A stretch of DNA of 64,000 nucleotides, taken from NCBI RefSeq assembly GCF_900112395.1, contig NZ_FOLN01000003.1:62001-126000 (forward strand), read 5' to 3'. The stretch comes from Algibacter lectus. GTDB lineage: Bacteria > Bacteroidota > Bacteroidia > Flavobacteriales > Flavobacteriaceae. Under the pieces are notes generated by a model. It had not been told where the DNA came from and did not search any database. It was given only the letters and a program-made list of their open reading frames with translations. This document shows, in pieces, positions 1 through 64,000 of this stretch. Position 1 is the stretch's first letter. Each line of letters begins with the position of its first letter. The translations under genes and the position numbers were made by a program.

Positions 1-471
1 AGGAGAATTTGGATCATATGCGGTTTTTTCATTAAACAAGCCTGTTTCACCTAAACTTCCATAGACCTCATCTGTACTTACATGATAAAAAAGCTTATCA
101 TCAAAATTATTCTCCCAAGTATCTTTAAAAGCATTTAACAAATTCAAAGTCCCTATGACATTTGTTTTAACAAAAGCTAAAGGGTCTTCTATAGACCTAT
201 CTACATGAGACTCCGCAGCTAAATGAATTACTTTATCAAATAAATATTTTTTAAAGAGCTCATTCACAAAAACCTCTTCCGTAATGTCTCCTTTTATAAA
301 ATTATAATTATTCTTTAATTCAATTTCTCTTAAATTTTCTAAATTACCAGCATATGTAAGGGCATCCAAATTAATAATTTTATAATGAGGATATTTTTGT
401 ACGTATAATTTAACAACATGAGAACCTATAAATCCAGCTCCTCCCGTTATTAAAATAGACTTAGGCTTCAT
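1..471 (-). CDS. rfbB: dTDP-glucose 4,6-dehydratase, N-terminal 157 residues (runs off the window)
   Basis: The enzyme removes water from dTDP-glucose to give dTDP-4-keto-6-deoxyglucose, an early step to dTDP-rhamnose and other deoxysugars for surface polysaccharide. The start codon is at 469-471 and the frame stays open to base 1, so the C-terminal half lies outside. Seen: the NAD-binding Rossmann loop GGAGFIG at residues 10-16, HLAAESHVDRSI around 83-94, and STDEVYG at 132-138, which carries the Thr-Asp-Glu dehydratase residues typical of RmlB. The YxxxK part of the active site would be beyond the edge. It follows the Wzz-like gene on the same strand after 60 bases, which suggests a polysaccharide operon. 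An extended short-chain epimerase is the only serious alternative, and the TDE motif argues against it. Confidence 0.93.
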   Translation of the reverse strand, partial: MKPKSILITGGAGFIGSHVVKLYVQKYPHYKIINLDALTYAGNLENLREIELKNNYNFIKGDITEEVFVNELFKKYLFDKVIHLAAESHVDRSIEDPLAFVKTNVIGTLNLLNAFKDTWENNFDDKLFYHVSTDEVYGSLGETGLFNEKTAYDPNSP

Positions 472-531
472 AATTTTTAACAGAATTTATTTTAACACTA
501 TAAACACTAATTTAAATAGTACAAGAAACCC

Positions 532-1602
532 TTAACTATTACCTTCTTTCTTTTTTAAGTATTGTCCTAAACCAATAGTAATAAAAACGGAAAAAGTTAA
601 TACAAATAAAACTAAAGGTATTAGAAATTTCTTCTTCTCATACCAATTACTAATATCATAACCATTAGTAGGGAAATTAGCTATCACATTAATAACATTT
701 TTTTGCTCAACCTTATCTTTATTAATCATTCTTCTTTGAGCCTCTAGATCAAGACGTTTTTCTATAATCACAGACTCATCCACAATTAAACTTCCAGATT
801 CCGCATTACCCATATATAAATTTGTCCCAGAACCAGTCAAGTTCTCTTTTTTAGATTCGTTTATTCTTATGCTTAAATATTCTTTTACCAACGAGTCTGT
901 TTTTTGTATCTGCACTAAAAGAGCATCATCTTTTCTATTTAAGTTTTCAAGATTAACCTCTACAATTTCTTCTAAATAAATATTACGAGATATTTCTTTA
1001 ATAAAAGCTTCCTCTATACTCTTATAAATCTTTTTATTTGTTGTTGCTACACCAATTTTATGGATTCTAAAATCATAAGATGATAAAGATTCTTTAAACC
1101 GTTCATAATCCATCTCCAATCTTGAAATAGAATCTAATTTTTTATAAAAACCTGAATATTTCTCTACGATAAAATTTTCATCTGCATCTGGTTGAATATA
1201 AAACCCTTTTAATGTTTTCGCTTCCTCTTCTGTGATATTTAATCGCTTAGAAAGCTCTACAAAATCTTTATCTTTATTGGCTAATTGATGAAATTCTTGA
1301 ATATTTTCGTAAACCTGCCTAGCGGAATTAAAATTAGTCTCGATAAACATATTTGCTCCATAAGTTTTATCAGACGTTGAATCCATAAAGAAACCTATTG
1401 CAAAACCAATTATAACAACCGAAGCATACCAAATTTTTCTTTTAAAAAAATGAGATAGAACACCTATAAATAATCCAAATATTTTTGTAAAAAACCCTCC
1501 AATAAACTTAAAAAGTCTATCAAAAGCATTTCCTATAAGTTTAAATAACTGTCCTAAATCTACCTCTTCAGATTGTTGCGGTTGTGGTAACTCTTTACTC
1601 AT
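532..1602 (-). CDS. Wzz-like chain-length determinant family membrane protein
   Basis: A 356-residue protein with a cytoplasmic N-terminus, a hydrophobic stretch at about 30-50, a clear membrane segment at about 57-73, a long charged helical region (about 80-320) and a second membrane segment near 327-347 followed by a short Lys-rich tail. This two-helix topology with a large periplasmic loop is that of polysaccharide co-polymerases (Wzz/chain-length determinant), and the neighbour rfbB fits a lipopolysaccharide or capsule locus. It lies 4 bases after the upstream gene and is probably co-transcribed with it. Sequence motifs of the Wzz family are not obvious to me, so the assignment rests on topology and context. 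Confidence 0.65.
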   Translation of the reverse strand: MSKELPQPQQSEEVDLGQLFKLIGNAFDRLFKFIGGFFTKIFGLFIGVLSHFFKRKIWYASVVIIGFAIGFFMDSTSDKTYGANMFIETNFNSARQVYENIQEFHQLANKDKDFVELSKRLNITEEEAKTLKGFYIQPDADENFIVEKYSGFYKKLDSISRLEMDYERFKESLSSYDFRIHKIGVATTNKKIYKSIEEAFIKEISRNIYLEEIVEVNLENLNRKDDALLVQIQKTDSLVKEYLSIRINESKKENLTGSGTNLYMGNAESGSLIVDESVIIEKRLDLEAQRRMINKDKVEQKNVINVIANFPTNGYDISNWYEKKKFLIPLVLFVLTFSVFITIGLGQYLKKKEGNS

Positions 1603-1606
1603 AATT

Positions 1607-3298
1607 TTAATTTAATATTTGTTCTAATATGGTTCTTGTAATTAAGTATGTTGGCCTTACTCCTGAGGCACCTAAACCTCCTGAGGCTAATGTTGCTCCT
1701 GTTTCTAACGGGTTATCACTAGCGTAATATGCATAACGCACTTTTACATCTGGACTTATACTTCCACGTACTTTAGATGCAGCTTGTATTGCTTTTTGGT
1801 AATGTGCACCTTCCATTTCTAATCCAATCACATTCCATGTGGAATTATAAAAGAATTTCAAAATATCTTTATTTTGAAGCGATGTTCCTAAAACGGTTAT
1901 CATAGAACCATCATAAACATTTACACCTTTTCCTTCTAAATCTTCACGTTTTAATTCGTTATCAAAAGGATAGTTATCTGCCGTACCTTCAAAAATATGC
2001 GCCGATGGTATCATAATATCACCTTTACCACCTTCTAAAATACCCGCTTTACCCATTATAGATAGAGATTCTACATTCATATGTACTTTCTCTTTCCCTT
2101 TAGGTTTATATGGCTTTAAAAGTTCGTCTATCGTTTCGTAAGCTTGCTCTCCAAAAGCATAGTCCATTACTATAATTACGGGCTTCTTTTCTTTTAAAAC
2201 GGTTTCACAAGCTTTAATATCTAACTTAGAATTATCAATTTTACTGGTGTCAAATATTTGCACATCAATGTTTGCTCCCGATGTATCTTTAATATAAAAC
2301 ATCCCTTTTTGCAACGCTTCCTTAGAAATTTTATTGCGTAAACTCTCATTTTCTTTATGACTCAAAGACTCATAAACTTCAAATATATCTTTTTTAGCAA
2401 CAATAGTTTTTAAAGCATTTGGAGTAAAAAGCGTATTCATAACACTGTGCATATTTGCACTTATAATATGAATTGGTCGTTCTAATAAATTATTTTTGTG
2501 TAATGTTTCCTTAATGGTATTCGACCATATTTCACCATGGATATGATGACCAATACGCTCTCTTAAAACCGGGCTAAAAGTAATAGTTCGTTTATTATTA
2601 CCAACCAGTTCTTCTATCGCCAATTTACCTAACCAATACACAATATGCAACAAACGCTCTGGCTGCGAAGCCGTAGAAAATGCGCTATATACATCCGTAA
2701 TTTCTTTAAACGTTCTGCCTAAAATATTTGCAGTATGTGTAATAGCAACTTCACGTTCTTCTTGTGTAAATTTCTTTTTAGATAAAACAGCATTTTCTAG
2801 TTTTATCCAATCGCGCGTTGTATCACCTTCATCATTAATTAATACACGTGTGCTAATTTTATGAGACTCTACAAACAGAAAAGTAAGGTGAGTTAAAATA
2901 TCGTAAATTTCAGAGCGACCGCGTGTAATTTCAATATTCATCTGCTCATCATCAATACGGTAGCAATTACGACGTCTTTTTGGTGGAATTATAGGTTCAA
3001 AATGCGAATCTCCATAACCTTCATCACTGGTTAAATTTATAAACATGCACTCTTCAATACCAATGGGTAATCTATCAATTACGTAAAGCAAACCTTCAAG
3101 CTCAGCTTTTTCGTCGCCAATAGAACCGTAAATTTCTGGTCTCAATAAAAGTAAAGAGCTCCTTAGTGTTTCACCAGAAATCCCCATGGGTTTATAGAAA
3201 CCGCGATTAAATAAGTGGCGCATAGTAATATACAAGCGCTCAATAGCATTCGAACTCTCCTGAGCTCTCGTTCTTTCGTGATGTTTTTTATTACTCAT
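1607..3298 (-). CDS. Conserved Bacteroidota protein of unknown function with a nucleoside-phosphorylase-like C-terminal half
   Basis: 563 residues, no signal peptide or membrane segment. I recognise it as a conserved hypothetical of Bacteroidota (I believe named DUF6909, not certain). The N-terminal half is helical and rich in charged residues. The C-terminal half has alternating hydrophobic strands and glycine turns, including MGKAGILEGGKGDIMIPSAH, then GTADNYPFDN, and close to the end GLEMEGAHYQKAI. The last resembles the MES/MEG nucleoside-binding segment of purine nucleoside phosphorylases and AMP nucleosidases. A nucleoside- or nucleotide-related activity is an inference only. It is first in a likely operon with the Wzz-like gene (4-base gap) and rfbB, so a link to polysaccharide export is also possible. 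Confidence 0.7.
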   Translation of the reverse strand: MSNKKHHERTRAQESSNAIERLYITMRHLFNRGFYKPMGISGETLRSSLLLLRPEIYGSIGDEKAELEGLLYVIDRLPIGIEECMFINLTSDEGYGDSHFEPIIPPKRRRNCYRIDDEQMNIEITRGRSEIYDILTHLTFLFVESHKISTRVLINDEGDTTRDWIKLENAVLSKKKFTQEEREVAITHTANILGRTFKEITDVYSAFSTASQPERLLHIVYWLGKLAIEELVGNNKRTITFSPVLRERIGHHIHGEIWSNTIKETLHKNNLLERPIHIISANMHSVMNTLFTPNALKTIVAKKDIFEVYESLSHKENESLRNKISKEALQKGMFYIKDTSGANIDVQIFDTSKIDNSKLDIKACETVLKEKKPVIIVMDYAFGEQAYETIDELLKPYKPKGKEKVHMNVESLSIMGKAGILEGGKGDIMIPSAHIFEGTADNYPFDNELKREDLEGKGVNVYDGSMITVLGTSLQNKDILKFFYNSTWNVIGLEMEGAHYQKAIQAASKVRGSISPDVKVRYAYYASDNPLETGATLASGGLGASGVRPTYLITRTILEQILN

Positions 3299-3344
3299 AA
3301 TTTAATTTGGTGGGTCAAAGGTAATACTATTTTAATTAATTTTC

Positions 3345-4829
3345 TTACCGTAATAAATCAACTATTTTACGGTCGTTTGAAAGCCTTGGAATTTTGTTCT
3401 GTCCGCCCAATTTACCAATAGACTTCATATAATTTTGAAATCCATCTTTCTCAACTTTTGTGATTTTTAAAGGCTGTAATACCTTGCCTTTTATTAGGTC
3501 GAAATAATAACTATTTTGGATCTGTAATGACTGGTCTATTTTTTTCGCTAAAGCGGAAAGGTCTTCAGGGTTATTTTCAAATTCTACAAACCATTCATGA
3601 TAAGGCAATCCTTCCGAAGGATTAATTTGTGGTGCCACAGTAAATTCTGAAACGCGAATATCTGTATTTGCCGTTGCTTCTTGCATGGCCTGCTCTACTT
3701 CTTTACCAATTACGTGCTCTCCAAAGGCCGAGATAAAATGTTTTATACGCCCCGAAACAATAACACGATATGGTGTTACCGAAGTAAACTCAACAGTATC
3801 ACCAATATTATAAGCCCAAAGCCCAGCGTTAGACGAAATAATCATTACATAATTTACACCAATCTCAACAGCACCAATAGTAATTCGTTTCGGGTTATCA
3901 TCAAAAAACTCATCGGCTTTTATAAACTCGTAAAATATGCCAGAATTTAATTGAAGTAACATGCCTTTTTCATTCTGTTTATCTTGGAAAGCAAAAAAAC
4001 CTTCACTTGCAGGATAGAGTTCAATACTATCTACTTTTCTTCCGATAAGGTTTTCAAATTTAGCACGATAAGGCTCGTAATTCACACCTCCGAAAATAAA
4101 CAAGTTGAAATTTTTAAAAATATCGCCAACTTTTTTACCCGTTTTTTCCTGAAGCTTCTCAAAATACATCTGTACCCAAGATGGAATTCCAGAAATAATA
4201 GTCATATCCTCCGGTAATGTTTCTTCTACTATGGCATCTACCTTGGTTTCCCAATCGTCAATACAATTAGTTTCTAGAGATGGTAATCTGTTTTTCTGAA
4301 GATATTTAGGCACATAATGCGCCACAATACCTGAAAGACGTCCTAATTGCACTCCGTTTTGCTCTTTTAAAATAGGACTTCCTTGTAAAAAAATCATTTT
4401 TCCGTCTACAAACTTAGCATTACCAGTTTCGTGTATATACATTAAAATCGCATTTCGAGCCGCTTCTACATGGCTTGGCATACTTTCTTTGGTAATAGGA
4501 ATATATTTTGCGCCAGAGGTTGTTCCCGAAGTTTTTGCAAAATATAATGGTTTCCCGGACCAAAGAATATCTTTTTCGCCAGCAACTACTCGTTCTACAT
4601 AAGGTTTTAAGGCTTCATAATCTCGAACAGGTACTCGTTTTACAAAATCGGTATGCGAGTTTATACTAACAAAATCATGATCCTCACCAAATTGAGTTGC
4701 CGTAGCTTTTGTAATTAACTCACGAAACACCTTTTCTTGAGTTTCCACAGGGTTATTGCTCCATTTTTGAATGGATTTAAAAACACGTTTTGCAAAGGGT
4801 TTTGCTAATGCAGCTTTTAATGAAAACAT
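3345..4829 (-). CDS. GH3 (auxin-responsive promoter) family acyl-adenylating enzyme
   Basis: 494 residues, about the usual length of bacterial GH3 proteins. The family activates carboxylic acids with ATP, and plant members then join them to amino acids; the bacterial substrate is unknown. Seen: the adenylation P-loop-like motif TSGTTSGAK at about residues 100-108, FGGVNYEPYR around 246, the nucleotide motif YPASEGFFAFQ near 273, and YRVIVSGRIKHFISAFGEHV in the C-terminal part. The protein is cytosolic, with no signal sequence. It is on the same strand as the next gene downstream (gap 46 bases), so it could share transcripts with the polysaccharide-side genes. Family identity is firm, reaction unknown. 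Confidence 0.85.
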   Translation of the reverse strand: MFSLKAALAKPFAKRVFKSIQKWSNNPVETQEKVFRELITKATATQFGEDHDFVSINSHTDFVKRVPVRDYEALKPYVERVVAGEKDILWSGKPLYFAKTSGTTSGAKYIPITKESMPSHVEAARNAILMYIHETGNAKFVDGKMIFLQGSPILKEQNGVQLGRLSGIVAHYVPKYLQKNRLPSLETNCIDDWETKVDAIVEETLPEDMTIISGIPSWVQMYFEKLQEKTGKKVGDIFKNFNLFIFGGVNYEPYRAKFENLIGRKVDSIELYPASEGFFAFQDKQNEKGMLLQLNSGIFYEFIKADEFFDDNPKRITIGAVEIGVNYVMIISSNAGLWAYNIGDTVEFTSVTPYRVIVSGRIKHFISAFGEHVIGKEVEQAMQEATANTDIRVSEFTVAPQINPSEGLPYHEWFVEFENNPEDLSALAKKIDQSLQIQNSYYFDLIKGKVLQPLKITKVEKDGFQNYMKSIGKLGGQNKIPRLSNDRKIVDLLR

Positions 4830-5118
4830 ATTTATTTTGAATGCGTTTTAAACCAATTAATAATTAAACTATCACGTTCGTCAGTTAAATTTGATAAAAT
4901 ATAGCTAAATTTTTCGAACTATTTAAGTAACGTAATTTAGCAAAATTATTTTGGTTACTCTTATAAAATTTAACCTTAATATATAAAGCTTCTACCATTA
5001 TTTTCATTCTACAAACAACTAGGTTTTTACAAGTGAAATAGGGTGTTTTTATTTAATTTCAACTAAAGAAAATAACATAAAAGTCAAAAGATTCAAAACC
5101 TAATTTAAACTGAACATA

Positions 5119-5988
5119 TTATTTAAAATCTATAAAATTTGTTGGATTAATAGGATAACCATCATTCCAAAGCTCAAAATGTAAATGTGGCCCAGTAGAT
5201 AACTCACCTGTATTTCCCGCAGTAGCAATAACCTCGCCTGCTTTTACCAAATCACCTTGTGCTTTTGTTAAACTTGCATTGTGCTTGTATACAGATATTA
5301 AACCATAACTATGCTCTATTATCGCCACGTAACCTGTACTAGCGGTCCATTCGGCAAAAATTACAATACCATCGGCTGTAGCCTTAATTGGTGTATCTTT
5401 TGCGACTACAACATCTACAGCATAATGCTTTTCTTTTACATTGTAAGATGCACTAATAGTTCCACTTGCTGGAGGAAATAATATAAAGTTGGTCGCCGAT
5501 GTTGCCGACTCAAACAAATTATATTTATCTTCTTTATCTACCTTTTCACGAAGCAAAGAATCGGCTGAAGACGGATTTAAATCTACCTCACTAGCCTCTA
5601 ATTGAACTGCTTGAATAATGGAATCTTTATCAAAATTTTCCGGGCTTAAATCTCCCTTTAAAACCTTTTTTATTGATGCATAATACAATTCATTTACCGA
5701 AATCGCTTTCTGTAAAGAATCCGTTTTATAATTCAATTCGGTAGCTTTTCTTTTCAATGCTGTTGAAGAATAACCAGGAATATACTCCCTAAGTGGTGTA
5801 AATGCAATTAAAGCATAAGTTGCTGCCACTAAAAATATAGCAGACACCGATATTAAAACAAACACATTTAAACGCGTTAAGTTAAGCGATAAACGCTCCT
5901 CAAACGTATTTTCGTTAAGTATAACAAGCTTATACCTATCAAGCAGTTTGCGTTTTATTTTCTTTGGCTTTTTCTTTTTTTCTTTCAT
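5119..5988 (-). CDS. Membrane-anchored M23 (LytM) peptidase
   Basis: 289 residues: a very basic cytoplasmic N-terminus, one membrane helix at about 41-63, a coiled-coil-like segment at about 75-110, and a C-terminal M23 domain. Zinc ligands are visible: H188 and D192 in HYAVDV and H268-x-H270 in GPHLHFELW. The domain should be catalytically competent, cutting peptidoglycan cross-links during growth or division. The gene lies back to back with tatA, with its start about 140 bases from the tatA start. The combination of a helix, a coil and an intact LytM domain is common in flavobacteria, where these proteins are usually annotated only as M23 family. Confidence 0.9.
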   Translation of the reverse strand: MKEKKKKPKKIKRKLLDRYKLVILNENTFEERLSLNLTRLNVFVLISVSAIFLVAATYALIAFTPLREYIPGYSSTALKRKATELNYKTDSLQKAISVNELYYASIKKVLKGDLSPENFDKDSIIQAVQLEASEVDLNPSSADSLLREKVDKEDKYNLFESATSATNFILFPPASGTISASYNVKEKHYAVDVVVAKDTPIKATADGIVIFAEWTASTGYVAIIEHSYGLISVYKHNASLTKAQGDLVKAGEVIATAGNTGELSTGPHLHFELWNDGYPINPTNFIDFK

Positions 5989-6102
5989 GTTAAAACAAAA
6001 ATAAATAGAATTTATTAAGTAATTACAAATTCAACTATTTAAATACGTGTTTGGCAATATGCTAAAGTTATGTTTAAAACGATGTTATTTAAGTTTAATT
6101 AT

Positions 6103-6110
6103 TAACTTTG
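6103..6110 (+). promoter_or_regulatory. -7 box of tatA
   Basis: TAACTTTG matches the Bacteroidota -7 element TAnnTTTG. A start of transcription a few bases downstream would leave a leader of about 13 bases before the ATG at 6130 and would sit only just upstream of the alternative TTG at 6121. I see no good TTG at the -33 position. Confidence 0.6.
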
Positions 6111-6129
6111 CAAAACAAAATTGAAAGTT

Positions 6130-6315
6130 ATGATGTTATCGAACATATTTTTAGGAATGATTGGGGCTCCACAAATTATTTTAATTGTAGTGGTTGTTTT
6201 ACTTTTATTTGGAGGTAAAAAAATACCTGAATTAATGCGCGGACTTGGTAGTGGAATTAAAGAATTTAAAGACGCTAGTAAAGAAGAAGATACAGCAAGC
6301 AACAAAAAAGAATAA
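6130..6315 (+). CDS. tatA: Sec-independent (Tat) protein translocase subunit TatA/E
   Basis: A 61-residue protein with one N-terminal membrane helix (IILIVVVVLLLFGGKKIPEL), the hinge FGGKKIPELMRGLGSGIKEFK and a charged amphipathic and acidic tail, which is the TatA/E pattern. TatA oligomers form the passage for folded proteins carrying a twin-arginine signal. The ATG at 6130 (or the adjoining one at 6133) is preferred to the upstream TTG at 6121, which would lie at the very 5' end of the predicted transcript. No tatC is in the window. A candidate Tat substrate, the GH43-like lipoprotein at 21784-22899, is present. Confidence 0.92.
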   Translation: MMLSNIFLGMIGAPQIILIVVVVLLLFGGKKIPELMRGLGSGIKEFKDASKEEDTASNKKE

Positions 6316-6330
6316 AACTAATTTTAGTTT

Positions 6331-6373
6331 AAAAAAAAGACCAACATTTCATGTAAATGTTGGTCTTTTTTTA
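6331..6373. terminator. Bidirectional intrinsic terminator between tatA and the DUF4837 gene
   Basis: A 12-base-pair perfect stem (agaccaacattt at 6338-6349 against its complement at 6355-6366) with a 5-base loop, A-run on the left and T-run on the right, so it can end transcripts from both converging genes. Confidence 0.85.
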
Positions 6374-6388
6374 TGCTGTTTTCTTAAC

Positions 6389-7396
6389 TTACTTTATTTT
6401 AACCGATCTAATAATAGCTTCAAGTTCCAACATATAGTTACGTTTTTCTACCGATGGTGCGAAAGCAAAACCTTCAATAACTACCCAACGTTTATTAATT
6501 TTATCTTCAATAGCATAGTTAATAAATGGTCCGCCCATAAAATCGGCTTTTAAATCCCACAAACCCTTAGTCTCTAAAGTTGGCTTATTATCTACAATAG
6601 TTTCACCATGAAAAGGCGTATACGCGTTCTCAGTAATCATATACGACTCTATTTTATCACCGTTAGCCTTTAACTCACCGTCTTGTCTTCCTCGAATGTA
6701 TAATTCACCAACAGAATCTCTTACTTTTATAATTTGATTAACCACACTATCATTTCGCGTTATTGCATCAAACGGTAGAGTATAAATCATTAAATTATTA
6801 GTTCCGGTTGTTATCTCTTTTCTTACCCAAAAGAAATTATCACTCTCCTTCGCTATTCTATAAATAGAAGGAAAATCAATGGTTAATCCCAACTTTTCTT
6901 CTATAGATGTATGCGTGTGATTAGATTTACTCATTTGACGCAAACGCTCCGTAAGCTCGACATTTCTGAAAGTTTCAATAATTTTATCGGCATTTGCATT
7001 AAGCGTGCTAATAATCTCTTCTCGTGTTTTCCCCGAAACGGTAATTACTTTTTGGGGCTTTGCATACACATCATCAACATATTTAATTCCAGCTTCTTTA
7101 TTCGGAACAATCTTTAAAATCGTTCTGTTTTTAGTTACAAAACCAGAGAAAACCGATGCCGGAATCTGACTTACAGAAAACATAGGCTCATCTTGCGGAA
7201 GTCCATAAATAGGTGTTCCCAGTATATTTCTAATCGCTTCTCCTACACTACCGTCCCATAAATCGTTACCTAAAACCACAGAAACATGACTAATATTTCC
7301 AGAAGAATCTGGTAACATAGAATTATCTGAAGTTTTCTTATCGCCACAAGACACTAATAATATTAAAGCCATGGCAGAAAAAATAATTTTTCGCAT
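6389..7396 (-). CDS. DUF4837 family lipoprotein
   Basis: 335 residues starting with a lipoprotein signal: MRKIIFSAMALILLVSCGDKK, lipobox LVSC with Cys17. The remainder matches my recollection of the Bacteroidota-only family DUF4837: a globular, mixed alpha/beta protein with DLWDGSVGEAI near the N-terminus and FWVRKEITTGTNNLMIYTLPF in the middle. Function is unknown. The protein should be attached to the inner or outer membrane facing the periplasm. It lies downstream of the MltD-like transglycosylase on the same strand (17-base gap), so the two are probably co-transcribed and a cell-wall role is plausible. Confidence 0.8.
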   Translation of the reverse strand: MRKIIFSAMALILLVSCGDKKTSDNSMLPDSSGNISHVSVVLGNDLWDGSVGEAIRNILGTPIYGLPQDEPMFSVSQIPASVFSGFVTKNRTILKIVPNKEAGIKYVDDVYAKPQKVITVSGKTREEIISTLNANADKIIETFRNVELTERLRQMSKSNHTHTSIEEKLGLTIDFPSIYRIAKESDNFFWVRKEITTGTNNLMIYTLPFDAITRNDSVVNQIIKVRDSVGELYIRGRQDGELKANGDKIESYMITENAYTPFHGETIVDNKPTLETKGLWDLKADFMGGPFINYAIEDKINKRWVVIEGFAFAPSVEKRNYMLELEAIIRSVKIK

Positions 7397-7413
7397 AATG
7401 ATATATTGTTTTT

Positions 7414-9000
7414 TTAAAGTTTAGCTATTTTAAGTTTCATACCTATTTTCAATTTACTACCACTAATACCGTTCCATTCTTTAATATCTTGAACAGAAAC
7501 TTCAGGAAATTTTTGAGAAATACTCCATAACGAATCTCCATCACTTACCGTATAATAAACTACCTCGCCTTTAATAGGCTTTATTTTAACAGCTGCCTTT
7601 GGTGCGCTAGATGTTGAAGTATGAGGTTTTTTAGGGAAAATAGTTAATCGCTGCCCAATTTTTAAGCTATTACTACGTAAGCCATTCCAACGTTTTATAT
7701 CACTAACCCTAACCGCATACATTCTAGAAATTTTACCTAAGTAATCGCCAGATTTTACACGATAGGTAATTTTATCATCCGCCTCAAAAAATTGCGGTAA
7801 TGGTTTTTCTCTTTTTTCAAATTCCGCTTTAGCGTAAGCATAAATAGAATCTTCATTATTTACAAAGGTTCCTATCACTTCATTTGGTAACCTTAAGCTA
7901 TAATTTTCTTCTTTTATAAAAGGAACAACATCTAATTTATATGAAGGATTTAAGAACTGTAATTTCTCTATAGGCACACTTGTAACTTCCGAAACTTGAT
8001 CTAAGGTAATCATACGTTTTACACGAATAGTATCGGTTTCAAAATATGCTATTTCGGGTTTATACTTTGTAAACCCATGCTCTTCTGCATATTCAAAAAT
8101 ATACATGTTTGCCAAAAAAGCAGGTAGATATCCAGCTGTTTCACGTGGTAAATTATGTCGAATATTCCAATAATTCCTGTAACCTCCAGAACGCCTAATA
8201 GCTTTAGAAACGTTTCCTGGTCCCGAATTATAAGCAGCTAAAGCCAAATCCCAATCACCAAAAATACGGTACAAATCTGATAAGTATTTAGAAGCCGCTA
8301 TTGTGGATTTTATTGGGTCGCTACGCTCGTCTACATAACTACTAACGTCTAAGCCATATTGCTTTCCGGTAGCAAACATAAACTGCCACAAACCGGTAGC
8401 GCCAACTCTAGATTTTGCACGAGGTTTTAATGCAGATTCTACAATGGCCAAATATTTAATCTCTAAAGGAATATTTTGATTATCTAACTCACGCTCAAAC
8501 ATCGGGAAATAAAATGCACTCGCCGTAATTAATGTTTGTAAATGACGCCTTCTATGCTTTAAATACGACTTTATAACACTTTCTAACGATGGATTATATT
8601 CCACATTAAAAGGTGTACGCGCATCAAGCCTTTTTAAGCGCGCTTTTAAAGTGTCTGTAGATAATTCAGGGTAATCAACAGGATCGTACTTTAACTCGCT
8701 TACAGACTTGTAAATAGTATCATAAAGGGCATTGCTATACAGTTCTTCCAACCACTTTTGGTCAATTTTAGCCGCGTAAGCATCATCTTTTAATGTTTTG
8801 AAAGACAAACTATCTTTTAAAACCAAGATTTCTTTAACACCTTGCGTTGTTCTATCGATTAAAGAATCTTGCATCATGCTCGTTTTCTGAACAAGGGAAT
8901 CTTTAACTTTTACGCCTTGTACCAATGTAGAATCGGCCTTTTGAGCATAACAAAAGCTAATATTAAAGATAAATAAAACTATATAAAATCGGAAATTCAT
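7414..9000 (-). CDS. MltD-like lytic transglycosylase with two LysM domains
   Basis: 528 residues: signal peptide (cleavage after FCYAQ, about residue 20), a spacer, a lysozyme-like SLT domain at about 170-300, and two C-terminal LysM peptidoglycan-binding repeats at about 410-455 and 483-527. The SLT motifs are complete: catalytic Glu188 in AIVESALKPRAKS, then GATGLWQFM, and AAYNSGPGNVSKAI. The enzyme cuts the glycan strand of murein, forming 1,6-anhydro ends. It heads a two-gene unit with the DUF4837 lipoprotein. The order of domains is that of E. coli MltD, but there is no Cys at the signal cleavage site, so it is probably a periplasmic rather than lipid-anchored form. Confidence 0.92.
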   Translation of the reverse strand: MNFRFYIVLFIFNISFCYAQKADSTLVQGVKVKDSLVQKTSMMQDSLIDRTTQGVKEILVLKDSLSFKTLKDDAYAAKIDQKWLEELYSNALYDTIYKSVSELKYDPVDYPELSTDTLKARLKRLDARTPFNVEYNPSLESVIKSYLKHRRRHLQTLITASAFYFPMFERELDNQNIPLEIKYLAIVESALKPRAKSRVGATGLWQFMFATGKQYGLDVSSYVDERSDPIKSTIAASKYLSDLYRIFGDWDLALAAYNSGPGNVSKAIRRSGGYRNYWNIRHNLPRETAGYLPAFLANMYIFEYAEEHGFTKYKPEIAYFETDTIRVKRMITLDQVSEVTSVPIEKLQFLNPSYKLDVVPFIKEENYSLRLPNEVIGTFVNNEDSIYAYAKAEFEKREKPLPQFFEADDKITYRVKSGDYLGKISRMYAVRVSDIKRWNGLRSNSLKIGQRLTIFPKKPHTSTSSAPKAAVKIKPIKGEVVYYTVSDGDSLWSISQKFPEVSVQDIKEWNGISGSKLKIGMKLKIAKL

Positions 9001-9221
9001 AAAATCTGTTCAGTTCGTTATTCAACGATGTTATGGCTAAAGTCGTGTTTTTTTATGAGAATTAGAAAACTAAATATTAATTACTTTCTAATTCAAAAAA
9101 AACAAAGCATGTTAAAACGTCCGTAAACACTACAAAACCATCTTTTTAATTCTAAAAACAACTCTAAAACCTCACCGCAAAATATATACCAAAATTTAGC
9201 TTAAACGAAACTAATACGTAC

Positions 9222-9274
9222 AAAAAAATCACCTTAGACTCTTTCAATAAAAAAGAAAACCAAGATGATTTTTA
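9222..9274 (-). terminator. Intrinsic terminator of pgk
   Basis: Read on the minus strand, an 11-pair stem (AAAATCATCTT against AAGGTGATTTT, one G-U pair) encloses about 30 bases and is followed by a run of T. It lies 23 bases after the pgk stop codon. Confidence 0.65.
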
Positions 9275-9296
9275 TATCCTTAAAACGATATACTGC

Positions 9297-10484
9297 CTAT
9301 TCTAAAATAGCAGCAATACCAGGAAGTGTTTTTCCTTCTAAGCTTTCTAACATAGCACCACCACCAGTACTTACGTAACTTACTTTATGCTCAAAACCAA
9401 ATTGCTTAACAGCAGCAACAGAATCTCCACCACCAACTAAAGAAAACGCTCCTTTTTTAGTAGCTTCGGCAATAGAATTCCCTAATTCTATAGTTCCACC
9501 AGCAAAACTTTCCATTTCAAAAACACCTAATGGCCCATTCCAAAGTATGGTTTTACATTGCATTACAACATCATGAAATTGTTTTCTAGATTTTGGTCCA
9601 GCATCTACACCTTCCCAACCATCAGGAATTTCGTTAATATCAACAATTTGTGTATTAGCATCGTTACTAAAATCATCTGCAGCAACAGTATCTACAGGAA
9701 TATGAATTTGAACGTTTTTCTCTTTTGCTTGTTTTAAAATATCTAAAGCTAAAGGCATTTTATCATCCTCACAAATAGAATTACCAATTTTACCACCTTG
9801 TGCTTTTACAAAAGTAAATGCCATACCACCACCAATAATAAGGTGATCTACTTTATCCAAAATGTTTTCGATAATAGTAATTTTAGACGATACTTTTGCT
9901 CCTCCAAGAATAGCTAAAACAGGCTTCTCCCCAGTTTCCATTACTTTATTAATACTTTCTATTTCTTGTGCTAATAAACTACCAAAACATTTTTTACCGT
10001 TAAAAAATTGAGCAATAATAGTTGTAGATGCGTGCGCACGGTGTGCTGTACCAAAAGCGTCATTCACATAAATATCACCTAACTTAGATAGTTTTTCAGC
10101 AAAATCTTTATCTCCAGCAGTTTCCTCTTTGTAAAAACGTAAGTTTTCTAATAATAAAACTTGTCCTGGCTCTAAGCTTGCAGCAGCAGCTTCAACATCT
10201 ACACCAACACAATCGGCAACTGTTTTAACTTCAACACCTAAAATATCTTCTACTTTACTAGCAATGTGCTTTAAAGAAAACTCATCTTGAAAACCTTTTG
10301 GACGACCTAAATGAGACATTAAAATACAGCTTCCACCATCTTCTAAAATTTTAATAATTGTTGGTTTTGCAGATACAATTCTCGTAGCATCAGTAACTTC
10401 AAACTTATCATTTAAAGGCACATTAAAATCTACGCGAATTAATGCTTTTTTATTCTCGAAATTAAAATCGTTAAGCGTTTTCAT
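9297..10484 (-). CDS. pgk: Phosphoglycerate kinase
   Basis: 395 residues, the normal size. It transfers phosphate from 1,3-bisphosphoglycerate to ADP in glycolysis and works in reverse in gluconeogenesis. Seen: RVDFNVPL near the N-terminus, SHLGRPKG (about residue 58-65), [14 protein letters not shown] (about 140), [10 protein letters not shown] (about 194), and the nucleotide-binding [16 protein letters not shown] close to the C-terminus. A single-gene transcript is likely, with its own -7 box upstream and a terminator downstream. Confidence 0.98.
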
Positions 10485-10521
10485 TTTATTTATATGTTTT
10501 AATTTTTAACTATTTGATTCA

Positions 10522-10529
10522 CAAATGTA
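10522..10529 (-). promoter_or_regulatory. -7 box of pgk
   Basis: On the minus strand the sequence reads TACATTTG, an exact TAnnTTTG match, about 38 bases before the pgk start codon. No convincing -33 element is seen. Confidence 0.6.
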
Positions 10530-10690
10530 ACTAAATAAACAGCCATTTAAAACGTGTTTTTTAACGAAAACGATGTAGCGAAGCGATAATTTTTAAAAAC
10601 TAGAAATGTACACTCTAGATACAACCCGTTTTAGTAGATATTCATAGATAAATTACAAAAAAATAACTAAATTTTATGTACGTTTGTTTC

Positions 10691-11845
10691 ATGCTTTTTA
10701 AAGATGTTTTAGGTCAAGATCACATAAAAAACCATTTAACCACGAGTGTTGATAATGGACGAATTGCACACGCGCAATTATTTGTAGGTAACGAAGGTTC
10801 GGGTACATTACCCATGGCTATCGCTTATGCACAATACTTGCTATGCTCAAATTCTGGAGGAGAAAACACCTCTGGAAACGAAGCTTGCAATTTAAAATTT
10901 AATAGTATTTCGCATCCCGATTTACACTTTGCTTTTCCGGTAACTACCAGCGATAAAGTAAAAAGTAAACCGGTGTCTAGTTTTTACTTAGAAGAATGGA
11001 GAAAACTTTTAAAAGAACAACCTTACGGAAACTTATTCGATTGGTACAAACTACTTGGCGTAGATAATAAACAAGGCCAAATTGGTGTAGACGAAGCGCT
11101 AAATATTGTAAAATCGCTTACACTGAAGTCTTACGAAGGCGGTTATAAAGTCATGCTTATCTGGATGGCCGAAAAAATGAACGGCGCCTGTGCCAATAAG
11201 CTTTTAAAGCTAATTGAAGAGCCACCAAATAAAACCGTTTTTATATTAATTGCTGAAGAAGAAGAGCAAATTATAAACACCATACGTTCGCGTTGTCAAA
11301 TTTTACACTTTCCGCCACTAGCCGAAGATGTTATTGTAGACGCGTTAGTGAAGCAATTTAATATTGATAGAAATGTAGCTACTAAAATAGCACACCAAAG
11401 CAATGGGAATTACAATAAAGCATGCGATTTAGTATATCAAGATACCGAAGATAACCAGTTTGAAACTTGGTTTATTATGTGGATTCGAAGCGCCTTTAAA
11501 GCTAAAGGAAACAAGGCTGCTATTCTAGATTTAATTTCTTGGAGTGAAGATATTGCTAAAACAGGACGTGAAACTCAAAAGCAATTTTTAAACTTCTGTT
11601 TAGACTTTTTTAGACAAGCTTTACTACTTAATTATAAAGCTGATGATTTGGTGTTTTTTGAACCTAAATCTGATAAATTTAAGCTAGAAAATTTTGCTCC
11701 TTACGTACACGGAAACAACATTATGGACATTAGTAATGAGCTTCAAGATGCCATCTACCATATAGAACGTAACGGAAACTCTAAAATTATACTTACCGAT
11801 TTGTCTATAAAACTAACGCGTTTACTACATAAAAAAGCAGATTAA
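10691..11845 (+). CDS. holB: DNA polymerase III delta' subunit
   Basis: A clamp-loader subunit: AAA+ fold at about 1-210 followed by a helical collar region. Seen: VLGQDHIKNHL at the start, a degenerate P-loop (VGNEGSGTLPMA, lacking the Lys-Thr of Walker A, as usual for delta'), Cys residues in the zinc-module region (CSNSGG to ACN), KLLKLIEEPP, and the SRC motif in IRSRCQIL. I prefer the ATG at 10691 (MLFKDVLGQ) to one five codons upstream at 10676, because family members begin close to this segment. A TACGTTTG at 10679-10686 resembles a -7 box but is too near the start for a firm claim. Convergent with the OmpH-like gene. Confidence 0.93.
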   Translation: MLFKDVLGQDHIKNHLTTSVDNGRIAHAQLFVGNEGSGTLPMAIAYAQYLLCSNSGGENTSGNEACNLKFNSISHPDLHFAFPVTTSDKVKSKPVSSFYLEEWRKLLKEQPYGNLFDWYKLLGVDNKQGQIGVDEALNIVKSLTLKSYEGGYKVMLIWMAEKMNGACANKLLKLIEEPPNKTVFILIAEEEEQIINTIRSRCQILHFPPLAEDVIVDALVKQFNIDRNVATKIAHQSNGNYNKACDLVYQDTEDNQFETWFIMWIRSAFKAKGNKAAILDLISWSEDIAKTGRETQKQFLNFCLDFFRQALLLNYKADDLVFFEPKSDKFKLENFAPYVHGNNIMDISNELQDAIYHIERNGNSKIILTDLSIKLTRLLHKKAD

Positions 11846-11873
11846 AAACGTTTTAAACTAGTTAGTTTACAGC

Positions 11874-11914
11874 ATAAAAAAAGGCCTATTAAATTATTTA
11901 ATAGGCCTTTTCCG
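11874..11914. terminator. Bidirectional terminator between holB and the OmpH-like gene
   Basis: Long stem: aaaaggcctattaaa pairs with tttaataggcctttt around a 3-base loop, with A-run and T-run on the two sides. Confidence 0.85.
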
Positions 11915-11931
11915 TTTTATAATCTAAAAGC

Positions 11932-12462
11932 TTATTCTGCTTTCTTATAATCAGCATTGATAGCTTCAACAATTGCTTTAGTAAGATCGCTTTTCTCTTC
12001 ACCGTACATTACTGTAGCAGCAGCTTCGCTAGTTCCTAAGATATAGTTATAACCATTTGTTTTACCGTAAGCCCCAACAAAATCTTTAACTTTTACAATT
12101 ACAGAATCTATATCTGCTTGAAAAGCTTGTGTTAATTGTTGTTGTTCAACTTGCATTTGCTGTTGTAACTGTTGTTGTTTTTGCTGTAAACCCGTCATTA
12201 ACTCCTCTGCTTTTTTTCTATTGCTTCTAGCAATTCTTTGCGCTTCGGCTTGTGTTTTTTGAGCTTCTGTTTGAAAAGCTAATCCAATACTATCTGCTCT
12301 TTTTCTAAAAGCTTCATCTTTAGCTTTGTATTTTACTTCTAAGTCAATTTTTTCTTGATAATCATTAATAACGACTCCGTTATCTACAAATCCAATTTTA
12401 TTTGGTTTTTCACAAGATGCTAAAACAAGCATCGCGATGGCAACATAAAGTATGTTCTTCAT
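11932..12462 (-). CDS. OmpH/Skp-like periplasmic lipoprotein
   Basis: 176 residues. The signal MKNILYVAIAMLVLASCEK has a lipobox (LASC, Cys17). A long coiled-coil arm rich in Gln, Lys and Glu follows (about residues 55-115, with QQKQQQLQQQMQVEQQQL), then a C-terminal segment GKTNGYNYILGTSEAAATVMYGEEKSDLTKAIVEAIN typical of the Skp/OmpH family. Skp is a trimeric chaperone that carries outer-membrane proteins across the periplasm. The lipid anchor differs from the soluble E. coli protein; lipidated versions are common in Bacteroidota. Own -7 box upstream; appears monocistronic. Confidence 0.88.
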   Translation of the reverse strand: MKNILYVAIAMLVLASCEKPNKIGFVDNGVVINDYQEKIDLEVKYKAKDEAFRKRADSIGLAFQTEAQKTQAEAQRIARSNRKKAEELMTGLQQKQQQLQQQMQVEQQQLTQAFQADIDSVIVKVKDFVGAYGKTNGYNYILGTSEAAATVMYGEEKSDLTKAIVEAINADYKKAE

Positions 12463-12507
12463 TTTTATTTTTTTTGATTATATTTTGGTTAATTTTTTTA
12501 ATCCGAA

Positions 12508-12515
12508 CAAATGTA
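12508..12515 (-). promoter_or_regulatory. -7 box of the OmpH-like gene
   Basis: Reads TACATTTG on the minus strand, about 46 bases upstream of the start codon. Confidence 0.55.
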
Positions 12516-12713
12516 ATAAAGTAAGCTTTAAAACATCATGTAATTATTCGGATTTTAACATATAACAAAAACTTATACCGATTTAAAGTCTAAATAAATA
12601 ATTACTATCAAAAACAGCTTCATATAAAGCGCTCTAAGCGATTTAAAAAAAACCGACTTATATTTAGACGTTATAACGTTAAATAATCTAAAATAGATAG
12701 CTAAAAATAATTT

Positions 12714-13574
12714 TTAGCTGTTTTTAATGATATAAATTAACGAAGAAGCCTCTTTTGAGCTTATAGATTTCAAGTTAGAACGTAAACCGTACCAAAATCC
12801 TTTAACCGGATTCATCTTGCCTGTTTTATATTTTTCAGAAAGCATACTCACATAAAACGCATCAAACAGCATGGGTTTTGTTTTTACAACACTCATGTTT
12901 TGTTTAGAAACTAAATTAGAAATAGAAACTTGATTAAAATGCCAAAGATGTCTAGGCACATCAAATGCCGCCCAAAATTCTTTATAGTGTTTTGCATCAA
13001 AACTTTTGTAATTAGGAACAGCAATAAGTAAAGTTCCGTTGTCTTTTAAAAGTGTTTTAAAGGTTTTTATATGATCTTCTAAATTCGGTAAATGTTCCAA
13101 AACATGCCAAAGCGTAATAACATCAAATTGTTTCGATTCAAATTTTTGAAGTTGTTCTGTATCAAAAACAGACTTATTTGTTTTACTATTCGCTATACCT
13201 CTAGCCTCTTCGTTTGGTTCAATACCAGAAACCAACCAACCATTTTGTTGTGCGGTTTGTAAAAAATCACCTGTACCACAACCTACATCTAAAAGCTGTT
13301 TTGCTTCCGAAGAAAAAGAATTAATAAGCTTAAGTTTCTTTTTTAGTGAAATACTTCTCACCAAATGATACACCTTTTCGAAGGCATTTCTCTTAGAATC
13401 GGTGTGTGAAATATAATCTTCACTTTGATAATACCCAGGTAATTTATCTAAAGTTGGTTGCGGTGTAGTTTCTAAAAAACCATATTCTTGGTTTTCTATT
13501 AACTCAAATTCTTCTCCAGAAACAGAATAATCTTTTACTTTTAAGTACTTATTTGTTGATTGATTTTTTACCAC
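12714..13574 (-). CDS. Class I SAM-dependent methyltransferase
   Basis: 286 residues. An N-terminal segment (about 1-80) precedes a Rossmann methyltransferase core: LLDVGCGTGDFLQTA (SAM motif I, about residue 90-104), SGIEPNEEARGIA (acidic loop), DVITLWHVLEHLPNLEDHI (motif with the conserved HVLEH), and TLLIAVPNYKSFDA. These are the features of Methyltransf_11/23 type enzymes acting on small molecules or lipids; the substrate is unknown. A hairpin made of AGCTAAAAA and its complement (12699-12719) overlaps the stop codon and could weakly terminate transcription. Flanked on both sides by long gene-free stretches, so probably monocistronic. Confidence 0.88.
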   Translation of the reverse strand: MVKNQSTNKYLKVKDYSVSGEEFELIENQEYGFLETTPQPTLDKLPGYYQSEDYISHTDSKRNAFEKVYHLVRSISLKKKLKLINSFSSEAKQLLDVGCGTGDFLQTAQQNGWLVSGIEPNEEARGIANSKTNKSVFDTEQLQKFESKQFDVITLWHVLEHLPNLEDHIKTFKTLLKDNGTLLIAVPNYKSFDAKHYKEFWAAFDVPRHLWHFNQVSISNLVSKQNMSVVKTKPMLFDAFYVSMLSEKYKTGKMNPVKGFWYGLRSNLKSISSKEASSLIYIIKNS

Positions 13575-14192
13575 GAACCACGTAATTTATTTAATTGACA
13601 CTTTAAAAACGATTACTTCTATAAATAATTGAAGCCCGTTTTCTTATTTATTATTATAGATTAAAGTTAAAATTAAAACTATTTTCAGTCTTACAAATTT
13701 AAAAAACAACCATCTTTAATTTAGGTCTCAACCTCAAAACGACATCTATATTTTAATTATTTTTCACTTTAAATTAAATGTTTTATTTCTGTTTTAATCT
13801 TTTTTTAGAGTTTTAAAATTAAATCCCAACAACTAATTCAACACAAAACTTCAATATTATTTTATAAACCAAAACACTTTTTAGATAAATTTACTGAAGC
13901 TAATCTTATTTTAAATTTAGAAATGATATCTATTTCTTTCTACAAAAATTAAAAAAAATCAGATTCAAATTCTTCATAAACAAGATCAAGATTCATGCAA
14001 ATAACTTTTTTTTCAGAAAATTCAATTCAAAAATCGATACTCTTTTTAGATTTTATATTCTGGTTTTTATATTCTAAAACCTAAAAAACACAAAAAATAT
14101 CAGATTTAAATCTCAAAACGTTCCACGTGGAACATTAAAAAAAGCTATTTAATTTCACTCAAATAACTTTTCTTTTAAACAACTATTATGGA
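13575..14192. other. Gene-free AT-rich stretch (618 bases) with a parS-like site
   Basis: No reading frame of interest on either strand. The sequence is strongly AT-rich with many A- and T-runs. The only distinct element is the palindrome at 14119-14134. Its left end should contain the methyltransferase promoter. Confidence 0.7.
14119..14134. other. parS-like centromere site, downstream of mnmG
   Basis: CGTTCCACGTGGAACA: a 14-base perfect palindrome (14120-14133) that matches 15 of 16 positions of the chromosomal parS form TGTTCCACGTGGAACA. ParB binds such sites near the replication origin. A second, perfect copy lies 1,971 bases away on the other side of mnmG. Confidence 0.75.
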
Positions 14193-16064
14193 TTACCTTC
14201 CCATATAAACCAGTAAAACAGAAATATCATTTGGTGAAACACCACTAATTCTTGATGCCTGAGATACTGTTGCGGGTTGTACTTTTTTAAGTTTTTCACG
14301 AGCTTCTAAACTCATAGATTTAATCTGCGAGTAATCAAAATTAGCAGGTATTTTTACATACTCTAAACGTGATAACTTATCTGCATTCACTTTCTCCTTT
14401 GCAATATACCCAGAGTATTTTACCTGAATTTCGGTCTGCTCTATCACTTCCCTATCCAAATTATTGTCTTGAATATACGCCTCAACACTTTCAACTTTAC
14501 GCACATCTTCCATATCCACATTAGGCCTAGCGAACACTTTAAAAAGCTTTCCAGATTGATTAACAAGCGCAGAATTTTTAGACTCTAATATCGGATTAAT
14601 CTCCTCCGGTTTCACGCTTTGAGTTTCAAAAAAGCTTACAAATTTAGCAGCAGCATCATGCTTTTCCTCCATACGTTTTAAACGTTTTTCAGAAGCTAAA
14701 CCCAACTCAAATCCTTTTGGCGTTAACCTAATATCTGCATTATCCTGACGTAAAAGTGTTCTATATTCGGCACGAGATGTAAACATTCTATAAGGCTCCT
14801 CTGTTCCTTTAGTAATCAAATCATCAACCAAAACACCTATATATGCCTCATCTCTTTTTAGAGTAAAAGGATCTTTCTCCTGGGTTTTTAAACTTGCATT
14901 TATACCAGCCATTAAACCTTGAGAAGCAGCTTCTTCATAACCTGTAGTTCCATTTATTTGACCTGCGAAATACAAGCCTTCTACCAACTTAGTTTCTAGT
15001 GTATGCTGTAATTGTGTAGGCGGGAAATAATCGTATTCAATAGCATATCCTGGTCTAAAAAACTTCACGTTCTCAAAACCAACCACACCACGCAGAGCTT
15101 TAAACTGAACATCTTCTGGTAGAGATGTAGAAAAGCCATTAACATAAACCTCACAGGTATTCCAACCCTCCGGCTCTATAAATAATTGATGACGATCCTT
15201 ATCGGCAAAGCGATTAATTTTATCTTCAATAGAAGGGCAATAACGCGGTCCTAAACTTTTAATTCTACCGTTAAACATCGGAGACCTATCAAAGCCTTCG
15301 CGAAGCAAATCATGCACTTCAAGACTCGTGTAAGTCATGTAACAAGAACGTTGTTTTTCCAAAGGTTTTGTAATATCCAAATAAGAGAATTTTTCTGGAT
15401 TTACATCTCCAGGTTGTTCAAGCATTTTAGAATAATCTAAACTACGACCATCAACTCTTGGAGGTGTTCCAGTTTTCATTCTACCAGATTCAAAACCTAA
15501 TTCTACAAGCTGTTCTGTAATTCCAGTTGCCGCTCTTTCTCCTGCTCTACCACCACCAAAATTTTTATCTCCGATATGAATTAAGCCATTTAAAAAAGTA
15601 CCATTTGTAAGCACAACAGATTTAGCTTTTATACTAATTCCTAAAGAGGTTTTTACACCAACCACTTTATGATTTTCTACAATTAAACTAGAAACCATAT
15701 CTTGATAAAAATCAAGATTAGGCGTTCCTTCTAAAAGCATTCTCCAGTCTTCAGCAAAACGCATTCTATCACTTTGAACTCTCGGACTCCACATTGCAGG
15801 CCCTTTAGATTTATTCAACATTTTAAATTGAATAGCCGATGTATCGGAAACAATTCCGCTATACCCACCAAGCGCATCTATCTCTCGAACTATTTGTCCT
15901 TTAGCAATACCACCCATCGCTGGATTACAAGACATCTGAGCGATGTTTTGTAAATTCATAGTAACTAACAGTGTTTTACTACCCATATTAGCAGCAGCGG
16001 CAGCGGCTTCGCTTCCTGCGTGCCCAGCGCCAACAACTATAACATCATAAACATCATTAAACAT
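14193..16064 (-). CDS. mnmG: tRNA uridine-5-carboxymethylaminomethyl modification enzyme MnmG
   Basis: 623 residues, normal length. With MnmE it installs the carboxymethylaminomethyl group on the wobble uridine of several tRNAs, using FAD. Seen: FAD-binding VVGAGHAGSEAA at about residues 11-22, the MnmG signature MSCNPAMGGIAKG near 43, GTPPRVDGRSLDYS about 199, CPSIEDKI about 277 and GTTGYEEAASQGLMAGINA in the C-terminal half. Cysteines in SCNP and RYCPS are the family's conserved ones. The gene is bracketed by two parS-like sites, and mnmG (gidA) is a classic neighbour of replication origins, although here the candidate origin lies about 26 kb away. Confidence 0.98.
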   Translation of the reverse strand: MFNDVYDVIVVGAGHAGSEAAAAAANMGSKTLLVTMNLQNIAQMSCNPAMGGIAKGQIVREIDALGGYSGIVSDTSAIQFKMLNKSKGPAMWSPRVQSDRMRFAEDWRMLLEGTPNLDFYQDMVSSLIVENHKVVGVKTSLGISIKAKSVVLTNGTFLNGLIHIGDKNFGGGRAGERAATGITEQLVELGFESGRMKTGTPPRVDGRSLDYSKMLEQPGDVNPEKFSYLDITKPLEKQRSCYMTYTSLEVHDLLREGFDRSPMFNGRIKSLGPRYCPSIEDKINRFADKDRHQLFIEPEGWNTCEVYVNGFSTSLPEDVQFKALRGVVGFENVKFFRPGYAIEYDYFPPTQLQHTLETKLVEGLYFAGQINGTTGYEEAASQGLMAGINASLKTQEKDPFTLKRDEAYIGVLVDDLITKGTEEPYRMFTSRAEYRTLLRQDNADIRLTPKGFELGLASEKRLKRMEEKHDAAAKFVSFFETQSVKPEEINPILESKNSALVNQSGKLFKVFARPNVDMEDVRKVESVEAYIQDNNLDREVIEQTEIQVKYSGYIAKEKVNADKLSRLEYVKIPANFDYSQIKSMSLEAREKLKKVQPATVSQASRISGVSPNDISVLLVYMGR

Positions 16065-16089
16065 GCTTTTCCTTTTTTTTAACTAGTAA

Positions 16090-16105
16090 TGTTCCACGTG
16101 GAACA
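16090..16105. other. parS-like centromere site, upstream of mnmG
   Basis: TGTTCCACGTGGAACA, a perfect 16-base palindrome identical to the common chromosomal parS form. It lies 26 bases before the mnmG start codon, so bound ParB could also affect mnmG expression (inference). Confidence 0.82.
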
Positions 16106-16148
16106 CAAATATTTTTATATTAAAATCAATAAACCTAAACCGAAGTTT

Positions 16149-16559
16149 CTACTTAATTAAGTTTAAATAATACTCTTCTTTTTCTCGCATCAAACTAGCG
16201 TCCGATTCCGTTTTATCTTTATACCCACAGTAATGCAAAACACCGTGAACCATAACGCGTTTTAACTCGCTATCAAACTCCACTTCAAAATCCTTTGCAT
16301 TATCAATTACCCTTTCTACAGAAATAAATATATCGCCTTGAACAATTTTTCCAACCGAATAATCAAAGCTAATAACATCTGTTAAAGTATCGTGATCCAA
16401 AAATTCCACATTCAATTTATGCAGATATTCATCGTCACAAAACACATAGTTTATTTCTTCTAATTTAAAACCTTCATTAGAAATTGCATCTATTATCCAT
16501 TTAGAAACTACCTCTTCTTCCTCTAAATTAAAATCTATTTCGTAATTAAAATTAATCAT
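16149..16559 (-). CDS. ybeY: Endoribonuclease YbeY (rRNA maturation factor)
   Basis: 136 residues. YbeY is a metal-dependent RNase needed for 16S rRNA 3'-end maturation and ribosome quality control. The zinc motif reads HGVLHYCGYKD (about residues 105-115): the first two His are present, but the third usual ligand (HGxLHxxGYDH) is Asp. As I recall, Bacteroidota YbeY proteins often read GYKDKTE here, so this is probably a lineage feature, not damage. Its start codon overlaps the stop of the DUF4175 gene by 8 bases, which implies translational coupling. Confidence 0.93.
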   Translation of the reverse strand: MINFNYEIDFNLEEEEVVSKWIIDAISNEGFKLEEINYVFCDDEYLHKLNVEFLDHDTLTDVISFDYSVGKIVQGDIFISVERVIDNAKDFEVEFDSELKRVMVHGVLHYCGYKDKTESDASLMREKEEYYLNLIK

Positions 16560-19500
16560 TGCTTTGCTTAAAATATTCTTGAACCTTCTGTTTGTAAATT
16601 TGCTGCAAAGGTAAGCTTTGTCTATTCAATATTTCAGTAGTATTAAAATATTGTTTTGCTGTAGGTATTTGGTTATTAGAACTGTTGTTAAACTCATTAG
16701 TATTCGATTCAGATTCCCGCTTATTATCTTCACCTTGCCGAAAACTTGCCTTTTCAAATTTAAGTAACTGATGCTTTAACTGCATCATTTTTTGAAGCGT
16801 TCTATTATTAAAACCTCTATTTAACAACTCCAATTCTATATCTTCCATTTGCTTAACTAACTTATCTCCATTACCACCTTTACCAAACTTACCTTCCTTA
16901 TTTAGTTGCTCTTCTAAAGCTTGACGTAATTCTTGTTGCTGCTGGTAAATTTTAAAAAGCTCACCATTTAGATCTTCACTAAATCCGTCTTGACCTTCTC
17001 CCGGTTCATTCCCGTTTTCACCTTTTCCTTCTTGATCACCACCAGAGCCATCTTTACCATCTTCACCTTCCTTCTTCCCTTCTCCATCCTTTTCACCTTC
17101 ACCTTCTTTTTTACCCTCACCACTTTTTGGCTTTCCATTTTCGCCTTTTTTCATACCTTCCTGCATCATCTTATTCAACTGCTCTTGGCTCATAATAATA
17201 TCGGGTAATTGCATATCGCCACCTTGACCTTTGCCCATAGACATACTCATGCTCTCTTGCATATTATCTAAAACATCACTTAAAATATTTGCTAAATTAT
17301 TAGCAGCGGTTATAGCAAATTGCTGATTAGATACTCCTTGATACAATCTGTTTTCAGCTAGTAAATCTAAAGCGCGATCTATATTATAGTACACCTCAGT
17401 AATTTCTTTATTTACAGTCTCAGATATTTTAGGTTGACGCAACGATAGAGCAAACAGACTATCATCAACGTGCTCAAAATTCTCCTTTAAATTATTTTGT
17501 TTTTTTAAGTATGAAGCAAACTTATTATTGTTAACCTCTATAGATTTAAAGTTATTCATTAAGGCTTCTTGATCGAAAGAAAACAAAACCAAGTTATCCA
17601 AAACTTGACGAAGCATTTCTACATCTTCCTGCATTTGATCGCCTTGCATTCCACTCATAGCAGCACCCATTTGCTCACTCATCTGCTTCATTTTTTTGGC
17701 TGCTTTCTTCTGACTATCCTTAGCGTCTTTTGAATTTTGATCTTTACTTTCCTTTGGTTCTCCATTTGGTTTTTGGCCAGCCTGCTCCTGTTCTTTCTTA
17801 TCTAAAGCTTCAGATGCTTTTTGCTGCTCATTCTCAACTTCCTTCTCATCCAATTTATCTCTTGGAATATCAATAGGCTTTTTTAATCCTTTACTTTCCT
17901 CTTCTAAGTTTTTGATATCTTCCTTAAACTTTTCGAATTCTTTATTTAATGCATCCTGCTTTTCTTTGGTGTTTTCCTCATCCGTTTTATTGGCCAACTT
18001 TTCTTGATCTAAGGACAGCTTCATTAAATCTTCTTTTAGTTTTTCTAGTTTCTTTTCAACATAAAAACGCTTCGTTAATTCTAGTAATTGCTGTAAACTT
18101 TTCTTTTTATTTTTATTCTGCTTAACAAGCTCATCCAACTTTTGAACCAAGTCATCTTTTCTAATTTTTTGTTGAAGATGTTTTAATTGCTCAAGCAACT
18201 TTTCATCTTCTTTTAATTTCTCTTCATTCTCCTCCAAACGCTTTTTTAAATCTTCTTTAAATTCGTCTTCCTTTGAGTTATCCTTTTTAAATTCATCTAA
18301 ATTATCTTTTAACTTCTTATTGAAATTTTTCATCATTTCGTCCTGTTCCTTCTGGCGCTTAAAGAATGACTCTAATTTCTTTTTATCGTTAAAGTTTAAG
18401 TTCGACTTCTCTTTCTGAGTTTTAGTAACCTCTTGTAGTTGCTTCTCTTGCTTTTCAAAATTTTCTAGAGATTTATTTAAATCCTGAATATTTTCTTTCT
18501 GCTCTTCCAGTTGTTTTTGCTCTTCTTCGGCTTTTGTGCGTTTTCTATAAGAAAAAACCTTGCTTTTTGTACTTTTAAACCTATTAACTAAATCATTATC
18601 AAATACTTGAAAATATAAATTATAAGAAATTCCTTCTTCAATCTTTAAATTATTAGGAAAAGCACTTATAAATTCCGAAATATTAGAATTTGAAATAGGA
18701 ATATTTTCTATCTGTTTATTTTTTTCATCTTCCGATGGATAATAAACCAACTGTAATTTACTAAAACCATAATCGTCGCTTACTTGTCCATAAAAATATA
18801 AACTTTGCAAATCGACAGAATCTGTTTCAACTTTTAATTTTAATTCTGGAAATTCATCTTTAACAACATTTATATTAAAGGCTAGGTTCTCATAATTTGT
18901 TAAATCTGCGTTGCTCGTGCTTAGCGTATATGAAAAATTTTTAAAAATTTTTCGTTTTAAGCCAAATATGCCAGGAGCCGATTTTTGGAAAATTATAGTA
19001 TCCTTAGAAAATAAATTGACAGAAGTAGTCGATTTTGTTTTTAACTTCCAAATAATTTCCGTTCCCTCAGGCACTATGGCATTACCTGTACTTTTTAAAG
19101 TTTCAGTTTTTTTACTGGTATGACTCGGAAAATCTAAAACCATTTCAAAATCTAAAAGAGAAGGCACCTCAACAACATTTATAGTATACCGTTTTGAAGT
19201 AACCTTATTTGCAGATAGCTGAAAATTAATTTCTGTTTTAGGTTGCGGAAAAATATACTCAAACTCCCCTATTCCTTTTTGTTGTAAAAAATACGTTTCG
19301 TTATTATAAATAATTTGAGCACTTTCTGGCATAACTTCGCCAGCCGTTTTTACAATAAGCTTAAAATCTTTATTTTCTATGGCATTTAAATTTTGGTTCA
19401 CCACAAAAAACTGAAACGGTGCAGGCGGCTCGTAAGCTGTTTTATAATTTACAACACGTGTATAACTATCGCTAAACCAATTAAAATTTCCTGTAAAAAA

Positions 19501-19998
19501 AGTAAGTAATAAAATTAAAACCGGAATAGCCGCATACTTCAAATACCCAAGATTCTTCCTAAAATTTATAGCTAGTTTAAATGGAATTGGATTTAACTCT
19601 AAAGATTTCTGATCGATACTCGCTAGTAATAATTCCGATTTAGAATCACTTTCATTAAGCTGTAATACATTTAATAACTTATCGTTAACCTCCGGAAAAT
19701 GTTCACCAATTAATTTGGATGCTTCCTTATAATTAATCCCTTTTTGAAGTTTAAATAATTTAGCCAACGGCACCACAATAAACTTAACAAGTAAAGCCAA
19801 TTCTACAGCAATAAATAACCAAAATAATACACTACGCGCTGTTGTATTTAACCATAACACATACTCAATAAAAACTGTAAATAGAAAATACAACAAACCT
19901 ATAGCGAAAAATAAAATGGCCCCTTTAAGCAATTCATTAGTATAAAATCGATTAATAAATGCCTCTAATTTGTGCTGTATATTTTTAAAATTATCCAT
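16552..19998 (-). CDS. DUF4175 family large membrane protein with coiled coils
   Basis: 1,148 residues. N-terminal membrane helices at about 24-45, 55-75 and 150-170, then a beta-rich segment (about 180-480), a long highly charged coiled-coil region (about 490-780), and a low-complexity Gly/Glu/Lys segment (about 960-1030) before a Gln/Asn-rich tail. I recognise the family as DUF4175, a Bacteroidota protein usually found near ybeY and mnmG; function unknown. It should be anchored in the inner membrane with a very long rod. The downstream ybeY overlaps by 8 bases. Family assignment is from memory and overall architecture; the role in the envelope is inference. Confidence 0.8.
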   Translation of the reverse strand: MDNFKNIQHKLEAFINRFYTNELLKGAILFFAIGLLYFLFTVFIEYVLWLNTTARSVLFWLFIAVELALLVKFIVVPLAKLFKLQKGINYKEASKLIGEHFPEVNDKLLNVLQLNESDSKSELLLASIDQKSLELNPIPFKLAINFRKNLGYLKYAAIPVLILLLTFFTGNFNWFSDSYTRVVNYKTAYEPPAPFQFFVVNQNLNAIENKDFKLIVKTAGEVMPESAQIIYNNETYFLQQKGIGEFEYIFPQPKTEINFQLSANKVTSKRYTINVVEVPSLLDFEMVLDFPSHTSKKTETLKSTGNAIVPEGTEIIWKLKTKSTTSVNLFSKDTIIFQKSAPGIFGLKRKIFKNFSYTLSTSNADLTNYENLAFNINVVKDEFPELKLKVETDSVDLQSLYFYGQVSDDYGFSKLQLVYYPSEDEKNKQIENIPISNSNISEFISAFPNNLKIEEGISYNLYFQVFDNDLVNRFKSTKSKVFSYRKRTKAEEEQKQLEEQKENIQDLNKSLENFEKQEKQLQEVTKTQKEKSNLNFNDKKKLESFFKRQKEQDEMMKNFNKKLKDNLDEFKKDNSKEDEFKEDLKKRLEENEEKLKEDEKLLEQLKHLQQKIRKDDLVQKLDELVKQNKNKKKSLQQLLELTKRFYVEKKLEKLKEDLMKLSLDQEKLANKTDEENTKEKQDALNKEFEKFKEDIKNLEEESKGLKKPIDIPRDKLDEKEVENEQQKASEALDKKEQEQAGQKPNGEPKESKDQNSKDAKDSQKKAAKKMKQMSEQMGAAMSGMQGDQMQEDVEMLRQVLDNLVLFSFDQEALMNNFKSIEVNNNKFASYLKKQNNLKENFEHVDDSLFALSLRQPKISETVNKEITEVYYNIDRALDLLAENRLYQGVSNQQFAITAANNLANILSDVLDNMQESMSMSMGKGQGGDMQLPDIIMSQEQLNKMMQEGMKKGENGKPKSGEGKKEGEGEKDGEGKKEGEDGKDGSGGDQEGKGENGNEPGEGQDGFSEDLNGELFKIYQQQQELRQALEEQLNKEGKFGKGGNGDKLVKQMEDIELELLNRGFNNRTLQKMMQLKHQLLKFEKASFRQGEDNKRESESNTNEFNNSSNNQIPTAKQYFNTTEILNRQSLPLQQIYKQKVQEYFKQSND

Positions 19999-20086
19999 GT
20001 GTTTCTAAAAACTATTCGGTACTAACGTATTAACCCACTAAACTACAATTTTATTTTTTACAAGGTTTATAATTAGTTGTTAATTG

Positions 20087-20094
20087 TATCTTTG
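20087..20094 (+). promoter_or_regulatory. -7 box of gltX
   Basis: TATCTTTG, an exact TAnnTTTG match, in the divergent gap between DUF4175 and gltX. It predicts a leader of about 90 bases. Confidence 0.6.
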
Positions 20095-20189
20095 TCGCAA
20101 ATCTTGAAACAAAACTTAGTTTTTAAAGATTAAAACCGTTTCTATTAACACTTAAATATAAAAATTTAAGCTTTATTATAAATTACAAA

Positions 20190-21701
20190 ATGACCAAAAA
20201 TGTTCGAGTGCGTTTTGCACCAAGCCCAACAGGACCGTTACATATTGGCGGTGTTCGTACTGCTTTATTCAATTATTTATTTGCAAAAAAACACAACGGA
20301 ACTTTTATTTTAAGAATAGAAGATACCGACCAAAACCGTTATGTAGAAGGTGCAGAGCAGTATATTATTGATGCATTAAATTGGTGCGGAATGCCTTTTG
20401 ATGAAGGCCCAGGAACTAACGAGAAATTTGGACCATACCGCCAAAGCGAACGTAAATCTCTTTATAAAGCTTACGCTAAAGAATTAATTGCTTCAGGAAA
20501 TGCTTACTATGCTTTTGATACTGCCGAAACATTAGATGCCGAAAGAAAACAATGCGAAGCCAATAAAGAAACCTTTATTTACAACTGGCATAATCGCTTA
20601 AAATTAAGTAATTCTTTATCGCTTAGCGCGGAAGAAACTCAGGCTAAATTAGATGCTGGAGACGATTATGTAATCCGTTTTAAAAGTCCGCAAGATGAAA
20701 CACTTCATCTAAAAGACATCATTCGTGGCGACATAAAAATTGATACCAACATTTTAGATGATAAAGTTTTATTTAAAAGTGATGGCATGCCAACCTACCA
20801 TTTAGCGAATATTGTAGACGACCATTTAATGGAAATCTCTCATGTAATTCGTGGTGAAGAGTGGCTACCATCTTTGGCATTACACTACCAGTTATACAAA
20901 GCTTTTGGATGGGATGCACCAGAATTTGCACACCTTCCACTTATTTTAAAACCAACAGGAAAAGGAAAATTAAGCAAGCGTGATGGCGATAAATTAGGAT
21001 TCCCTGTTTTTCCATTATTGTGGGAAGATCCAAAAACTAATGAAGTTTCTAGAGGTTATAAAGAAGATGGATATTTTGCCGATGCTATGGTAAATTTCCT
21101 TGCCTTTTTAGGCTGGAATCCAGGAACAGAACAAGAGATTTTCTCATTAGAAGAATTGATTGCTGCTTTCGATTTGAAAAAAGTAAACAAATCTGGTGCA
21201 CGTTTTGATCCAGATAAAATTAAATGGTTTAACCACCATTATATGCAAGAACAAAACAATGAAGAGTTAGCAGATATATTCAAAAATTCAAAAGCAGAAT
21301 TAGCAGATATCGATACAAGCTACATTGCAATGGCCATAAATTTAATTAAAGAACGCGCTACTTTTGTGAGCGATTTTTGGGATTTAAGCCATTTCTTTTT
21401 TGTTACACCAACATCTTATGATGAAAAAGCATCTAAAAAAGCTTTAAAAGAAGGTACAGACGACCTTATGAAGCAACTTATAGCTATTTTAAACGTGAAT
21501 ACCGATTTTTCGGTAGAAACACTTACTACGGAAATAAAAGGTTGGATAACAAGCAACGAAATCAGTTTTGGAAAAGTAATGATGCCTTTGCGTTTAGCAC
21601 TTGTTGGCGCTCTACAAGGCCCTGATGTTTTCGATATTATCTACATGATTGGAAAAAACGAAACGGTTAAGCGTATTGAAAAGCTAATTGCTACAATATA
21701 A
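20190..21701 (+). CDS. gltX: Glutamyl-tRNA synthetase
   Basis: 503 residues. It charges tRNA-Glu with glutamate. Class I signatures are present: PSPTGPLHIGGVRTALFNYL (HIGH region, about residues 10-29) and KLSKRDGD (KMSKS loop, about 262-269), plus RIEDTDQNRYVEGAE and the C-terminal anticodon-binding helical domain. The discriminating GluRS-type catalytic domain (EDTD followed by RQSER) separates it from the GlnRS at 27585-29594. Both GluRS and GlnRS in one genome imply direct charging of Gln-tRNA. Own promoter and terminator. Confidence 0.97.
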   Translation: MTKNVRVRFAPSPTGPLHIGGVRTALFNYLFAKKHNGTFILRIEDTDQNRYVEGAEQYIIDALNWCGMPFDEGPGTNEKFGPYRQSERKSLYKAYAKELIASGNAYYAFDTAETLDAERKQCEANKETFIYNWHNRLKLSNSLSLSAEETQAKLDAGDDYVIRFKSPQDETLHLKDIIRGDIKIDTNILDDKVLFKSDGMPTYHLANIVDDHLMEISHVIRGEEWLPSLALHYQLYKAFGWDAPEFAHLPLILKPTGKGKLSKRDGDKLGFPVFPLLWEDPKTNEVSRGYKEDGYFADAMVNFLAFLGWNPGTEQEIFSLEELIAAFDLKKVNKSGARFDPDKIKWFNHHYMQEQNNEELADIFKNSKAELADIDTSYIAMAINLIKERATFVSDFWDLSHFFFVTPTSYDEKASKKALKEGTDDLMKQLIAILNVNTDFSVETLTTEIKGWITSNEISFGKVMMPLRLALVGALQGPDVFDIIYMIGKNETVKRIEKLIATI

Positions 21702-21721
21702 GTTTAGGTTTCCTTAAAATA

Positions 21722-21768
21722 AAAAAAGGTCTCTAAGTAGTTTTTAAAACTATTTAGAGACCTTTTTC
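21722..21768. terminator. Bidirectional terminator between gltX and the GH43-like gene
   Basis: Long stem: aaaggtctctaa pairs with ttagagaccttt, extended inward by tagtttt/aaaacta with one mismatch, with A- and T-runs outside. Confidence 0.85.
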
Positions 21769-21783
21769 TTTATAAATACTTTC

Positions 21784-22899
21784 CTAATACTTCAAAGGAA
21801 TCACCATATTCCAAGTGTTTTCAAACTTCCAAGCTTCAGGTCCATTTCCAACTGCGGCAAATAAATGCGTAGGTTTTCCATCTTCAACTAAAACAAAAGG
21901 ACGTTCAAAATGATTTTGGTGCGATGTAGATCCATCGTCCCATAATACATCACGACTATATGCTTTTACGTTTTCGAATAAGTTCCATTTTACACCATCT
22001 TTAGACCAAATATGGATGCCTCCACCTTCTTCTCCACAAATTTGACCAGAACGATCTTTCATAACACCTTCGTACCTATCACCTGCCCACCAAATGTATG
22101 GATCTTCAACATCTACATGACTATTACCAGGAGTTTCAAACCTAAAAACAGGTTCTTCAATTAAGCGTTTGTACTCTCCTTTTGGGCTATCTGCCATAGC
22201 AACACCTAACAACAATGGTGGCTTTGGAGTTACAGAAGATTTATACATCAATAAAATTTTACCAGTTTTTGGATCTACTGCTGGCGAAGGGTTTGATGTA
22301 ATTGTAGCATCCCAATGTCCTGGTCTAGGTTCGATAACAGGTTTATCAACACGTTCCCAAGGACCAAAAATAGAATCACTAATTGCCAAACCAACACGTT
22401 TGTTTAACCAAGCTTTATTCCAATCATAACCATCTGGTTTTGGATTGTCTTTTGTGGGTTGATCAAAATCGTAAGTCGTCCCAAAATGATATAATAAGTA
22501 CTTGTCTTTATACTTTACAATTCTTGGGTTGTGCGTACACATACCATCGAAAAATTCTGGTCCACGAACAGGGAGTACTACTTCTTGAAACTTGTAAGGT
22601 CCAACTGGTGTATCGGCCACAGCACGAACTACTTCAGAGTTTGTAACCCAATTACCAAAACCAACATCTTTAGACCATCTAGAAGCAAACATATGATATT
22701 TTCCGTCTTCACCTTTAATTACTGATGAACCCCAAATCCAATAATTATCATCACGAAAACCACCACCTATTGGAGCAGGCAAAACGCGATCTATAAATGC
22801 TTCGGGTGGTTTATTCTCACTTATACAAGATAATAAACCAACAGATGATAATGCTATAGATCCTTTGATAGAGGTTTCAATAAATGTTCTTCTTTTCAT
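21784..22899 (-). CDS. GH43-like five-bladed beta-propeller protein with a Tat lipoprotein signal
   Basis: 371 residues. The N-terminus MKRRTFIETS then a hydrophobic stretch ending in LLSC is a twin-arginine signal with a lipobox (Cys about residue 25). The mature part has repeated propeller strands (YHMFASRWS, YLLYHFGTTYDFD, ILLMYKSS, VEDPYIWW, FERPFVLV) as in glycoside hydrolase family 43 and related families. Candidate acidic residues are in DPYIWW and HFERPF. The protein probably folds in the cytoplasm, is exported by Tat and then lipid-anchored. The polysaccharide target is not evident, and no SusC/SusD pair is nearby. The family could be a GH43 relative rather than GH43 itself. Confidence 0.75.
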   Translation of the reverse strand: MKRRTFIETSIKGSIALSSVGLLSCISENKPPEAFIDRVLPAPIGGGFRDDNYWIWGSSVIKGEDGKYHMFASRWSKDVGFGNWVTNSEVVRAVADTPVGPYKFQEVVLPVRGPEFFDGMCTHNPRIVKYKDKYLLYHFGTTYDFDQPTKDNPKPDGYDWNKAWLNKRVGLAISDSIFGPWERVDKPVIEPRPGHWDATITSNPSPAVDPKTGKILLMYKSSVTPKPPLLLGVAMADSPKGEYKRLIEEPVFRFETPGNSHVDVEDPYIWWAGDRYEGVMKDRSGQICGEEGGGIHIWSKDGVKWNLFENVKAYSRDVLWDDGSTSHQNHFERPFVLVEDGKPTHLFAAVGNGPEAWKFENTWNMVIPLKY

Positions 22900-22915
22900 G
22901 TCTATTTTTTTTAAT

Positions 22916-23599
22916 TTAAAACATAACTATCGCACCCAAAACTAACATATTTTGATTGCCTTTAAAACGAGAATCTCCACCAGAAAAGTCTAAGCTTTGA
23001 TTTTCAATTTTATTAAGAATGTTTGTAAATCCGTAAATATATTGAGCTTTAAGTTTGAAGTTGTTTATTCCAACTGATGCACCTACGGCTCCGTTGAAAT
23101 TAAATTGAGAAATATTTGTAATATCCTTAGCCGATAAATTAGTATAATTCGCAATGTAATAATCATCTTGCCCTTTATCATCAAACTCCAACCTACTATT
23201 ATATTGCAACATTGGCCCAATATCGATAGTAAAATGCTTTGGTATTACCTTTATATGCATTAATAAAGCAAACTGAGCAGCAAATATTTTATAATCTATA
23301 TAGGCCTCTTCTGAGCTAATTAAACTTGGTCTACCTAGTATTTCAATATGGTTTTCAGAGAGCTGCAAACCAAAACTCATATTATAAAATTTATGCGGTA
23401 AATCTACAATTGCAGCTGTTCCGGCTAAAAAACCTTGAGCACTTTTGGTTTCAAAATTATCGGTATCAATATTAAATTGTGTAATACCACCACCGATATT
23501 TATACTGTTTGTAATACGTATATTTCCTTTTTGAGAAAAAGATTTTGTAACAAAACATAGGGTAATGGCTACTAACAGTAAAGGTCGAATAAATTTCAT
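22916..23599 (-). CDS. Outer-membrane beta-barrel protein
   Basis: 227 residues from the ATG at 23597-23599. I choose this start because it gives a clean signal peptide (MKFIRPLLLVAITLCFVTKSFSQ) and because a -7 box at 23622-23629 lies inside the longer open frame that reaches 23662. The mature part alternates hydrophobic and polar residues in strands and ends with VLGAIVMF, a C-terminal aromatic residue typical of barrels. Function unknown; it resembles small flavobacterial PorT-like or OmpW-like barrels only in general form. It lies 16 bases upstream of the GH43-like gene on the same strand, so the pair may be an operon. Confidence 0.75.
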   Translation of the reverse strand: MKFIRPLLLVAITLCFVTKSFSQKGNIRITNSINIGGGITQFNIDTDNFETKSAQGFLAGTAAIVDLPHKFYNMSFGLQLSENHIEILGRPSLISSEEAYIDYKIFAAQFALLMHIKVIPKHFTIDIGPMLQYNSRLEFDDKGQDDYYIANYTNLSAKDITNISQFNFNGAVGASVGINNFKLKAQYIYGFTNILNKIENQSLDFSGGDSRFKGNQNMLVLGAIVMF

Positions 23600-23621
23600 A
23601 CTAGTTCCGGATATAAATCTC

Positions 23622-23629
23622 CAAATATA
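23622..23629 (-). promoter_or_regulatory. -7 box of the outer-membrane barrel gene
   Basis: Reads TATATTTG on the minus strand. It places the transcript start upstream of the 23599 ATG and thus excludes the longer reading frame. Confidence 0.6.
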
Positions 23630-23676
23630 GTTTAATTTTCGTATCTTAATTTTTCTAATCATTTAATAAAAATTCT

Positions 23677-24603
23677 ATGGATTTCGTTTTCATTCCCCTT
23701 ATTGTATTTGGGCTATTTATTTTAATTTCTTCATTCTTTACGGTAAAGCAACAAACTGCTGCTATTGTAGAACGCTTTGGGCGCTTCCAAGGTATACGCC
23801 AATCTGGTTTAAATTGGAAAGTTCCATTAGTAGACAGAATTGCAGGCCGTTTAAGTTTAAAAATTCAGCAATTAGATGTTATTGTAGAAACTAAAACTAA
23901 AGATGATGTATTTGTGCGTCTAAAAGTTTCTGTGCAGTATAAAGTAATTAAAGAAAAAGTAGAAGACGCTTTTTACAAACTAGATTATCCGCACGATCAA
24001 ATTACAAGTTATGTATTTGATGTGGTACGTGCCGAAGTTCCAAAAATGATTTTGGATGATGTATTTTTAAGAAAAGATGATATCGCGATTGCTGTAAAAT
24101 CAGAATTAAACGATGCCATGCAAAACTATGGTTACGATATTATAAAAACTTTAGTAACAGATATTGATCCAGATGCGCAAGTAAAAGAAGCCATGAACCG
24201 TATTAATGCTGCCGATAGAGAAAAAACAGCTGCTCAATATGAAGGTGATGCTGCACGTATTTTAATTGTAGAACGTGCTAAAGCTGAAGCTGAAAGTAAA
24301 CGTTTACAAGGGCAAGGTATTGCAGATCAACGTCGCAAAATTGCTCGTGGTTTAGAAGAATCTGTAGAGGTTTTAAACAAAGTAGGTATTAATAGCCAAG
24401 AAGCATCGGCGCTAATAGTGGTAACACAGCATTACGATACTTTACAAGCCATTGGTAGCGAAACTAATAGTAACTTAATTTTACTACCAAATTCGCCACA
24501 AGCAGGAAGTAATATGCTAAACGATATGGTAGCTAGTTTTGCAGCGAGTAACCAAATTGGTGAAGCAATGAAAAACAATAAAAAGAAAGAAATTAAAGAA
24601 TAG
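23677..24603 (+). CDS. SPFH/Band 7 (stomatin-like) membrane protein
   Basis: 308 residues. One N-terminal membrane helix (about 3-22), then an SPFH domain beginning VKQQTAAIVERFGRFQGI, followed by a helical region (VKEAMNRINAADREKTAAQYEGDAAR) and an Ala/Glu-rich coiled coil typical of stomatin-like proteins. Such proteins form ring oligomers that organise membrane microdomains and regulate proteases or channels. No NfeD-type partner is adjacent. Divergent from the barrel gene, followed by its own terminator. Confidence 0.9.
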   Translation: MDFVFIPLIVFGLFILISSFFTVKQQTAAIVERFGRFQGIRQSGLNWKVPLVDRIAGRLSLKIQQLDVIVETKTKDDVFVRLKVSVQYKVIKEKVEDAFYKLDYPHDQITSYVFDVVRAEVPKMILDDVFLRKDDIAIAVKSELNDAMQNYGYDIIKTLVTDIDPDAQVKEAMNRINAADREKTAAQYEGDAARILIVERAKAEAESKRLQGQGIADQRRKIARGLEESVEVLNKVGINSQEASALIVVTQHYDTLQAIGSETNSNLILLPNSPQAGSNMLNDMVASFAASNQIGEAMKNNKKKEIKE

Positions 24604-24630
24604 TATAACTCTATTTTTTTAATTAAAATG

Positions 24631-24667
24631 AAATCCTTAAGGTATAAACTTTAAGGATTTTTTTTGT
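24631..24667 (+). terminator. Terminator of the SPFH gene
   Basis: Ten-pair perfect stem (aaatccttaa with ttaaggattt), 10-base loop, then a T-run. Confidence 0.8.
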
Positions 24668-24671
24668 TCTA

Positions 24672-25832
24672 TTAAGAAGTTTTAAAAGGATGGCGTTCTT
24701 CCCAATCTTGCGACGGGTTCATCAATTTAAATATTTGCTTTAATAAGCCATTCATTATGGCATTAGTATGCTTTAAATACACCAACATTGGTTTAGCCTC
24801 TGCGCCTACCGAACTTTTAATTTCCATTGCAGTACGTGCATAAACAATAGTTTTAAATCGGTTTTCTATACCAAATTTAAGCATATCGTAAAGCATGTTT
24901 AAATACAATTGATTGGAGTATTGATGTTCACTATCATACCCAAGGAAATAAGTTTCTAGTACTCTTTTGTTCTGAATTAAAGTATAAAAACCAACCAATT
25001 TATCTTCTAAATAATAACCAAAGACTTTAAAATTATCTTTTAGTTGAAGTTTTAAACTATAAAAGTGATTTTCGGGTAAAATGAAGGTATTAAACTTGGC
25101 ATTATTAGAAACGTTTAAATATAATTGATGTAAGGTTTCATTATTATTCTTAACATCCTCTGTAGATAATTCTATCGCCTTTATGTCGTTTAATTTCTTT
25201 CTAGCCCGCTTATAACGGTCTCTATATTTTTTCTGTAAGGCTGCAGTATAATCTTCAATAGTAAGCCAATCTTTTTTTATAGAAAACATCATATTAGGTT
25301 GCATAACCACCTGATGCAGTTTAGCAATATCTAAGCTATCTTTCTCTTTATGAATTGGATCATTTTCAAAATAATCCTTCAACACAAACATTCTAATAGT
25401 TTTATTCTGCTTGGCTTTTATAACAGACTTTATTTCATGTAAAGCCGTTTGTGTAATTTTAAAAAAAGCTTCCTGAGAGATCTCGTTTCTTTTAAAAAAC
25501 AAACCATGTTGCCCAGTATGCGTTAAATTCCCGATAACAAGAATATTTCCTTTCAAAATTTTAGAAATTAAATCGCGCATATAGTTTTTAAAACACGACG
25601 TATCGGTTTTTCTAAACATATCATGCAGATACAATTGTACACGTTGTGTAACAGCCGCACCAACCAAAACATCGTTTTTAAATACACCAATATAAAACAA
25701 CTCCAAATTATTTGGCGCTGCATTTTCTAAGGCCTGTAAATAGCCTGTTTGCAAGAAAATATCATGTTTTACAAGAACGTCCCAGTTTTTTGGAAGTTCA
25801 TTACATGCGTTATAAATTTTATAGTGTATCAA
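24672..25832 (-). CDS. GNAT-fold (FemAB/BioF2-like) acyltransferase
   Basis: 386 residues, soluble. The N-terminal part (PKNWDVLVKHDIFLQTGYLQALENAAP) and the middle segment KKYRDRYKRARKKL resemble the double-GNAT proteins often annotated as peptidogalycan biosynthesis or DUF482-like. The C-terminal part, FGYYLEDKLVGFYTLIQNKRVLETYFLGYD followed by NQLYLNMLYDMLKFGIE, is a GNAT core. The acceptor is unknown. It stands alone between the SPFH terminator and the DUF1761 gene. Confidence 0.72.
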   Translation of the reverse strand: MIHYKIYNACNELPKNWDVLVKHDIFLQTGYLQALENAAPNNLELFYIGVFKNDVLVGAAVTQRVQLYLHDMFRKTDTSCFKNYMRDLISKILKGNILVIGNLTHTGQHGLFFKRNEISQEAFFKITQTALHEIKSVIKAKQNKTIRMFVLKDYFENDPIHKEKDSLDIAKLHQVVMQPNMMFSIKKDWLTIEDYTAALQKKYRDRYKRARKKLNDIKAIELSTEDVKNNNETLHQLYLNVSNNAKFNTFILPENHFYSLKLQLKDNFKVFGYYLEDKLVGFYTLIQNKRVLETYFLGYDSEHQYSNQLYLNMLYDMLKFGIENRFKTIVYARTAMEIKSSVGAEAKPMLVYLKHTNAIMNGLLKQIFKLMNPSQDWEERHPFKTS

Positions 25833-25898
25833 TAGAAAAATAAAAGACCGAAAATTTTAATTCTCAGTCTCTAAATAAGTTAATAGTTTACAAAAATA

Positions 25899-26384
25899 CT
25901 ATTTCCAACCACAAATAATAGCACCCATAACACCTAAAGTAACAATCCAATATCCTGCATTTATAAGGATGTATTTAGCACTCTTACGTTCAAACAATGC
26001 ATTGGTACCTAAAATAGGTAAAGCGACAAATACGCCTGCTAAAACACCGTGTAGAGCGCCGTGTTTATAAGTTCTAAAATGATTACCGTAATCGGCCATA
26101 AAAGCCGTGTAAGATGGTAAAGCCTTAGAAGCATCACCACCAACCAAACTCAAGGCTCCGGTTTGATGAATACTCATTTGCATCATAGTCATCGCTAATA
26201 AAAAGGCAAAAATAAAAGCCAAAACAAAAATTTTAGCCATGTTTGCACCTTTCATACTTTCTTCGGTTAAACCAGCTTCATTCATCCAAATAGTTCCAAA
26301 TACTTTTGGGTTATACCAAACAAAACCAACAACCAACGCAGAAACAGCCGCTAATAAAAGCGCAATAGGGTTAAAAAAATCCAT
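25899..26384 (-). CDS. DUF1761 family small membrane protein
   Basis: 161 residues with four predicted membrane helices (about 6-24, 48-68, 108-128, 138-157). The start MDFFNPIALLLAAVSALVVGFVWYNPKVFG, with its WY-P motif, is characteristic of DUF1761. Function unknown; the protein lies in the inner membrane. It is separated by 66 bases from the acyltransferase downstream on the same strand. Confidence 0.82.
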   Translation of the reverse strand: MDFFNPIALLLAAVSALVVGFVWYNPKVFGTIWMNEAGLTEESMKGANMAKIFVLAFIFAFLLAMTMMQMSIHQTGALSLVGGDASKALPSYTAFMADYGNHFRTYKHGALHGVLAGVFVALPILGTNALFERKSAKYILINAGYWIVTLGVMGAIICGWK

Positions 26385-26459
26385 AATATTTAAAGTTCAA
26401 TTCGTGTTTAAAGGTAATTAAATTTAGGTTACAACTTGTTTATTTACAACAAACTACTA

Positions 26460-27563
26460 TTACCAACTTCCGCTAGCACCACCACCTCCAGAACTTCCTC
26501 CACCTCCAGAAAAACTACTACTTGAGGATGAACTGCTATAACCTGAACCTGACCGGCTATAACTAGAGCTAGAAACACTAGAAGAGAAATTCTTACTCAT
26601 AAAACTTTTATCACTTTTTAAAAATGAAAATTTAACAGACTCATAGTCTTTATTAGATCTCGTGTAAATAGCAATAATTAAGGGTAGAATAATAAATATT
26701 ACAACTAACGAAACCATAGTAATTGGTATTGCTGTTAATGGTAAACTTTCTAAATATTCAAAAGGATCAATATCTATATTATTTTCTGATGCGATACCAA
26801 TAATAAAAATACCAAAAAGGAGCGGCATAATAATAAAAGGTAAACTAAAACCAATTGTTAATAATGAAGACACTAATAAAAATGGAAATAATACAACACT
26901 TACTTTACCGGTAATTAAACCGCGAAATACGTTTATTAATTGCTTAAAACCTTTATAAAATACAGTAGATCCAACCCCAATAAAAAGACTCAAAAATATA
27001 AGTAAAATAAACCCTATAATTATTTTTCCCCATAAAGGCATTTTACCTTCTTGTTCTACTAAATTGGTAAATTCATCTCTATATTTGGGATCGTCAATAA
27101 GTTTAATAATTTTTGAAGTTGCTAAATCTACACCCTTATAAAAATCGCCTTTTTTAAACTCAGGCGTCATGGTTTCTCGAATAATTCTAGACGCGAAAGC
27201 ATCGGTAATTATGGGTTCTAGACCATAACCTACTTCAATTCTAAACTTTCTATCGTTTTTTGCTACTAAAATTAAGAGTCCATTATCGGCTTCTTCTTGT
27301 CCGAGTTCATTCTTTTCAAAAACCTGTAAAGCATAGTTTTCAACTGTATTATTTTCTAAAGAATTAACAGTTAAAACTACTATTTGGTGCGTAGTTTTAG
27401 TTTCGTAAGCCTTTAGTTTTTTTCTAAGTTCTAAAGTTTCGCTTTCGCTGAAAAGAGCCGCTTTATCGGTTACTATTTCGGTTAGAATAGGAAAATCCTC
27501 TTGCCCGTTGGTATGTTGAAACCAAACAAAAAACAAGAGGATTATTAATTTTATTTTACTCAA
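26460..27563 (-). CDS. TPM-domain (YgcG-like) membrane protein
   Basis: 367 residues: signal peptide (about 1-20), a TPM domain at about 25-150 (VTDKAALFSESETLELRKKL, THQIVVLTVNSLE, DNGLLILVAKNDRKFRIEVGYGLE), three or four membrane helices between about 175 and 300, and a Ser-rich then Gly-rich tail ending in GGGGSSGGGGASGSW. The TPM domain occurs in thylakoid and bacterial proteins with proposed phosphatase or assembly-factor roles. The Gly/Ser tail is usual for YgcG proteins. It follows glnS after 21 bases and is probably co-transcribed, which may be incidental. Confidence 0.88.
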   Translation of the reverse strand: MSKIKLIILLFFVWFQHTNGQEDFPILTEIVTDKAALFSESETLELRKKLKAYETKTTHQIVVLTVNSLENNTVENYALQVFEKNELGQEEADNGLLILVAKNDRKFRIEVGYGLEPIITDAFASRIIRETMTPEFKKGDFYKGVDLATSKIIKLIDDPKYRDEFTNLVEQEGKMPLWGKIIIGFILLIFLSLFIGVGSTVFYKGFKQLINVFRGLITGKVSVVLFPFLLVSSLLTIGFSLPFIIMPLLFGIFIIGIASENNIDIDPFEYLESLPLTAIPITMVSLVVIFIILPLIIAIYTRSNKDYESVKFSFLKSDKSFMSKNFSSSVSSSSYSRSGSGYSSSSSSSSFSGGGGSSGGGGASGSW

Positions 27564-27584
27564 ATGTTGTAAGTAACCAAGTAT

Positions 27585-29594
27585 TTAATTGAACGTTTTA
27601 GCTTCTTCTACTAATAACTCATTTTTATCTTCCAATGCTTTTTCAATAAAGCTATTAACATCATCATTTTTGGTTTGTCCGTTTTCTACTAAAACTTTCA
27701 AAATAAGGGCCACAGCAATTCGAGTTCCTACTTTCTTAACAGCAGTGTTAAAAAGTGGTTCAACCTCATCGTAAGTCACGTCTTTGGCTAGTTCTAAAAT
27801 TTCAGTTCTAACTTTTAGGCGTTTTTCTTCAGGTAAATTGGTATACTTTTTACCTAATTTTTGAATCACATCAATTGCTTTTCTTTGCGACTGTTGTTGT
27901 GGCTTTTGCTTGTTAGTATTCGCATTTGTATTAGCTGCTGGTTGTGGTTTAACCTTAGCCCAAGAATCACGCAATCCAACGGTTTTATTAAATACTAATT
28001 TATCTGAAGACGAATCGTTATCCACATTAAAATAACCCAAACGTTGAAATTGGAACCTTTGCCCTACCTCAGCATCTTGTAAACTTGGCTCAACAAAAGC
28101 TTCAACCAATTTTAAAGAATCTGGATTTATAAACTCCATAAAGTCTTTGTCTTGATGACTATCTGGAGATTCATCTAAAAATAAACGATCGTATTCTCTA
28201 ACTTCTGCTTTTACAGCATGTTTCATAGAAACCCAATGCAAGGTTCCTTTTACACGACGTTCCGTACCATCGCAATATGTACAATGTACTTCTGTAATAT
28301 TACCGTTAGCATCCTTTAAAACCGATTCTGCTTTAATAATATAAGCGTTTTTCAATCGTACTTCTCCGCCTAATTTCAAACGGAAAAACTTATTACTCGC
28401 TTCTTCTTTAAAATCTTCTTTTTCTATATAAATTTCACGAGAAAATGGCACTTTTCTAAAACCAGCGGCATCATCTTCTTGATTATTCTCAGCTTCAAAC
28501 CATTCCTCTTTATCTTCTGGATAGTTTGTAATTACCACTTTAATCGGGTCTAAAACCGCCATAACACGTGGTGCCGTTTTATTTAAATCTTCACGAATAC
28601 AAAATTCTAAAAGCGATACATCTATCACGTTTTCACGTTTAGCAACACCTACAGTTTCAACAAATTTTCTAATAGCTGTTGGCGTATAACCTCTACGACG
28701 CAAACCAGAAATGGTTGGCATACGTGGATCGTCCCAACCGTTTACCACACCATCTTCTACCAATTTAAGCAACTTACGTTTACTCATTATGGTGTAACTT
28801 AGGTTTAAACGTGCAAATTCACGTTGTTTTGGTCGTAATTTGTCTTCTGTAACCACTTGGTCTAAAAACCAATCGTAAAGCTCTCTATGAGGTTTAAATT
28901 CTAGCGAACACAACGAGTGTGATACTTGCTCTAAGTAATCACTTTCACCATGCGTCCAATCGTACATTGGGTAAATACACCAATCGTTTGCCGTTCTATG
29001 ATGATGCTTCTTTAGAATACGATACATAATCGGGTCACGCATTAACATATTTACATGTTGCATATCGATTTTAGCACGTAAAATATGTTCACCTTCATTA
29101 AATTCTCCCGCTTTCATACGTTCGAATAAATCGAGGTTTTCTTCAACGCTTCTATTTCTAAAAGGTCCATCAACACCTGGTTGTGTAGGCGTTCCTTTTT
29201 GTTCGGCCATAGCTTCGCTAGACTGCGAATCGATATAAGCCTTTCCTTCCTTTATAAAATATACAGCCCAATCGTAAAGCTGCTGGAAATAATCTGACGA
29301 GAATAATTCCTTATCCCATTTATAACCTAACCACGATACATCTTCCTTAATGGCATCTACATACTCCTGCTCTTCTTTAGCCGGGTTTGTATCATCAAAA
29401 CGTAAGTTTACGGGTGCATTATATTTTTCACCTAAACCAAAACTAATACCTATAGCTTTAGTGTGGCCAATGTGTAAATACCCATTAGGCTCTGGCGGAA
29501 ATCTAAAACGAAGATTTTCTTTTGGCATTCCATTTGCCAAATCTTCTTCTATAATTTGCTCTAAAAAATTGAGTGATTTTCTTTCTTCAGACAT
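27585..29594 (-). CDS. glnS: Glutaminyl-tRNA synthetase with C-terminal extension
   Basis: 669 residues from the ATG at 29592-29594 (MSEERKSLNFL); an ATG seven codons upstream at 29615 is less like the family start. It charges tRNA-Gln. Seen: FPPEPNGYLHIGHTKAIG (HIGH), DDTNPAKEEQEYVDAI, and SKRKLLKLVEDG (KMSKS loop), then two beta-barrel anticodon domains to about residue 540. A Gln/Asn-rich linker (NTNANTNKQKPQQQSQRK) leads to an extra helical domain of about 110 residues. Bacteroidota GlnRS with this tail is often annotated as a YqeY-domain fusion; I can see the tail but cannot confirm the domain name. Upstream of the TPM gene. Confidence 0.95.
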   Translation of the reverse strand: MSEERKSLNFLEQIIEEDLANGMPKENLRFRFPPEPNGYLHIGHTKAIGISFGLGEKYNAPVNLRFDDTNPAKEEQEYVDAIKEDVSWLGYKWDKELFSSDYFQQLYDWAVYFIKEGKAYIDSQSSEAMAEQKGTPTQPGVDGPFRNRSVEENLDLFERMKAGEFNEGEHILRAKIDMQHVNMLMRDPIMYRILKKHHHRTANDWCIYPMYDWTHGESDYLEQVSHSLCSLEFKPHRELYDWFLDQVVTEDKLRPKQREFARLNLSYTIMSKRKLLKLVEDGVVNGWDDPRMPTISGLRRRGYTPTAIRKFVETVGVAKRENVIDVSLLEFCIREDLNKTAPRVMAVLDPIKVVITNYPEDKEEWFEAENNQEDDAAGFRKVPFSREIYIEKEDFKEEASNKFFRLKLGGEVRLKNAYIIKAESVLKDANGNITEVHCTYCDGTERRVKGTLHWVSMKHAVKAEVREYDRLFLDESPDSHQDKDFMEFINPDSLKLVEAFVEPSLQDAEVGQRFQFQRLGYFNVDNDSSSDKLVFNKTVGLRDSWAKVKPQPAANTNANTNKQKPQQQSQRKAIDVIQKLGKKYTNLPEEKRLKVRTEILELAKDVTYDEVEPLFNTAVKKVGTRIAVALILKVLVENGQTKNDDVNSFIEKALEDKNELLVEEAKTFN

Positions 29595-29708
29595 ATTTAA
29601 ATCAATAAGCTTCAAAATTACATAAATTCAAGTTATTTTTGACCTAATTCTACTTAAGAAGCGTAACAAATTTGGATTATTTGTAACTAATATTTTAAAA
29701 GCTATGCT

Positions 29709-29918
29709 ATGAAAAATAATAATTACACTTGTCCTAAATGCGGAAATAGAGAATTTGAAACCGGTGAAATGCGCGCCACTGGTGGCCGATGGTCTAAAAT
29801 ATTTGATATACAGAACAAAAAATTTACTTCGGTAACGTGCAAACGTTGTACATATACCGAATTTTACAAAGCCAAAACGAGCGCCTTGAGTAACATTTTT
29901 GATTTATTTACAAACTAA
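29709..29918 (+). CDS. Small zinc-ribbon protein
   Basis: 69 residues with two Cys pairs: CPKCGNREF at the N-terminus and CKRCTYTEFY in the second half, a typical zinc ribbon of the COG3478-like nucleic-acid-binding group. Function unknown. The stop codon overlaps the folB start (TAATG), so the two are translationally coupled. Confidence 0.8.
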   Translation: MKNNNYTCPKCGNREFETGEMRATGGRWSKIFDIQNKKFTSVTCKRCTYTEFYKAKTSALSNIFDLFTN

Positions 29919-30280
29919 TGGGAATAATAAAAGTTGAAAACATTCGAGTATTTGCATACCACGGTTGTTTAAAAGAAGAAACAAAAATTGGTAGCGATTA
30001 CCGCGTAGATTTAAAGGTTAAAGCTAATTTACAAGAATCTGCTAAAACAGATAAACTTAGTGATACTGTAGATTACGTATTTTTAAATCGTGTTATAAAA
30101 GAAGAAATGGATATTCCGTCTTATCTTTTAGAAACGGTAGCCAAGCGTATTTTAAATCGTATTTTTGAAGAAGATACCATGGTGAGCAAAGCAACAGTTT
30201 GGGTAAGTAAATTAAACCCTCCCATTGGTGGCGACGTGGCTCGAGTAACTATAAAAATGACCGAAAAGCATAAAAAGTAA
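29918..30280 (+). CDS. folB: Dihydroneopterin aldolase
   Basis: 120 residues. FolB cleaves 7,8-dihydroneopterin to 6-hydroxymethyl-dihydropterin and glycolaldehyde in folate synthesis. Seen: VFAYHGCLKEETKIGSDYRV with the conserved Glu, LSDTVDYVFLNRVIKEEM, LLETVAKRI, and the C-terminal VSKLNPPIGGDVARVTI. The start overlaps the zinc-ribbon gene by one base. A tRNA-Cys gene follows 50 bases downstream with its own promoter. Confidence 0.95.
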   Translation: MGIIKVENIRVFAYHGCLKEETKIGSDYRVDLKVKANLQESAKTDKLSDTVDYVFLNRVIKEEMDIPSYLLETVAKRILNRIFEEDTMVSKATVWVSKLNPPIGGDVARVTIKMTEKHKK

Positions 30281-30289
30281 TTTAAAGTG

Positions 30290-30318
30290 TTGGAAATTGT
30301 AAAAATTTTTTAAATTTG
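30290..30318 (+). promoter_or_regulatory. Promoter of tRNA-Cys
   Basis: TTG at 30290-30292, an 18-base spacer, then TAAATTTG at 30311-30318. This is the clearest complete Bacteroidota housekeeping promoter (TTG-N17-23-TAnnTTTG) that I found in the window. Confidence 0.75.
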
Positions 30319-30330
30319 CACCTCCAATAA

Positions 30331-30401
30331 GGTGTCGTGGCCGAGTGGCTAGGCTCAGCTCTGCAAAAGCTGCTACAGCGGTTCGAATCCGCTCGACACC
30401 T
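30331..30401 (+). tRNA. tRNA-Cys (anticodon GCA)
   Basis: 71 bases. Acceptor arms GGTGTCG and CGACACC pair perfectly, the anticodon loop reads CTGCAAA with anticodon GCA, the T arm contains GGTTCGAATCC, and the discriminator base is T (U73) as expected for tRNA-Cys. CCA is not encoded. Confidence 0.97.
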
Positions 30402-30405
30402 CAAC

Positions 30406-30440
30406 AAAAAAGCTTCCTAAATTTTAGGAAGCTTTTTTTA
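30406..30440. terminator. Terminator after tRNA-Cys
   Basis: A stem of 14 pairs (aaaaagcttcctaa with ttaggaagcttttt) around a 3-base loop, with runs of A and T outside. It can serve the tRNA and the converging LysE gene. Confidence 0.85.
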
Positions 30441-30487
30441 TATACCAATATTTATATAGCTCTAAAAGCCATTAGTATTCTTAAATA

Positions 30488-31168
30488 TTAATTTATTGGA
30501 TTAATTTGCTCAAACTTTTCTTTAAGTAATTCCTTTTCTTTAGGAAAGAAAGCCTGTGCCAAAAGCAACACTCCAAAACCTAAAATAACCAATGCAATTA
30601 CTTTTTTAGTTTTGTAGATTAAGCGAGGTGTTAACTTATTTTTAAGCTTTTTAGCAACTACTATTTTTGCTAAATCGGTTATAAAATAAACAATTAAAAT
30701 AGTGCTCAAAAATACAACTACACCATTTTTTGATGTGGTAAGCGAGTTTGCTAAAACAATAAAAGCAACCCAACCTAGCAACACTCCAATATTAATAAAA
30801 TTGAGTAAAAAGCCTTTTAAAAATAACTTTCCATAGCCTTTTTTTATTTCAACTTTATGGTATTCGCGAACAATTTCTCTAAAAGATTTTGATGTTTTTA
30901 TAAATGAAATTAAACCGTAAACCAATAAAAGTACACCACCAAAGATTAGAAAATTAGGATCGTCTTTTATTTTTTCAAGAAGTTTATTAGTACTAAAAAA
31001 TGCTACCAATATAAAAAGTATATCGGCCAACATAACGCCACTATCAAATATTAAAGCACTCCTAAATCCTTTTGTAGCGCTAGTTTCTAGCAGTACAAAA
31101 AATACTGGACCAATGGTGAATGCTAAAATAATTCCGAAAGGAATAGCTCTTAAAATATCGTCGAACAT
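30488..31168 (-). CDS. LysE family exporter
   Basis: 226 residues with about six membrane helices. The start, IPFGIILAFTIGPVFFVLLETSATKGFRSALIFDSGVMLADILF, is characteristic of the LysE/RhtB superfamily, which exports amino acids or their analogues by proton exchange. The substrate cannot be read from the sequence. Monocistronic appearance; converges on the tRNA-Cys terminator. Confidence 0.88.
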   Translation of the reverse strand: MFDDILRAIPFGIILAFTIGPVFFVLLETSATKGFRSALIFDSGVMLADILFILVAFFSTNKLLEKIKDDPNFLIFGGVLLLVYGLISFIKTSKSFREIVREYHKVEIKKGYGKLFLKGFLLNFINIGVLLGWVAFIVLANSLTTSKNGVVVFLSTILIVYFITDLAKIVVAKKLKNKLTPRLIYKTKKVIALVILGFGVLLLAQAFFPKEKELLKEKFEQINPIN

Positions 31169-31252
31169 AAATTTAATAGAGGTTTACACAAAGTAATGAA
31201 ATATTTTATAAACCATTTTTTATTTATGCATCAAATTTAGAGATTGTTTTAT

Positions 31253-31840
31253 CTAGTTAATTTTATACGCTAGCATAATACCACCTCGGTAAGGTAACCA
31301 CTCCCCGCTTTTATTGTATTTAGTTGCAGGTTCTAGACGTTCACCAGTATCTACATGATAGCCTTTGTAATACCCTTGATGCCAACCACCACCTATAAAA
31401 ACATCGAGCATCCATTTGCCTTTTAATTTCTTTTGAAAACCAATAGTAGATCCAACCATATACCCCAAACCTTGCTGATATTCGAAATCGCGGACTCTAA
31501 AGTTTTTAGCTATTTTAAAGGTTGTGCCCGCTACATGTGCACCAGCATAAATTCCGTGAAAACGTTTTTTGAAATGATATCTTAATTCCGAAGTGGCAAT
31601 GCCAAATTTATAAGGTAAACCATCTATAGAATTCCAAAACGAAGCCATAACATCAAATTGATAACTAAACTTTTTACCAACCGTAGTTTCTATACCTATA
31701 TGTGGAACAGCCAATAAAATGGTTGCTCCATTACCTTTTATGTATGTTTCTTTTTGTACTGTAATGGAATCTTCTTGGGCATATATTTGAAAACTTCCTA
31801 TACATAGAATAATACTGAATGTATATAATTTAAAATTCAT
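31253..31840 (-). CDS. DUF3575 family secreted/outer-membrane protein
   Basis: 195 residues: signal peptide (MNFKLYTFSIILCIGSFQIYAQ) and a beta-strand-rich mature part with conserved segments SELRYHFKKRFHGIYAGAH and LMAYKIN-like ending (MLAYKIN). I recognise the pattern of DUF3575, common in Bacteroidota and thought to form small barrels. A -7 box (TAAATTTG on the minus strand) lies at 31893-31900. Function unknown. Confidence 0.75.
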   Translation of the reverse strand: MNFKLYTFSIILCIGSFQIYAQEDSITVQKETYIKGNGATILLAVPHIGIETTVGKKFSYQFDVMASFWNSIDGLPYKFGIATSELRYHFKKRFHGIYAGAHVAGTTFKIAKNFRVRDFEYQQGLGYMVGSTIGFQKKLKGKWMLDVFIGGGWHQGYYKGYHVDTGERLEPATKYNKSGEWLPYRGGIMLAYKIN

Positions 31841-32223
31841 TTGGTTGGTTTTTAGTTGGTTAAACTTAATGATATCTATATCAGATATGTTACAAATTTA
31901 AGGTTTTTAACGGTATCCATTTTTTAAAAATAGGTTCTAAACTATAAAATGAAGCCTCTAAAATTTTTAATCTTGATATTTATTTTTCACGCATTCCTTC
32001 TTCCGAAGAAAATAAACACATTAGTTGGGTAATATTTACCCATGAATATTCTTTTTTATACACTTTTTACACAAAAAAAAATTGGTCTTTTTTTAAACAA
32101 AATAATTAAACACTTAATTATCAACTTATTACATATAATAATTCATTTAATTTCAGTTACGGCATATTTATTTCAATTAACTCATCGTAAAACAATTTAC
32201 AATAATCATAAAACGAAAAAATC
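31841..32223. other. Gene-free divergent region (383 bases)
   Basis: Contains the -7 box of the DUF3575 gene (CAAATTTA on the given strand, 31893-31900) and, next to it, a small inverted repeat (atatct/agatat, 31873-31889) that could be an operator. On the right, an AT-rich leader precedes the PepSY-like triplet; I find no exact TAnnTTTG for it. A 61-codon open frame (32042-32227) looks like chance. Confidence 0.6.
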
Positions 32224-32553
32224 ATGAAAAAATTAATTTTAGCAGTAGCAGTTGTAGCAAGTGGATTATCAACTTACGCATTAACAATAAACCCTATTCC
32301 ATCTGAAATAACAACGATTTCTATCACGGAAGAATTTAAAGAAGTTGCTTTAGAAAATGTACCAACTGCAGTTACCGAGGCAGTAACTAAAAATTTCTCT
32401 ACAGCTACTTTAAAAAAAGCTTATGTAAATAGTAGCGAGCAATATAAACTTGAACTTAGTATTGATGGTACAGACAATGTAGTTTATGTTGATAAGGATG
32501 GTAACTGGTTAAAATTGACAGATATCGAAATAACACCATCAACTGAACAATAA
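32224..32553 (+). CDS. Secreted PepSY-like protein, copy 1 of a tandem triplet
   Basis: 109 residues: a signal peptide (MKKLILAVAVVASGLSTYA) and a short mature domain of the form EFKEVALENVPTAVTEAVTKNFSTATLKKAYV, YKLELSIDGTDNVVYVDKDGNWL. An 'xVPxAVxxAV...A.....YKL......VYxDxDGxW' pattern is that of PepSY-like (beta-lactamase-inhibitor-like, DUF2874) periplasmic domains. Molecular function unknown. This is the most divergent copy of the three (KN instead of KD after VT, a different C-terminus). Spacing to the next copy is 42 bases, so all three should be one transcript. Confidence 0.75.
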   Translation: MKKLILAVAVVASGLSTYALTINPIPSEITTISITEEFKEVALENVPTAVTEAVTKNFSTATLKKAYVNSSEQYKLELSIDGTDNVVYVDKDGNWLKLTDIEITPSTEQ

Positions 32554-32595
32554 TATTTTATAAATAATTAGTAAACATTTAAAAACAAAAAAATC

Positions 32596-32940
32596 ATGAA
32601 AAAATTAATTTTAGCAGTAGCAATCGTAGCAAGTGGATTATCAACTTTCGCTTTAACAGTAAACCCTATTCAAACTGAAATCACAACGGTTTCTATCTCT
32701 GAAGAATTTAAAGAAATTGCTTTAGAAAGCTTACCAGCAGAAGTTACTGCAGCAGTAGCAAAAGATTTTTCTACAGCTACCATCAGCAAAGCTTATGTAA
32801 ACAGTAGTGAGCAATACAAACTTGAAATTACTATGGACGGTACAGACAATGTTGTATATGCCGATAAAGATGGTAACTGGTTAAAAGCATCAGACGTTGA
32901 AGCTCCAGCTCAAGATACTGAAGAAACTATTGAAGAGTAA
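32596..32940 (+). CDS. Secreted PepSY-like protein, copy 2 of a tandem triplet
   Basis: 114 residues with signal peptide MKKLILAVAIVASGLSTFA and the same domain (LESLPAEVTAAVAKDFSTATISKAYV, then YKLEITMDGTDNVVYADKDGNWL). It ends in an acidic tail (APAQDTEETIEE) longer than in the other copies. DNA identity to copy 3 is very high through the N-terminal signal and from AYVNSSEQYKLEITMDGTDN on. Periplasmic or surface location, role unknown. Confidence 0.75.
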   Translation: MKKLILAVAIVASGLSTFALTVNPIQTEITTVSISEEFKEIALESLPAEVTAAVAKDFSTATISKAYVNSSEQYKLEITMDGTDNVVYADKDGNWLKASDVEAPAQDTEETIEE

Positions 32941-32983
32941 TATTTTATAAATAATTAAGTAAACATTTAAAACATAAAAAATC

Positions 32984-33313
32984 ATGAAAAAATTAATTTT
33001 AGCAGTAGCAATCGTAGCAAGTGGATTATCAACTTTCGCTTTAACAGTAAACCCTATTCAAACTGAAATCTCAACGGTTTCTATCACTGAAGATTTTAAA
33101 GAAGTTGCTTTAGAAAATGTACCAACTGCAGTAACTGATGCCGTAGCTAAAGATTTATCTACAGCAACTTTAAACAAAGCTTATGTAAACAGCAGCGAGC
33201 AATACAAACTTGAAATTACTATGGACGGTACAGACAATGTTGTATATGCCGATAAAGATGGTAACTGGTTACAAGCAAAAGATGTTGAGGCAACTCAAGA
33301 AACTATGGAATAG
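32984..33313 (+). CDS. Secreted PepSY-like protein, copy 3 of a tandem triplet
   Basis: 109 residues. Signal peptide identical to that of copy 2; the mature part combines a copy-1-like segment (EVALENVPTAVTDAVAKDLSTATLNKAYV) with a copy-2-like segment (LEITMDGTDNVVYADKDGNWL), so it looks like a mosaic of the two. The stop codon opens a 14-base palindrome (GTGTTATATAACAC, 33313-33326), and a terminator follows at 33333-33368, closing the unit. Confidence 0.75.
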   Translation: MKKLILAVAIVASGLSTFALTVNPIQTEISTVSITEDFKEVALENVPTAVTDAVAKDLSTATLNKAYVNSSEQYKLEITMDGTDNVVYADKDGNWLQAKDVEATQETME

Positions 33314-33332
33314 TGTTATATAACACCATTCT

Positions 33333-33368
33333 AAAAAAAAGACGTTTTGAAATAAAACGTCTTTTTTT
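33333..33368 (+). terminator. Terminator of the PepSY-like triplet
   Basis: Stem aaaagacgtttt with aaaacgtctttt around a 5-base loop, preceded by A-run and followed by T-run. Confidence 0.85.
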
Positions 33369-33427
33369 GTGTTTATAAAATTTACCTATCCATTAAACTT
33401 AATACATTTGTAGAACAATACTTTTTT

Positions 33428-34768
33428 ATGAAGCAAATCTTATTAATTGAAGATGATGTCTCTTTTTCTAAAATGCTAAAACATTTTTTAGAACGCCATC
33501 AATATGCAGTAACTTTAAGCTATAATATTAATAGCGCTTCTACCCTTTTAAAAAATCAAAAATACGATTTAGTTTTTACCGATTTAAGACTACCAGATGG
33601 TAGTGGTATTGATTTATTGAAGCAAATAAAAAAGGATAAAAACACTGTTCCTGTTGTTTTAATGACGGGTTATGCTGAAGTTTCTACCGCTGTACAAGCC
33701 ATGAAACAAGGTGCTTTCGACTACATTTCTAAACCTTTTAATCCAGATGAAGTTTTAGAGGTTATTAATAATGCTTTAGAACAAAAAGCAACTACTAATA
33801 GTACACCAGAAAAAATAAATACAGATAAAAAAAATAGCACAAATACAGAGTTTGTTAAAGGTATTAGTGCCGCTTCTAAAACCTTAAATGAGTATATTAA
33901 ATTAGTTGCTCCAACAGATTTATCGGTTTTAATTACTGGTGAAAGTGGTACAGGTAAAGAGGTTGTTGCAAAAACAATTCATTTAGAAAGTTTAAGAAAA
34001 GATAAACCATTTATCCCTGTAGATTGTGGGGCCATTCCAAAAGAGATCGCTTCGAGTGAATTTTTTGGACATAAAAAAGGTTCTTTTACCGGTGCAACAG
34101 AAGATAAAATAGGTCATTTTGAAGCCGCAAATGGTGGTACTTTATTTTTAGATGAAGTTGGAAATTTAACCTACGAAAATCAAATACAATTACTTCGTGC
34201 TTTACAAGAAAGAAAAGTTAAACCTGTAGGTAGCAATACTGAAATTAATGTTGATATTAGGTTGATAACTGCAACAAATGAAGATCTACTTAATGCTGTT
34301 GAAAAAGGGACTTTTCGTGAAGATTTATATCATAGATTGAATGAGTTCTCTATTAAAATACCTAATCTAAAAGAGAGAAACAACGACTTAATTCTTTATG
34401 CCGATTTCTTTTTAGAAAAAGCTAATAAGCAATTAAACAAATCGGTTATTGGTTTTTCTAAAAGCGTGCTTAATATATTTTTAGATTATGCTTGGCCTGG
34501 TAATTTAAGAGAATTATCTAATGTTATTAAACGCGCCACCTTGCTAACACAAACAGAACTTATTGATACCAATGTTTTACCAAGCGAGTTAACGCAATCT
34601 AAAGAAACGGCCCAGAGTAACGCTAGTTTTTCGACAAAAGAAAACGAAAAAACACTTATTATAAATGCTTTAAAAGAAGCAAATAATAATAAAACTAACG
34701 CTGCCAAATTATTGAATATTACTAGAAAAACACTTTACAATAAAATCAAGGAATACGATATTAATTAA
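33428..34768 (+). CDS. NtrC-type sigma-54-dependent response regulator
   Basis: 446 residues: receiver domain at about 1-120 (phospho-acceptor Asp in LVFTDLRLPDGSG, Lys in ISKPFNPDE), AAA+ activator at about 140-370 (Walker A GESGTGKE, loop GSFTGAT that contacts sigma-54, Walker B GGTLFLDEVGN, R-finger region), and a Fis-type HTH at the C-terminus (TNAAKLLNITRKTLYNKIKEY). It activates sigma-54 promoters when phosphorylated. A TACATTTG -7 box is at 33403-33410. The stop codon region overlaps the converging hybrid kinase gene by 8 bases, a natural partner. Confidence 0.95.
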   Translation: MKQILLIEDDVSFSKMLKHFLERHQYAVTLSYNINSASTLLKNQKYDLVFTDLRLPDGSGIDLLKQIKKDKNTVPVVLMTGYAEVSTAVQAMKQGAFDYISKPFNPDEVLEVINNALEQKATTNSTPEKINTDKKNSTNTEFVKGISAASKTLNEYIKLVAPTDLSVLITGESGTGKEVVAKTIHLESLRKDKPFIPVDCGAIPKEIASSEFFGHKKGSFTGATEDKIGHFEAANGGTLFLDEVGNLTYENQIQLLRALQERKVKPVGSNTEINVDIRLITATNEDLLNAVEKGTFREDLYHRLNEFSIKIPNLKERNNDLILYADFFLEKANKQLNKSVIGFSKSVLNIFLDYAWPGNLRELSNVIKRATLLTQTELIDTNVLPSELTQSKETAQSNASFSTKENEKTLIINALKEANNNKTNAAKLLNITRKTLYNKIKEYDIN

Positions 34769-37184
34769 TGTAATCTTCTAAAGTTTTAATAAACTTTTCT
34801 AACTCTTTTTTAAAAGCTATAAAATCGTTATTTTCTATAGTTTTACTCAATTCGAAGGTTTCCAAAAAAGGAATAACTGCTTCAACATTTAACTGTTTAA
34901 ACATAGTAAGCATTTTATGGCTTAAGCTATTAATGGTGTTAATATCATTAGTGTTTTTAGCAACAGTTAATAACTCATCATTCTTCTTAGTATCGTCTAA
35001 AAACGTTTTTAATATCCCTTTAACCGCATCGGTATCATTATTAAAAAAAGTACTTAAGGACACAATATTAAATCCTTCTGGTTCTATAGGTTCTTCATTA
35101 ATATTTTTTTCTTTAATATAAGTACCTTCACTACTAAAAAACGATTCTAAAACATGTTGAATTTTACTAGAATTAAATGGTTTTATGATCACTTCGGAAA
35201 AACCATTATTTAAATAATCTTTAGTAGACATTTTTGCACGACCCGTCATCGCAATTATAGGTTGATTTTTATAAGAAGTATCTGTTTTAATAATTTCCAT
35301 AAATTGAATACCATTCATTTTTGGCAGCTGGATATCTGTTAAAACAAAATCGAAATCTATCTGTTTTATTTCATCTAAAGCATTTTTTGCATTTCCAAAT
35401 ACATAAGCTTGTATACCGTATTGTTTTAAAACATCGTGAATAAATTGCTGCATAGAGGCATCATCTTCCACAACTATGGCTTTTAAATTAAAAATAGGTT
35501 TTACTAATACCTCTGTAGATGTGTTATTCGCATTTAAAGGCTTATTAGAACGCTTTACAGGTATTTTTAAAGTAAATATACTGCCTTTGTTTAATTCGCT
35601 CTCTAAAGTTAAATCTCCGCCTAAAATTTCAACTAATTTTTTAGAAATGGTTAAACCTAATCCAAACCCTTTATCATTACTATTTTGATTATTATCTGCC
35701 TGAGCAAATTCTTTAAAAATATGTTCTTTTTGATTATCATTAATTCCAACTCCAGTATCGCTCACTTTAATTTCTAATACATCTTCTTTTAATAAACTCG
35801 ATACGGTAATACTACCTTCATTTGTGAATTTATACGCATTGATAACCAAATTAAACAACACTTGCTTTAATCGAAATGGGTCTGTAATAATGAGATTTTC
35901 TATAGATTGATCATGCTCCAAAATAAATTCAACAGGCTTATTTTTAATGCTATTTTTTACATGTTGAACAATTTCTTCTATATGATTTTCTAAATTGAAT
36001 GGTATAGATTCTATGGTGATATTTCCGTTTTCTAATTTCGAAAATTCTAAAAGATCGTCCACTAGTTTTCCCATATAATTAGAAGCACTAGAAATATGTT
36101 CTATATAATTTTTATCTTTTTTTTCTAGAACCGATTGTTGTAATAATTCGCTAAACCCAGTAATAGTACTTAAAGGGGTTCGTAAATCGTGACTTACCAT
36201 AGAAATTAATTGCTCTCTACTTTTTAAAAGTGACGATGTGGTTTCATTAGCTTCTTCGAGTTGTTTTCGGTAACGCTGTGTTTTTCTAAACTCGTTTAAA
36301 ATGATAATCGAAAAAATAATAATTACAATAAAACTTATAGCTGCAGATGCTAAAATTATATTTTTACTACGATTAATTGTTAACTCTCTTTGTTGATTAA
36401 TAACACTGCTATAGTCTACAATATCGCGCTCTAAGGCACTTAATAATTGTTGTAATTTTCTAAAAATTATTAAATCGTTTTGAATAAGTTCACTTTCTTT
36501 TTTCTGTAAAAATACCCGCTGATTATTCGATTTAACCTGCACATCTTTCAGCATACTTTTAGAAATGGACAGCAACGAATCGATCTCTACTTGGTCGGTT
36601 TGTTTTATAGAATCTCTAGGATTATATTTATTAAGTATTTTAACATACTCTTCAAAATTCGAACGCGTTTTTTTATCTAAAGCATCAGGATTTTTAACTA
36701 AATCGTTTATGGAAACCTTGCCTAAATGAGAGTCTATAGAGGTAAGTTTATTAATAGCTTTGTTTATAGATTCATCTGCATTATCGCGGGTTTTCAATTC
36801 TTTTAACTCCTTGATATTTTCAAACTTTTGGTTTACATAAACTTTAATACTATCTAAAATATGTTGTTGACTATCACTGTTAATAAGTGATCTAAGTGAA
36901 TCTATTTTTAAAAGAAGTTGTTCGTTTTCAAAAACATACTCATCAAATTTTTCTGAAGATTTTAACTGAATTGCAGCTCTGGCTAAACTTTCATTTTCGT
37001 AAATATCGGCAATTAAACTTCCTGCTCTAATAATTTTACTTCTATCGGTAATATCTTCTTTCTGTAAACTTGTAAACGTTTTTATTTCATGAAAAATTAA
37101 AAACCCCGAAACGGTAGCTAAACTAGCAAGTATTATATAGCCAATTATAACTTTAAAAGTAATAGCGCGTCTAGCATATTTCAT
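34761..37184 (-). CDS. Hybrid sensor histidine kinase with receiver and HPt domains
   Basis: 807 residues from the ATG at 37182-37184 (MKYARRAITFKVIIGY); 18 more codons upstream are open but look unlike a protein start. Domains in order: membrane helix about 10-30, a helical periplasmic sensor region of about 240 residues, membrane helix about 275-295, short coil, HisKA with H in MVSHDLRTPLS, HATPase (NLVINAYKF, DTGVGI, GFGLGL), receiver with Asp in FVLTDIQLPKMNG, and C-terminal HPt with His in SLSHKMLTMF. A full phosphorelay, His-Asp-His, ending presumably on the NtrC-type regulator that converges on it. The stimulus is unknown. Confidence 0.93.
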   Translation of the reverse strand: MKYARRAITFKVIIGYIILASLATVSGFLIFHEIKTFTSLQKEDITDRSKIIRAGSLIADIYENESLARAAIQLKSSEKFDEYVFENEQLLLKIDSLRSLINSDSQQHILDSIKVYVNQKFENIKELKELKTRDNADESINKAINKLTSIDSHLGKVSINDLVKNPDALDKKTRSNFEEYVKILNKYNPRDSIKQTDQVEIDSLLSISKSMLKDVQVKSNNQRVFLQKKESELIQNDLIIFRKLQQLLSALERDIVDYSSVINQQRELTINRSKNIILASAAISFIVIIIFSIIILNEFRKTQRYRKQLEEANETTSSLLKSREQLISMVSHDLRTPLSTITGFSELLQQSVLEKKDKNYIEHISSASNYMGKLVDDLLEFSKLENGNITIESIPFNLENHIEEIVQHVKNSIKNKPVEFILEHDQSIENLIITDPFRLKQVLFNLVINAYKFTNEGSITVSSLLKEDVLEIKVSDTGVGINDNQKEHIFKEFAQADNNQNSNDKGFGLGLTISKKLVEILGGDLTLESELNKGSIFTLKIPVKRSNKPLNANNTSTEVLVKPIFNLKAIVVEDDASMQQFIHDVLKQYGIQAYVFGNAKNALDEIKQIDFDFVLTDIQLPKMNGIQFMEIIKTDTSYKNQPIIAMTGRAKMSTKDYLNNGFSEVIIKPFNSSKIQHVLESFFSSEGTYIKEKNINEEPIEPEGFNIVSLSTFFNNDTDAVKGILKTFLDDTKKNDELLTVAKNTNDINTINSLSHKMLTMFKQLNVEAVIPFLETFELSKTIENNDFIAFKKELEKFIKTLEDYIN

Positions 37185-37245
37185 AAAAATACATGTTGTG
37201 TTAACTCTAAAAATAAATGATAATATACAACTAAGCAACTAGCAT

Positions 37246-37293
37246 AAAAAAATAAAATTCATGCAGTTAGAATTTTAACCACATGAATTTTAT
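37246..37293 (-). terminator. Terminator of the head-GIN-domain gene
   Basis: Twelve-pair arms ATAAAATTCATG (37252-37263) and CATGAATTTTAT (37282-37293); read on the minus strand the hairpin is followed by a T-run. Confidence 0.7.
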
Positions 37294-37317
37294 ACTATTT
37301 AAAAAAAAGAAATTATC

Positions 37318-37992
37318 TTAATCTACATATTTCACACGTCCGCCAAATGCTTTATTTTCGGTAACATTCTTTGGTTTTCCGTGTATATACACATCACCAC
37401 CAGCTCTAATATTTACATCCACCTCGTCGGTAGCTGTTACGTGAGCTTCTCCTGCAGCTTTAATAGCCACATCGGTTTTGGTTGTTTTTAAATTTTCACC
37501 ATTGTAAATACCACCTGTGTACAATGATATTTTTTGACTTGTAGATGTACCAGTCGCTTCTACTATACCGCCAGAATTAGCTTTAATATTCGCGTAACTC
37601 ACTTTTAAAGGTATCTTGATAGATGCACCCTCTTGCGCTCTTAAATCGATCTCGAATTGCTCGATGGTATCGTTAGAAAACACTTTAGATCCTTCGTTAA
37701 CATCAATAACATCTAAAGCTGTATAATGCAGTTTAATTTTAATGTTGTTGCCATCAAAAATTTCGTTTAAACTCATTTTTATTTTAAGTAACCCGTTTTT
37801 ATTAACAATTACAACATCTTCAGCATTTCTACCGGTAATTTCAACCTTGTTAACATTATCTTTTACCAGCTCTACCTCTATTAAATCGTAAACTTTCAAG
37901 GTTTTAAATTCTCCAATTTCCTTATCTATTTCGTTATTTGCAAATAAGGTTGTCGTGATACATAGTACTAAAATTTTAACTAATGTTTTCAT
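37318..37992 (-). CDS. Head GIN domain (DUF2807) secreted protein
   Basis: 224 residues: signal peptide (MKTLVKILVLCITTTLFA) followed by beta-helix-like repeats (VKDNVNKVEITGRNAEDVVIV, LKIKMSLNEIFDGNNIKIKLHY, LDVIDVNEGSKVFS, GASIKIPLKVSYANIKANSGGIVEATGTST, EVDVNIRAGGDVYIHGKP), the usual auto-transporter-adhesin-like head GIN domain of Bacteroidota. Function unknown; probably periplasmic or surface-exposed. Monocistronic with own terminator. Confidence 0.85.
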   Translation of the reverse strand: MKTLVKILVLCITTTLFANNEIDKEIGEFKTLKVYDLIEVELVKDNVNKVEITGRNAEDVVIVNKNGLLKIKMSLNEIFDGNNIKIKLHYTALDVIDVNEGSKVFSNDTIEQFEIDLRAQEGASIKIPLKVSYANIKANSGGIVEATGTSTSQKISLYTGGIYNGENLKTTKTDVAIKAAGEAHVTATDEVDVNIRAGGDVYIHGKPKNVTENKAFGGRVKYVD

Positions 37993-38106
37993 CTGTATAT
38001 TTTATTTTTTTAATTTCAATGATATAATGAAATGTAAAATTATCAATAATTATTCCGAAGTGTAAAACTTTAGCAAAACATTATCATTAGGCAAGTTAAG
38101 CAATAA

Positions 38107-38406
38107 CTAAACCACCATAACTGCTGTACCGGTAATAGAGACTATAATAATACCCGAATTTGGCATCGTTTCTATATCTAACGCAATACCAACAACGGCA
38201 TTTGCGCCTAATTTGTTAGCATTAGCATGCAGTTTTTGAAAAGCTGCTTCCTTTACTTCATTGATTTTATTCTCGTAATTTTCGTAATATTTTTCCATAT
38301 TAAACGAAATTGTAGTTTTTGGCATATTAACATCTACGCCACTTACAACACCTAAATAGTTTTTAATGCTGTGTCCTTCAATAGTGTTTGTTGTTGTTAA
38401 AATCAT
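38107..38406 (-). CDS. YbjQ/UPF0145 family protein
   Basis: 99 residues, cytosolic. MILTTTNTIEGHSIKNYLGVVSG and KLGANAVVGIALDIE are the signature segments of the YbjQ family, which forms pentamers and is often annotated as a heavy-metal-binding domain. No Cys residues are present, so metal binding is not obvious from the sequence. It is divergent from the Cys-rich peptide gene and separated by 198 bases, giving a possible shared regulatory region. Confidence 0.85.
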   Translation of the reverse strand: MILTTTNTIEGHSIKNYLGVVSGVDVNMPKTTISFNMEKYYENYENKINEVKEAAFQKLHANANKLGANAVVGIALDIETMPNSGIIIVSITGTAVMVV

Positions 38407-38604
38407 GTCTTTATCGTTTTGTTTATAAGTATAAAAAACCGCAATAAAGTTACAGTTATTTACTATTTTTTGAAAATATGTGTTAAAAACAAGCTTTAGT
38501 ATTTTTAATTGAAATAAAATGTTAAAAAAGAATTAAATCGAATAAAAAATGTATCTTTTTTAACCTTCGCCAGTCTACTTAGTGAATAATAAAATTTAAA
38601 TGCT

Positions 38605-38718
38605 ATGAATAATTGTAAATGCACAAACTGTAGTTGTACTAATTGCAACTGTACAAATTGTTTAGAAAGTAAATGCCTTTGCGAAAAATGCGAATGCGAT
38701 ACATGTAACTGTTGTTAA
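38605..38718 (+). CDS. Metallothionein-like 37-residue Cys-rich peptide
   Basis: 37 codons from ATG 38605 to TAA 38716-38718, encoding 14 Cys. From residue 4 the Cys follow a regular C-x-C-x2-C rhythm (CKCTNCSCTNC, NCTNC, then CLCEKCECDTCNCC after LESK), the spacing of metallothioneins that bind zinc, copper or cadmium as thiolate clusters. No signal peptide. Upstream blocks AACCTT (38562-38567) and GTCTAC (38573-38578) resemble ECF-type promoter halves, but the 5-base gap is too short for the usual geometry; TATCTTTT nearby is a near -7 match. A terminator and a SigZ-like gene follow. The alternative is a Cys-codon leader peptide controlling the sigma gene. Confidence 0.75.
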   Translation: MNNCKCTNCSCTNCNCTNCLESKCLCEKCECDTCNCC

Positions 38719-38727
38719 ACCCAATAT

Positions 38728-38757
38728 AAGGTTAGTTTTAAAACTAACCTTTTTTTA
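38728..38757 (+). terminator. Intrinsic terminator between the Cys-rich peptide and the sigma factor
   Basis: A perfect 24-base palindrome (38728-38751: aaggttagtttt and its complement) followed by T-run. It ends only 9 bases before the sigma factor ATG, so it can act as an attenuator for that gene. Confidence 0.85.
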
Positions 38758-38766
38758 TTTTTGAAT

Positions 38767-39297
38767 ATGGAAACCCAAAACATATGGAATACTTTCAACG
38801 ACGAACTTTATTTTTTTATACTTAAACGTGTAAAAAATAAAAACGATACCAATGATATTTTCCAAAATACCTTTTTAAAAATTCATAAAAATCTAGATAA
38901 ACTTAAAAATGAAGAAAAAGTAAAAGCTTGGATTTTTCAGATTGCTAGAAATGAAATTACAAACCACTTTAATAAAGAGGCTCTTTATGCAGGTGAAGAA
39001 GTAAATACTAACAAAGAAATTTCTCAAGATATTAATGAAGACGTATGTTGTTTTGACCGTTTTATAACCGATTTACCAAAAATTTATCAGGATGTTATTG
39101 AACTAGTTTACATTAAAGGCTTAAAACAAAAAGAAGTAGCGAGTACTCTAGATATAAGCCTAGAAAATGTAAAAGCTAGAATAAAAAGATCTAAGGAAAT
39201 TTTAAAAACAAATTTTAAGGCCTGTTGTAAATACGAATTGGATAAAAAAGGAAACTTAATTGGTGAGCCCGATTGTACCATTTGTAATCCTTGTTAA
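38767..39297 (+). CDS. SigZ-like ECF RNA polymerase sigma factor with Cys-rich tail
   Basis: 176 residues. I choose ATG 38767 (METQNIWNTF), as a TTG two codons upstream lies at the foot of the terminator. Region 2: LYFFILKRVKNKNDTNDIFQNTFLKIHKNLDKL, AWIFQIARNEITNHF; region 4: LPKIYQDVIELVYIKGLKQKEVASTLDISLENVKARIKRSKEIL. Then a tail with CC and C-x2-C-x2-C spacing (FKACCKYELD, PDCTICNPC), and a CC at the linker (NEDVCCFDRF). The Cys-rich end is typical of the SigZ group and suggests metal or redox sensing in place of an anti-sigma factor; none is adjacent. Promoter must be upstream of, or inside, the terminator. Confidence 0.85.
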   Translation: METQNIWNTFNDELYFFILKRVKNKNDTNDIFQNTFLKIHKNLDKLKNEEKVKAWIFQIARNEITNHFNKEALYAGEEVNTNKEISQDINEDVCCFDRFITDLPKIYQDVIELVYIKGLKQKEVASTLDISLENVKARIKRSKEILKTNFKACCKYELDKKGNLIGEPDCTICNPC

Positions 39298-39695
39298 TAA
39301 CTTCTCGAAACCTTTAAAAATTAAGACAAATCGAAGCTTTTTTACAAGAAATAAGTATGATTATGTGATTTTTTCTAGCCTCAAAATAACAAGAAAAATG
39401 TGGTGAAATATTTAGTTATACCTCTTTAAAATTTCATCCAAATACTTATAAAATGTTGATAGTCATGTCGACGTATGCAGACATCACTTAACGAAAAGTT
39501 TTTTTGAAGCAATGATAAAAAAGGACAAAAAAAACCATTCAATTAACCAAAAACGCAATAAATATGTGCGTTAGGGATTGAACGGTTTGTTTGAAATCCT
39601 TTTTGTTTTTTCTTTCAAAAACAAAAAGATTGAGTAGTGAAAGCCCGACTCTAACTGCGCCTTAAAAGCGCGGTTAGAGTAATGCACAACTTATT
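39298..39695. other. Gene-free region (398 bases) with a structured element
   Basis: No protein gene seen. The left 230 bases are unremarkable and AT-rich. The right part (39531-39681) holds three hairpins described as a separate feature. Confidence 0.7.
39531..39681. repeat. Structured intergenic element, candidate dispersed flavobacterial repeat or RNA
   Basis: Three hairpins in about 150 bases: (1) AAACC-a-TTCAAT (39532-39543) and AACGCA (39552-39557) pair with TGCGTT (39567-39572) and ATTGAA-c-GGTTT (39577-39588); (2) a T-run/A-run stem around 39599-39629 (CTTTTT..AAAAAG); (3) CTCTAAC-t-GCGC with GCGC-g-GTTAGAG (39650-39680). The core gggattgaa..gaaagcccgac reminds me of repeats dispersed between genes in flavobacterial genomes. 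Strand and function unknown; hairpin 3 lacks a T-run and is a weak candidate for the rnr terminator. Confidence 0.55.
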
Positions 39696-41900
39696 TTATT
39701 CTTGATTTTCTGGCTTACCTATTAAATGAAAATCTAAGTGTTTTTTAACTAAATCTGCATTTTTAACGCTCACAATAATCTCTTCTCCAAGCTGGTAAGA
39801 AATTTTATTTTTGCTACCAACCATACTGTAAGTATCTTGATCGAAGGCGTAATGATCGTCTTTCATGTCACGAACACTTACCATACCTTCACATTTATTA
39901 GAAATAATTTCTACATAAATTCCCCAATCGGTTACTCCAGAAATAACACCAACAAATTCTTCATCTTGATGATCTTGCATGAATTTAATTTGCATGTATT
40001 TTATAGAATCGCGCTCGGCTCTAGTTGCCAAACCTTCCATGTTGCTGGAATGCTGACATTTTTCTTCGTAAACATCTTGATTTGCCGATTTTCCTCCGTC
40101 TAAATACAACTGCAATAATCTATGCGCCATAACATCTGGATATCGACGAATTGGCGATGTAAAGTGACTGTAATAATCGAAAGCTAAACCGTAATGCCCA
40201 ATATTTTTGGTAGTATATTCGGCTTTACTCATGGTTCTAATCGTTAAAGTATCGACCAGGTTTTGTTCTTTTTTACCGTTAACATCTTTAAGTAAATTAT
40301 TAAGCGATGCTGATACAGATTTACGATCTTTAAAATCTAATTTGTAACCAAATTTAGACACAACATTCTGTAAATTATCTAGTTTGCTATCGTCTGGCTC
40401 ATCGTGCGTACGGTAAACAAAGGTCTTTTTAGGATCTTTTTTACCAACAAATTCCGATACTTTTCGGTTTGCTAATAACATAAATTCTTCAATTAATTTA
40501 TTAGCGTCTTTACTGGTTTTAAAGAAGACTCCTACTGGGTTTGCATTTTCGTCTAAGTCAAATTTTACTTCTACCTTATCAAAAGAAATAGCTCCAGACG
40601 TCATACGTTTACCACGCATTAATTTTGCTAAATCGTCCATTTTTAAAATGGCATCGGCAACTTTTTGATCGGCTTTGTAAGCTTCTCCTGTTAACGAAAC
40701 TTCTTTAGGAATGTTATTTGTGTTGCTTTCAATAATGGCTTGCGCCTCTTCGTAAGCAAAACGTGCATCACTATACGTTACCGTACGGCCATACCATTCG
40801 TTTTTAATTTCACATTTATCATTCATTTGAAACACTGCAGAGAATGTTAATTTCTCTTCGTGTGGACGCAGCGAACAAGCGTTATTCGATAAAACCTCTG
40901 GAAGCATAGGAACTACCCTATCTACTAAATAAACCGATGTAGCGCGCTCGTAAGCCTCATCGTCTAAAATGGTACCTTCTTGTAAATAATGTGAAACATC
41001 GGCAATATGAATTCCTATTTCGTATAAACCGTTGTCTAACACCTCAAAAGATAAGGCATCATCGAAATCTTTGGCATCTTTTGGATCTATGGTAAAAGTT
41101 AAATCTTTACGCATATCTCGACGCTTAGAAATCTCTTCTTCAGTTATTGTAGTATCAATATTGTTCGCAAACTCTTCTACTTCATGAGGAAATTCCATTG
41201 GCAACCCGTACTCTGCTAAAATAGCATGAATTTCGGTATTATGTTCGCCTGGTTTACCTAGTACTTTTAAAACTTTTCCATTTGGAGAATCGGATTTTTC
41301 TGGCCAATCTTCTAGAGAAACCAGTACTTTATCACCATCTTCAGCTTTATTAATTTTATTTATTGGTACAAAAATATCTTTGTACATTTTATTGCTATCA
41401 CATACTACAAAAGCAAAATTCTTTTTTTCGTGAATTTGAATTACACCAACATATTCGCTTTTAGCACGTTTAATAATGTTAGTAATTTCACCTTCCATTT
41501 TACCACGAACTCTACGTTTGTAAGCGTAAAATTCTACTTCGTCACCATTTAAAGCTTTATTAATATTGTTTGAGGCAATAAATACATCGTCTTCAAAATC
41601 GTCGCAAATAATATAGCCATTTCCTTTGGCTGCTAAATCTAAAATTCCGGTGTGGTATTCCGCATTTATAACGGCTTTAAACTTACCACGCTCTACTTCT
41701 TCAATTTCTTTTTTACCTTGTAAATCGCGAAGTTTCTTTATAATTTGATTTCGGCTACTCGCATCGTTAACACCAATTTTTGCTGCTATTTGCTTGTAGT
41801 TAAAAGTTTGGTTTCTTTCTTTTTTTAATATACTTAAGATTGTATTTGATAGGTTGGAAATCCCTTTACTTTTGGATTTTCCTTTTTTCTTTCTTGTCAT
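39696..41900 (-). CDS. rnr: Ribonuclease R
   Basis: 734 residues: N-terminal helix-turn-helix-like region (about 12-65), cold-shock domains (YHTGILDLAAKGNGYIICDD, VGVIQIHEKKNFAFV), the RNB catalytic domain with TIDPKDAKDFDDALSFE, whose Asp residues hold the metals, and the S1 domain near the C-terminus (FVGVISGVTDWGIYVEI). It degrades structured RNA 3' to 5'. The downstream hairpin at 39650-39680 is not a clear terminator. The promoter should lie in the candidate origin region. Confidence 0.96.
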   Translation of the reverse strand: MTRKKKGKSKSKGISNLSNTILSILKKERNQTFNYKQIAAKIGVNDASSRNQIIKKLRDLQGKKEIEEVERGKFKAVINAEYHTGILDLAAKGNGYIICDDFEDDVFIASNNINKALNGDEVEFYAYKRRVRGKMEGEITNIIKRAKSEYVGVIQIHEKKNFAFVVCDSNKMYKDIFVPINKINKAEDGDKVLVSLEDWPEKSDSPNGKVLKVLGKPGEHNTEIHAILAEYGLPMEFPHEVEEFANNIDTTITEEEISKRRDMRKDLTFTIDPKDAKDFDDALSFEVLDNGLYEIGIHIADVSHYLQEGTILDDEAYERATSVYLVDRVVPMLPEVLSNNACSLRPHEEKLTFSAVFQMNDKCEIKNEWYGRTVTYSDARFAYEEAQAIIESNTNNIPKEVSLTGEAYKADQKVADAILKMDDLAKLMRGKRMTSGAISFDKVEVKFDLDENANPVGVFFKTSKDANKLIEEFMLLANRKVSEFVGKKDPKKTFVYRTHDEPDDSKLDNLQNVVSKFGYKLDFKDRKSVSASLNNLLKDVNGKKEQNLVDTLTIRTMSKAEYTTKNIGHYGLAFDYYSHFTSPIRRYPDVMAHRLLQLYLDGGKSANQDVYEEKCQHSSNMEGLATRAERDSIKYMQIKFMQDHQDEEFVGVISGVTDWGIYVEIISNKCEGMVSVRDMKDDHYAFDQDTYSMVGSKNKISYQLGEEIIVSVKNADLVKKHLDFHLIGKPENQE

Positions 41901-42817
41901 TTAATTTGTAATCATTTTGATTTCCTAAGATAATGGAAATTCTGTTATCTAATAGCGTAATTTTAGGAGAAGATGCGCTATTTATTTTATACAAAGCTAC
42001 AATTTATATATTAAATGATATTTTCTAAAGGTTAAATTAATGAAAACTAAGTGCTTTAGAACGTTTTTTAGCTTATCAACAAATAGTTTAATTATAACTA
42101 TATTTTTTAAAGTAAATAGAATTAATAATTTAAAAAGATATTTATAAAAAGTAAAATATAGCGTTTTCCCTATTTTAAGTAAAAACTCAATTTTCCTTAA
42201 ATTTTAGAGTTATCCACATATATATATATATAATCAGTTTTTCTTTTAAATTTAAAAAAAATAATAGTGCTTATTATAGCTTGTGAATAGCGGTATAACT
42301 TTTACAAGCTTTATTTTGATTTGTATTTTATTGAATGTTGTTGATAACAAATGAACAGCTTTAAACACTCTAACTCATTTAATTTAAAGCTTTTTAAAAA
42401 TGCTATTAACAATTGTTAATAAACCATATTAACAACAATTTTTAATAACTCTCGATATTAACAATTCTAAAAACTACCATTTTTAATGCTAATAACTTAA
42501 CCAAAAATTTACGCTAACTTATTTGCATGTTACCTAAATGTTATGGATTGTAAAAATTATTGGATATTCAATGATTTTCTTTTACAAACTAATCAACACT
42601 TATTAACAAGTAATGAATACAGTAATACACATTAGTATTACAATTGTTAATAACCCTAGCACTTTTTAAGCTTAGTATTTACAAGGTATTGATTTGTAAA
42701 GTATTAATAGCTTTTAACGTAAATTTAGCACGTATACCTATAGTTAGCACATTGCAAATATATAATAGCAGTACATTATTTAGTACCTTTGTTTAAGTTT
42801 ACTTTAATATATATATA
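41901..42817. other. oriC: Candidate chromosomal replication origin (oriC) between rnr and rpiB
   Basis: 917 bases without a gene and very AT-rich. DnaA-box-like nonamers: TTATCCACA (42210-42218, perfect E. coli consensus, directly followed by an AT-repeat to 42232), TTATCAACA (42073-42081; inverted at 42339-42347), TTATTAACA (42600-42608; inverted at 42414-42422 and 42645-42653), CTATTCACA (inverted, 42282-42290), plus CTATTAACA 42403-42411 and ATATTAACA at 42426 and 42455. ATTAACAATTGTTAAT (42405-42420) is a perfect palindrome. Hand counts suggest that GC skew changes sign-level across this point, and parS-like sites lie 26-28 kb away. TTATTAACA also occurs in neighbouring genes, so only the clustering and TTATCCACA/TTATCAACA are telling. 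Confidence 0.65.
42784..42791 (+). promoter_or_regulatory. -7 box of rpiB
   Basis: TACCTTTG, 26 bases before the rpiB start codon, at the right edge of the candidate origin. Confidence 0.55.
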
Positions 42818-43252
42818 ATGACAATCTCCATAGGAAACGATCACGCAGGAACTGAGTATAAATTTGCTATTATTAAGCATTTAGAAGCAAAAGGAATCAC
42901 TATTATTAACCACGGTACAGATGTTAACGATAGTGTGGATTATGCAGATTTTGTACATCCAGTTGCAGACGATGTTGAAAACGAGAAATCTACTTTTGGT
43001 ATTTTAATTTGTGGTAGTGCTAATGGTGTAGCTATGACGGCTAATAAACATCAAAAAATTAGAGCAGGATTATGCTGGAATAAAGAAATTGTACATTTAA
43101 TACGTAGCCATAATAATGCTAATATTTTATGTATTCCAGCGCGTTTTACTGCTGTACAGCAAGTTATAGAAATGGTAGATGTATTTTTAAATACAGAATT
43201 TGAAGGCGGACGTCACCAAAACCGTATAGATAAAATACCTTTATCTTGTTAA
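42818..43252 (+). CDS. rpiB: Ribose-5-phosphate isomerase B
   Basis: 144 residues. It interconverts ribose-5-phosphate and ribulose-5-phosphate. Seen: GNDHAGTEYKFAI at the start, INHGTDVNDSVDYADFVHPVAD, the active-site segment FGILICGSANGVAMTANKH with the catalytic Cys, RAGLCWN and HNNANILCIPAR. First gene to the right of the candidate origin, on the strand codirectional with rightward replication, with the cation efflux gene following on the same strand. Confidence 0.95.
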   Translation: MTISIGNDHAGTEYKFAIIKHLEAKGITIINHGTDVNDSVDYADFVHPVADDVENEKSTFGILICGSANGVAMTANKHQKIRAGLCWNKEIVHLIRSHNNANILCIPARFTAVQQVIEMVDVFLNTEFEGGRHQNRIDKIPLSC

Positions 43253-43294
43253 TAAGAGTTTTCTTTTTAATAAACTACAGTTGAAATAAAATAA

Positions 43295-44215
43295 ATGAGC
43301 CACAACCACGGGCATAATCATTCGCAGCATCACCATCATGATATGAAGGATAAAAATCTATTGATTTCTATTCTCTTAAATATCGTTATTACGGTAGCTC
43401 AAGTTATTGGTGGTTTAATTTCTGGTAGTCTATCTTTATTGAGTGATGCGCTTCATAATTTTAGCGATGTTATTTCGCTAGTAGTAAGTTATCTAGCTTC
43501 AAAATTATCTAAAAGGAAAGCCTCCGAACACCGTACGTTTGGTTATAAACGAGCAGAAATTTTAGCAGCTTTTATCAATGCATCTACATTAGTAATTGTT
43601 GCTTTTATTTTAATTAAAGAAGCAGTAGTGCGGTTTCAAAATCCGCAGGTTATCGAGTCTAACTTAGTTATTGTTTTAGCCCTGTTAGCTATTGCTGGTA
43701 ACGGTTTTAGCGTGTTGTTGTTAAAAAAAGATGCCGGTAATAATATTAATATCAAATCGGCTTATATTCACCTATTAACCGATATGCTGGCTAGTGTAGC
43801 CGTATTTATTGGTGGTATGTTAATGAAATATTACCAGCTTTTTTGGGTCGATAGTTTATTAACATTTCTGATAGCTTTGTACTTAATTTGGGTGGGTTTT
43901 GATCTTTTAAAGACTTCTACCAAAATGTTGATGCTATTTACACCCGAACATATTGATATTAATAGCCTAGTTAGTGATGTTAATAAGTTCGAAAAGGTGA
44001 AATTATTGCACCATGTGCATATCTGGAATTTAAGTGATAATGAGCTACATTTAGAGGCGCATTTGGATTTAGAAGAAAATGTGTTAATAACTGAGTTCGA
44101 TGCTATTTTAAGTAGGATAGAAACTTATTTACATGAAAATCATGATATTAACCATGTTACTATTCAGCCAGAATTTGATAAAAACGACTCTAAAGACATA
44201 ATAGTACAAGATTAA
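43295..44215 (+). CDS. Cation diffusion facilitator family metal exporter
   Basis: 306 residues: His-rich N-terminus (MSHNHGHNHSQHHHHDMKDK) that can bind metal, about six membrane helices, the CDF signature SLSLLSDALHNFSDVISLVVSYLA, with HxxxD metal site, and a second site in YIHLLTDMLASVAVF. The C-terminal cytosolic domain contains HHVHIWNLSDNELHLEAHLDL. Such CzcD/ZitB-like proteins export Zn, Co or Cd against protons. It may be relevant to the metal-related genes at 38-39 kb, though not in an operon with them. Confidence 0.93.
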   Translation: MSHNHGHNHSQHHHHDMKDKNLLISILLNIVITVAQVIGGLISGSLSLLSDALHNFSDVISLVVSYLASKLSKRKASEHRTFGYKRAEILAAFINASTLVIVAFILIKEAVVRFQNPQVIESNLVIVLALLAIAGNGFSVLLLKKDAGNNINIKSAYIHLLTDMLASVAVFIGGMLMKYYQLFWVDSLLTFLIALYLIWVGFDLLKTSTKMLMLFTPEHIDINSLVSDVNKFEKVKLLHHVHIWNLSDNELHLEAHLDLEENVLITEFDAILSRIETYLHENHDINHVTIQPEFDKNDSKDIIVQD

Positions 44216-44251
44216 ATCTCCAATTGTTAATAACTCCATTTACCCTTATTT

Positions 44252-44695
44252 ATGATTAATATTGAAGTAAAAACCTTCGAAGCTTTAACAAAGCAAGAAT
44301 TATATAGTTTGTTACAATTACGTAGCGAAGTTTTTGGTGTAGAACAAGATTGTGTTTATCAAGATATTGATGGTAAAGATCAAAAAGCATTGCATGTTTT
44401 AGGAATCAAAAATGACAAAATTGTTGCTTATACGCGTATTTTTAAACCAGGCGATTATTTCGAAGAATCAAGCATTGGTAGGGTAGTAGTGGCTAAAAAT
44501 GAAAGACAGCATAAATATGGTTACGATATTATGCACGCTTCCGCGGAAGCGATACAAACACACTTTAGCCAAACGGTTATAAAAATTTCAGCACAAGTAT
44601 ATCTTAAAAAATTCTATAATAATTTAGGTTTTTCTGAAATTGGAGCATCTTATTTAGAAGATGGTATTCCGCATATTGCCATGATAAAACAGTAA
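44252..44695 (+). CDS. ElaA-like GNAT N-acetyltransferase
   Basis: 147 residues. LLQLRSEVFGVEQDCVYQDIDGKD at the start is the ElaA signature, followed by GNAT motif SSIGRVVVAKNERQHKYGYDIM with acetyl-CoA-binding loop, and FYNNLGFSEIGASYLEDGIPHIAM at the end. Substrate unknown. It may be the last gene of a rpiB-CDF-elaA unit (gap 36 bases). Ends 5 bases from the stop of the converging T9SS gene. Confidence 0.88.
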   Translation: MINIEVKTFEALTKQELYSLLQLRSEVFGVEQDCVYQDIDGKDQKALHVLGIKNDKIVAYTRIFKPGDYFEESSIGRVVVAKNERQHKYGYDIMHASAEAIQTHFSQTVIKISAQVYLKKFYNNLGFSEIGASYLEDGIPHIAMIKQ

Positions 44696-44700
44696 AACAA

Positions 44701-46107
44701 CTACCGTTTTAGTGTAAAATGCCCTTTTAGCGTTTCTTTTGTTTTTAATGTCACTAAATACCAATAATCGGTAGGAGGCAATAACTGACCATTGTAAACA
44801 CCATTCCAACCTACATAATTGGTATCGAAGCTTTTTAGTAGCTTGCCATGTCTGTTAAACACATAAATACGATCTACTAAATTTAAAGTATCGTAAATCT
44901 GCCAAAAATCGTGATTACCATCATTATTGGGTGTAAAATATTTAGGGATATAAAAAGCATCGTTTATAATGGTAACTGTAAAAAACGACTGATTACTATC
45001 GCATATCGTTTCATTAAAAATAAATATGGTTTGTGTATTGTTAATAACTTCGCCAGGTCTTAATTCTAGACCGTTTCCATTAGCTTGAGTAAAATATTTT
45101 CCGTTAGTAATTTGTGGTAATGTATAGCTAATGCCAATATAATTTTCGAGGCTATCAACAGGTATAGTAACGCTGCATGCTTCTGTAGAATTTACGTAAT
45201 TTGTAAACGTTGTTGGTTCCCAATGTGTATAGCTATTTTCCGGATTATCTACTACAACACAGTTTAGATTAGTATTTAAACTAAAATCTAAGCTGTTTAA
45301 ACTGCTATTGTTTCCGTTTTTAATATTTAGTATGCATAAGTTATTATTACTGCAGTTTAAAGCCACTAAATCACCATTATTAGAAGTTTCTAATGTAGAG
45401 AGCGCATTATCATTGCAAGTCACTGTTCTAATATTTCTATTAAATGAAAGATCTAAGGTTGTTAATAAGTTGAAACTACAGTCTAAAATAGTTAAAATAG
45501 AATTCTCCGTAAGGTCTATGTTTGCTAGCCTATTGCCGTTTATTAACAAAGAATTTAAATTCTTGTTTTCGGTTACATTTAAATCTAATAATGTATTATT
45601 AGCAGAAGATAATACAGTGAGTTTTCCGTTTTCGGTAGTATCTAAATAATTTAAAAAATTAGCATCGCAAACCAAAGAAATTAAATTTAGGTTTTGAGTA
45701 ACATCGAGATTAGAAAGTTGATTATTAGCACACCAAAATATTTTCAAAGCACTAAGTGATGTTACATCTAAGCTGGTAATACTATTGTTACTACAGTATA
45801 ACTCGGTTAAGTTTACATTGTTAATAACTGATAAAGACGATAAGTTATTATCGGAGCAATTAAGTATGGATAATGCTGTAAAATCTTCAATTCCGGTAAG
45901 GTCCGTTATATTTTGAGATTCTAGATCTAAATTGGTTATACTGCTAATATTCGCAGTTGGAACCAAATTATCTAAAGGTCCAGAATCTGCACCAGCATCT
46001 ATTAAAAACTGTTCGAAATTATCATCTGGAACAAAAGTATTTTGAGATTGAATATAATTACAAACTATGCACAGGTAAACAAATAAAAAATAGGTTTTCC
46101 TGTTCAT
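44701..46107 (-). CDS. Leucine-rich-repeat surface protein with T9SS type B C-terminal sorting domain
   Basis: 468 residues: signal peptide (cleavage near SQ, about 22), a segment VPDDNFEQFLIDAGADSGPLDN found in flavobacterial LRR proteins, then about ten short LRRs with consensus LTxLDVTxNxxLxxLxCxxN, many with Cys at the same place, and the C-terminal type B signal YIPKYFTPNNDGNHDFWQI, VFNRHGKLL, DYWYLVTLK. The protein is secreted by the type IX system and probably attached to the surface. It starts 6 bases after the OmpA gene stop, so the two form an operon. No SprF/PorP-like gene is next to it. Confidence 0.93.
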   Translation of the reverse strand: MNRKTYFLFVYLCIVCNYIQSQNTFVPDDNFEQFLIDAGADSGPLDNLVPTANISSITNLDLESQNITDLTGIEDFTALSILNCSDNNLSSLSVINNVNLTELYCSNNSITSLDVTSLSALKIFWCANNQLSNLDVTQNLNLISLVCDANFLNYLDTTENGKLTVLSSANNTLLDLNVTENKNLNSLLINGNRLANIDLTENSILTILDCSFNLLTTLDLSFNRNIRTVTCNDNALSTLETSNNGDLVALNCSNNNLCILNIKNGNNSSLNSLDFSLNTNLNCVVVDNPENSYTHWEPTTFTNYVNSTEACSVTIPVDSLENYIGISYTLPQITNGKYFTQANGNGLELRPGEVINNTQTIFIFNETICDSNQSFFTVTIINDAFYIPKYFTPNNDGNHDFWQIYDTLNLVDRIYVFNRHGKLLKSFDTNYVGWNGVYNGQLLPPTDYWYLVTLKTKETLKGHFTLKR

Positions 46108-46113
46108 AATATA

Positions 46114-46992
46114 TTAGTTTGTATCACCAACGTGCGTTATTAAAACCTCTACACGTCTATCTAGTTTTGGATCGCCACCAAGCGGAAATTTACGGCGCAT
46201 ACCCATGTAACGCATGCGTCTTTTATTTACACCTTTTTTTACAAAATAGTCGTAAACAAATTTAGCTCGTGTTTCCGATAAATTACGTTCTTTTGTTTTT
46301 CTATCTACAGCATCTCTAGTAAGTTGCGTGCAACACACGTGGCCTTGTATAGTAAAATAAAGATTTTTACGCGCTACCAATATTTTAGCAAGTGTATCTA
46401 ATGTTTTTTTAGATGAAGGTAAAATGGTGCTATAACCCGTTTTAAAAAGAATATTATCTAGTATAATTTTATCACCAATATTTAGTTTACCCTGCAGTTT
46501 TTCTGGTGCATTTTTAGGTAATTTAGGTTTTGGTGGTTCTTCAACTTCTACAATGTCCTCTATTACAACCTCTTCTACAACAGGTGGTTTTGGTTTAACA
46601 TTAATTTCTACTTTTCTATTTAAGCCTCTAATGTTTAAAATGTTATTGTCTTCAATAATTTTGAGTAAAATTTCACCTTTACCATCAACATTAGTAATTA
46701 AATCTTCGCTAATTTCATTATCTGAAAAAATAGATTTTATGGCATTAGCTCGGTTTTGAGATAGTTTTAAATTATAGGTGTCGGCACCAACATCATCACA
46801 AAAACCATAGATAGAAATGGATTCTATGTCCATATCTTGTAGGGTTGAAATAAAAAGGAGTAACCTATTTTTTTCGGTAGAAGGCACATCAAATTTATCG
46901 GTATCAAAATAAACATCGTGGCTTAGTTCACTTTGCGAAAAAGTGCTACCAGTTGTTAAAATGAAAAGTATCGATAAAATAAATTTATACAT
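46114..46992 (-). CDS. OmpA family protein with two OmpA-like domains
   Basis: 292 residues: signal peptide (MYKFILSILFILTTGSTFS), an OmpA-like domain at about 25-130 (VYFDTDKFDV, IYGFCDDVGADTYNLKLSQNRANAIKSIF), a Pro/Glu/Val linker with EEPPKPKLP, and a second OmpA domain at about 170-290 (LFKTGYSTILPSSKKTLDTLAKIL, IQGHVCCTQLTRDA, RRVEVLITHVG). Such domains bind peptidoglycan; two in one short protein is uncommon. First gene of the operon with the T9SS protein, where it may anchor or aid the secreted partner, as OmpA-like partners often do in T9SS loci. Confidence 0.88.
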   Translation of the reverse strand: MYKFILSILFILTTGSTFSQSELSHDVYFDTDKFDVPSTEKNRLLLFISTLQDMDIESISIYGFCDDVGADTYNLKLSQNRANAIKSIFSDNEISEDLITNVDGKGEILLKIIEDNNILNIRGLNRKVEINVKPKPPVVEEVVIEDIVEVEEPPKPKLPKNAPEKLQGKLNIGDKIILDNILFKTGYSTILPSSKKTLDTLAKILVARKNLYFTIQGHVCCTQLTRDAVDRKTKERNLSETRAKFVYDYFVKKGVNKRRMRYMGMRRKFPLGGDPKLDRRVEVLITHVGDTN

Positions 46993-47106
46993 AGTTTTAA
47001 AGGCTATTGGGGCTGTAAATATACAGTTTTTGAGATTTTAACCTCTATGAATGTAAACTTAGCCAACTTTGAAACCAAATAAACTAACGTAAAATCCACT
47101 TGAGAT

Positions 47107-48741
47107 TTACTCTAAATACTCAGAATATTTTGAAGGATTACTAAGAATTTCGGTTGCTTTTTTAATTCTAGCATCGTGAGTTTTGTAGTAATCAAATAGG
47201 CCTTCTCGGTAGGCGTATTGTTTCACGATATCTTCAGTTAAGGATTCCATTAAAAAAGCTTTATTTTCATCTATAACATCAGATTTCGATTGTTTTAAAT
47301 TCGCCATTAAGGTGTTATAGTCTTTTTCAATATTATCGTTAAGTTCTTCATTTGTTGCAGTTTCAAAAGCTTTACTAAGTGCTTTTTCAGTTTCGGTTTC
47401 AAAAGAAAAATTGTTTGTTTTTAAATACTTTTTAAAGTCTATAAAATCAGCATCCGATAATTCAAAAGTGTTAATATCATCAATTTTATGTGAGTAATAA
47501 TAGTTGGTTGCGTAGTTAAAAATTAAATCGTTATTAACAATTGCAGTAGCTACCGGCGATTTTTTATTTTGCCCCACTAAAACATCTGGATAAACACCTC
47601 CACCATCAAAGACTTGACGACCGTTTTTAGTTTTAAAGGCATTGTATTGTTCTTGTTTTACACGTACAGCTTCTCCGTTTTCATCACGATGCCAATAATC
47701 TAAAGCCTGTATACAGCGCCCAGAAGGTGTATAATATCTAGAAATGGTAATTTTAACTTGTGTACCGTATGTTAATAACTTTGGGCGTTGTACTAATCCT
47801 TTTCCAAAACTACGAGATCCAACCACAACGGCACGATCTAAATCTTGCAAAGCACCCGAAACAATTTCACTTGCCGATGCACTTCTGCCGTTAATTAAAA
47901 CGACTAACGGAATTTCTGTATCAATAGGTTCGCTTTGTGTGTAATAGGTTTTATTGTATTGTTTTACCTTAGATTTTGTAGTTACTACCAGCTGGCCTTT
48001 TGGCACAAAAAGATTAACAATTTTAATAGCTTCGTTTAATAAACCACCTGGATTGCCGCGTAAATCTAAAATTATTTTTTCGGCACCTTGGGCTTTTAAA
48101 TCGCGTAATGCATAATTGGTTTCTTTGTGTGCTTTTTTATTAAACTTACTTAAAACAATGTAACCTGTTTTTTCGTTTATCATTGAAAAATAAGGCACGG
48201 CTTTTATTTCTACTTCGGCACGCTTTATGGTTGCTGTTTGGGTTTTCCCTTGGCGATTGTAAGTGACTTCAACTTCAGAATTTGGAGCCCCTTTTAATAA
48301 ATCACCTGCGTAATCTTTATACGTTTCAATTAAAACATTACCCACTTTTATAATCTCGTCTCCAGCTTTTAAACCGGCTTTATCGGCAGGATAATCTTTG
48401 TATGGTTCAACAACAACAAGTTTATCTTTAAATGTTTTTATTCTAGCACCAATACCTGTGTAATCGCCGGTATTGTTAATTCTAGCGGCTTCCACATCTT
48501 GCTCGTTCATAAAATTTGTGTACGGATCCAAACTAGCTAGCATGCTTTTTATAGCGATATCCATTAAGTCGCCAGGGTTGGTTTCATCAACATAATTCAT
48601 GTTGAGTTCTTTAAATAGTGTGGTAAAAATTTCTAGCTGTTTTGCAATTTCAAAAAAATCGTTTTTAAAAGCTGTGGTTGTAAAAAACAGCGAACAAGCT
48701 AAAACTGGAATTATTATTTTCTTTTTGAAGAATTGTTTCAT
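47107..48741 (-). CDS. S41 (C-terminal processing) peptidase
   Basis: 544 residues: signal peptide or anchor (about 5-25), a PDZ domain at about 85-170 (GIGARIKTFKDKLVVVEPYKDYPADKAGLKAGDEII), and an S41 catalytic domain with Ser in RSASASEIVSGAL and Lys in SRSFGKGLVQ, then a C-terminal helical extension. It processes or degrades periplasmic proteins. It lies 11 bases after rnpA on the same strand, an arrangement I recall in other flavobacteria, and is probably co-transcribed with it. Confidence 0.94.
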   Translation of the reverse strand: MKQFFKKKIIIPVLACSLFFTTTAFKNDFFEIAKQLEIFTTLFKELNMNYVDETNPGDLMDIAIKSMLASLDPYTNFMNEQDVEAARINNTGDYTGIGARIKTFKDKLVVVEPYKDYPADKAGLKAGDEIIKVGNVLIETYKDYAGDLLKGAPNSEVEVTYNRQGKTQTATIKRAEVEIKAVPYFSMINEKTGYIVLSKFNKKAHKETNYALRDLKAQGAEKIILDLRGNPGGLLNEAIKIVNLFVPKGQLVVTTKSKVKQYNKTYYTQSEPIDTEIPLVVLINGRSASASEIVSGALQDLDRAVVVGSRSFGKGLVQRPKLLTYGTQVKITISRYYTPSGRCIQALDYWHRDENGEAVRVKQEQYNAFKTKNGRQVFDGGGVYPDVLVGQNKKSPVATAIVNNDLIFNYATNYYYSHKIDDINTFELSDADFIDFKKYLKTNNFSFETETEKALSKAFETATNEELNDNIEKDYNTLMANLKQSKSDVIDENKAFLMESLTEDIVKQYAYREGLFDYYKTHDARIKKATEILSNPSKYSEYLE

Positions 48742-48752
48742 GTAAAGTAATT

Positions 48753-49148
48753 TTATTCTGAAATTTTATTTGAAAACTTTTCGAAAACTTGTTTCATTTT
48801 AGTTTCAACCTGCACAAATGTGGGCTTTTCTTTGCCAATGTACAAAATCATAAACGCATGTTGAGCGGTTAAATTGTTAAAATACTCGGCTTTATTTAAT
48901 CTGTAAGCTTCGCGTAACAAGCGCTTTATACGGTTTCTGTCTGGGGCTTTTTTAAAGTTTCGTTTACTTACCGATACTCCGGTTTTTGCCAAAATATCTT
49001 CATTAAAACGCGTTGATAAATAAACCATACGTAACGGATATGCCGAAACCGATTTTCCTTCGGTAAACAGCTTTTCAATTAGCTTTTTGCTTTTTAATTT
49101 TTCTTGTTGTGGGTATGTAAAACTCAATGTCTTTTTATTATTGCTCAA
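48753..49148 (-). CDS. rnpA: Ribonuclease P protein component
   Basis: 131 residues. It assists the RNase P RNA in maturing tRNA 5' ends. Signature FKKAPDRNRIKRLLREAYRLNK, preceded by GVSVSKRNF, a basic surface that binds pre-tRNA. In many bacteria rnpA lies with rpmH and dnaA near the origin. Here it is followed by the S41 peptidase and no rpmH or dnaA is near, but it sits 6 kb from the candidate origin. Confidence 0.93.
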   Translation of the reverse strand: MSNNKKTLSFTYPQQEKLKSKKLIEKLFTEGKSVSAYPLRMVYLSTRFNEDILAKTGVSVSKRNFKKAPDRNRIKRLLREAYRLNKAEYFNNLTAQHAFMILYIGKEKPTFVQVETKMKQVFEKFSNKISE

Positions 49149-49360
49149 AGGTAATGAAATAAAAAAACCGGAGTGAAGTGGTTTGTAGTAAATATTTTAG
49201 AGGGTGTTGATGGTTATGCATTAAGAATAGTGCGTAGTTTGAGTCCGAGGATTTTCCGAAGGAAAATTATATATAAGAAAATAAGTATGAGCTTTTTATT
49301 TAAAAAAAAAACTTACTCATTATTTTTATATAATATTTTACCAATATTTTTTACGTTTCT

Positions 49361-49987
49361 TTAATTTTGTTTTGTCGAAATCCAACCTTCAATGTATGAA
49401 AATAGAATTTTTGTTATCTCAATCATTCCATGTATGGCTTCAATTCTCAAATTGTCATTTATAATGATGTCTTTTTTACTTATGCTTAGTTCAATAATAT
49501 TTTCTTTACTGTCAATTAGTTTTGTTGCTGCAAAAAAATGCTTATCACTTAAATGTATAAAACCTGATGTTTCTTTATAAACATTTTCTATCCAAGGAAA
49601 CTCTTCGTTCATTTTATTTCTCAAATACCAGTCTTTTAGATAGTTTCCCTCTCTATCTTTAATTTTGTCCATTTGTTTTCCGTTAATTATTTCTGTTGCA
49701 AATGCATGAGGGTTTTCAACTAACCAAGCACCAGAAAAACGAAGTATATTATCTAAATGACACCTAACAAGATGACAAGCAGCAATATAATTTTCGTTTT
49801 TAATTAAAGTAGTAAAGCCAAAAATTAGTTTTAAACTTCGATCTAGAACTGCATTAGCTAAAAGGTCAATAGGAAAGGTTTTGTTTTTGTGCATTTCCTT
49901 TCCTAGTGAGATGATTTTTGATTCTAGTTTTTCTAGTTCTTTTAATTTTTTATCAACCTTTTGGTTCATATCTAATATTGTGTACAA
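49361..49987 (-). CDS. Unknown helical protein
   Basis: 208 residues; the second Met (residue 7, MNQKVDKKLKELEK, start 49969) may be the true start. Mostly helical with a Leu/Lys-rich N-terminal coil, then AACHLVRCHLDNILRFSGAWLVENP and TSGFIHLSDKHFFAA. I do not recognise the family. Segments of this type (LVRCHLDNILR..FIHLSDKHFF) recall HEPN-like or DUF5677-type helical proteins found in accessory regions, but this is only an impression. It has no obvious partner gene, no signal peptide and no membrane helix. Flanked by rnpA and a two-gene unit of unknown proteins. Confidence 0.5.
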   Translation of the reverse strand: MYTILDMNQKVDKKLKELEKLESKIISLGKEMHKNKTFPIDLLANAVLDRSLKLIFGFTTLIKNENYIAACHLVRCHLDNILRFSGAWLVENPHAFATEIINGKQMDKIKDREGNYLKDWYLRNKMNEEFPWIENVYKETSGFIHLSDKHFFAATKLIDSKENIIELSISKKDIIINDNLRIEAIHGMIEITKILFSYIEGWISTKQN

Positions 49988-50018
49988 CTATTAATAATTT
50001 TTCATTTCTAAATTTTAA

Positions 50019-50411
50019 TTAAGCCTTTATAGATGCTTTTAAGTTATCTAAGCTATCAATAATAGCCAATGTATTAAAAGTGAAAATAGAAGCACCTAGC
50101 GTAACAACATGTGTAGATATGTCGATGGCTTTTTGAACATCTTGTAAACCCTTGTACGATTTATTAATTTTTTTGGTAATCGCATCCAAGGTTTCGAGAG
50201 AAGCCGTTACATCGTCTAAAACAAAGGTGGCCGACATGGTGAATAAATCATCGGAATACTCTAATGTTTTTCTATGCGTTTCTCTTAGTTTTTTATTTTC
50301 AAGTTTAGTTAACTTATCGAAGTTTAAAATTCTATAATCACCCATAGATTGTGCTAATGCTAAAAAATAATTAGCCAGCTCATTCACCTGTTTTGAAGTT
50401 AATTTTGCCAT
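50019..50411 (-). CDS. Unknown small helical protein, second gene of a pair
   Basis: 130 residues, largely helical, with a possible hydrophobic segment at about 98-118 (STHVVTLGASIFTFNTLAII). No family recognised. It follows the lipoprotein gene by 5 bases, so the two are almost surely co-transcribed and may interact; both are rich in helix and Lys/Leu. Start at MAKLTSKQVNELANYF. Confidence 0.55.
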   Translation of the reverse strand: MAKLTSKQVNELANYFLALAQSMGDYRILNFDKLTKLENKKLRETHRKTLEYSDDLFTMSATFVLDDVTASLETLDAITKKINKSYKGLQDVQKAIDISTHVVTLGASIFTFNTLAIIDSLDNLKASIKA

Positions 50412-50416
50412 GGTTT

Positions 50417-51262
50417 TTATAATTTTTTTAATTCAGAAATAATCGATTTAATTTCACTAGCCGACTGTAAAAGTTCTTGTTTTACAGCCTTTGACGATAC
50501 ATGCTCAATATCATCATAAAGCTTTTGGTGTCCAGCAGATATAGCCGATAAGGTTTTTGAGTATGCCGTAAATTTAGCTTGTTGTTGTTCAATTTCTAAA
50601 ATACTATTGTAGTATTCTTTTATGGTATTTCGCTTTTCAAAATTAGAGAGTGAGGTATCTTTTACTAAATCGAAATAATCGGCTTTCAGTCTGTTTTTTT
50701 TCACTTCTAATTTTCCGTTTAAATTAGATGAAATATTAAAATCTAGAAATGAAATTAAATATTTTACAGAGGCATTAGCATCTTTAACGTATGTTTTAAT
50801 TTTCTTTTTTCTGTATGAATCGGTAAAGGCATGAATTAAAAGTTGCGATACTTTGGTATAAGATTCTACATGTTCCTTTTTAATAGTAATGGAGCCAAAA
50901 TCACCTTCGGATAAAGCGTTTGATAAAGCCTCGGTTTTGTAAGATGTTAAATCGTTATCCGATAAATTTGTTAAACCATCAAAATACCCAAAAACAGAAG
51001 CGTAAATTTTTAAGGTAATGCTATCGGCCACTTTTTCTTGTTTACAATTGCAATTTTGATCTAGAAATTCTAAAGCATTAATTTTTTCTTCAAAACATTT
51101 ATCTAAACAACTTTGTTGAAAACTATAGTTTAAGGTTTCAAAATATTGAACGCCTGTTAACGATTCTGAAGAATAAGTATTCACATGTTTTAAATTTACG
51201 CAGCTAGAAACACAAAGCATGGCCATGAATAATAGACCGTAAATTTTAAGAGGTTTCATCAT
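50417..51262 (-). CDS. Unknown lipoprotein, first gene of a pair
   Basis: 281 residues with a lipoprotein signal (MKPLKIYGLLFMAMLCVSSC, lipobox VSSC; two adjacent Met codons at the start). The rest is helical, with four Cys in the segment QQSCLDKCFEEKINALEFLDQNCNCKQEKV (two C-x3-C/C-x-C sites) that may form disulfides. Family not recognised. Pairs with the downstream 130-residue protein (5-base gap). Confidence 0.6.
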   Translation of the reverse strand: MMKPLKIYGLLFMAMLCVSSCVNLKHVNTYSSESLTGVQYFETLNYSFQQSCLDKCFEEKINALEFLDQNCNCKQEKVADSITLKIYASVFGYFDGLTNLSDNDLTSYKTEALSNALSEGDFGSITIKKEHVESYTKVSQLLIHAFTDSYRKKKIKTYVKDANASVKYLISFLDFNISSNLNGKLEVKKNRLKADYFDLVKDTSLSNFEKRNTIKEYYNSILEIEQQQAKFTAYSKTLSAISAGHQKLYDDIEHVSSKAVKQELLQSASEIKSIISELKKL

Positions 51263-51450
51263 TTTTTAAGGGAACTTTATTGGTTTAAGTAAATAGCTTG
51301 TGTTAAATTAAAATTAGCACGAATTGTGTATGAAGTATTTACCCTACTAATTTATATCTTTTTTCTGGTGAAATCAATATTTTATAACTTGTATTATTTT
51401 AAGTGATTGATAATCAGTTAAAATTTATTTTTATTTGGAAAGTTTAGAAA

Positions 51451-51490
51451 ATAAAAAAGCCTTTCTGTTTTCACAAAAAGGCTTTTAAAA
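51451..51490 (-). terminator. Terminator of the M1 peptidase gene
   Basis: Stem AAAAAGCCTTT.. paired with AAAGGCTTTT around a loop of about 10 bases, followed on the minus strand by a T-run. Confidence 0.75.
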
Positions 51491-51505
51491 AGGTATTAAA
51501 ATGTA

Positions 51506-53353
51506 TTATTTTTTGTTGTTCGAGCTATCTACATCGGCCATTAATCCAGAAGGATCAATTTCAACTGTTTTTACAGCTTTTTTTGCATCGAAGCTGTAAG
51601 TTGGGTAGGCCCAAGCCCAATCGCTAACTATAGTAGCTGTGGTTGGTTTTTCACCACGCATCATTTGTAAAGGAATGTAGAAATCTTCCGAAGTACCATC
51701 TACATACGTTACTTTTAAATCTATAGGCATTGGCATTAAACCAATACGCTCTAAAGTAATGTTATTACCTTCTATAGCTTTTACGCTATAATCAATGGTG
51801 TTTGTTGTTTGTCCGAAATCTATTAAATACCAATCTAACTCTAAGCCAGATACGCGTTCTGCGGTACGCACGATATCTAATGGTTTTGGATGTTTAAATG
51901 AGAAATCGGTATAATATTTTTTTATAGTTTTCTTTAAGTTTTCGGCTCCGATAACATAACCTAATTGACTTAAAAACACAGCGCCTTTACTGTATGCGGC
52001 AATGCTGTATGAGCGATTGTAAGCATAACGATCGGAATGTGTGGTAAGTGGTTGTTCTTTTCCAGAATTTGCTAAATAAATATAGCCTTTGTAAGCGTTG
52101 GCTAAAGGATTTTCTTTGCCTTCATCCATAATATCGTTCATGGCCATATTACTGATATAGGTTGTAAAACCTTCGTCCATCCATTCGTGCTTAGATTCAT
52201 TTGAAGCTAATAAAAACTGAAACCAAGTGTGTGCTAATTCGTGAGCTGTTACACCAACTAAACTACCGTAACTTCTATTACCTGTAATTAAAGTACTCAT
52301 GGCATACTCCATACCACCATCGCCACCTTGAATAACTGAGTATTGCTTGTATGGGTATTTACCAATATTTTCGCTGTAGTATTCCATAAGCTCTACAGTT
52401 TTTGGTTGCATTTTTTTCCAGTAACCTTTATGCTCAGCATCTAAATTATTTTTATAGAAAAAATGTAAAAGCGGTCCGTTTGGTACTTGTTTAGTATCGT
52501 GGATATAATCTTTATCTGCAGCCCAAGTAAAATCGTGCACGTTTGGTGCAACAAAATGCCAAGTTAATTTATCTGAATTCGATTTTGTAACCGCTCCAGT
52601 TTCATAACCATGACCAATTTGATTTGGGTTTTGTAAGTAACCAGAACCTGCAACTGTATAATCTTTATTAATAGTTAATTTTACATCAAAATCTCCCCAT
52701 ACACCGTGAAACTCACGACCAATATATGGATCGGCATGCCAACCTTCAAAATCGTATTCGGCTAATTTGGGATACCATTGTGCCATAGATAAAGCAACAC
52801 CTTCGGCATTGTTTCTACCCGTTCTACGAATTTGTGCAGGAACTTGTGCATCAAAATCCATAGTGAACGTTACTTTTTCTCCTGGTTTAATAGGGTTTGC
52901 TAGTTTAACTTCTAAAACTGTACCTACGGTTTCGTGTGTTAAAGTTGTTCCGTTTTGTTTTAAACTGTTTACTTTAATGTAACCAATTTCGTTTGGTTTT
53001 AATTGGCCAATTCTGCTACCAACACGAGCGTCTGGATCGGCAATAGTTTGCGAGCGTACATCCATTTCGCTACCTGGTTGAAAGGCATTGAAAAATAAAT
53101 GATAATACACACGATCTAAAACATCGGGAGAATTGTTGGTATAAACCAATGTTTGTTTCCCTTGGTATTGATAGTTGTTTACATCCATATCAATATCCAT
53201 TTTATAATCTACATGCTGTTGCCAATACGTGGCTGTTGCAGGAGAATTTAAAACCATAGATGTGCTAGAACTTGTTGTATTTGTTACCGTTTTGGTACTT
53301 GTACAAGAGGCTAGTAAAGCGATACTTAAAATTGAAATATATATTTGCTTCAT
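51506..53353 (-). CDS. M1 family metallopeptidase (aminopeptidase-like) lipoprotein
   Basis: 615 residues. The signal MKQIYISILSIALLASCTS ends in a lipobox (LASC). Catalytic zinc site HELAHTWF (HExxH) with the third ligand Glu in EWMDEGFTTYI, and GGMEYAMSTLI as the exopeptidase GxMEN-like motif (here GMEYA). Trp-rich N-terminal beta domain. Probably digests peptides in the periplasm or at the surface. Start lies 13 bases after the S8 terminator on the same strand, so expression may depend on read-through from the S8 gene or on a promoter within the hairpin. Confidence 0.93.
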   Translation of the reverse strand: MKQIYISILSIALLASCTSTKTVTNTTSSSTSMVLNSPATATYWQQHVDYKMDIDMDVNNYQYQGKQTLVYTNNSPDVLDRVYYHLFFNAFQPGSEMDVRSQTIADPDARVGSRIGQLKPNEIGYIKVNSLKQNGTTLTHETVGTVLEVKLANPIKPGEKVTFTMDFDAQVPAQIRRTGRNNAEGVALSMAQWYPKLAEYDFEGWHADPYIGREFHGVWGDFDVKLTINKDYTVAGSGYLQNPNQIGHGYETGAVTKSNSDKLTWHFVAPNVHDFTWAADKDYIHDTKQVPNGPLLHFFYKNNLDAEHKGYWKKMQPKTVELMEYYSENIGKYPYKQYSVIQGGDGGMEYAMSTLITGNRSYGSLVGVTAHELAHTWFQFLLASNESKHEWMDEGFTTYISNMAMNDIMDEGKENPLANAYKGYIYLANSGKEQPLTTHSDRYAYNRSYSIAAYSKGAVFLSQLGYVIGAENLKKTIKKYYTDFSFKHPKPLDIVRTAERVSGLELDWYLIDFGQTTNTIDYSVKAIEGNNITLERIGLMPMPIDLKVTYVDGTSEDFYIPLQMMRGEKPTTATIVSDWAWAYPTYSFDAKKAVKTVEIDPSGLMADVDSSNNKK

Positions 53354-53363
53354 ATAAATATTG

Positions 53364-53400
53364 AATAAAAAAAGAGGCTGTTTAAGGCCTCTTTTTTAAG
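53364..53400 (-). terminator. Terminator of the S8 peptidase gene
   Basis: Stem AAAAAGAGGC with GCCTCTTTTT around a 7-base loop; T-run on the minus strand. Only about 13 bases separate it from the start codon of the M1 peptidase gene. Confidence 0.75.
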
Positions 53401-53406
53401 TTATAA

Positions 53407-55014
53407 TTAATGTGTTTTTGAGGCTAAAATTAGTGCGTTGTAGGCATTAACCATTTTAGAAGATTTGGATAAATCTGCAAATGGTTTAATATCATTAGTG
53501 TCGCCACCAACAATAACTTTACTTTTTACAGCTAAACCAGATTCCATAATAATTTGTTTTACCTGTGCAGCACTTAATTTAGGATAGTAAGAGCGTATTA
53601 AGGCAGCAACACCAGCAACAGCAGGAGCGGCCATAGACGTACCTCCTTTAGTATCGTATTCGTTTTCTGGAACTGTAGAATATACTTTAGCTCCTGGTGC
53701 AAATACATCAACATTTACTTTTCCGTAGTTAGAAAAACCTGCAACAATACCAGAACCATATTTAGGCTCTAAAGCTCCAACAGTTATAAAGGTATCTGAA
53801 ACTTCTGGACCAATACCAACAGCATCATTTGGGAATACATCTTTTTCGTCTAAGTTAATACCTTCGTTACCTGCAGCATTTACAAAAAGCACATCGTTTT
53901 TAGCAGCGTAAGCAATAGCATCGCGTACCCAATCACTATGTGGTGAGTAGTATTTACCAAAACTTCCGTTAATAATAGATGCGCCATTATCTACAGCATA
54001 GCGAATACCTAATGCAATATCTTTATCGTACTCATCACCGTTTGGTACGGCACGAACACTCATAATTTCTACGTTGTTAGCAACACCATTTGCGCCTTTA
54101 CCATTATTACGTTTTGCTGCAATAATTCCGGCAACGTGTGTACCATGACTTTCAGATTTTATAGTTGGTTTTACATTACCGTTACCATAAAATTTAGTAG
54201 ACATATCATCTGCATTATCACCATTAATACGTCCGTTAAATTCTTTGTTTAAGTTGTAGTTTAAACGATCGTTAATTTGTGTGGTACTGTTATCAATTTG
54301 CTTTTTAGCAGCTGTTAAAGATTCCATACCGTTGCTGTAAAAGTACTTAGCAATTTGTACAGCACGAGATAAAGTTTCGTTGTCTGTTTTAATAGCGTTT
54401 ACATCAGCTTTAGTATAATCTTTTTTGTTTAAGTGTTTAGATAAGGTTTCATCTGCACTTGCAATTTGCATAGACATTTGGTCATAATTTGTTTTATAAC
54501 CCATGTATTTTTGATATTCTTCATCGTATTCAGTTTTAGCTCTCGCGTAATCTGGATCGCTAGTATCACCTTTAGCTAAAATTCTAACAAATTCTAATTG
54601 CTCATTGTAAGTATCACCTAGAAAATTCCATCCATGAATATCATCAATATAACCGTTTTTATCGTCGTCTATACCGTTGTTTGGAATCTCTTTGGTGTTG
54701 GTCCAAATAACATCTTTTAAGTCTTCATGATCTATATCAATACCAGCATCTATAACTGCTACAATAACTTTTTCTCCTTTTTTGTTTTTAATAATTTCAG
54801 CGTAAGCTTTATCAACACTCATACCAGGGATGGTATCTTTTATTAAATCTAAATGTCCCCAATTGTGTTTTTCAATTTCAGTTAAATCTGAAACTTTTAA
54901 AGGTGTATTATCTATATTCTCTACAGGAGTAGAAAGTATTTCTGCTGCGCCTCCGCAACCTGTAATTAGTAGCGCTGTAAAAGCAGATACGGTAATCGAT
55001 TTGAATGTGTTCAT
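53407..55014 (-). CDS. S8 (subtilisin-like) serine protease, lipoprotein
   Basis: 535 residues with lipobox LITGC near residue 20. Catalytic triad: Asp in VIAVIDAGIDIDHEDL, His in SHGTHVAGIIAA, Ser in GGTSMAAPAVAGVAALI. Between Asp and His lies a long helical insert (about 130 residues) unlike bacterial subtilisins, with several Tyr- and Lys-rich segments. The oxyanion Asn is in VNAAGNEG. Exported and lipid-anchored, likely a surface protease. Upstream of the M1 peptidase on the same strand, so the two may act together on peptides. Confidence 0.93.
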   Translation of the reverse strand: MNTFKSITVSAFTALLITGCGGAAEILSTPVENIDNTPLKVSDLTEIEKHNWGHLDLIKDTIPGMSVDKAYAEIIKNKKGEKVIVAVIDAGIDIDHEDLKDVIWTNTKEIPNNGIDDDKNGYIDDIHGWNFLGDTYNEQLEFVRILAKGDTSDPDYARAKTEYDEEYQKYMGYKTNYDQMSMQIASADETLSKHLNKKDYTKADVNAIKTDNETLSRAVQIAKYFYSNGMESLTAAKKQIDNSTTQINDRLNYNLNKEFNGRINGDNADDMSTKFYGNGNVKPTIKSESHGTHVAGIIAAKRNNGKGANGVANNVEIMSVRAVPNGDEYDKDIALGIRYAVDNGASIINGSFGKYYSPHSDWVRDAIAYAAKNDVLFVNAAGNEGINLDEKDVFPNDAVGIGPEVSDTFITVGALEPKYGSGIVAGFSNYGKVNVDVFAPGAKVYSTVPENEYDTKGGTSMAAPAVAGVAALIRSYYPKLSAAQVKQIIMESGLAVKSKVIVGGDTNDIKPFADLSKSSKMVNAYNALILASKTH

Positions 55015-55040
55015 TTTTACTATTTGAGTTAGTCTTTAAT

Positions 55041-55901
55041 TTATTTAAAAATATCTTGAGTTGTGTATGTTTGATCTAATCGCACGCCTTTTTCGGTGTG
55101 TTTTACGGTAATAATTTCGTTGTGTGCATCGTGTTCTAAAAAGAGATAAAAATTGTTGTCGGCTGCTAAATTTAAGAAGCTTTCTTTTTCGTTTAACGTT
55201 AACAGCGGTCGAGTATCATAGCCCATAACAAATGGTAATGGTAAATGCCCAACGGTTGGTAGTAAATCGGCCATAAAGGCGATGGTGTTTCCTTTGTAAT
55301 GTATTAACGGTATCATTTGTTTATCGGTATGTCCGTCGGCAAAGAAGATATCGAATCCTAGGGGTGAATTTTTTAATGTATTCGAATTAGGAATTCCTGT
55401 AAACTTAAGCTGTCCGCTTTCTTCAATAGGAATAATATTTTCTTTTAAAAAGGATGCTTTTTCACGATTATTTGGCTGGGTTGCCCATTGCCAATGGTCT
55501 TCGTTACTCCAATAATGAGCATTTTTAAAAACGGGTTGATAACCTGTTTTATTTTTATTCCATTCTATACATCCACCAGAATGATCGAAGTGTAAATGCG
55601 TTAAAAATACATCAGTAATATCATCACGATGAAAACCATGCGCTTTTAGCGAGCCATCTAAAGTATCGTTACCCCAAAGCGAATAGTAACCAAAGAATTT
55701 ATCAGATTGTTTGTTGCCCATACCCGTATCAATCAAAATGAGCCTGTCTCCATCTTCAATAAGTAAGCAACGAGCTGCAATATCGATTAGATTATTGGCA
55801 TCTGCGGGATTTGTGCGTTGCCATAATGTTTTAGGCACAACACCAAACATAGCGCCGCCATCTAGTTTAAAATTACCGGAATTGATAGGGTATAACTTCA
55901 T
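55041..55901 (-). CDS. Metallo-beta-lactamase fold hydrolase
   Basis: 286 residues, no signal peptide. Metal motif HLHFDHSGG (HxHxDH) and FADGHTDKQMIPLI; GMGN segment IDTGMGNKQSDKFFGYY at about 60. Of the group related to AiiA-type lactonases (N-acyl homoserine lactone or similar substrates), but the substrate cannot be read from the sequence. It lies between the S8 gene and the SulP transporter on the same strand. Confidence 0.87.
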   Translation of the reverse strand: MKLYPINSGNFKLDGGAMFGVVPKTLWQRTNPADANNLIDIAARCLLIEDGDRLILIDTGMGNKQSDKFFGYYSLWGNDTLDGSLKAHGFHRDDITDVFLTHLHFDHSGGCIEWNKNKTGYQPVFKNAHYWSNEDHWQWATQPNNREKASFLKENIIPIEESGQLKFTGIPNSNTLKNSPLGFDIFFADGHTDKQMIPLIHYKGNTIAFMADLLPTVGHLPLPFVMGYDTRPLLTLNEKESFLNLAADNNFYLFLEHDAHNEIITVKHTEKGVRLDQTYTTQDIFK

Positions 55902-55955
55902 AAGATCGTAAAATTACGGAATCTATTGTTAATCGTTGAAAACGTTAAGAATATA

Positions 55956-58151
55956 TTAAGAAATAACAGCTTTTAAACGTTTTCCAAAATCGAAGAGTGC
56001 TTTTATTTCTTTCATCCCGGCCAAACGTTGTCTGCCAAAAATAAGTAGGGCAGAGCCGTTAGATTCAACGTGATAGTAAGGATTGCTTTCAAAAAAGTGA
56101 GTAATATCGTCGTTAAAAAATTGGCTAATTTCATTTACATTTTCACCTAAAAGAAAGAAACGATCAGAGAAATCATCATGGTTTTCAATATCAATATCTT
56201 TAATACCAGCAAGAGCAGATACTTTTTCTAAAAAACCTTCTTTATCTAGAGTAAATTCAGGAATATTATGGTTTAGGTTAATGTAAAGCATGGTTTTTCT
56301 AATCACTTCTTTAGCGATAAATTCACCTTCAGAAAATTCAATATCAAAGAGTTTCATCTTTTTATCTTCATGAGATAATTTGTTGTAAACATGATTGATG
56401 TTTTTGGTGTTAAAAAACTGAAAATTGTTTAAAAACGAAACTTCTTTTTCTTTTTTAGAACTGTAATTATAGTTGTAATCTTTAGCTAAACTTTTCATGC
56501 TAGTTTGGCGTCTTGTTAAGCTGTTTTTTATAATTTTTGGAACAGGTAACATACGGCGTAGCGCGAATGGGTGTTTAGAATCTGTATCGTGCATATCTAA
56601 ACCAACAACATCAAAATGGCCACCACGTTTTTGGAATAACTCTTGGTAATTATTCATGTTTTCCATAACGGTATGGTCTACAAACTCGCAAAGCGAAAAG
56701 TCTACAATAATATCTTGATTTTCGGGAACAGCATCGAGTTGTTCTTTAAGTCTGTAGTAATTTAAAAAGCTACAAAAGTGCTTTACACTTACATAAAAGT
56801 TGTGTTGCTCATCTGTTTCTTGATACATTAAAACATTAGGTTTTAAAACGTTTCTTAGAAATAAACCAGCACTTTTATTAATGATGATATGAATAATTAA
56901 TGTGGCAATAACACCCGATATAATTCCAGAAATTAATCCGATTTTTAAGGTGATAATAAGTGTTACAAAAAAGATAACGAGCTGCTCTTTTCCTATGGAA
57001 AATATTTTTGTAATTACATTTGGAGAGGCTAATTTATAACCTGTATAAACCAAAATAGCCATTAAAGCAGGCAGCGGAATTCTGGTAAGTTGCGTGCTGA
57101 AAAGCACAATAAATAGTACCAAGAAAAAGGCATGGAAAAAATTGGCCGATCTATTTGTTGCGCCATTATTTACATTTACCGAGCTACGTGCAATTACAGT
57201 AACAACATTTAATCCGCCTAAAAAACCACTACCAATAGTCGCTAAACCTAAGGCTTTTAAATCGCGATTTACGTTGGAACGTCTTTTTTCTGGATCTAAT
57301 TTATCTACGGCTTTTATACTTAAAAGCGATTCTATACTTGCAATAAGCGTAAGTGCTAGAACACTTGCCCAAAACGGAAAGTTCCAAATACCACTAAAAT
57401 TTGGCGTAGGTATATCTGCAATAATATCTTGAAAACTCGGTATACCAGAAATCATGTATTCTTTAGCAATTGGGTTGGGTTCGTGCAAGCCAATTTCAAA
57501 GTAATAACTAAACCCAATGGATAAAATAACAATCCACATAGGTGCAGGAATAAGTTGCAAATATTTGTTTCTAATTTTGGAATAAAACAACATAATTGCT
57601 AAACTAATTACACCTGCCAAAGCTGCAAAAACAAGTCCTTTACTTTCGTAATGCAAGGCATCGTTAATAGTAAAAGGTATTTCTAATAAATAATCTATGG
57701 TGTCTTCACGCTTTATTTTGTGCGCGAACATAATATGAAATTGTTTACCTAAAATAATTAAACCAATGGCAGCCAACATCCCTTGTATGGCCGATGACGG
57801 GAAAAAATTGGCTAAAGCACCCATACGTAAAAAACCAAGTCCCATTAAAAGCACACCCGAAAACACAATAGCTATATAAGCATTTTGTAAACCTAAAGTG
57901 GTTATGGCTACTAAAATTACGCCTACTAAGCCGTTTCCTGGACCAACTATGGTAACATGACTTCCGCCTAAAATGGAGACTACAATACCGCCAATAACGG
58001 CTGAAATTATACCTGCAATTGGTGGAGCATCACTAGCCATGGCTAAACCTAAACCTAATGGTAAGGCTATAAGGCTAACTACAAAACCAGAAAATATGTT
58101 TTTGGGTAAGGTTTGAAAAAATGTGGCTATGTTGTTTTTTTTTGAACTCAT
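55956..58151 (-). CDS. SulP family anion transporter with STAS domain
   Basis: 731 residues: about 12 membrane helices in the first 430 residues, including GIISAVIGGIVVSILGGSHVTIVGPGNGLVGVI and NVVTVIARSSVNVNNGATNRSANFFHAFFL, then a STAS domain (DIIVDFSLCEFVDHTVMENM, FDVVGLDMHD). A further C-terminal region of about 150 residues (EGEFIAKEVIRKTMLYINLN, GSALLIFGRQRLAGMKEIKAL) is extra to common SulP. The family transports sulfate, bicarbonate or other anions. Its start overlaps the stop of the universal stress protein by 4 bases (ATGA), so the two are coupled. Confidence 0.92.
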   Translation of the reverse strand: MSSKKNNIATFFQTLPKNIFSGFVVSLIALPLGLGLAMASDAPPIAGIISAVIGGIVVSILGGSHVTIVGPGNGLVGVILVAITTLGLQNAYIAIVFSGVLLMGLGFLRMGALANFFPSSAIQGMLAAIGLIILGKQFHIMFAHKIKREDTIDYLLEIPFTINDALHYESKGLVFAALAGVISLAIMLFYSKIRNKYLQLIPAPMWIVILSIGFSYYFEIGLHEPNPIAKEYMISGIPSFQDIIADIPTPNFSGIWNFPFWASVLALTLIASIESLLSIKAVDKLDPEKRRSNVNRDLKALGLATIGSGFLGGLNVVTVIARSSVNVNNGATNRSANFFHAFFLVLFIVLFSTQLTRIPLPALMAILVYTGYKLASPNVITKIFSIGKEQLVIFFVTLIITLKIGLISGIISGVIATLIIHIIINKSAGLFLRNVLKPNVLMYQETDEQHNFYVSVKHFCSFLNYYRLKEQLDAVPENQDIIVDFSLCEFVDHTVMENMNNYQELFQKRGGHFDVVGLDMHDTDSKHPFALRRMLPVPKIIKNSLTRRQTSMKSLAKDYNYNYSSKKEKEVSFLNNFQFFNTKNINHVYNKLSHEDKKMKLFDIEFSEGEFIAKEVIRKTMLYINLNHNIPEFTLDKEGFLEKVSALAGIKDIDIENHDDFSDRFFLLGENVNEISQFFNDDITHFFESNPYYHVESNGSALLIFGRQRLAGMKEIKALFDFGKRLKAVIS

Positions 58152-59035
58152 TGAAGGATTAGTACGTCGGTTGGTAATTCGGTTAAAATATGTTCAATAT
58201 CGTGCGGAAATAAACGATCCCAAAACGTCATTTTTGTTGGCGCGTTCATCACTAATAAATCGGCACGCATAATTTGAGCATAATGCCCAATGGAATAGCC
58301 TTTTTTACCAAATATGGGTTGTAATTTTATGCTTTTTTCAGTGGTGCATTCTACTGGAATATGACTTATTATTTCCTTTATTCTCGAGTTTTCTCTTAAT
58401 TTTATACGCTCTTTTATTATCGTTGCACGACGTAAAGATTTATCATCGTCCACCTTTACAGTGACTTGTTCTTCATTAATTTCTTCAACAATAGTAACTT
58501 TTTTAGCCTTTAATTGGTTGGCAACATAAAAAGCAGCCGTGATAGTGCTTTCGGTTTTTGGATCTTTTAAGCCGTTAACTACAATATGTTGGCAAGGTGC
58601 TCTAACAACAGATGGTTTAACTAATAATAAAATAGAACATTTGGCTTGGCGTGTAATTTTCCGAGCAATCGAACCTACATAGTATTTTACAAAACGCTCG
58701 CGTTGCACGGCTCCAAGAATAAGTAAATCTATCTTTTTTTCTTCGGAAGTCGATAAAATAACATCTACAGGATCTCCAGTTTTAAAAACAACTTCAAAAT
58801 TCAATTGGTCTTTTTCAAAACTTTTAAGAATCTCGTTTAAGCCATTGGTTTTTTCTTCGGAAGGTTCTCCAACGTGTATTAAAAATAATTTGGCATCAAA
58901 AAATACCGATAGCCTTGCAGCCTCGAATAGATTCGCTTTTAGGTTTGGCGAAAATGCCACACCAATTCCAATACTTTTAAAAGGCTTTAAACTCACGTGT
59001 TTTACTATTTTTTGCTCAAAGTTGAAAGATAACAT
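58148..59035 (-). CDS. Universal stress protein, two Usp domains
   Basis: 295 residues. First domain at about 15-145: SIGIGVAFSPN, LLILGAVQRERFVKYYVGSIARKITRQAKCSILLLV (the G-x2-G-like ATP-binding region near the end). Second domain at about 150-295 ends in ILTELPTDVLIL and is more divergent. Cytosolic. It overlaps the SulP gene by 4 bases, so it probably regulates or responds to the transporter. A Na+/H+ antiporter is divergent 62 bases away. Confidence 0.9.
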   Translation of the reverse strand: MLSFNFEQKIVKHVSLKPFKSIGIGVAFSPNLKANLFEAARLSVFFDAKLFLIHVGEPSEEKTNGLNEILKSFEKDQLNFEVVFKTGDPVDVILSTSEEKKIDLLILGAVQRERFVKYYVGSIARKITRQAKCSILLLVKPSVVRAPCQHIVVNGLKDPKTESTITAAFYVANQLKAKKVTIVEEINEEQVTVKVDDDKSLRRATIIKERIKLRENSRIKEIISHIPVECTTEKSIKLQPIFGKKGYSIGHYAQIMRADLLVMNAPTKMTFWDRLFPHDIEHILTELPTDVLILQ

Positions 59036-59097
59036 TTTTTAAAAACTTCAAGTAGTCTGTTTTACTTAAATTAGTCTTTTTTTAGAGAATCTTATAA

Positions 59098-60933
59098 ATG
59101 ATAGAACTAGCAGGCATTATAATTTTAGGCATATTAGCACAATGGGTAGCATGGAAATTTAAAATTCCAGCGATTTTACCGCTAATTTTAATTGGTTTAT
59201 TAGTTGGCCCTATTGCGGCTGAGTTTTTAAGCGGAGATGGTACAAAATGGATAGAACCGATTTGGAATGGAAGCGAAGGCTTATTTCCTGGAGAAAGTCT
59301 ATTCTACTTTGTTTCTTTAGCAATTAGTGTTATTCTGTTTGAAGGCGGATTAACCTTAAAAATGAGCGAAATTAAAAATGTAGGACCCGTAATAACTAAG
59401 CTTATTACCATAGGTTCTATGGTTACTTTTTTCGGTGCAGCATTAGCTGCTCATTATATTTTTGATTTAAGCTGGCAAATTTCCTGTTTATTTTCTGCTT
59501 TAATAATTGTAACAGGCCCAACGGTAATTACGCCTATTTTAAGAAACATACCACTAAGAAAAGATATTTCGGCTGTTTTAAAATGGGAAGGTATTCTAAT
59601 AGACCCGATTGGGGCTTTAGTAGCCGTATTGGTTTTCGAGTTTATTAGTGTAGATGCTGGTGGTGAGTTTACCAAAACAGCATTAATAGAGTTTGGTAAA
59701 ATTGTATTGTTTGGTTCTACCTTTGGTTTTGCTTTTGCACATGCCATGAATTTTATATTAAACAGAAAGTTTGTGCCGCATTATTTATTAAACGTGTTTG
59801 CATTAGCGGCCGTTTTAGGTGTTTTTGTACTATCTGATAGTTTTGCTCACGAATCGGGCTTACTAGCTGTAGTTGTTATGGGGATGGTTTTAGGAAACTC
59901 AAAATCGCCTTATTTAAAAGAATTACTTTACTTTAAAGAATCGCTTAGTGTATTACTTATTTCTATTCTATTTATCCTTTTGGCAGCTAATATAAATGTA
60001 TCTGACTTAATGTTAATTTACGATTGGAAAACTGTTATACTCTTTTCTGTTATTGTTTTTGTAATTCGACCAATAGGTGTGTTTTTAAGTACCTATGGAT
60101 CTTTACTAAAATTAAACGAAAAAGTGTTTATCAGTTGGGTTGGCCCACGTGGTATTGTAGCTGCTGGTATTGCATCTTTATTTGGTTTAAAATTAGCTAA
60201 AGAAGGTGTGCCAGGAGCAGAATATATTACGCCTTTGGTTTTTATGATTGTTTTAGGAACTGTGCTATTAAACGCAACTACGGCACGTATGTTTGCAAAA
60301 ATGGTAGGTGTTTTCTTGAAGAAATCTGAAGGAATTTTAATTATTGGAGCGTCTAAAGTATCTAGATTATTAGGGCATTATTTAGAATCTAATGGTAGAA
60401 ACGTGGTGCTAATTGATAGCAACGAACGGAATATTCAAAAAGCAAAAGAACTAGGTTTAAGTGCGATGAATATGAATATTTACTCGGATAGCTTAATGGA
60501 TGATATCGAGTTAAACGATATGGGATATTTAATGGCATTAACTGCAAATTCTGATATTAATAAATATGCTATCAATAAGTTTAGCAAGCAATTTGGTGAA
60601 AACGGTGCTTTTAGGTTAGTTACTAAAGAAGAAATGCTAGATGAAAATAGTAGTCCAAATGAAGGTTTGTTTAGTAAAACGGATGATTATAACACCTTAA
60701 GTGATGTAACTAGAAATCACCCATCGATACAAGAAATTGATTTAGAAAGTAAAGAACACTACGAAGGTTTAATAGAAATCACTAATAAGGACAAAGAGAT
60801 TATCCCGCTTTTTATAAAAGATAATGAAGGAGAATTGCATATTATTTCTTCTAATAACTTAAATGTAGATACTATAGAAGAAGGTTTTCAGTTGGTGTAT
60901 TTAGGTAAACCTATTGATGTTGAGAAGGTTTAA
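59098..60933 (+). CDS. CPA1/NhaP-type sodium/proton antiporter with TrkA-N-like domain
   Basis: 611 residues: about 12 membrane helices to about 400, with SALIIVTGPTVITPILRNIPL and WEGILIDPIGALVAVLVFEF (Asp residues of the CPA ion site) and HESGLLAVVVMGMVLG. A C-terminal cytosolic part resembles a TrkA-N (RCK) fold: ILIIGASKVSRLLGHYLESNGRNVVLIDSNERNIQ (nucleotide-binding GxG with acidic end). It exchanges Na+ or K+ for H+. Divergent from the USP-SulP pair with a 62-base shared promoter region, so it is likely a pH or ion homeostasis unit. Confidence 0.92.
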   Translation: MIELAGIIILGILAQWVAWKFKIPAILPLILIGLLVGPIAAEFLSGDGTKWIEPIWNGSEGLFPGESLFYFVSLAISVILFEGGLTLKMSEIKNVGPVITKLITIGSMVTFFGAALAAHYIFDLSWQISCLFSALIIVTGPTVITPILRNIPLRKDISAVLKWEGILIDPIGALVAVLVFEFISVDAGGEFTKTALIEFGKIVLFGSTFGFAFAHAMNFILNRKFVPHYLLNVFALAAVLGVFVLSDSFAHESGLLAVVVMGMVLGNSKSPYLKELLYFKESLSVLLISILFILLAANINVSDLMLIYDWKTVILFSVIVFVIRPIGVFLSTYGSLLKLNEKVFISWVGPRGIVAAGIASLFGLKLAKEGVPGAEYITPLVFMIVLGTVLLNATTARMFAKMVGVFLKKSEGILIIGASKVSRLLGHYLESNGRNVVLIDSNERNIQKAKELGLSAMNMNIYSDSLMDDIELNDMGYLMALTANSDINKYAINKFSKQFGENGAFRLVTKEEMLDENSSPNEGLFSKTDDYNTLSDVTRNHPSIQEIDLESKEHYEGLIEITNKDKEIIPLFIKDNEGELHIISSNNLNVDTIEEGFQLVYLGKPIDVEKV

Positions 60934-61017
60934 TAGTATAAAGTAATAGTGAAAATTCTTTCAAATTTAATAGGCTTGGCATAATTATTGGTATTATTTT
61001 AATTTAAATTCTTTACT

Positions 61018-61692
61018 ATGAAAATGAAAATTTTACTTGCTTTTTTTATTGGAATTACGGTTTCTAGCTATTCACAAGATGTTAATTATTTATGGGAATA
61101 TACCTTAATTAATAAATTAAACGAAGATATTACTGTTTATGGTTTTGAACTACCCGTAAATAAATTGCATGGTGGTTTTGCCGCGTTAGATAAGACAGGA
61201 AAGCAGACAGGCGTACAGATAAATCCTGATGATTTTGTGTATCTTATATTCAAAAATTCAGAGGGAAAGGTTGTTAGATTAAAATCTTTACCTTTTAAAA
61301 ATTCTATCGGATCTTATATGTATTCCAATGCTTTTATGCTTACTTATATTGAGAATTTATCTGAAGATATGGAACAAGGAAAGGTTAATTTTTATGTTCA
61401 TGAGTTTTCAGATATAAGAGCTTATTCATTTGGTGATAATGGAATAGAAATTGGAGGAGAAAGTCGTCAAGGCTATAAGCGTAAGTATTTTAAGTCTTTT
61501 TATTTTGAAGATTTATATGGATTACACAAAATAAATAACAAATCTGATTTTAATAAATTCCCTGAATTATTAGGGAAAGAGCTTTACAGAAAAATGAGAC
61601 GTTCGGATATGGAATATGAAGATTTTTTATTCAATTATTTTACTAATTATAACAATTCTATAGATAGCACATTGGTTTCTGAAAACCTATAA
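61018..61692 (+). CDS. Secreted protein of unknown function, copy 1 of a tandem pair
   Basis: 224 residues: signal peptide MKMKILLAFFIGITVSSYSQ, then a mature part of about 204 residues with strand-rich N-terminal half (YLWEYTLINKLNEDITVYGFELP) and a basic helical C-terminal half (KRKYFKSFYFEDLYGL, ELYRKMRRSDMEYEDFLFNYF). Family unknown to me; no lipobox and no T9SS signal is seen, so periplasmic location is likely. The following copy differs in residues Leu/Val and Gln/Ser only. Both copies keep the same leader (ttggcataattattgg..) and are probably co-regulated. Confidence 0.7.
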   Translation: MKMKILLAFFIGITVSSYSQDVNYLWEYTLINKLNEDITVYGFELPVNKLHGGFAALDKTGKQTGVQINPDDFVYLIFKNSEGKVVRLKSLPFKNSIGSYMYSNAFMLTYIENLSEDMEQGKVNFYVHEFSDIRAYSFGDNGIEIGGESRQGYKRKYFKSFYFEDLYGLHKINNKSDFNKFPELLGKELYRKMRRSDMEYEDFLFNYFTNYNNSIDSTLVSENL

Positions 61693-61799
61693 ACAGTTTT
61701 CTTAGAATATAATACTTGTTTTTAATGTTTATGAAAATTCTTTCAAATTTAGTAAACCTGGTATAATTATTGGTATTATTTTAATTTAAATTCTTTACT

Positions 61800-62474
61800 A
61801 TGAAAATGAAAATTTTACTTGCTTTTTTTATTGGAATTACGGTTTCTAGCTATTCACAAGATGTTAATTATTTATGGGAATATACCGTAATTAATAAATT
61901 AAACGAAGATATTACTGTTTATGGTTTTGAACTACCCGTAAATAAATTACATGGTGGTTTTGCCGCGTTAGATAAGACAGGAAAGCAGACTGGCGTATCG
62001 ATAAATCCTGATGATTTTGTGTATCTTATATTCAAAAATTCAGAGGGAAAGGTTGTTAGATTAAAATCTTTACCTTTTAAAAATTCTATCGGATCTTATA
62101 TGTATTCCAATGCTTTTATGCTTACTTATATTGAGAATTTATCTGAAGATATGGAACAAGGAAAGGTTAATTTTTATGTTCATGAGTTTTCAGATATAAG
62201 AGCTTATTCATTTGGTGATAATGGAATAGAAATTGGAGGAGAAAGTCGTCAAGGCTATAAGCGTAAGTATTTTAAGTCTTTTTATTTTGAAGATTTATAT
62301 GGATTACACAAAATAAATAACAAATCTGATTTTAATAAATTCCCTGAATTATTAGGGAAAGAGCTTTACAGAAAAATGAGACGTTCGGATATGGAATATG
62401 AAGATTTTTTATTCAATTATTTTACTAATTATAACAATTCTATAGATAGCACATTGGTTTCTGAAAACCTATAA
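61800..62474 (+). CDS. Secreted protein of unknown function, copy 2 of a tandem pair
   Basis: 224 residues, identical to copy 1 except Val for Leu at about residue 30 and Ser for Gln at about residue 66. Same signal peptide, same leader with small changes (aacctggtataatt for ggcttggcataatt), same 3' flank. Intact, so both copies are probably functional. Confidence 0.7.
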   Translation: MKMKILLAFFIGITVSSYSQDVNYLWEYTVINKLNEDITVYGFELPVNKLHGGFAALDKTGKQTGVSINPDDFVYLIFKNSEGKVVRLKSLPFKNSIGSYMYSNAFMLTYIENLSEDMEQGKVNFYVHEFSDIRAYSFGDNGIEIGGESRQGYKRKYFKSFYFEDLYGLHKINNKSDFNKFPELLGKELYRKMRRSDMEYEDFLFNYFTNYNNSIDSTLVSENL

Positions 62475-62510
62475 ACAGTTTTCTTAGAATATAATACTTG
62501 GTTTTAATGT

Positions 62511-62909
62511 TTATGTTAAATCTGTTTTTACACGATCTTCCGTAGGGTGTATTAACGCTAGGTATAGTATTATTAAAATACCGAAGAGTACAAAATCTTT
62601 ATTAAGAAGTAAAATTAGAAAAGCAGCACCTTCTAGTATGGCCCATCTTACTATAGACGCAGTTTGGTATACAGCCATATTTGCTTCTAGTTTTAGTGTT
62701 TTATCGGCTGCTTTTAGCTGCGTTTTAAACATGAAATTACTAAATATATAAGCAATTATAGGGATAAGAACATAAATGATGTTAGATTGGCTTAAAGCTG
62801 GCATATTAAAGCTTATAGAAGTTACATCACCGATAAAAATATAGGCTATAACTAAACCTGAGCATAAAGCGATATGTATCATTTTTGTTACTTTTAATTT
62901 CTCTTCCAT
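62511..62909 (-). CDS. Small membrane protein of unknown function
   Basis: 132 residues with four membrane helices (about 10-28, 42-60, 85-100, 105-122). The start MEEKLKVTKMIHIALCSGLVIAYIFIG and the loop FMFKTQLKAADKTLKLEANMAVYQTASIVRWAILEGAAFL are of a small Bacteroidota membrane family; function unknown. Its stop is near the end of the tandem repeat. Monocistronic. Confidence 0.7.
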   Translation of the reverse strand: MEEKLKVTKMIHIALCSGLVIAYIFIGDVTSISFNMPALSQSNIIYVLIPIIAYIFSNFMFKTQLKAADKTLKLEANMAVYQTASIVRWAILEGAAFLILLLNKDFVLFGILIILYLALIHPTEDRVKTDLT

Positions 62910-63019
62910 AAATAAAGTTGTGTTGCCGTTTGGTTAACGAATTTAGATAATTTTTTTGTTATTTAAAATGTACAGTGCAAATTGGCTTTTAGTTGAGGTA
63001 TTGACTGTATTTGGCCGAT

Positions 63020-63110
63020 AATGCAAAAGCGATAGTAGTGGTTAGCTTTTGGCGAGGCATGCATCGAGCCAAAACTAGTAGCGGATAGCGCGGTGGCTTG
63101 CCATTTGCCC
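63020..63110. repeat. Structured intergenic repeat, possibly related to the one at 39.5 kb
   Basis: Stem TTTTGGC with GCCAAAA around a 14-base loop with CATGCAT, framed by gcgatagtagtgg on the left and agtagcggatagcgcgg on the right. The gcgatag/gcggatagcgcgg words resemble the agtagtgaaagcccgac core at 39.5 kb and flavobacterial dispersed repeats I have seen. It lies between two minus-strand genes and before the GH31 terminator. Confidence 0.45.
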
Positions 63111-63150
63111 AAAAAAAAGAAAACCTCTTCGTTTTCACAAAGAGGCTTTA
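63108..63150 (-). terminator. Terminator of the GH31 gene
   Basis: On the minus strand, stem GCCTCTTT with AAGAGGT-type arm (cctctt 63124-63129 and aagagg 63140-63145) followed by a long T-run. It lies about 20 bases after the stop codon. Confidence 0.7.
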
Positions 63151-63170
63151 GTACTATTGGTATTTTGATA

Positions 63171-64000
63171 TTAACCTTTAATTTGAAGGTTTGTAAATTC
63201 TTTACTTATTACAAGGCTATTATTTTCGAATTTTACATCGGCTAAATCGACATATTCGTTGTCTACTTTTATAGATTTTACTTCGAAAGGTAAACCGTAT
63301 AAATTAACTTTAAAGGTGTTATAAGTGGTTACGTATTGACCTCTTTTATGGATACGGATAATTAATTTATCTTCAGATCCGGCTAAGTTAAATTTCTTTA
63401 AACTGTAACGTCCTTTTGTGTAATCGTAACCATCGTCTGCATCTTCATAAAGTTCAGAATCTTCTTTACCATTTTTGTAGTAAACATCTAAACCTAGCTC
63501 TTCAATTACCTTTTCGCCAACGTACTGTTGTATAGGGTATTTAGGTATAATGGCACCTGCTTTTACAAAAATTGGCATGCTATCTAAATCGGCATCTACC
63601 CACATTTCTTTACCACCAGATACTTGTTCTTTATTCCAGTAATTAAACCACTCACCTCTTGGAATATACATACGTCTTCCTTTAGCATTAGGTTCGTTTA
63701 TTGGGCAAACTAATATTTGGTTACCAAAGATAAACTCGTCTATTCTATAGTGTGTTTGTACATCGTCTTGGTCGAATAAAACCAAAGATTTCAGCATAGG
63801 CACATTGTCTTGCGAGTATTGGTAAAATGCTGTGTATAGGTATGGTAATAATTGATATCTAATTTCGATAAATTTACGAACAACATCGGTAATTTCTGTA
63901 TCGAAAGCCCATGGCTCTTGCTCTCCGTGATCTCCAGAAGAGTGTGTTCTACAGAACGGGTGGAAAACACCTAATTGAATCCAACGTGCGTAAAGTTCGC
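63171..64000 (-). CDS. GH31 family alpha-glucosidase or alpha-xylosidase, C-terminal part (runs off the window)
   Basis: The stop codon is at 63171-63173 and the frame is open to the window edge, giving at least 276 residues; a Met at 63803 is internal, since the family motif LYARWIQLGVFHPFCRTHSS continues upstream of it. That motif, and the following EPWAFDTEITDVVRKFIEIRYQLLPYLYTAFY, is the GH31 segment after the acid/base catalyst; the catalytic Asp residues lie outside. C-terminally a GH31 beta-sandwich domain (DUF5110-like, VYYKNGKEDSELYEDADDGYDYTKGRYS). The enzyme removes terminal alpha-linked glucose or xylose. It may start a polysaccharide-use locus beyond the window. Confidence 0.92.
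   Translation of the reverse strand, partial: ELYARWIQLGVFHPFCRTHSSGDHGEQEPWAFDTEITDVVRKFIEIRYQLLPYLYTAFYQYSQDNVPMLKSLVLFDQDDVQTHYRIDEFIFGNQILVCPINEPNAKGRRMYIPRGEWFNYWNKEQVSGGKEMWVDADLDSMPIFVKAGAIIPKYPIQQYVGEKVIEELGLDVYYKNGKEDSELYEDADDGYDYTKGRYSLKKFNLAGSEDKLIIRIHKRGQYVTTYNTFKVNLYGLPFEVKSIKVDNEYVDLADVKFENNSLVISKEFTNLQIKG

Follow-up and report, generated by a model that had tools for sequence, protein, structure and literature searches.

The locus

A short, unannotated frame directly upstream of a sigma factor gene of Algibacter lectus, rich in Cys codons, raises the question of whether it is a gene, whether it belongs with the sigma factor and, if so, to what signal the pair would respond. The first-pass annotation of the window (the whole stretch of 64,000 nucleotides analysed here) had proposed a metal or thiol response locus that began at 38107 and took in a YbjQ protein, this peptide and the sigma factor, with a CDF metal exporter nearby. 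The 37-codon frame with its 14 Cys was retrieved, and the Cys cluster closing the sigma factor (CC, C-x2-C-x2-C), the ybjQ-like gene and the CDF gene were found as well; a promoter-like element, a hairpin and a second peptide–sigma pair in the genome come in addition to what had been described. The features discussed below are:

38107–38406: YbjQ gene (PF01906)
38551–38578, + strand: ECF-type promoter-like element, GTATCTTTTT (−35 like) and GTCTAC (−10 like), the latter N17 from GTATC
38605–38718, + strand: metallothionein-like peptide gene, 37 amino acids, 14 Cys
38728–38751, + strand: hairpin with T run resembling an intrinsic terminator, in the gap separating the peptide and sigma genes
38767–39297, + strand: ECF sigma factor, SigZ-like; linker CC, C-terminal CC-x15-C-x2-C(-x2-C)
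43295–44215: CDF gene (PF01545)

Conservation and extent of the unit

A scan of named genomes with an alignment of the sigma factor confirmed 449 relatives, the best 80 of which were taken as the listed loci; the closest named relative among them is Algibacter miyuki (91% sigma identity). Among these 80, a peptide with the same Cys pattern lies directly upstream of the sigma gene in 48 of the 49 loci with a sigma identity of at least 41%, and in none of the 31 loci of weaker ECF genes. Eight other ECF loci of the same genome (L009–L016) have no such peptide. Since 48 of 49 listed related loci carry it, the pairing is beyond chance, and the supposition that the two genes belong together is borne out; the lack of conservation among relatives that would have spoken against the first proposal does not hold. 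The peptide is present in all five genomes of the genus, that of A. lectus included, and comes in two designs, type I (that of the window), usually of 37 amino acids with 14 Cys, and type II, usually of 33 amino acids with 11 Cys. Of 299 family genomes, 54 encode the sigma factor (E ≤ 1e-25), 17 match the type I profile and 47 the type II profile, and none matches both. The sigma gene adjoins the peptide in 16 of 17 genomes with the type I profile. In G226 the peptide has no sigma in its vicinity, and G229 encodes a type I sigma but lacks the peptide. Peptide loci occur in Flavobacteriaceae, Weeksellaceae, Crocinitomicaceae, Cyclobacteriaceae, Flammeovirgaceae, Spirosomataceae, Roseivirgaceae and Saprospiraceae, and another contig of the A. 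lectus genome holds a second pair, with a 40-amino-acid peptide containing 14 Cys and a sigma factor 51–52% identical to that of the window. Comparative sequence evidence thus indicates that peptide and sigma are one conserved unit, widespread in Bacteroidota.

Some peptides stand alone. Twelve loci (L183, L185, L187–L189, L191–L197), mostly from small genomes of the family, encode peptides of type I or II accompanied by neither sigma nor promoter-like element, and at L190 (2006–2107) a type II peptide in which several Cys are replaced by Tyr or Phe is accompanied by a decayed element, with no sigma nearby, and looks like a module in decay. In viral contigs, 45 stretches matched a pattern and none was confirmed. 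Nine plasmid records encode a sigma factor at 28–33% identity; in the three plasmids examined, the (incomplete) plasmid gene table has no metallothionein-named gene adjoining it, and in a Hymenobacter plasmid the sigma gene lies 2 kb from arsC and ACR3.

The unit is smaller than first proposed. YbjQ and CDF were considered as parts of the module, and a tblastn search of the 49 listed loci with the window's YbjQ, DUF2807, CDF and RNase R proteins returned only L067, a same-genus Algibacter locus and the sole one (1 of 49) with YbjQ and CDF beside the module. The ybjQ and CDF genes are, by this comparison, bystanders, and ybjQ falls outside the unit, which therefore does not begin at 38107. When 728 ORFs of at least 70 amino acids across the 49 loci (with at least 5 kb on either side in 36 of them) were clustered, no family besides the sigma was found in more than seven loci; neither a conserved third gene nor a conserved anti-sigma gene was thus seen, in keeping with the earlier remark that none is nearby. 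The neighbours of type I modules in these 49 loci have no recurrent metal theme. In three of them, what resembles by eye an ArsR/ACR3 arsenic operon lies within 8 kb.

The peptide as a protein product

The peptide carries its Cys in the order C-x-C-x2-C-x-C-x2-C-x-C-x2-C-x4-C-x-C-x2-C-x-C-x2-C-x-C-C, with neither His nor aromatic residues. It alone among the window's 156 ORFs of 25–60 amino acids (counted by a script that read each ORF from its first ATG) has at least 10 Cys, and none of the 1565 such ORFs in the 31 loci of other ECF genes does. In the type I alignment of 19 diverse relatives, 13 Cys columns are invariant and the 14th is conserved at 90% or more. For 36 distinct genes, each exactly 37 codons long and drawn from the 48 listed peptide loci, pN/pS is 0.16 overall, calculated on the 138 pairs that differ at less than 22% of bases, with one row off-register with the Cys columns; pN is 0 at the Cys codons, where TGT and TGC do replace one another, and the non-Cys codons give a pN/pS of 0.34. 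The low pN/pS and the conserved Cys columns indicate that the peptide is under protein-level selection and hence a real protein product.

The peptide has the attributes by which a metallothionein is recognized, being very small, with a high share of Cys, CxC and CxxC motifs and conservation at the protein level, and its Cys thiolates probably bind metal. In size, Cys content and motifs it resembles SmtA/NmtA, MymT and PmtA; unlike these, it finds neither a Pfam or NCBIfam family (E ≤ 1) nor a PDB sequence (E ≤ 10), and thus matches no described prokaryotic metallothionein family profile in these three collections.

The promoter-like element and its predicted regulon

A GTATC-N17-[GA]TC[TA] element precedes the peptide in all 48 listed peptide loci, the first base of its second part lying 29–33 nt from the peptide ATG; a slightly stricter form, likewise present in all 48, occurs once elsewhere in their 1,422,714 strand positions. 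All 13 type II modules examined have a sister form, GC[AG]TC-N17-GTCT, so that the −35 letters track the group: GTATC in type I, GCATC (once GCGTC) in type II and mostly GCGTC in the rest. In the 4.8-Mb genome of A. lectus, GTATCYTTTT-N12-GTCTMC occurs exactly twice, once before each peptide–sigma pair, with no further hit at one mismatch and 19 at two (reversed control, 12). With up to one mismatch, 21 genomes gave 36 hits, of which 20 precede modules (every module there) and 16 lie elsewhere (control, 11). Four of these 16 are exact, one before a TonB receptor in G229, one in G223, one 150 nt before a lipoprotein-looking ORF (L211) and one within an ORF (L219). A larger regulon was considered and set aside, the off-module hits being near the control level, and given the near absence of further promoter copies the predicted regulon of the sigma factor consists mainly of its own module.

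Co-occurrence of sigma and element is the strongest sequence indication, short of proof, that the sigma reads this promoter. Fifteen peptide loci had been chosen for having no listed sigma in the genome; two of them, L184 (with a shortened sigma) and L186, proved to have a sigma adjoining the peptide, and the element was present in these two only, the other 13 lacking both. We infer from this that the sigma reads the element.

A peptide-less branch carries the same element. At L107 of Zunongwangia pacifica the peptide is missing and a type I element precedes a PF01545 Cation_efflux gene, which lies directly upstream of the sigma gene and whose protein ends in CCCD; a divergent ORF resembling a TonB receptor (so called by its likeness to the scanned receptor of L210) follows a second copy. 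The element precedes TonB receptors in both peptide-less loci L107 and L029, and G229 has a copy ahead of a TonB receptor, about 2.3 kb away from its sigma gene. The L107 and G229 sigmas form a clade with support of 100/100 in a tree whose bootstrap was not settled. The L107 stretch (5743–13091) lies between ORFs that resemble, by eye, a MobB-type relaxase and a TraG/MobC-type coupling protein, which makes a mobile element the probable location of this peptide-less variant; its TonB receptor is apparently split into two ORFs.

The second module of A. lectus adjoins genes for a Fur-family protein, MerC (PF03203), a TonB receptor, a DUF4374 protein and an ABC transporter. In its locus (L234, 8191–17724) this cluster lies on one side and a short Arm-DNA-binding (recombinase-type) ORF on the other.

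The hairpin

Past the peptide stop, 40 of the 48 listed loci have a stem of 7 bp or more and eight do not, and 38 of the 40 stems have at least four T among the next eight bases. Compared with mononucleotide shuffles of up to 40 first bases past the stop, 41 of the 48 stretches fold better (z < −2). The 40 stems contain 34 distinct pairs of 7-bp arms, from which it follows that the arms covary. As a terminator, the hairpin would favour the peptide as the main product and leave the sigma factor to read-through. In Mesonia profundi (L083), an insertion of about 200 nt between the peptide and sigma genes keeps the two hairpin arms apart. An Rfam scan gave three matches, all under the gathering score; one of them, in the gap between the sigma and RNase R genes (39562–39654, + strand), is to Flavo-1 RNA, at a sub-threshold 28.6 bits for a gathering score of 42.

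The sigma factor as a candidate sensor

The sigma factor, for which ATG 38767 is the more likely start (TTG 38761 also being possible), matches sigma regions 2 and 4 above the Pfam cut-off. Its top NCBIfam models are two SigZ models (SigZ family, TIGR02959 / PRK09637), with scores of 157 and 143.4 bits that lie under the respective curated cut-offs of 212 and 168.65, so that it is SigZ-like and falls outside SigZ as these cut-offs define it. Across 50 aligned sequences, C94 of the linker pair (residues 94–95) and C153, C154, C170 and C173 of the tail are invariant, and C95 is conserved at 90% or more; the L025 sigma, which stands outside this alignment, is without the last conserved Cys. In the AlphaFold model (mean pLDDT 81.2, pTM 0.42) regions 2 and 4 are visible, a low-confidence linker (residues 74–92) ends immediately ahead of the CC pair, and the tail CC stands at the end of the last helix, beyond which a short tail carries C-x2-C. 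At this pTM the model is too uncertain to place the linker and tail Cys together or to tell whether they would share a metal. A fold search returned ordinary ECF sigma structures.

The conserved Cys residues suggest direct sensing, since CorE and CorE2 of Myxococcus xanthus (formerly ECF44, now ECF238) and OrbS of Burkholderia cenocepacia, which have Cys in their tails, are described in the accessible parts of PMC8999054 and PMC9023288 as sensing Cu, Cd/Zn and Fe directly. As these sources describe them, the window sigma shares with all three the lack of an anti-sigma gene and Cys near the C-terminus, and with CorE and CorE2 in particular Cys in the linker as well. The analogy is weakened by the Cys pattern, which is unlike all three: the linker has CC where CorE-type proteins have CXC, and the tail reads CC-x15-C-x2-C, compared with C-x4-C-x2-C-x-C in CorE, CC-x3-C-x2-C-x-C in CorE2 and C-x2-C-x3-C-x5-C in OrbS (PMC8999054, PMC9023288, both in part). 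The sigma thus lacks the combination of CXC linker and CorE or CorE2 tail by which, in these excerpts, ECF44/ECF238 would be recognized. With its linker and tail Cys and no anti-sigma partner, it would work in the manner of CorE and is, by analogy, a plausible direct metal sensor.

The wider SigZ-like family and arsenic genes

In a wider set of 23 further SigZ-like loci (L156–L174, L198, L200–L202; L199 was omitted as the same place as L164), a sister element, GC[AG]TCYTTT-N13 followed by GTCT, GTCA or GACT, is present in 16 and absent in seven (L157, L159, L161, L163, L165, L200, L201). The background of this pattern is 0 in 828,382 strand positions of the 31 other ECF loci and 2 in 1,455,758 of the type I loci. 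At ten loci (L158, L164, L166–L168, L170–L174) an element of the GCGTCTTTTT type lies about 28–57 nt before an ArsM-like gene (L158, L166, L168) or an ArsI/CadI-like gene (L164, L167, L170–L174), and the SigZ-like sigma is directly upstream of the arsenic gene. The NCBIfam scan covered L158 and L168 for ArsM and L164 and L170 for ArsI/CadI, the latter two scoring above the cut-off, and the remaining names were given by visible similarity. Elsewhere the element precedes the sigma gene itself (L162, L198, L202), a MATE-like gene (L160) or a PhzF-like gene (L169), the last two named by eye. L163 alone of the 11 arsenic-linked loci is without the sister element, which is also missing from the mer-linked L165, with its ArsR-type regulator and MerTP. 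At L157, L159, L161, L162 and L201, other small Cys-rich peptides (26–45 amino acids, with different Cys patterns) lie directly downstream of the sigma gene.

The sigma tree comprised 100 rows; omitted were L003–L005 and L017 (the module in other members of the genus), the near copies L072, L096, L099, L101, L102, L113 and L114, then L151, L153, L157 and L161, and four of the six intended outgroup rows; L159, L162 and L201 represent the loci with other Cys peptides. Its bootstrap was not settled; type II forms one group (99/89), and type I and the arsenic-linked loci each need three label changes.

It is possible that the sigma controls an arsenic response in the ArsM- and ArsI/CadI-linked loci. 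We see about an even chance that the Bacteroidota SigZ-like ECFs are one family of anti-sigma-less soft-metal(loid) sensors that share one promoter code, G[TC][AG]TC-N17-GTCT, with −35 letters set by clade, and that the code has been wired to varied metallothionein-like peptides or to ArsM and ArsI/CadI. The window module would then be the minimal form, with a regulon of about its own metallothionein and a peptide that strips metal from the sigma.

A proposed self-contained metal-stress module and its alternatives

The reading that we favour, and consider likely, is a self-contained metal(loid)-stress module made of a metal-sensing sigma factor, its own promoter, a metallothionein-like peptide and feedback, a self-amplifying unit that probably turns on its own expression upon entry of a thiol-seeking metal or metalloid into the cell. 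The sigma would bind the thiophilic metal(loid), with As(III)/Sb(III), Cd, Zn, Cu and Hg as candidates, through the linker CC and the tail CC-x15-C-x2-C; in its metal-bound, active form it would start transcription with RNA polymerase at its own promoter, GTATC-N17-GTCTAC. On the resulting transcript the Cys-rich peptide would come first and the sigma second, the terminator-like hairpin would let only some polymerases pass into the sigma gene, leaving the peptide in excess, and the peptide would sequester the metal, withdraw the signal from the sigma and so close the loop.

Such a module is supported by the peptide upstream of the sigma in 48 of 49 listed loci, compared with 0 of 31 weaker ECF loci, by the element in 48 of 48 listed peptide loci with its sister form in 13 of 13 type II modules, and by the position of both exact copies in the own genome before modules. 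That the signal would be a thiophilic metal or metalloid is suggested mainly by the kinship of the sigma to SigZ-like sigmas wired to arsenic genes, whose sister element precedes ArsM- and ArsI/CadI-like genes; it is further suggested by the element before a Cation_efflux gene and TonB receptors in the peptide-less branch, and by the Fur-family, MerC and TonB receptor genes beside the second own copy. Against the module stand a structural model (pTM 0.42) that cannot co-locate the linker and tail Cys, the eight of 48 listed loci without a hairpin of at least 7 bp, type I neighbours without a recurrent metal theme, the 16 of 36 promoter-pattern hits that lie off-module (control 11), four of them exact, and the lack of the sister element at arsenic-linked L163 and mer-linked L165. 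Of the metal or thiol response locus first proposed, the function stands as the likeliest role, with the sigma as a plausible direct sensor, and the membership of YbjQ and CDF does not.

Thiol chemistry could serve a different end, with the sigma Cys sensing disulfide or electrophile stress (possibly through loss of zinc) and the peptide as a thiol or zinc reservoir. The conserved Cys and the peptide suit redox sensing equally well and do not separate it from metal sensing, but related sigmas and the peptide-less branch are connected with arsenic enzymes, MerTP/ArsR, Cation_efflux and TonB genes and not with thiol-redox genes, and we regard a redox module as unlikely. ECF genes usually adjoin the gene of their regulator, which, together with the strict pairing in 48 of 49 listed loci, might speak for the peptide as a small metal-responsive anti-sigma factor (or activator) that binds the sigma directly, the real targets being elsewhere. 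This we hold to be decidedly improbable: related peptides occur without a sigma in 13 of the 15 loci chosen for having no listed sigma, and the off-module promoter hits are near the control (16 versus 11).

The hairpin and T run a few nucleotides past the stop codon and the 14 Cys codons in the frame also recall ribosome-mediated attenuation, in which a Cys-rich leader would couple cysteine supply to sigma expression. The strict CxC/CxxC spacing, the pN/pS of 0.34 even at non-Cys codons, the eight loci without a hairpin of 7 bp or more and the occurrence of related peptides without a sigma all argue against this, which leaves it a very slim prospect. In such a Cys-responsive leader the function would lie in the Cys codons and not in the product, which the protein-level selection and the sigma-less peptides speak against. 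The existence of free-standing peptides thus disfavours both an obligate anti-sigma role and a pure leader role.

Relation to known systems and meaning

The metal-responsive module that we propose would differ from known systems in what it controls and in how its peptide is controlled. The targets of CorE are a multicopper oxidase and a copper ATPase (PMC10141476, in part), whereas the predicted output here is a metallothionein-like peptide. Among known bacterial metallothioneins, MymT is under RicR (PMC10141476, in part) and Anabaena NmtA under the SmtB/ArsR-family AzuR (PMC8790569, in part), whereas the window peptide would be under a sigma factor and not a repressor. From SigZ, whose models are its best matches, the sigma differs by the additional C-x2-C tail, the linker CC and the partner peptide, although a CC after region 4 is common to it and to the Priestia and Vibrio SigZ sequences examined. 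ECF287 and ECF288 have a Cys-rich C-terminus and were suggested to act like CorE (PMC8999054, in part); the likeness to the window sigma is drawn from this description. A search of open-access titles and abstracts returned no SigZ-like sigma linked to metallothionein or arsenic genes, which may be described elsewhere. Predicted from its sequence, then, the module would be driven by an ECF of metal-sensing type, like CorE, and would be novel in a regulon consisting mainly of its own metallothionein-like peptide.

These results would give SigZ-like sigma factors, for which the open-access literature searched describes no signal, a concrete and testable role. They also add two conserved types of metallothionein-like peptide, I and II, the window's type I being without a Pfam or NCBIfam family. 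Finally, promoter, putative sensor sigma and buffer peptide would together form a very small natural circuit of about 750 bases, testable as one piece.
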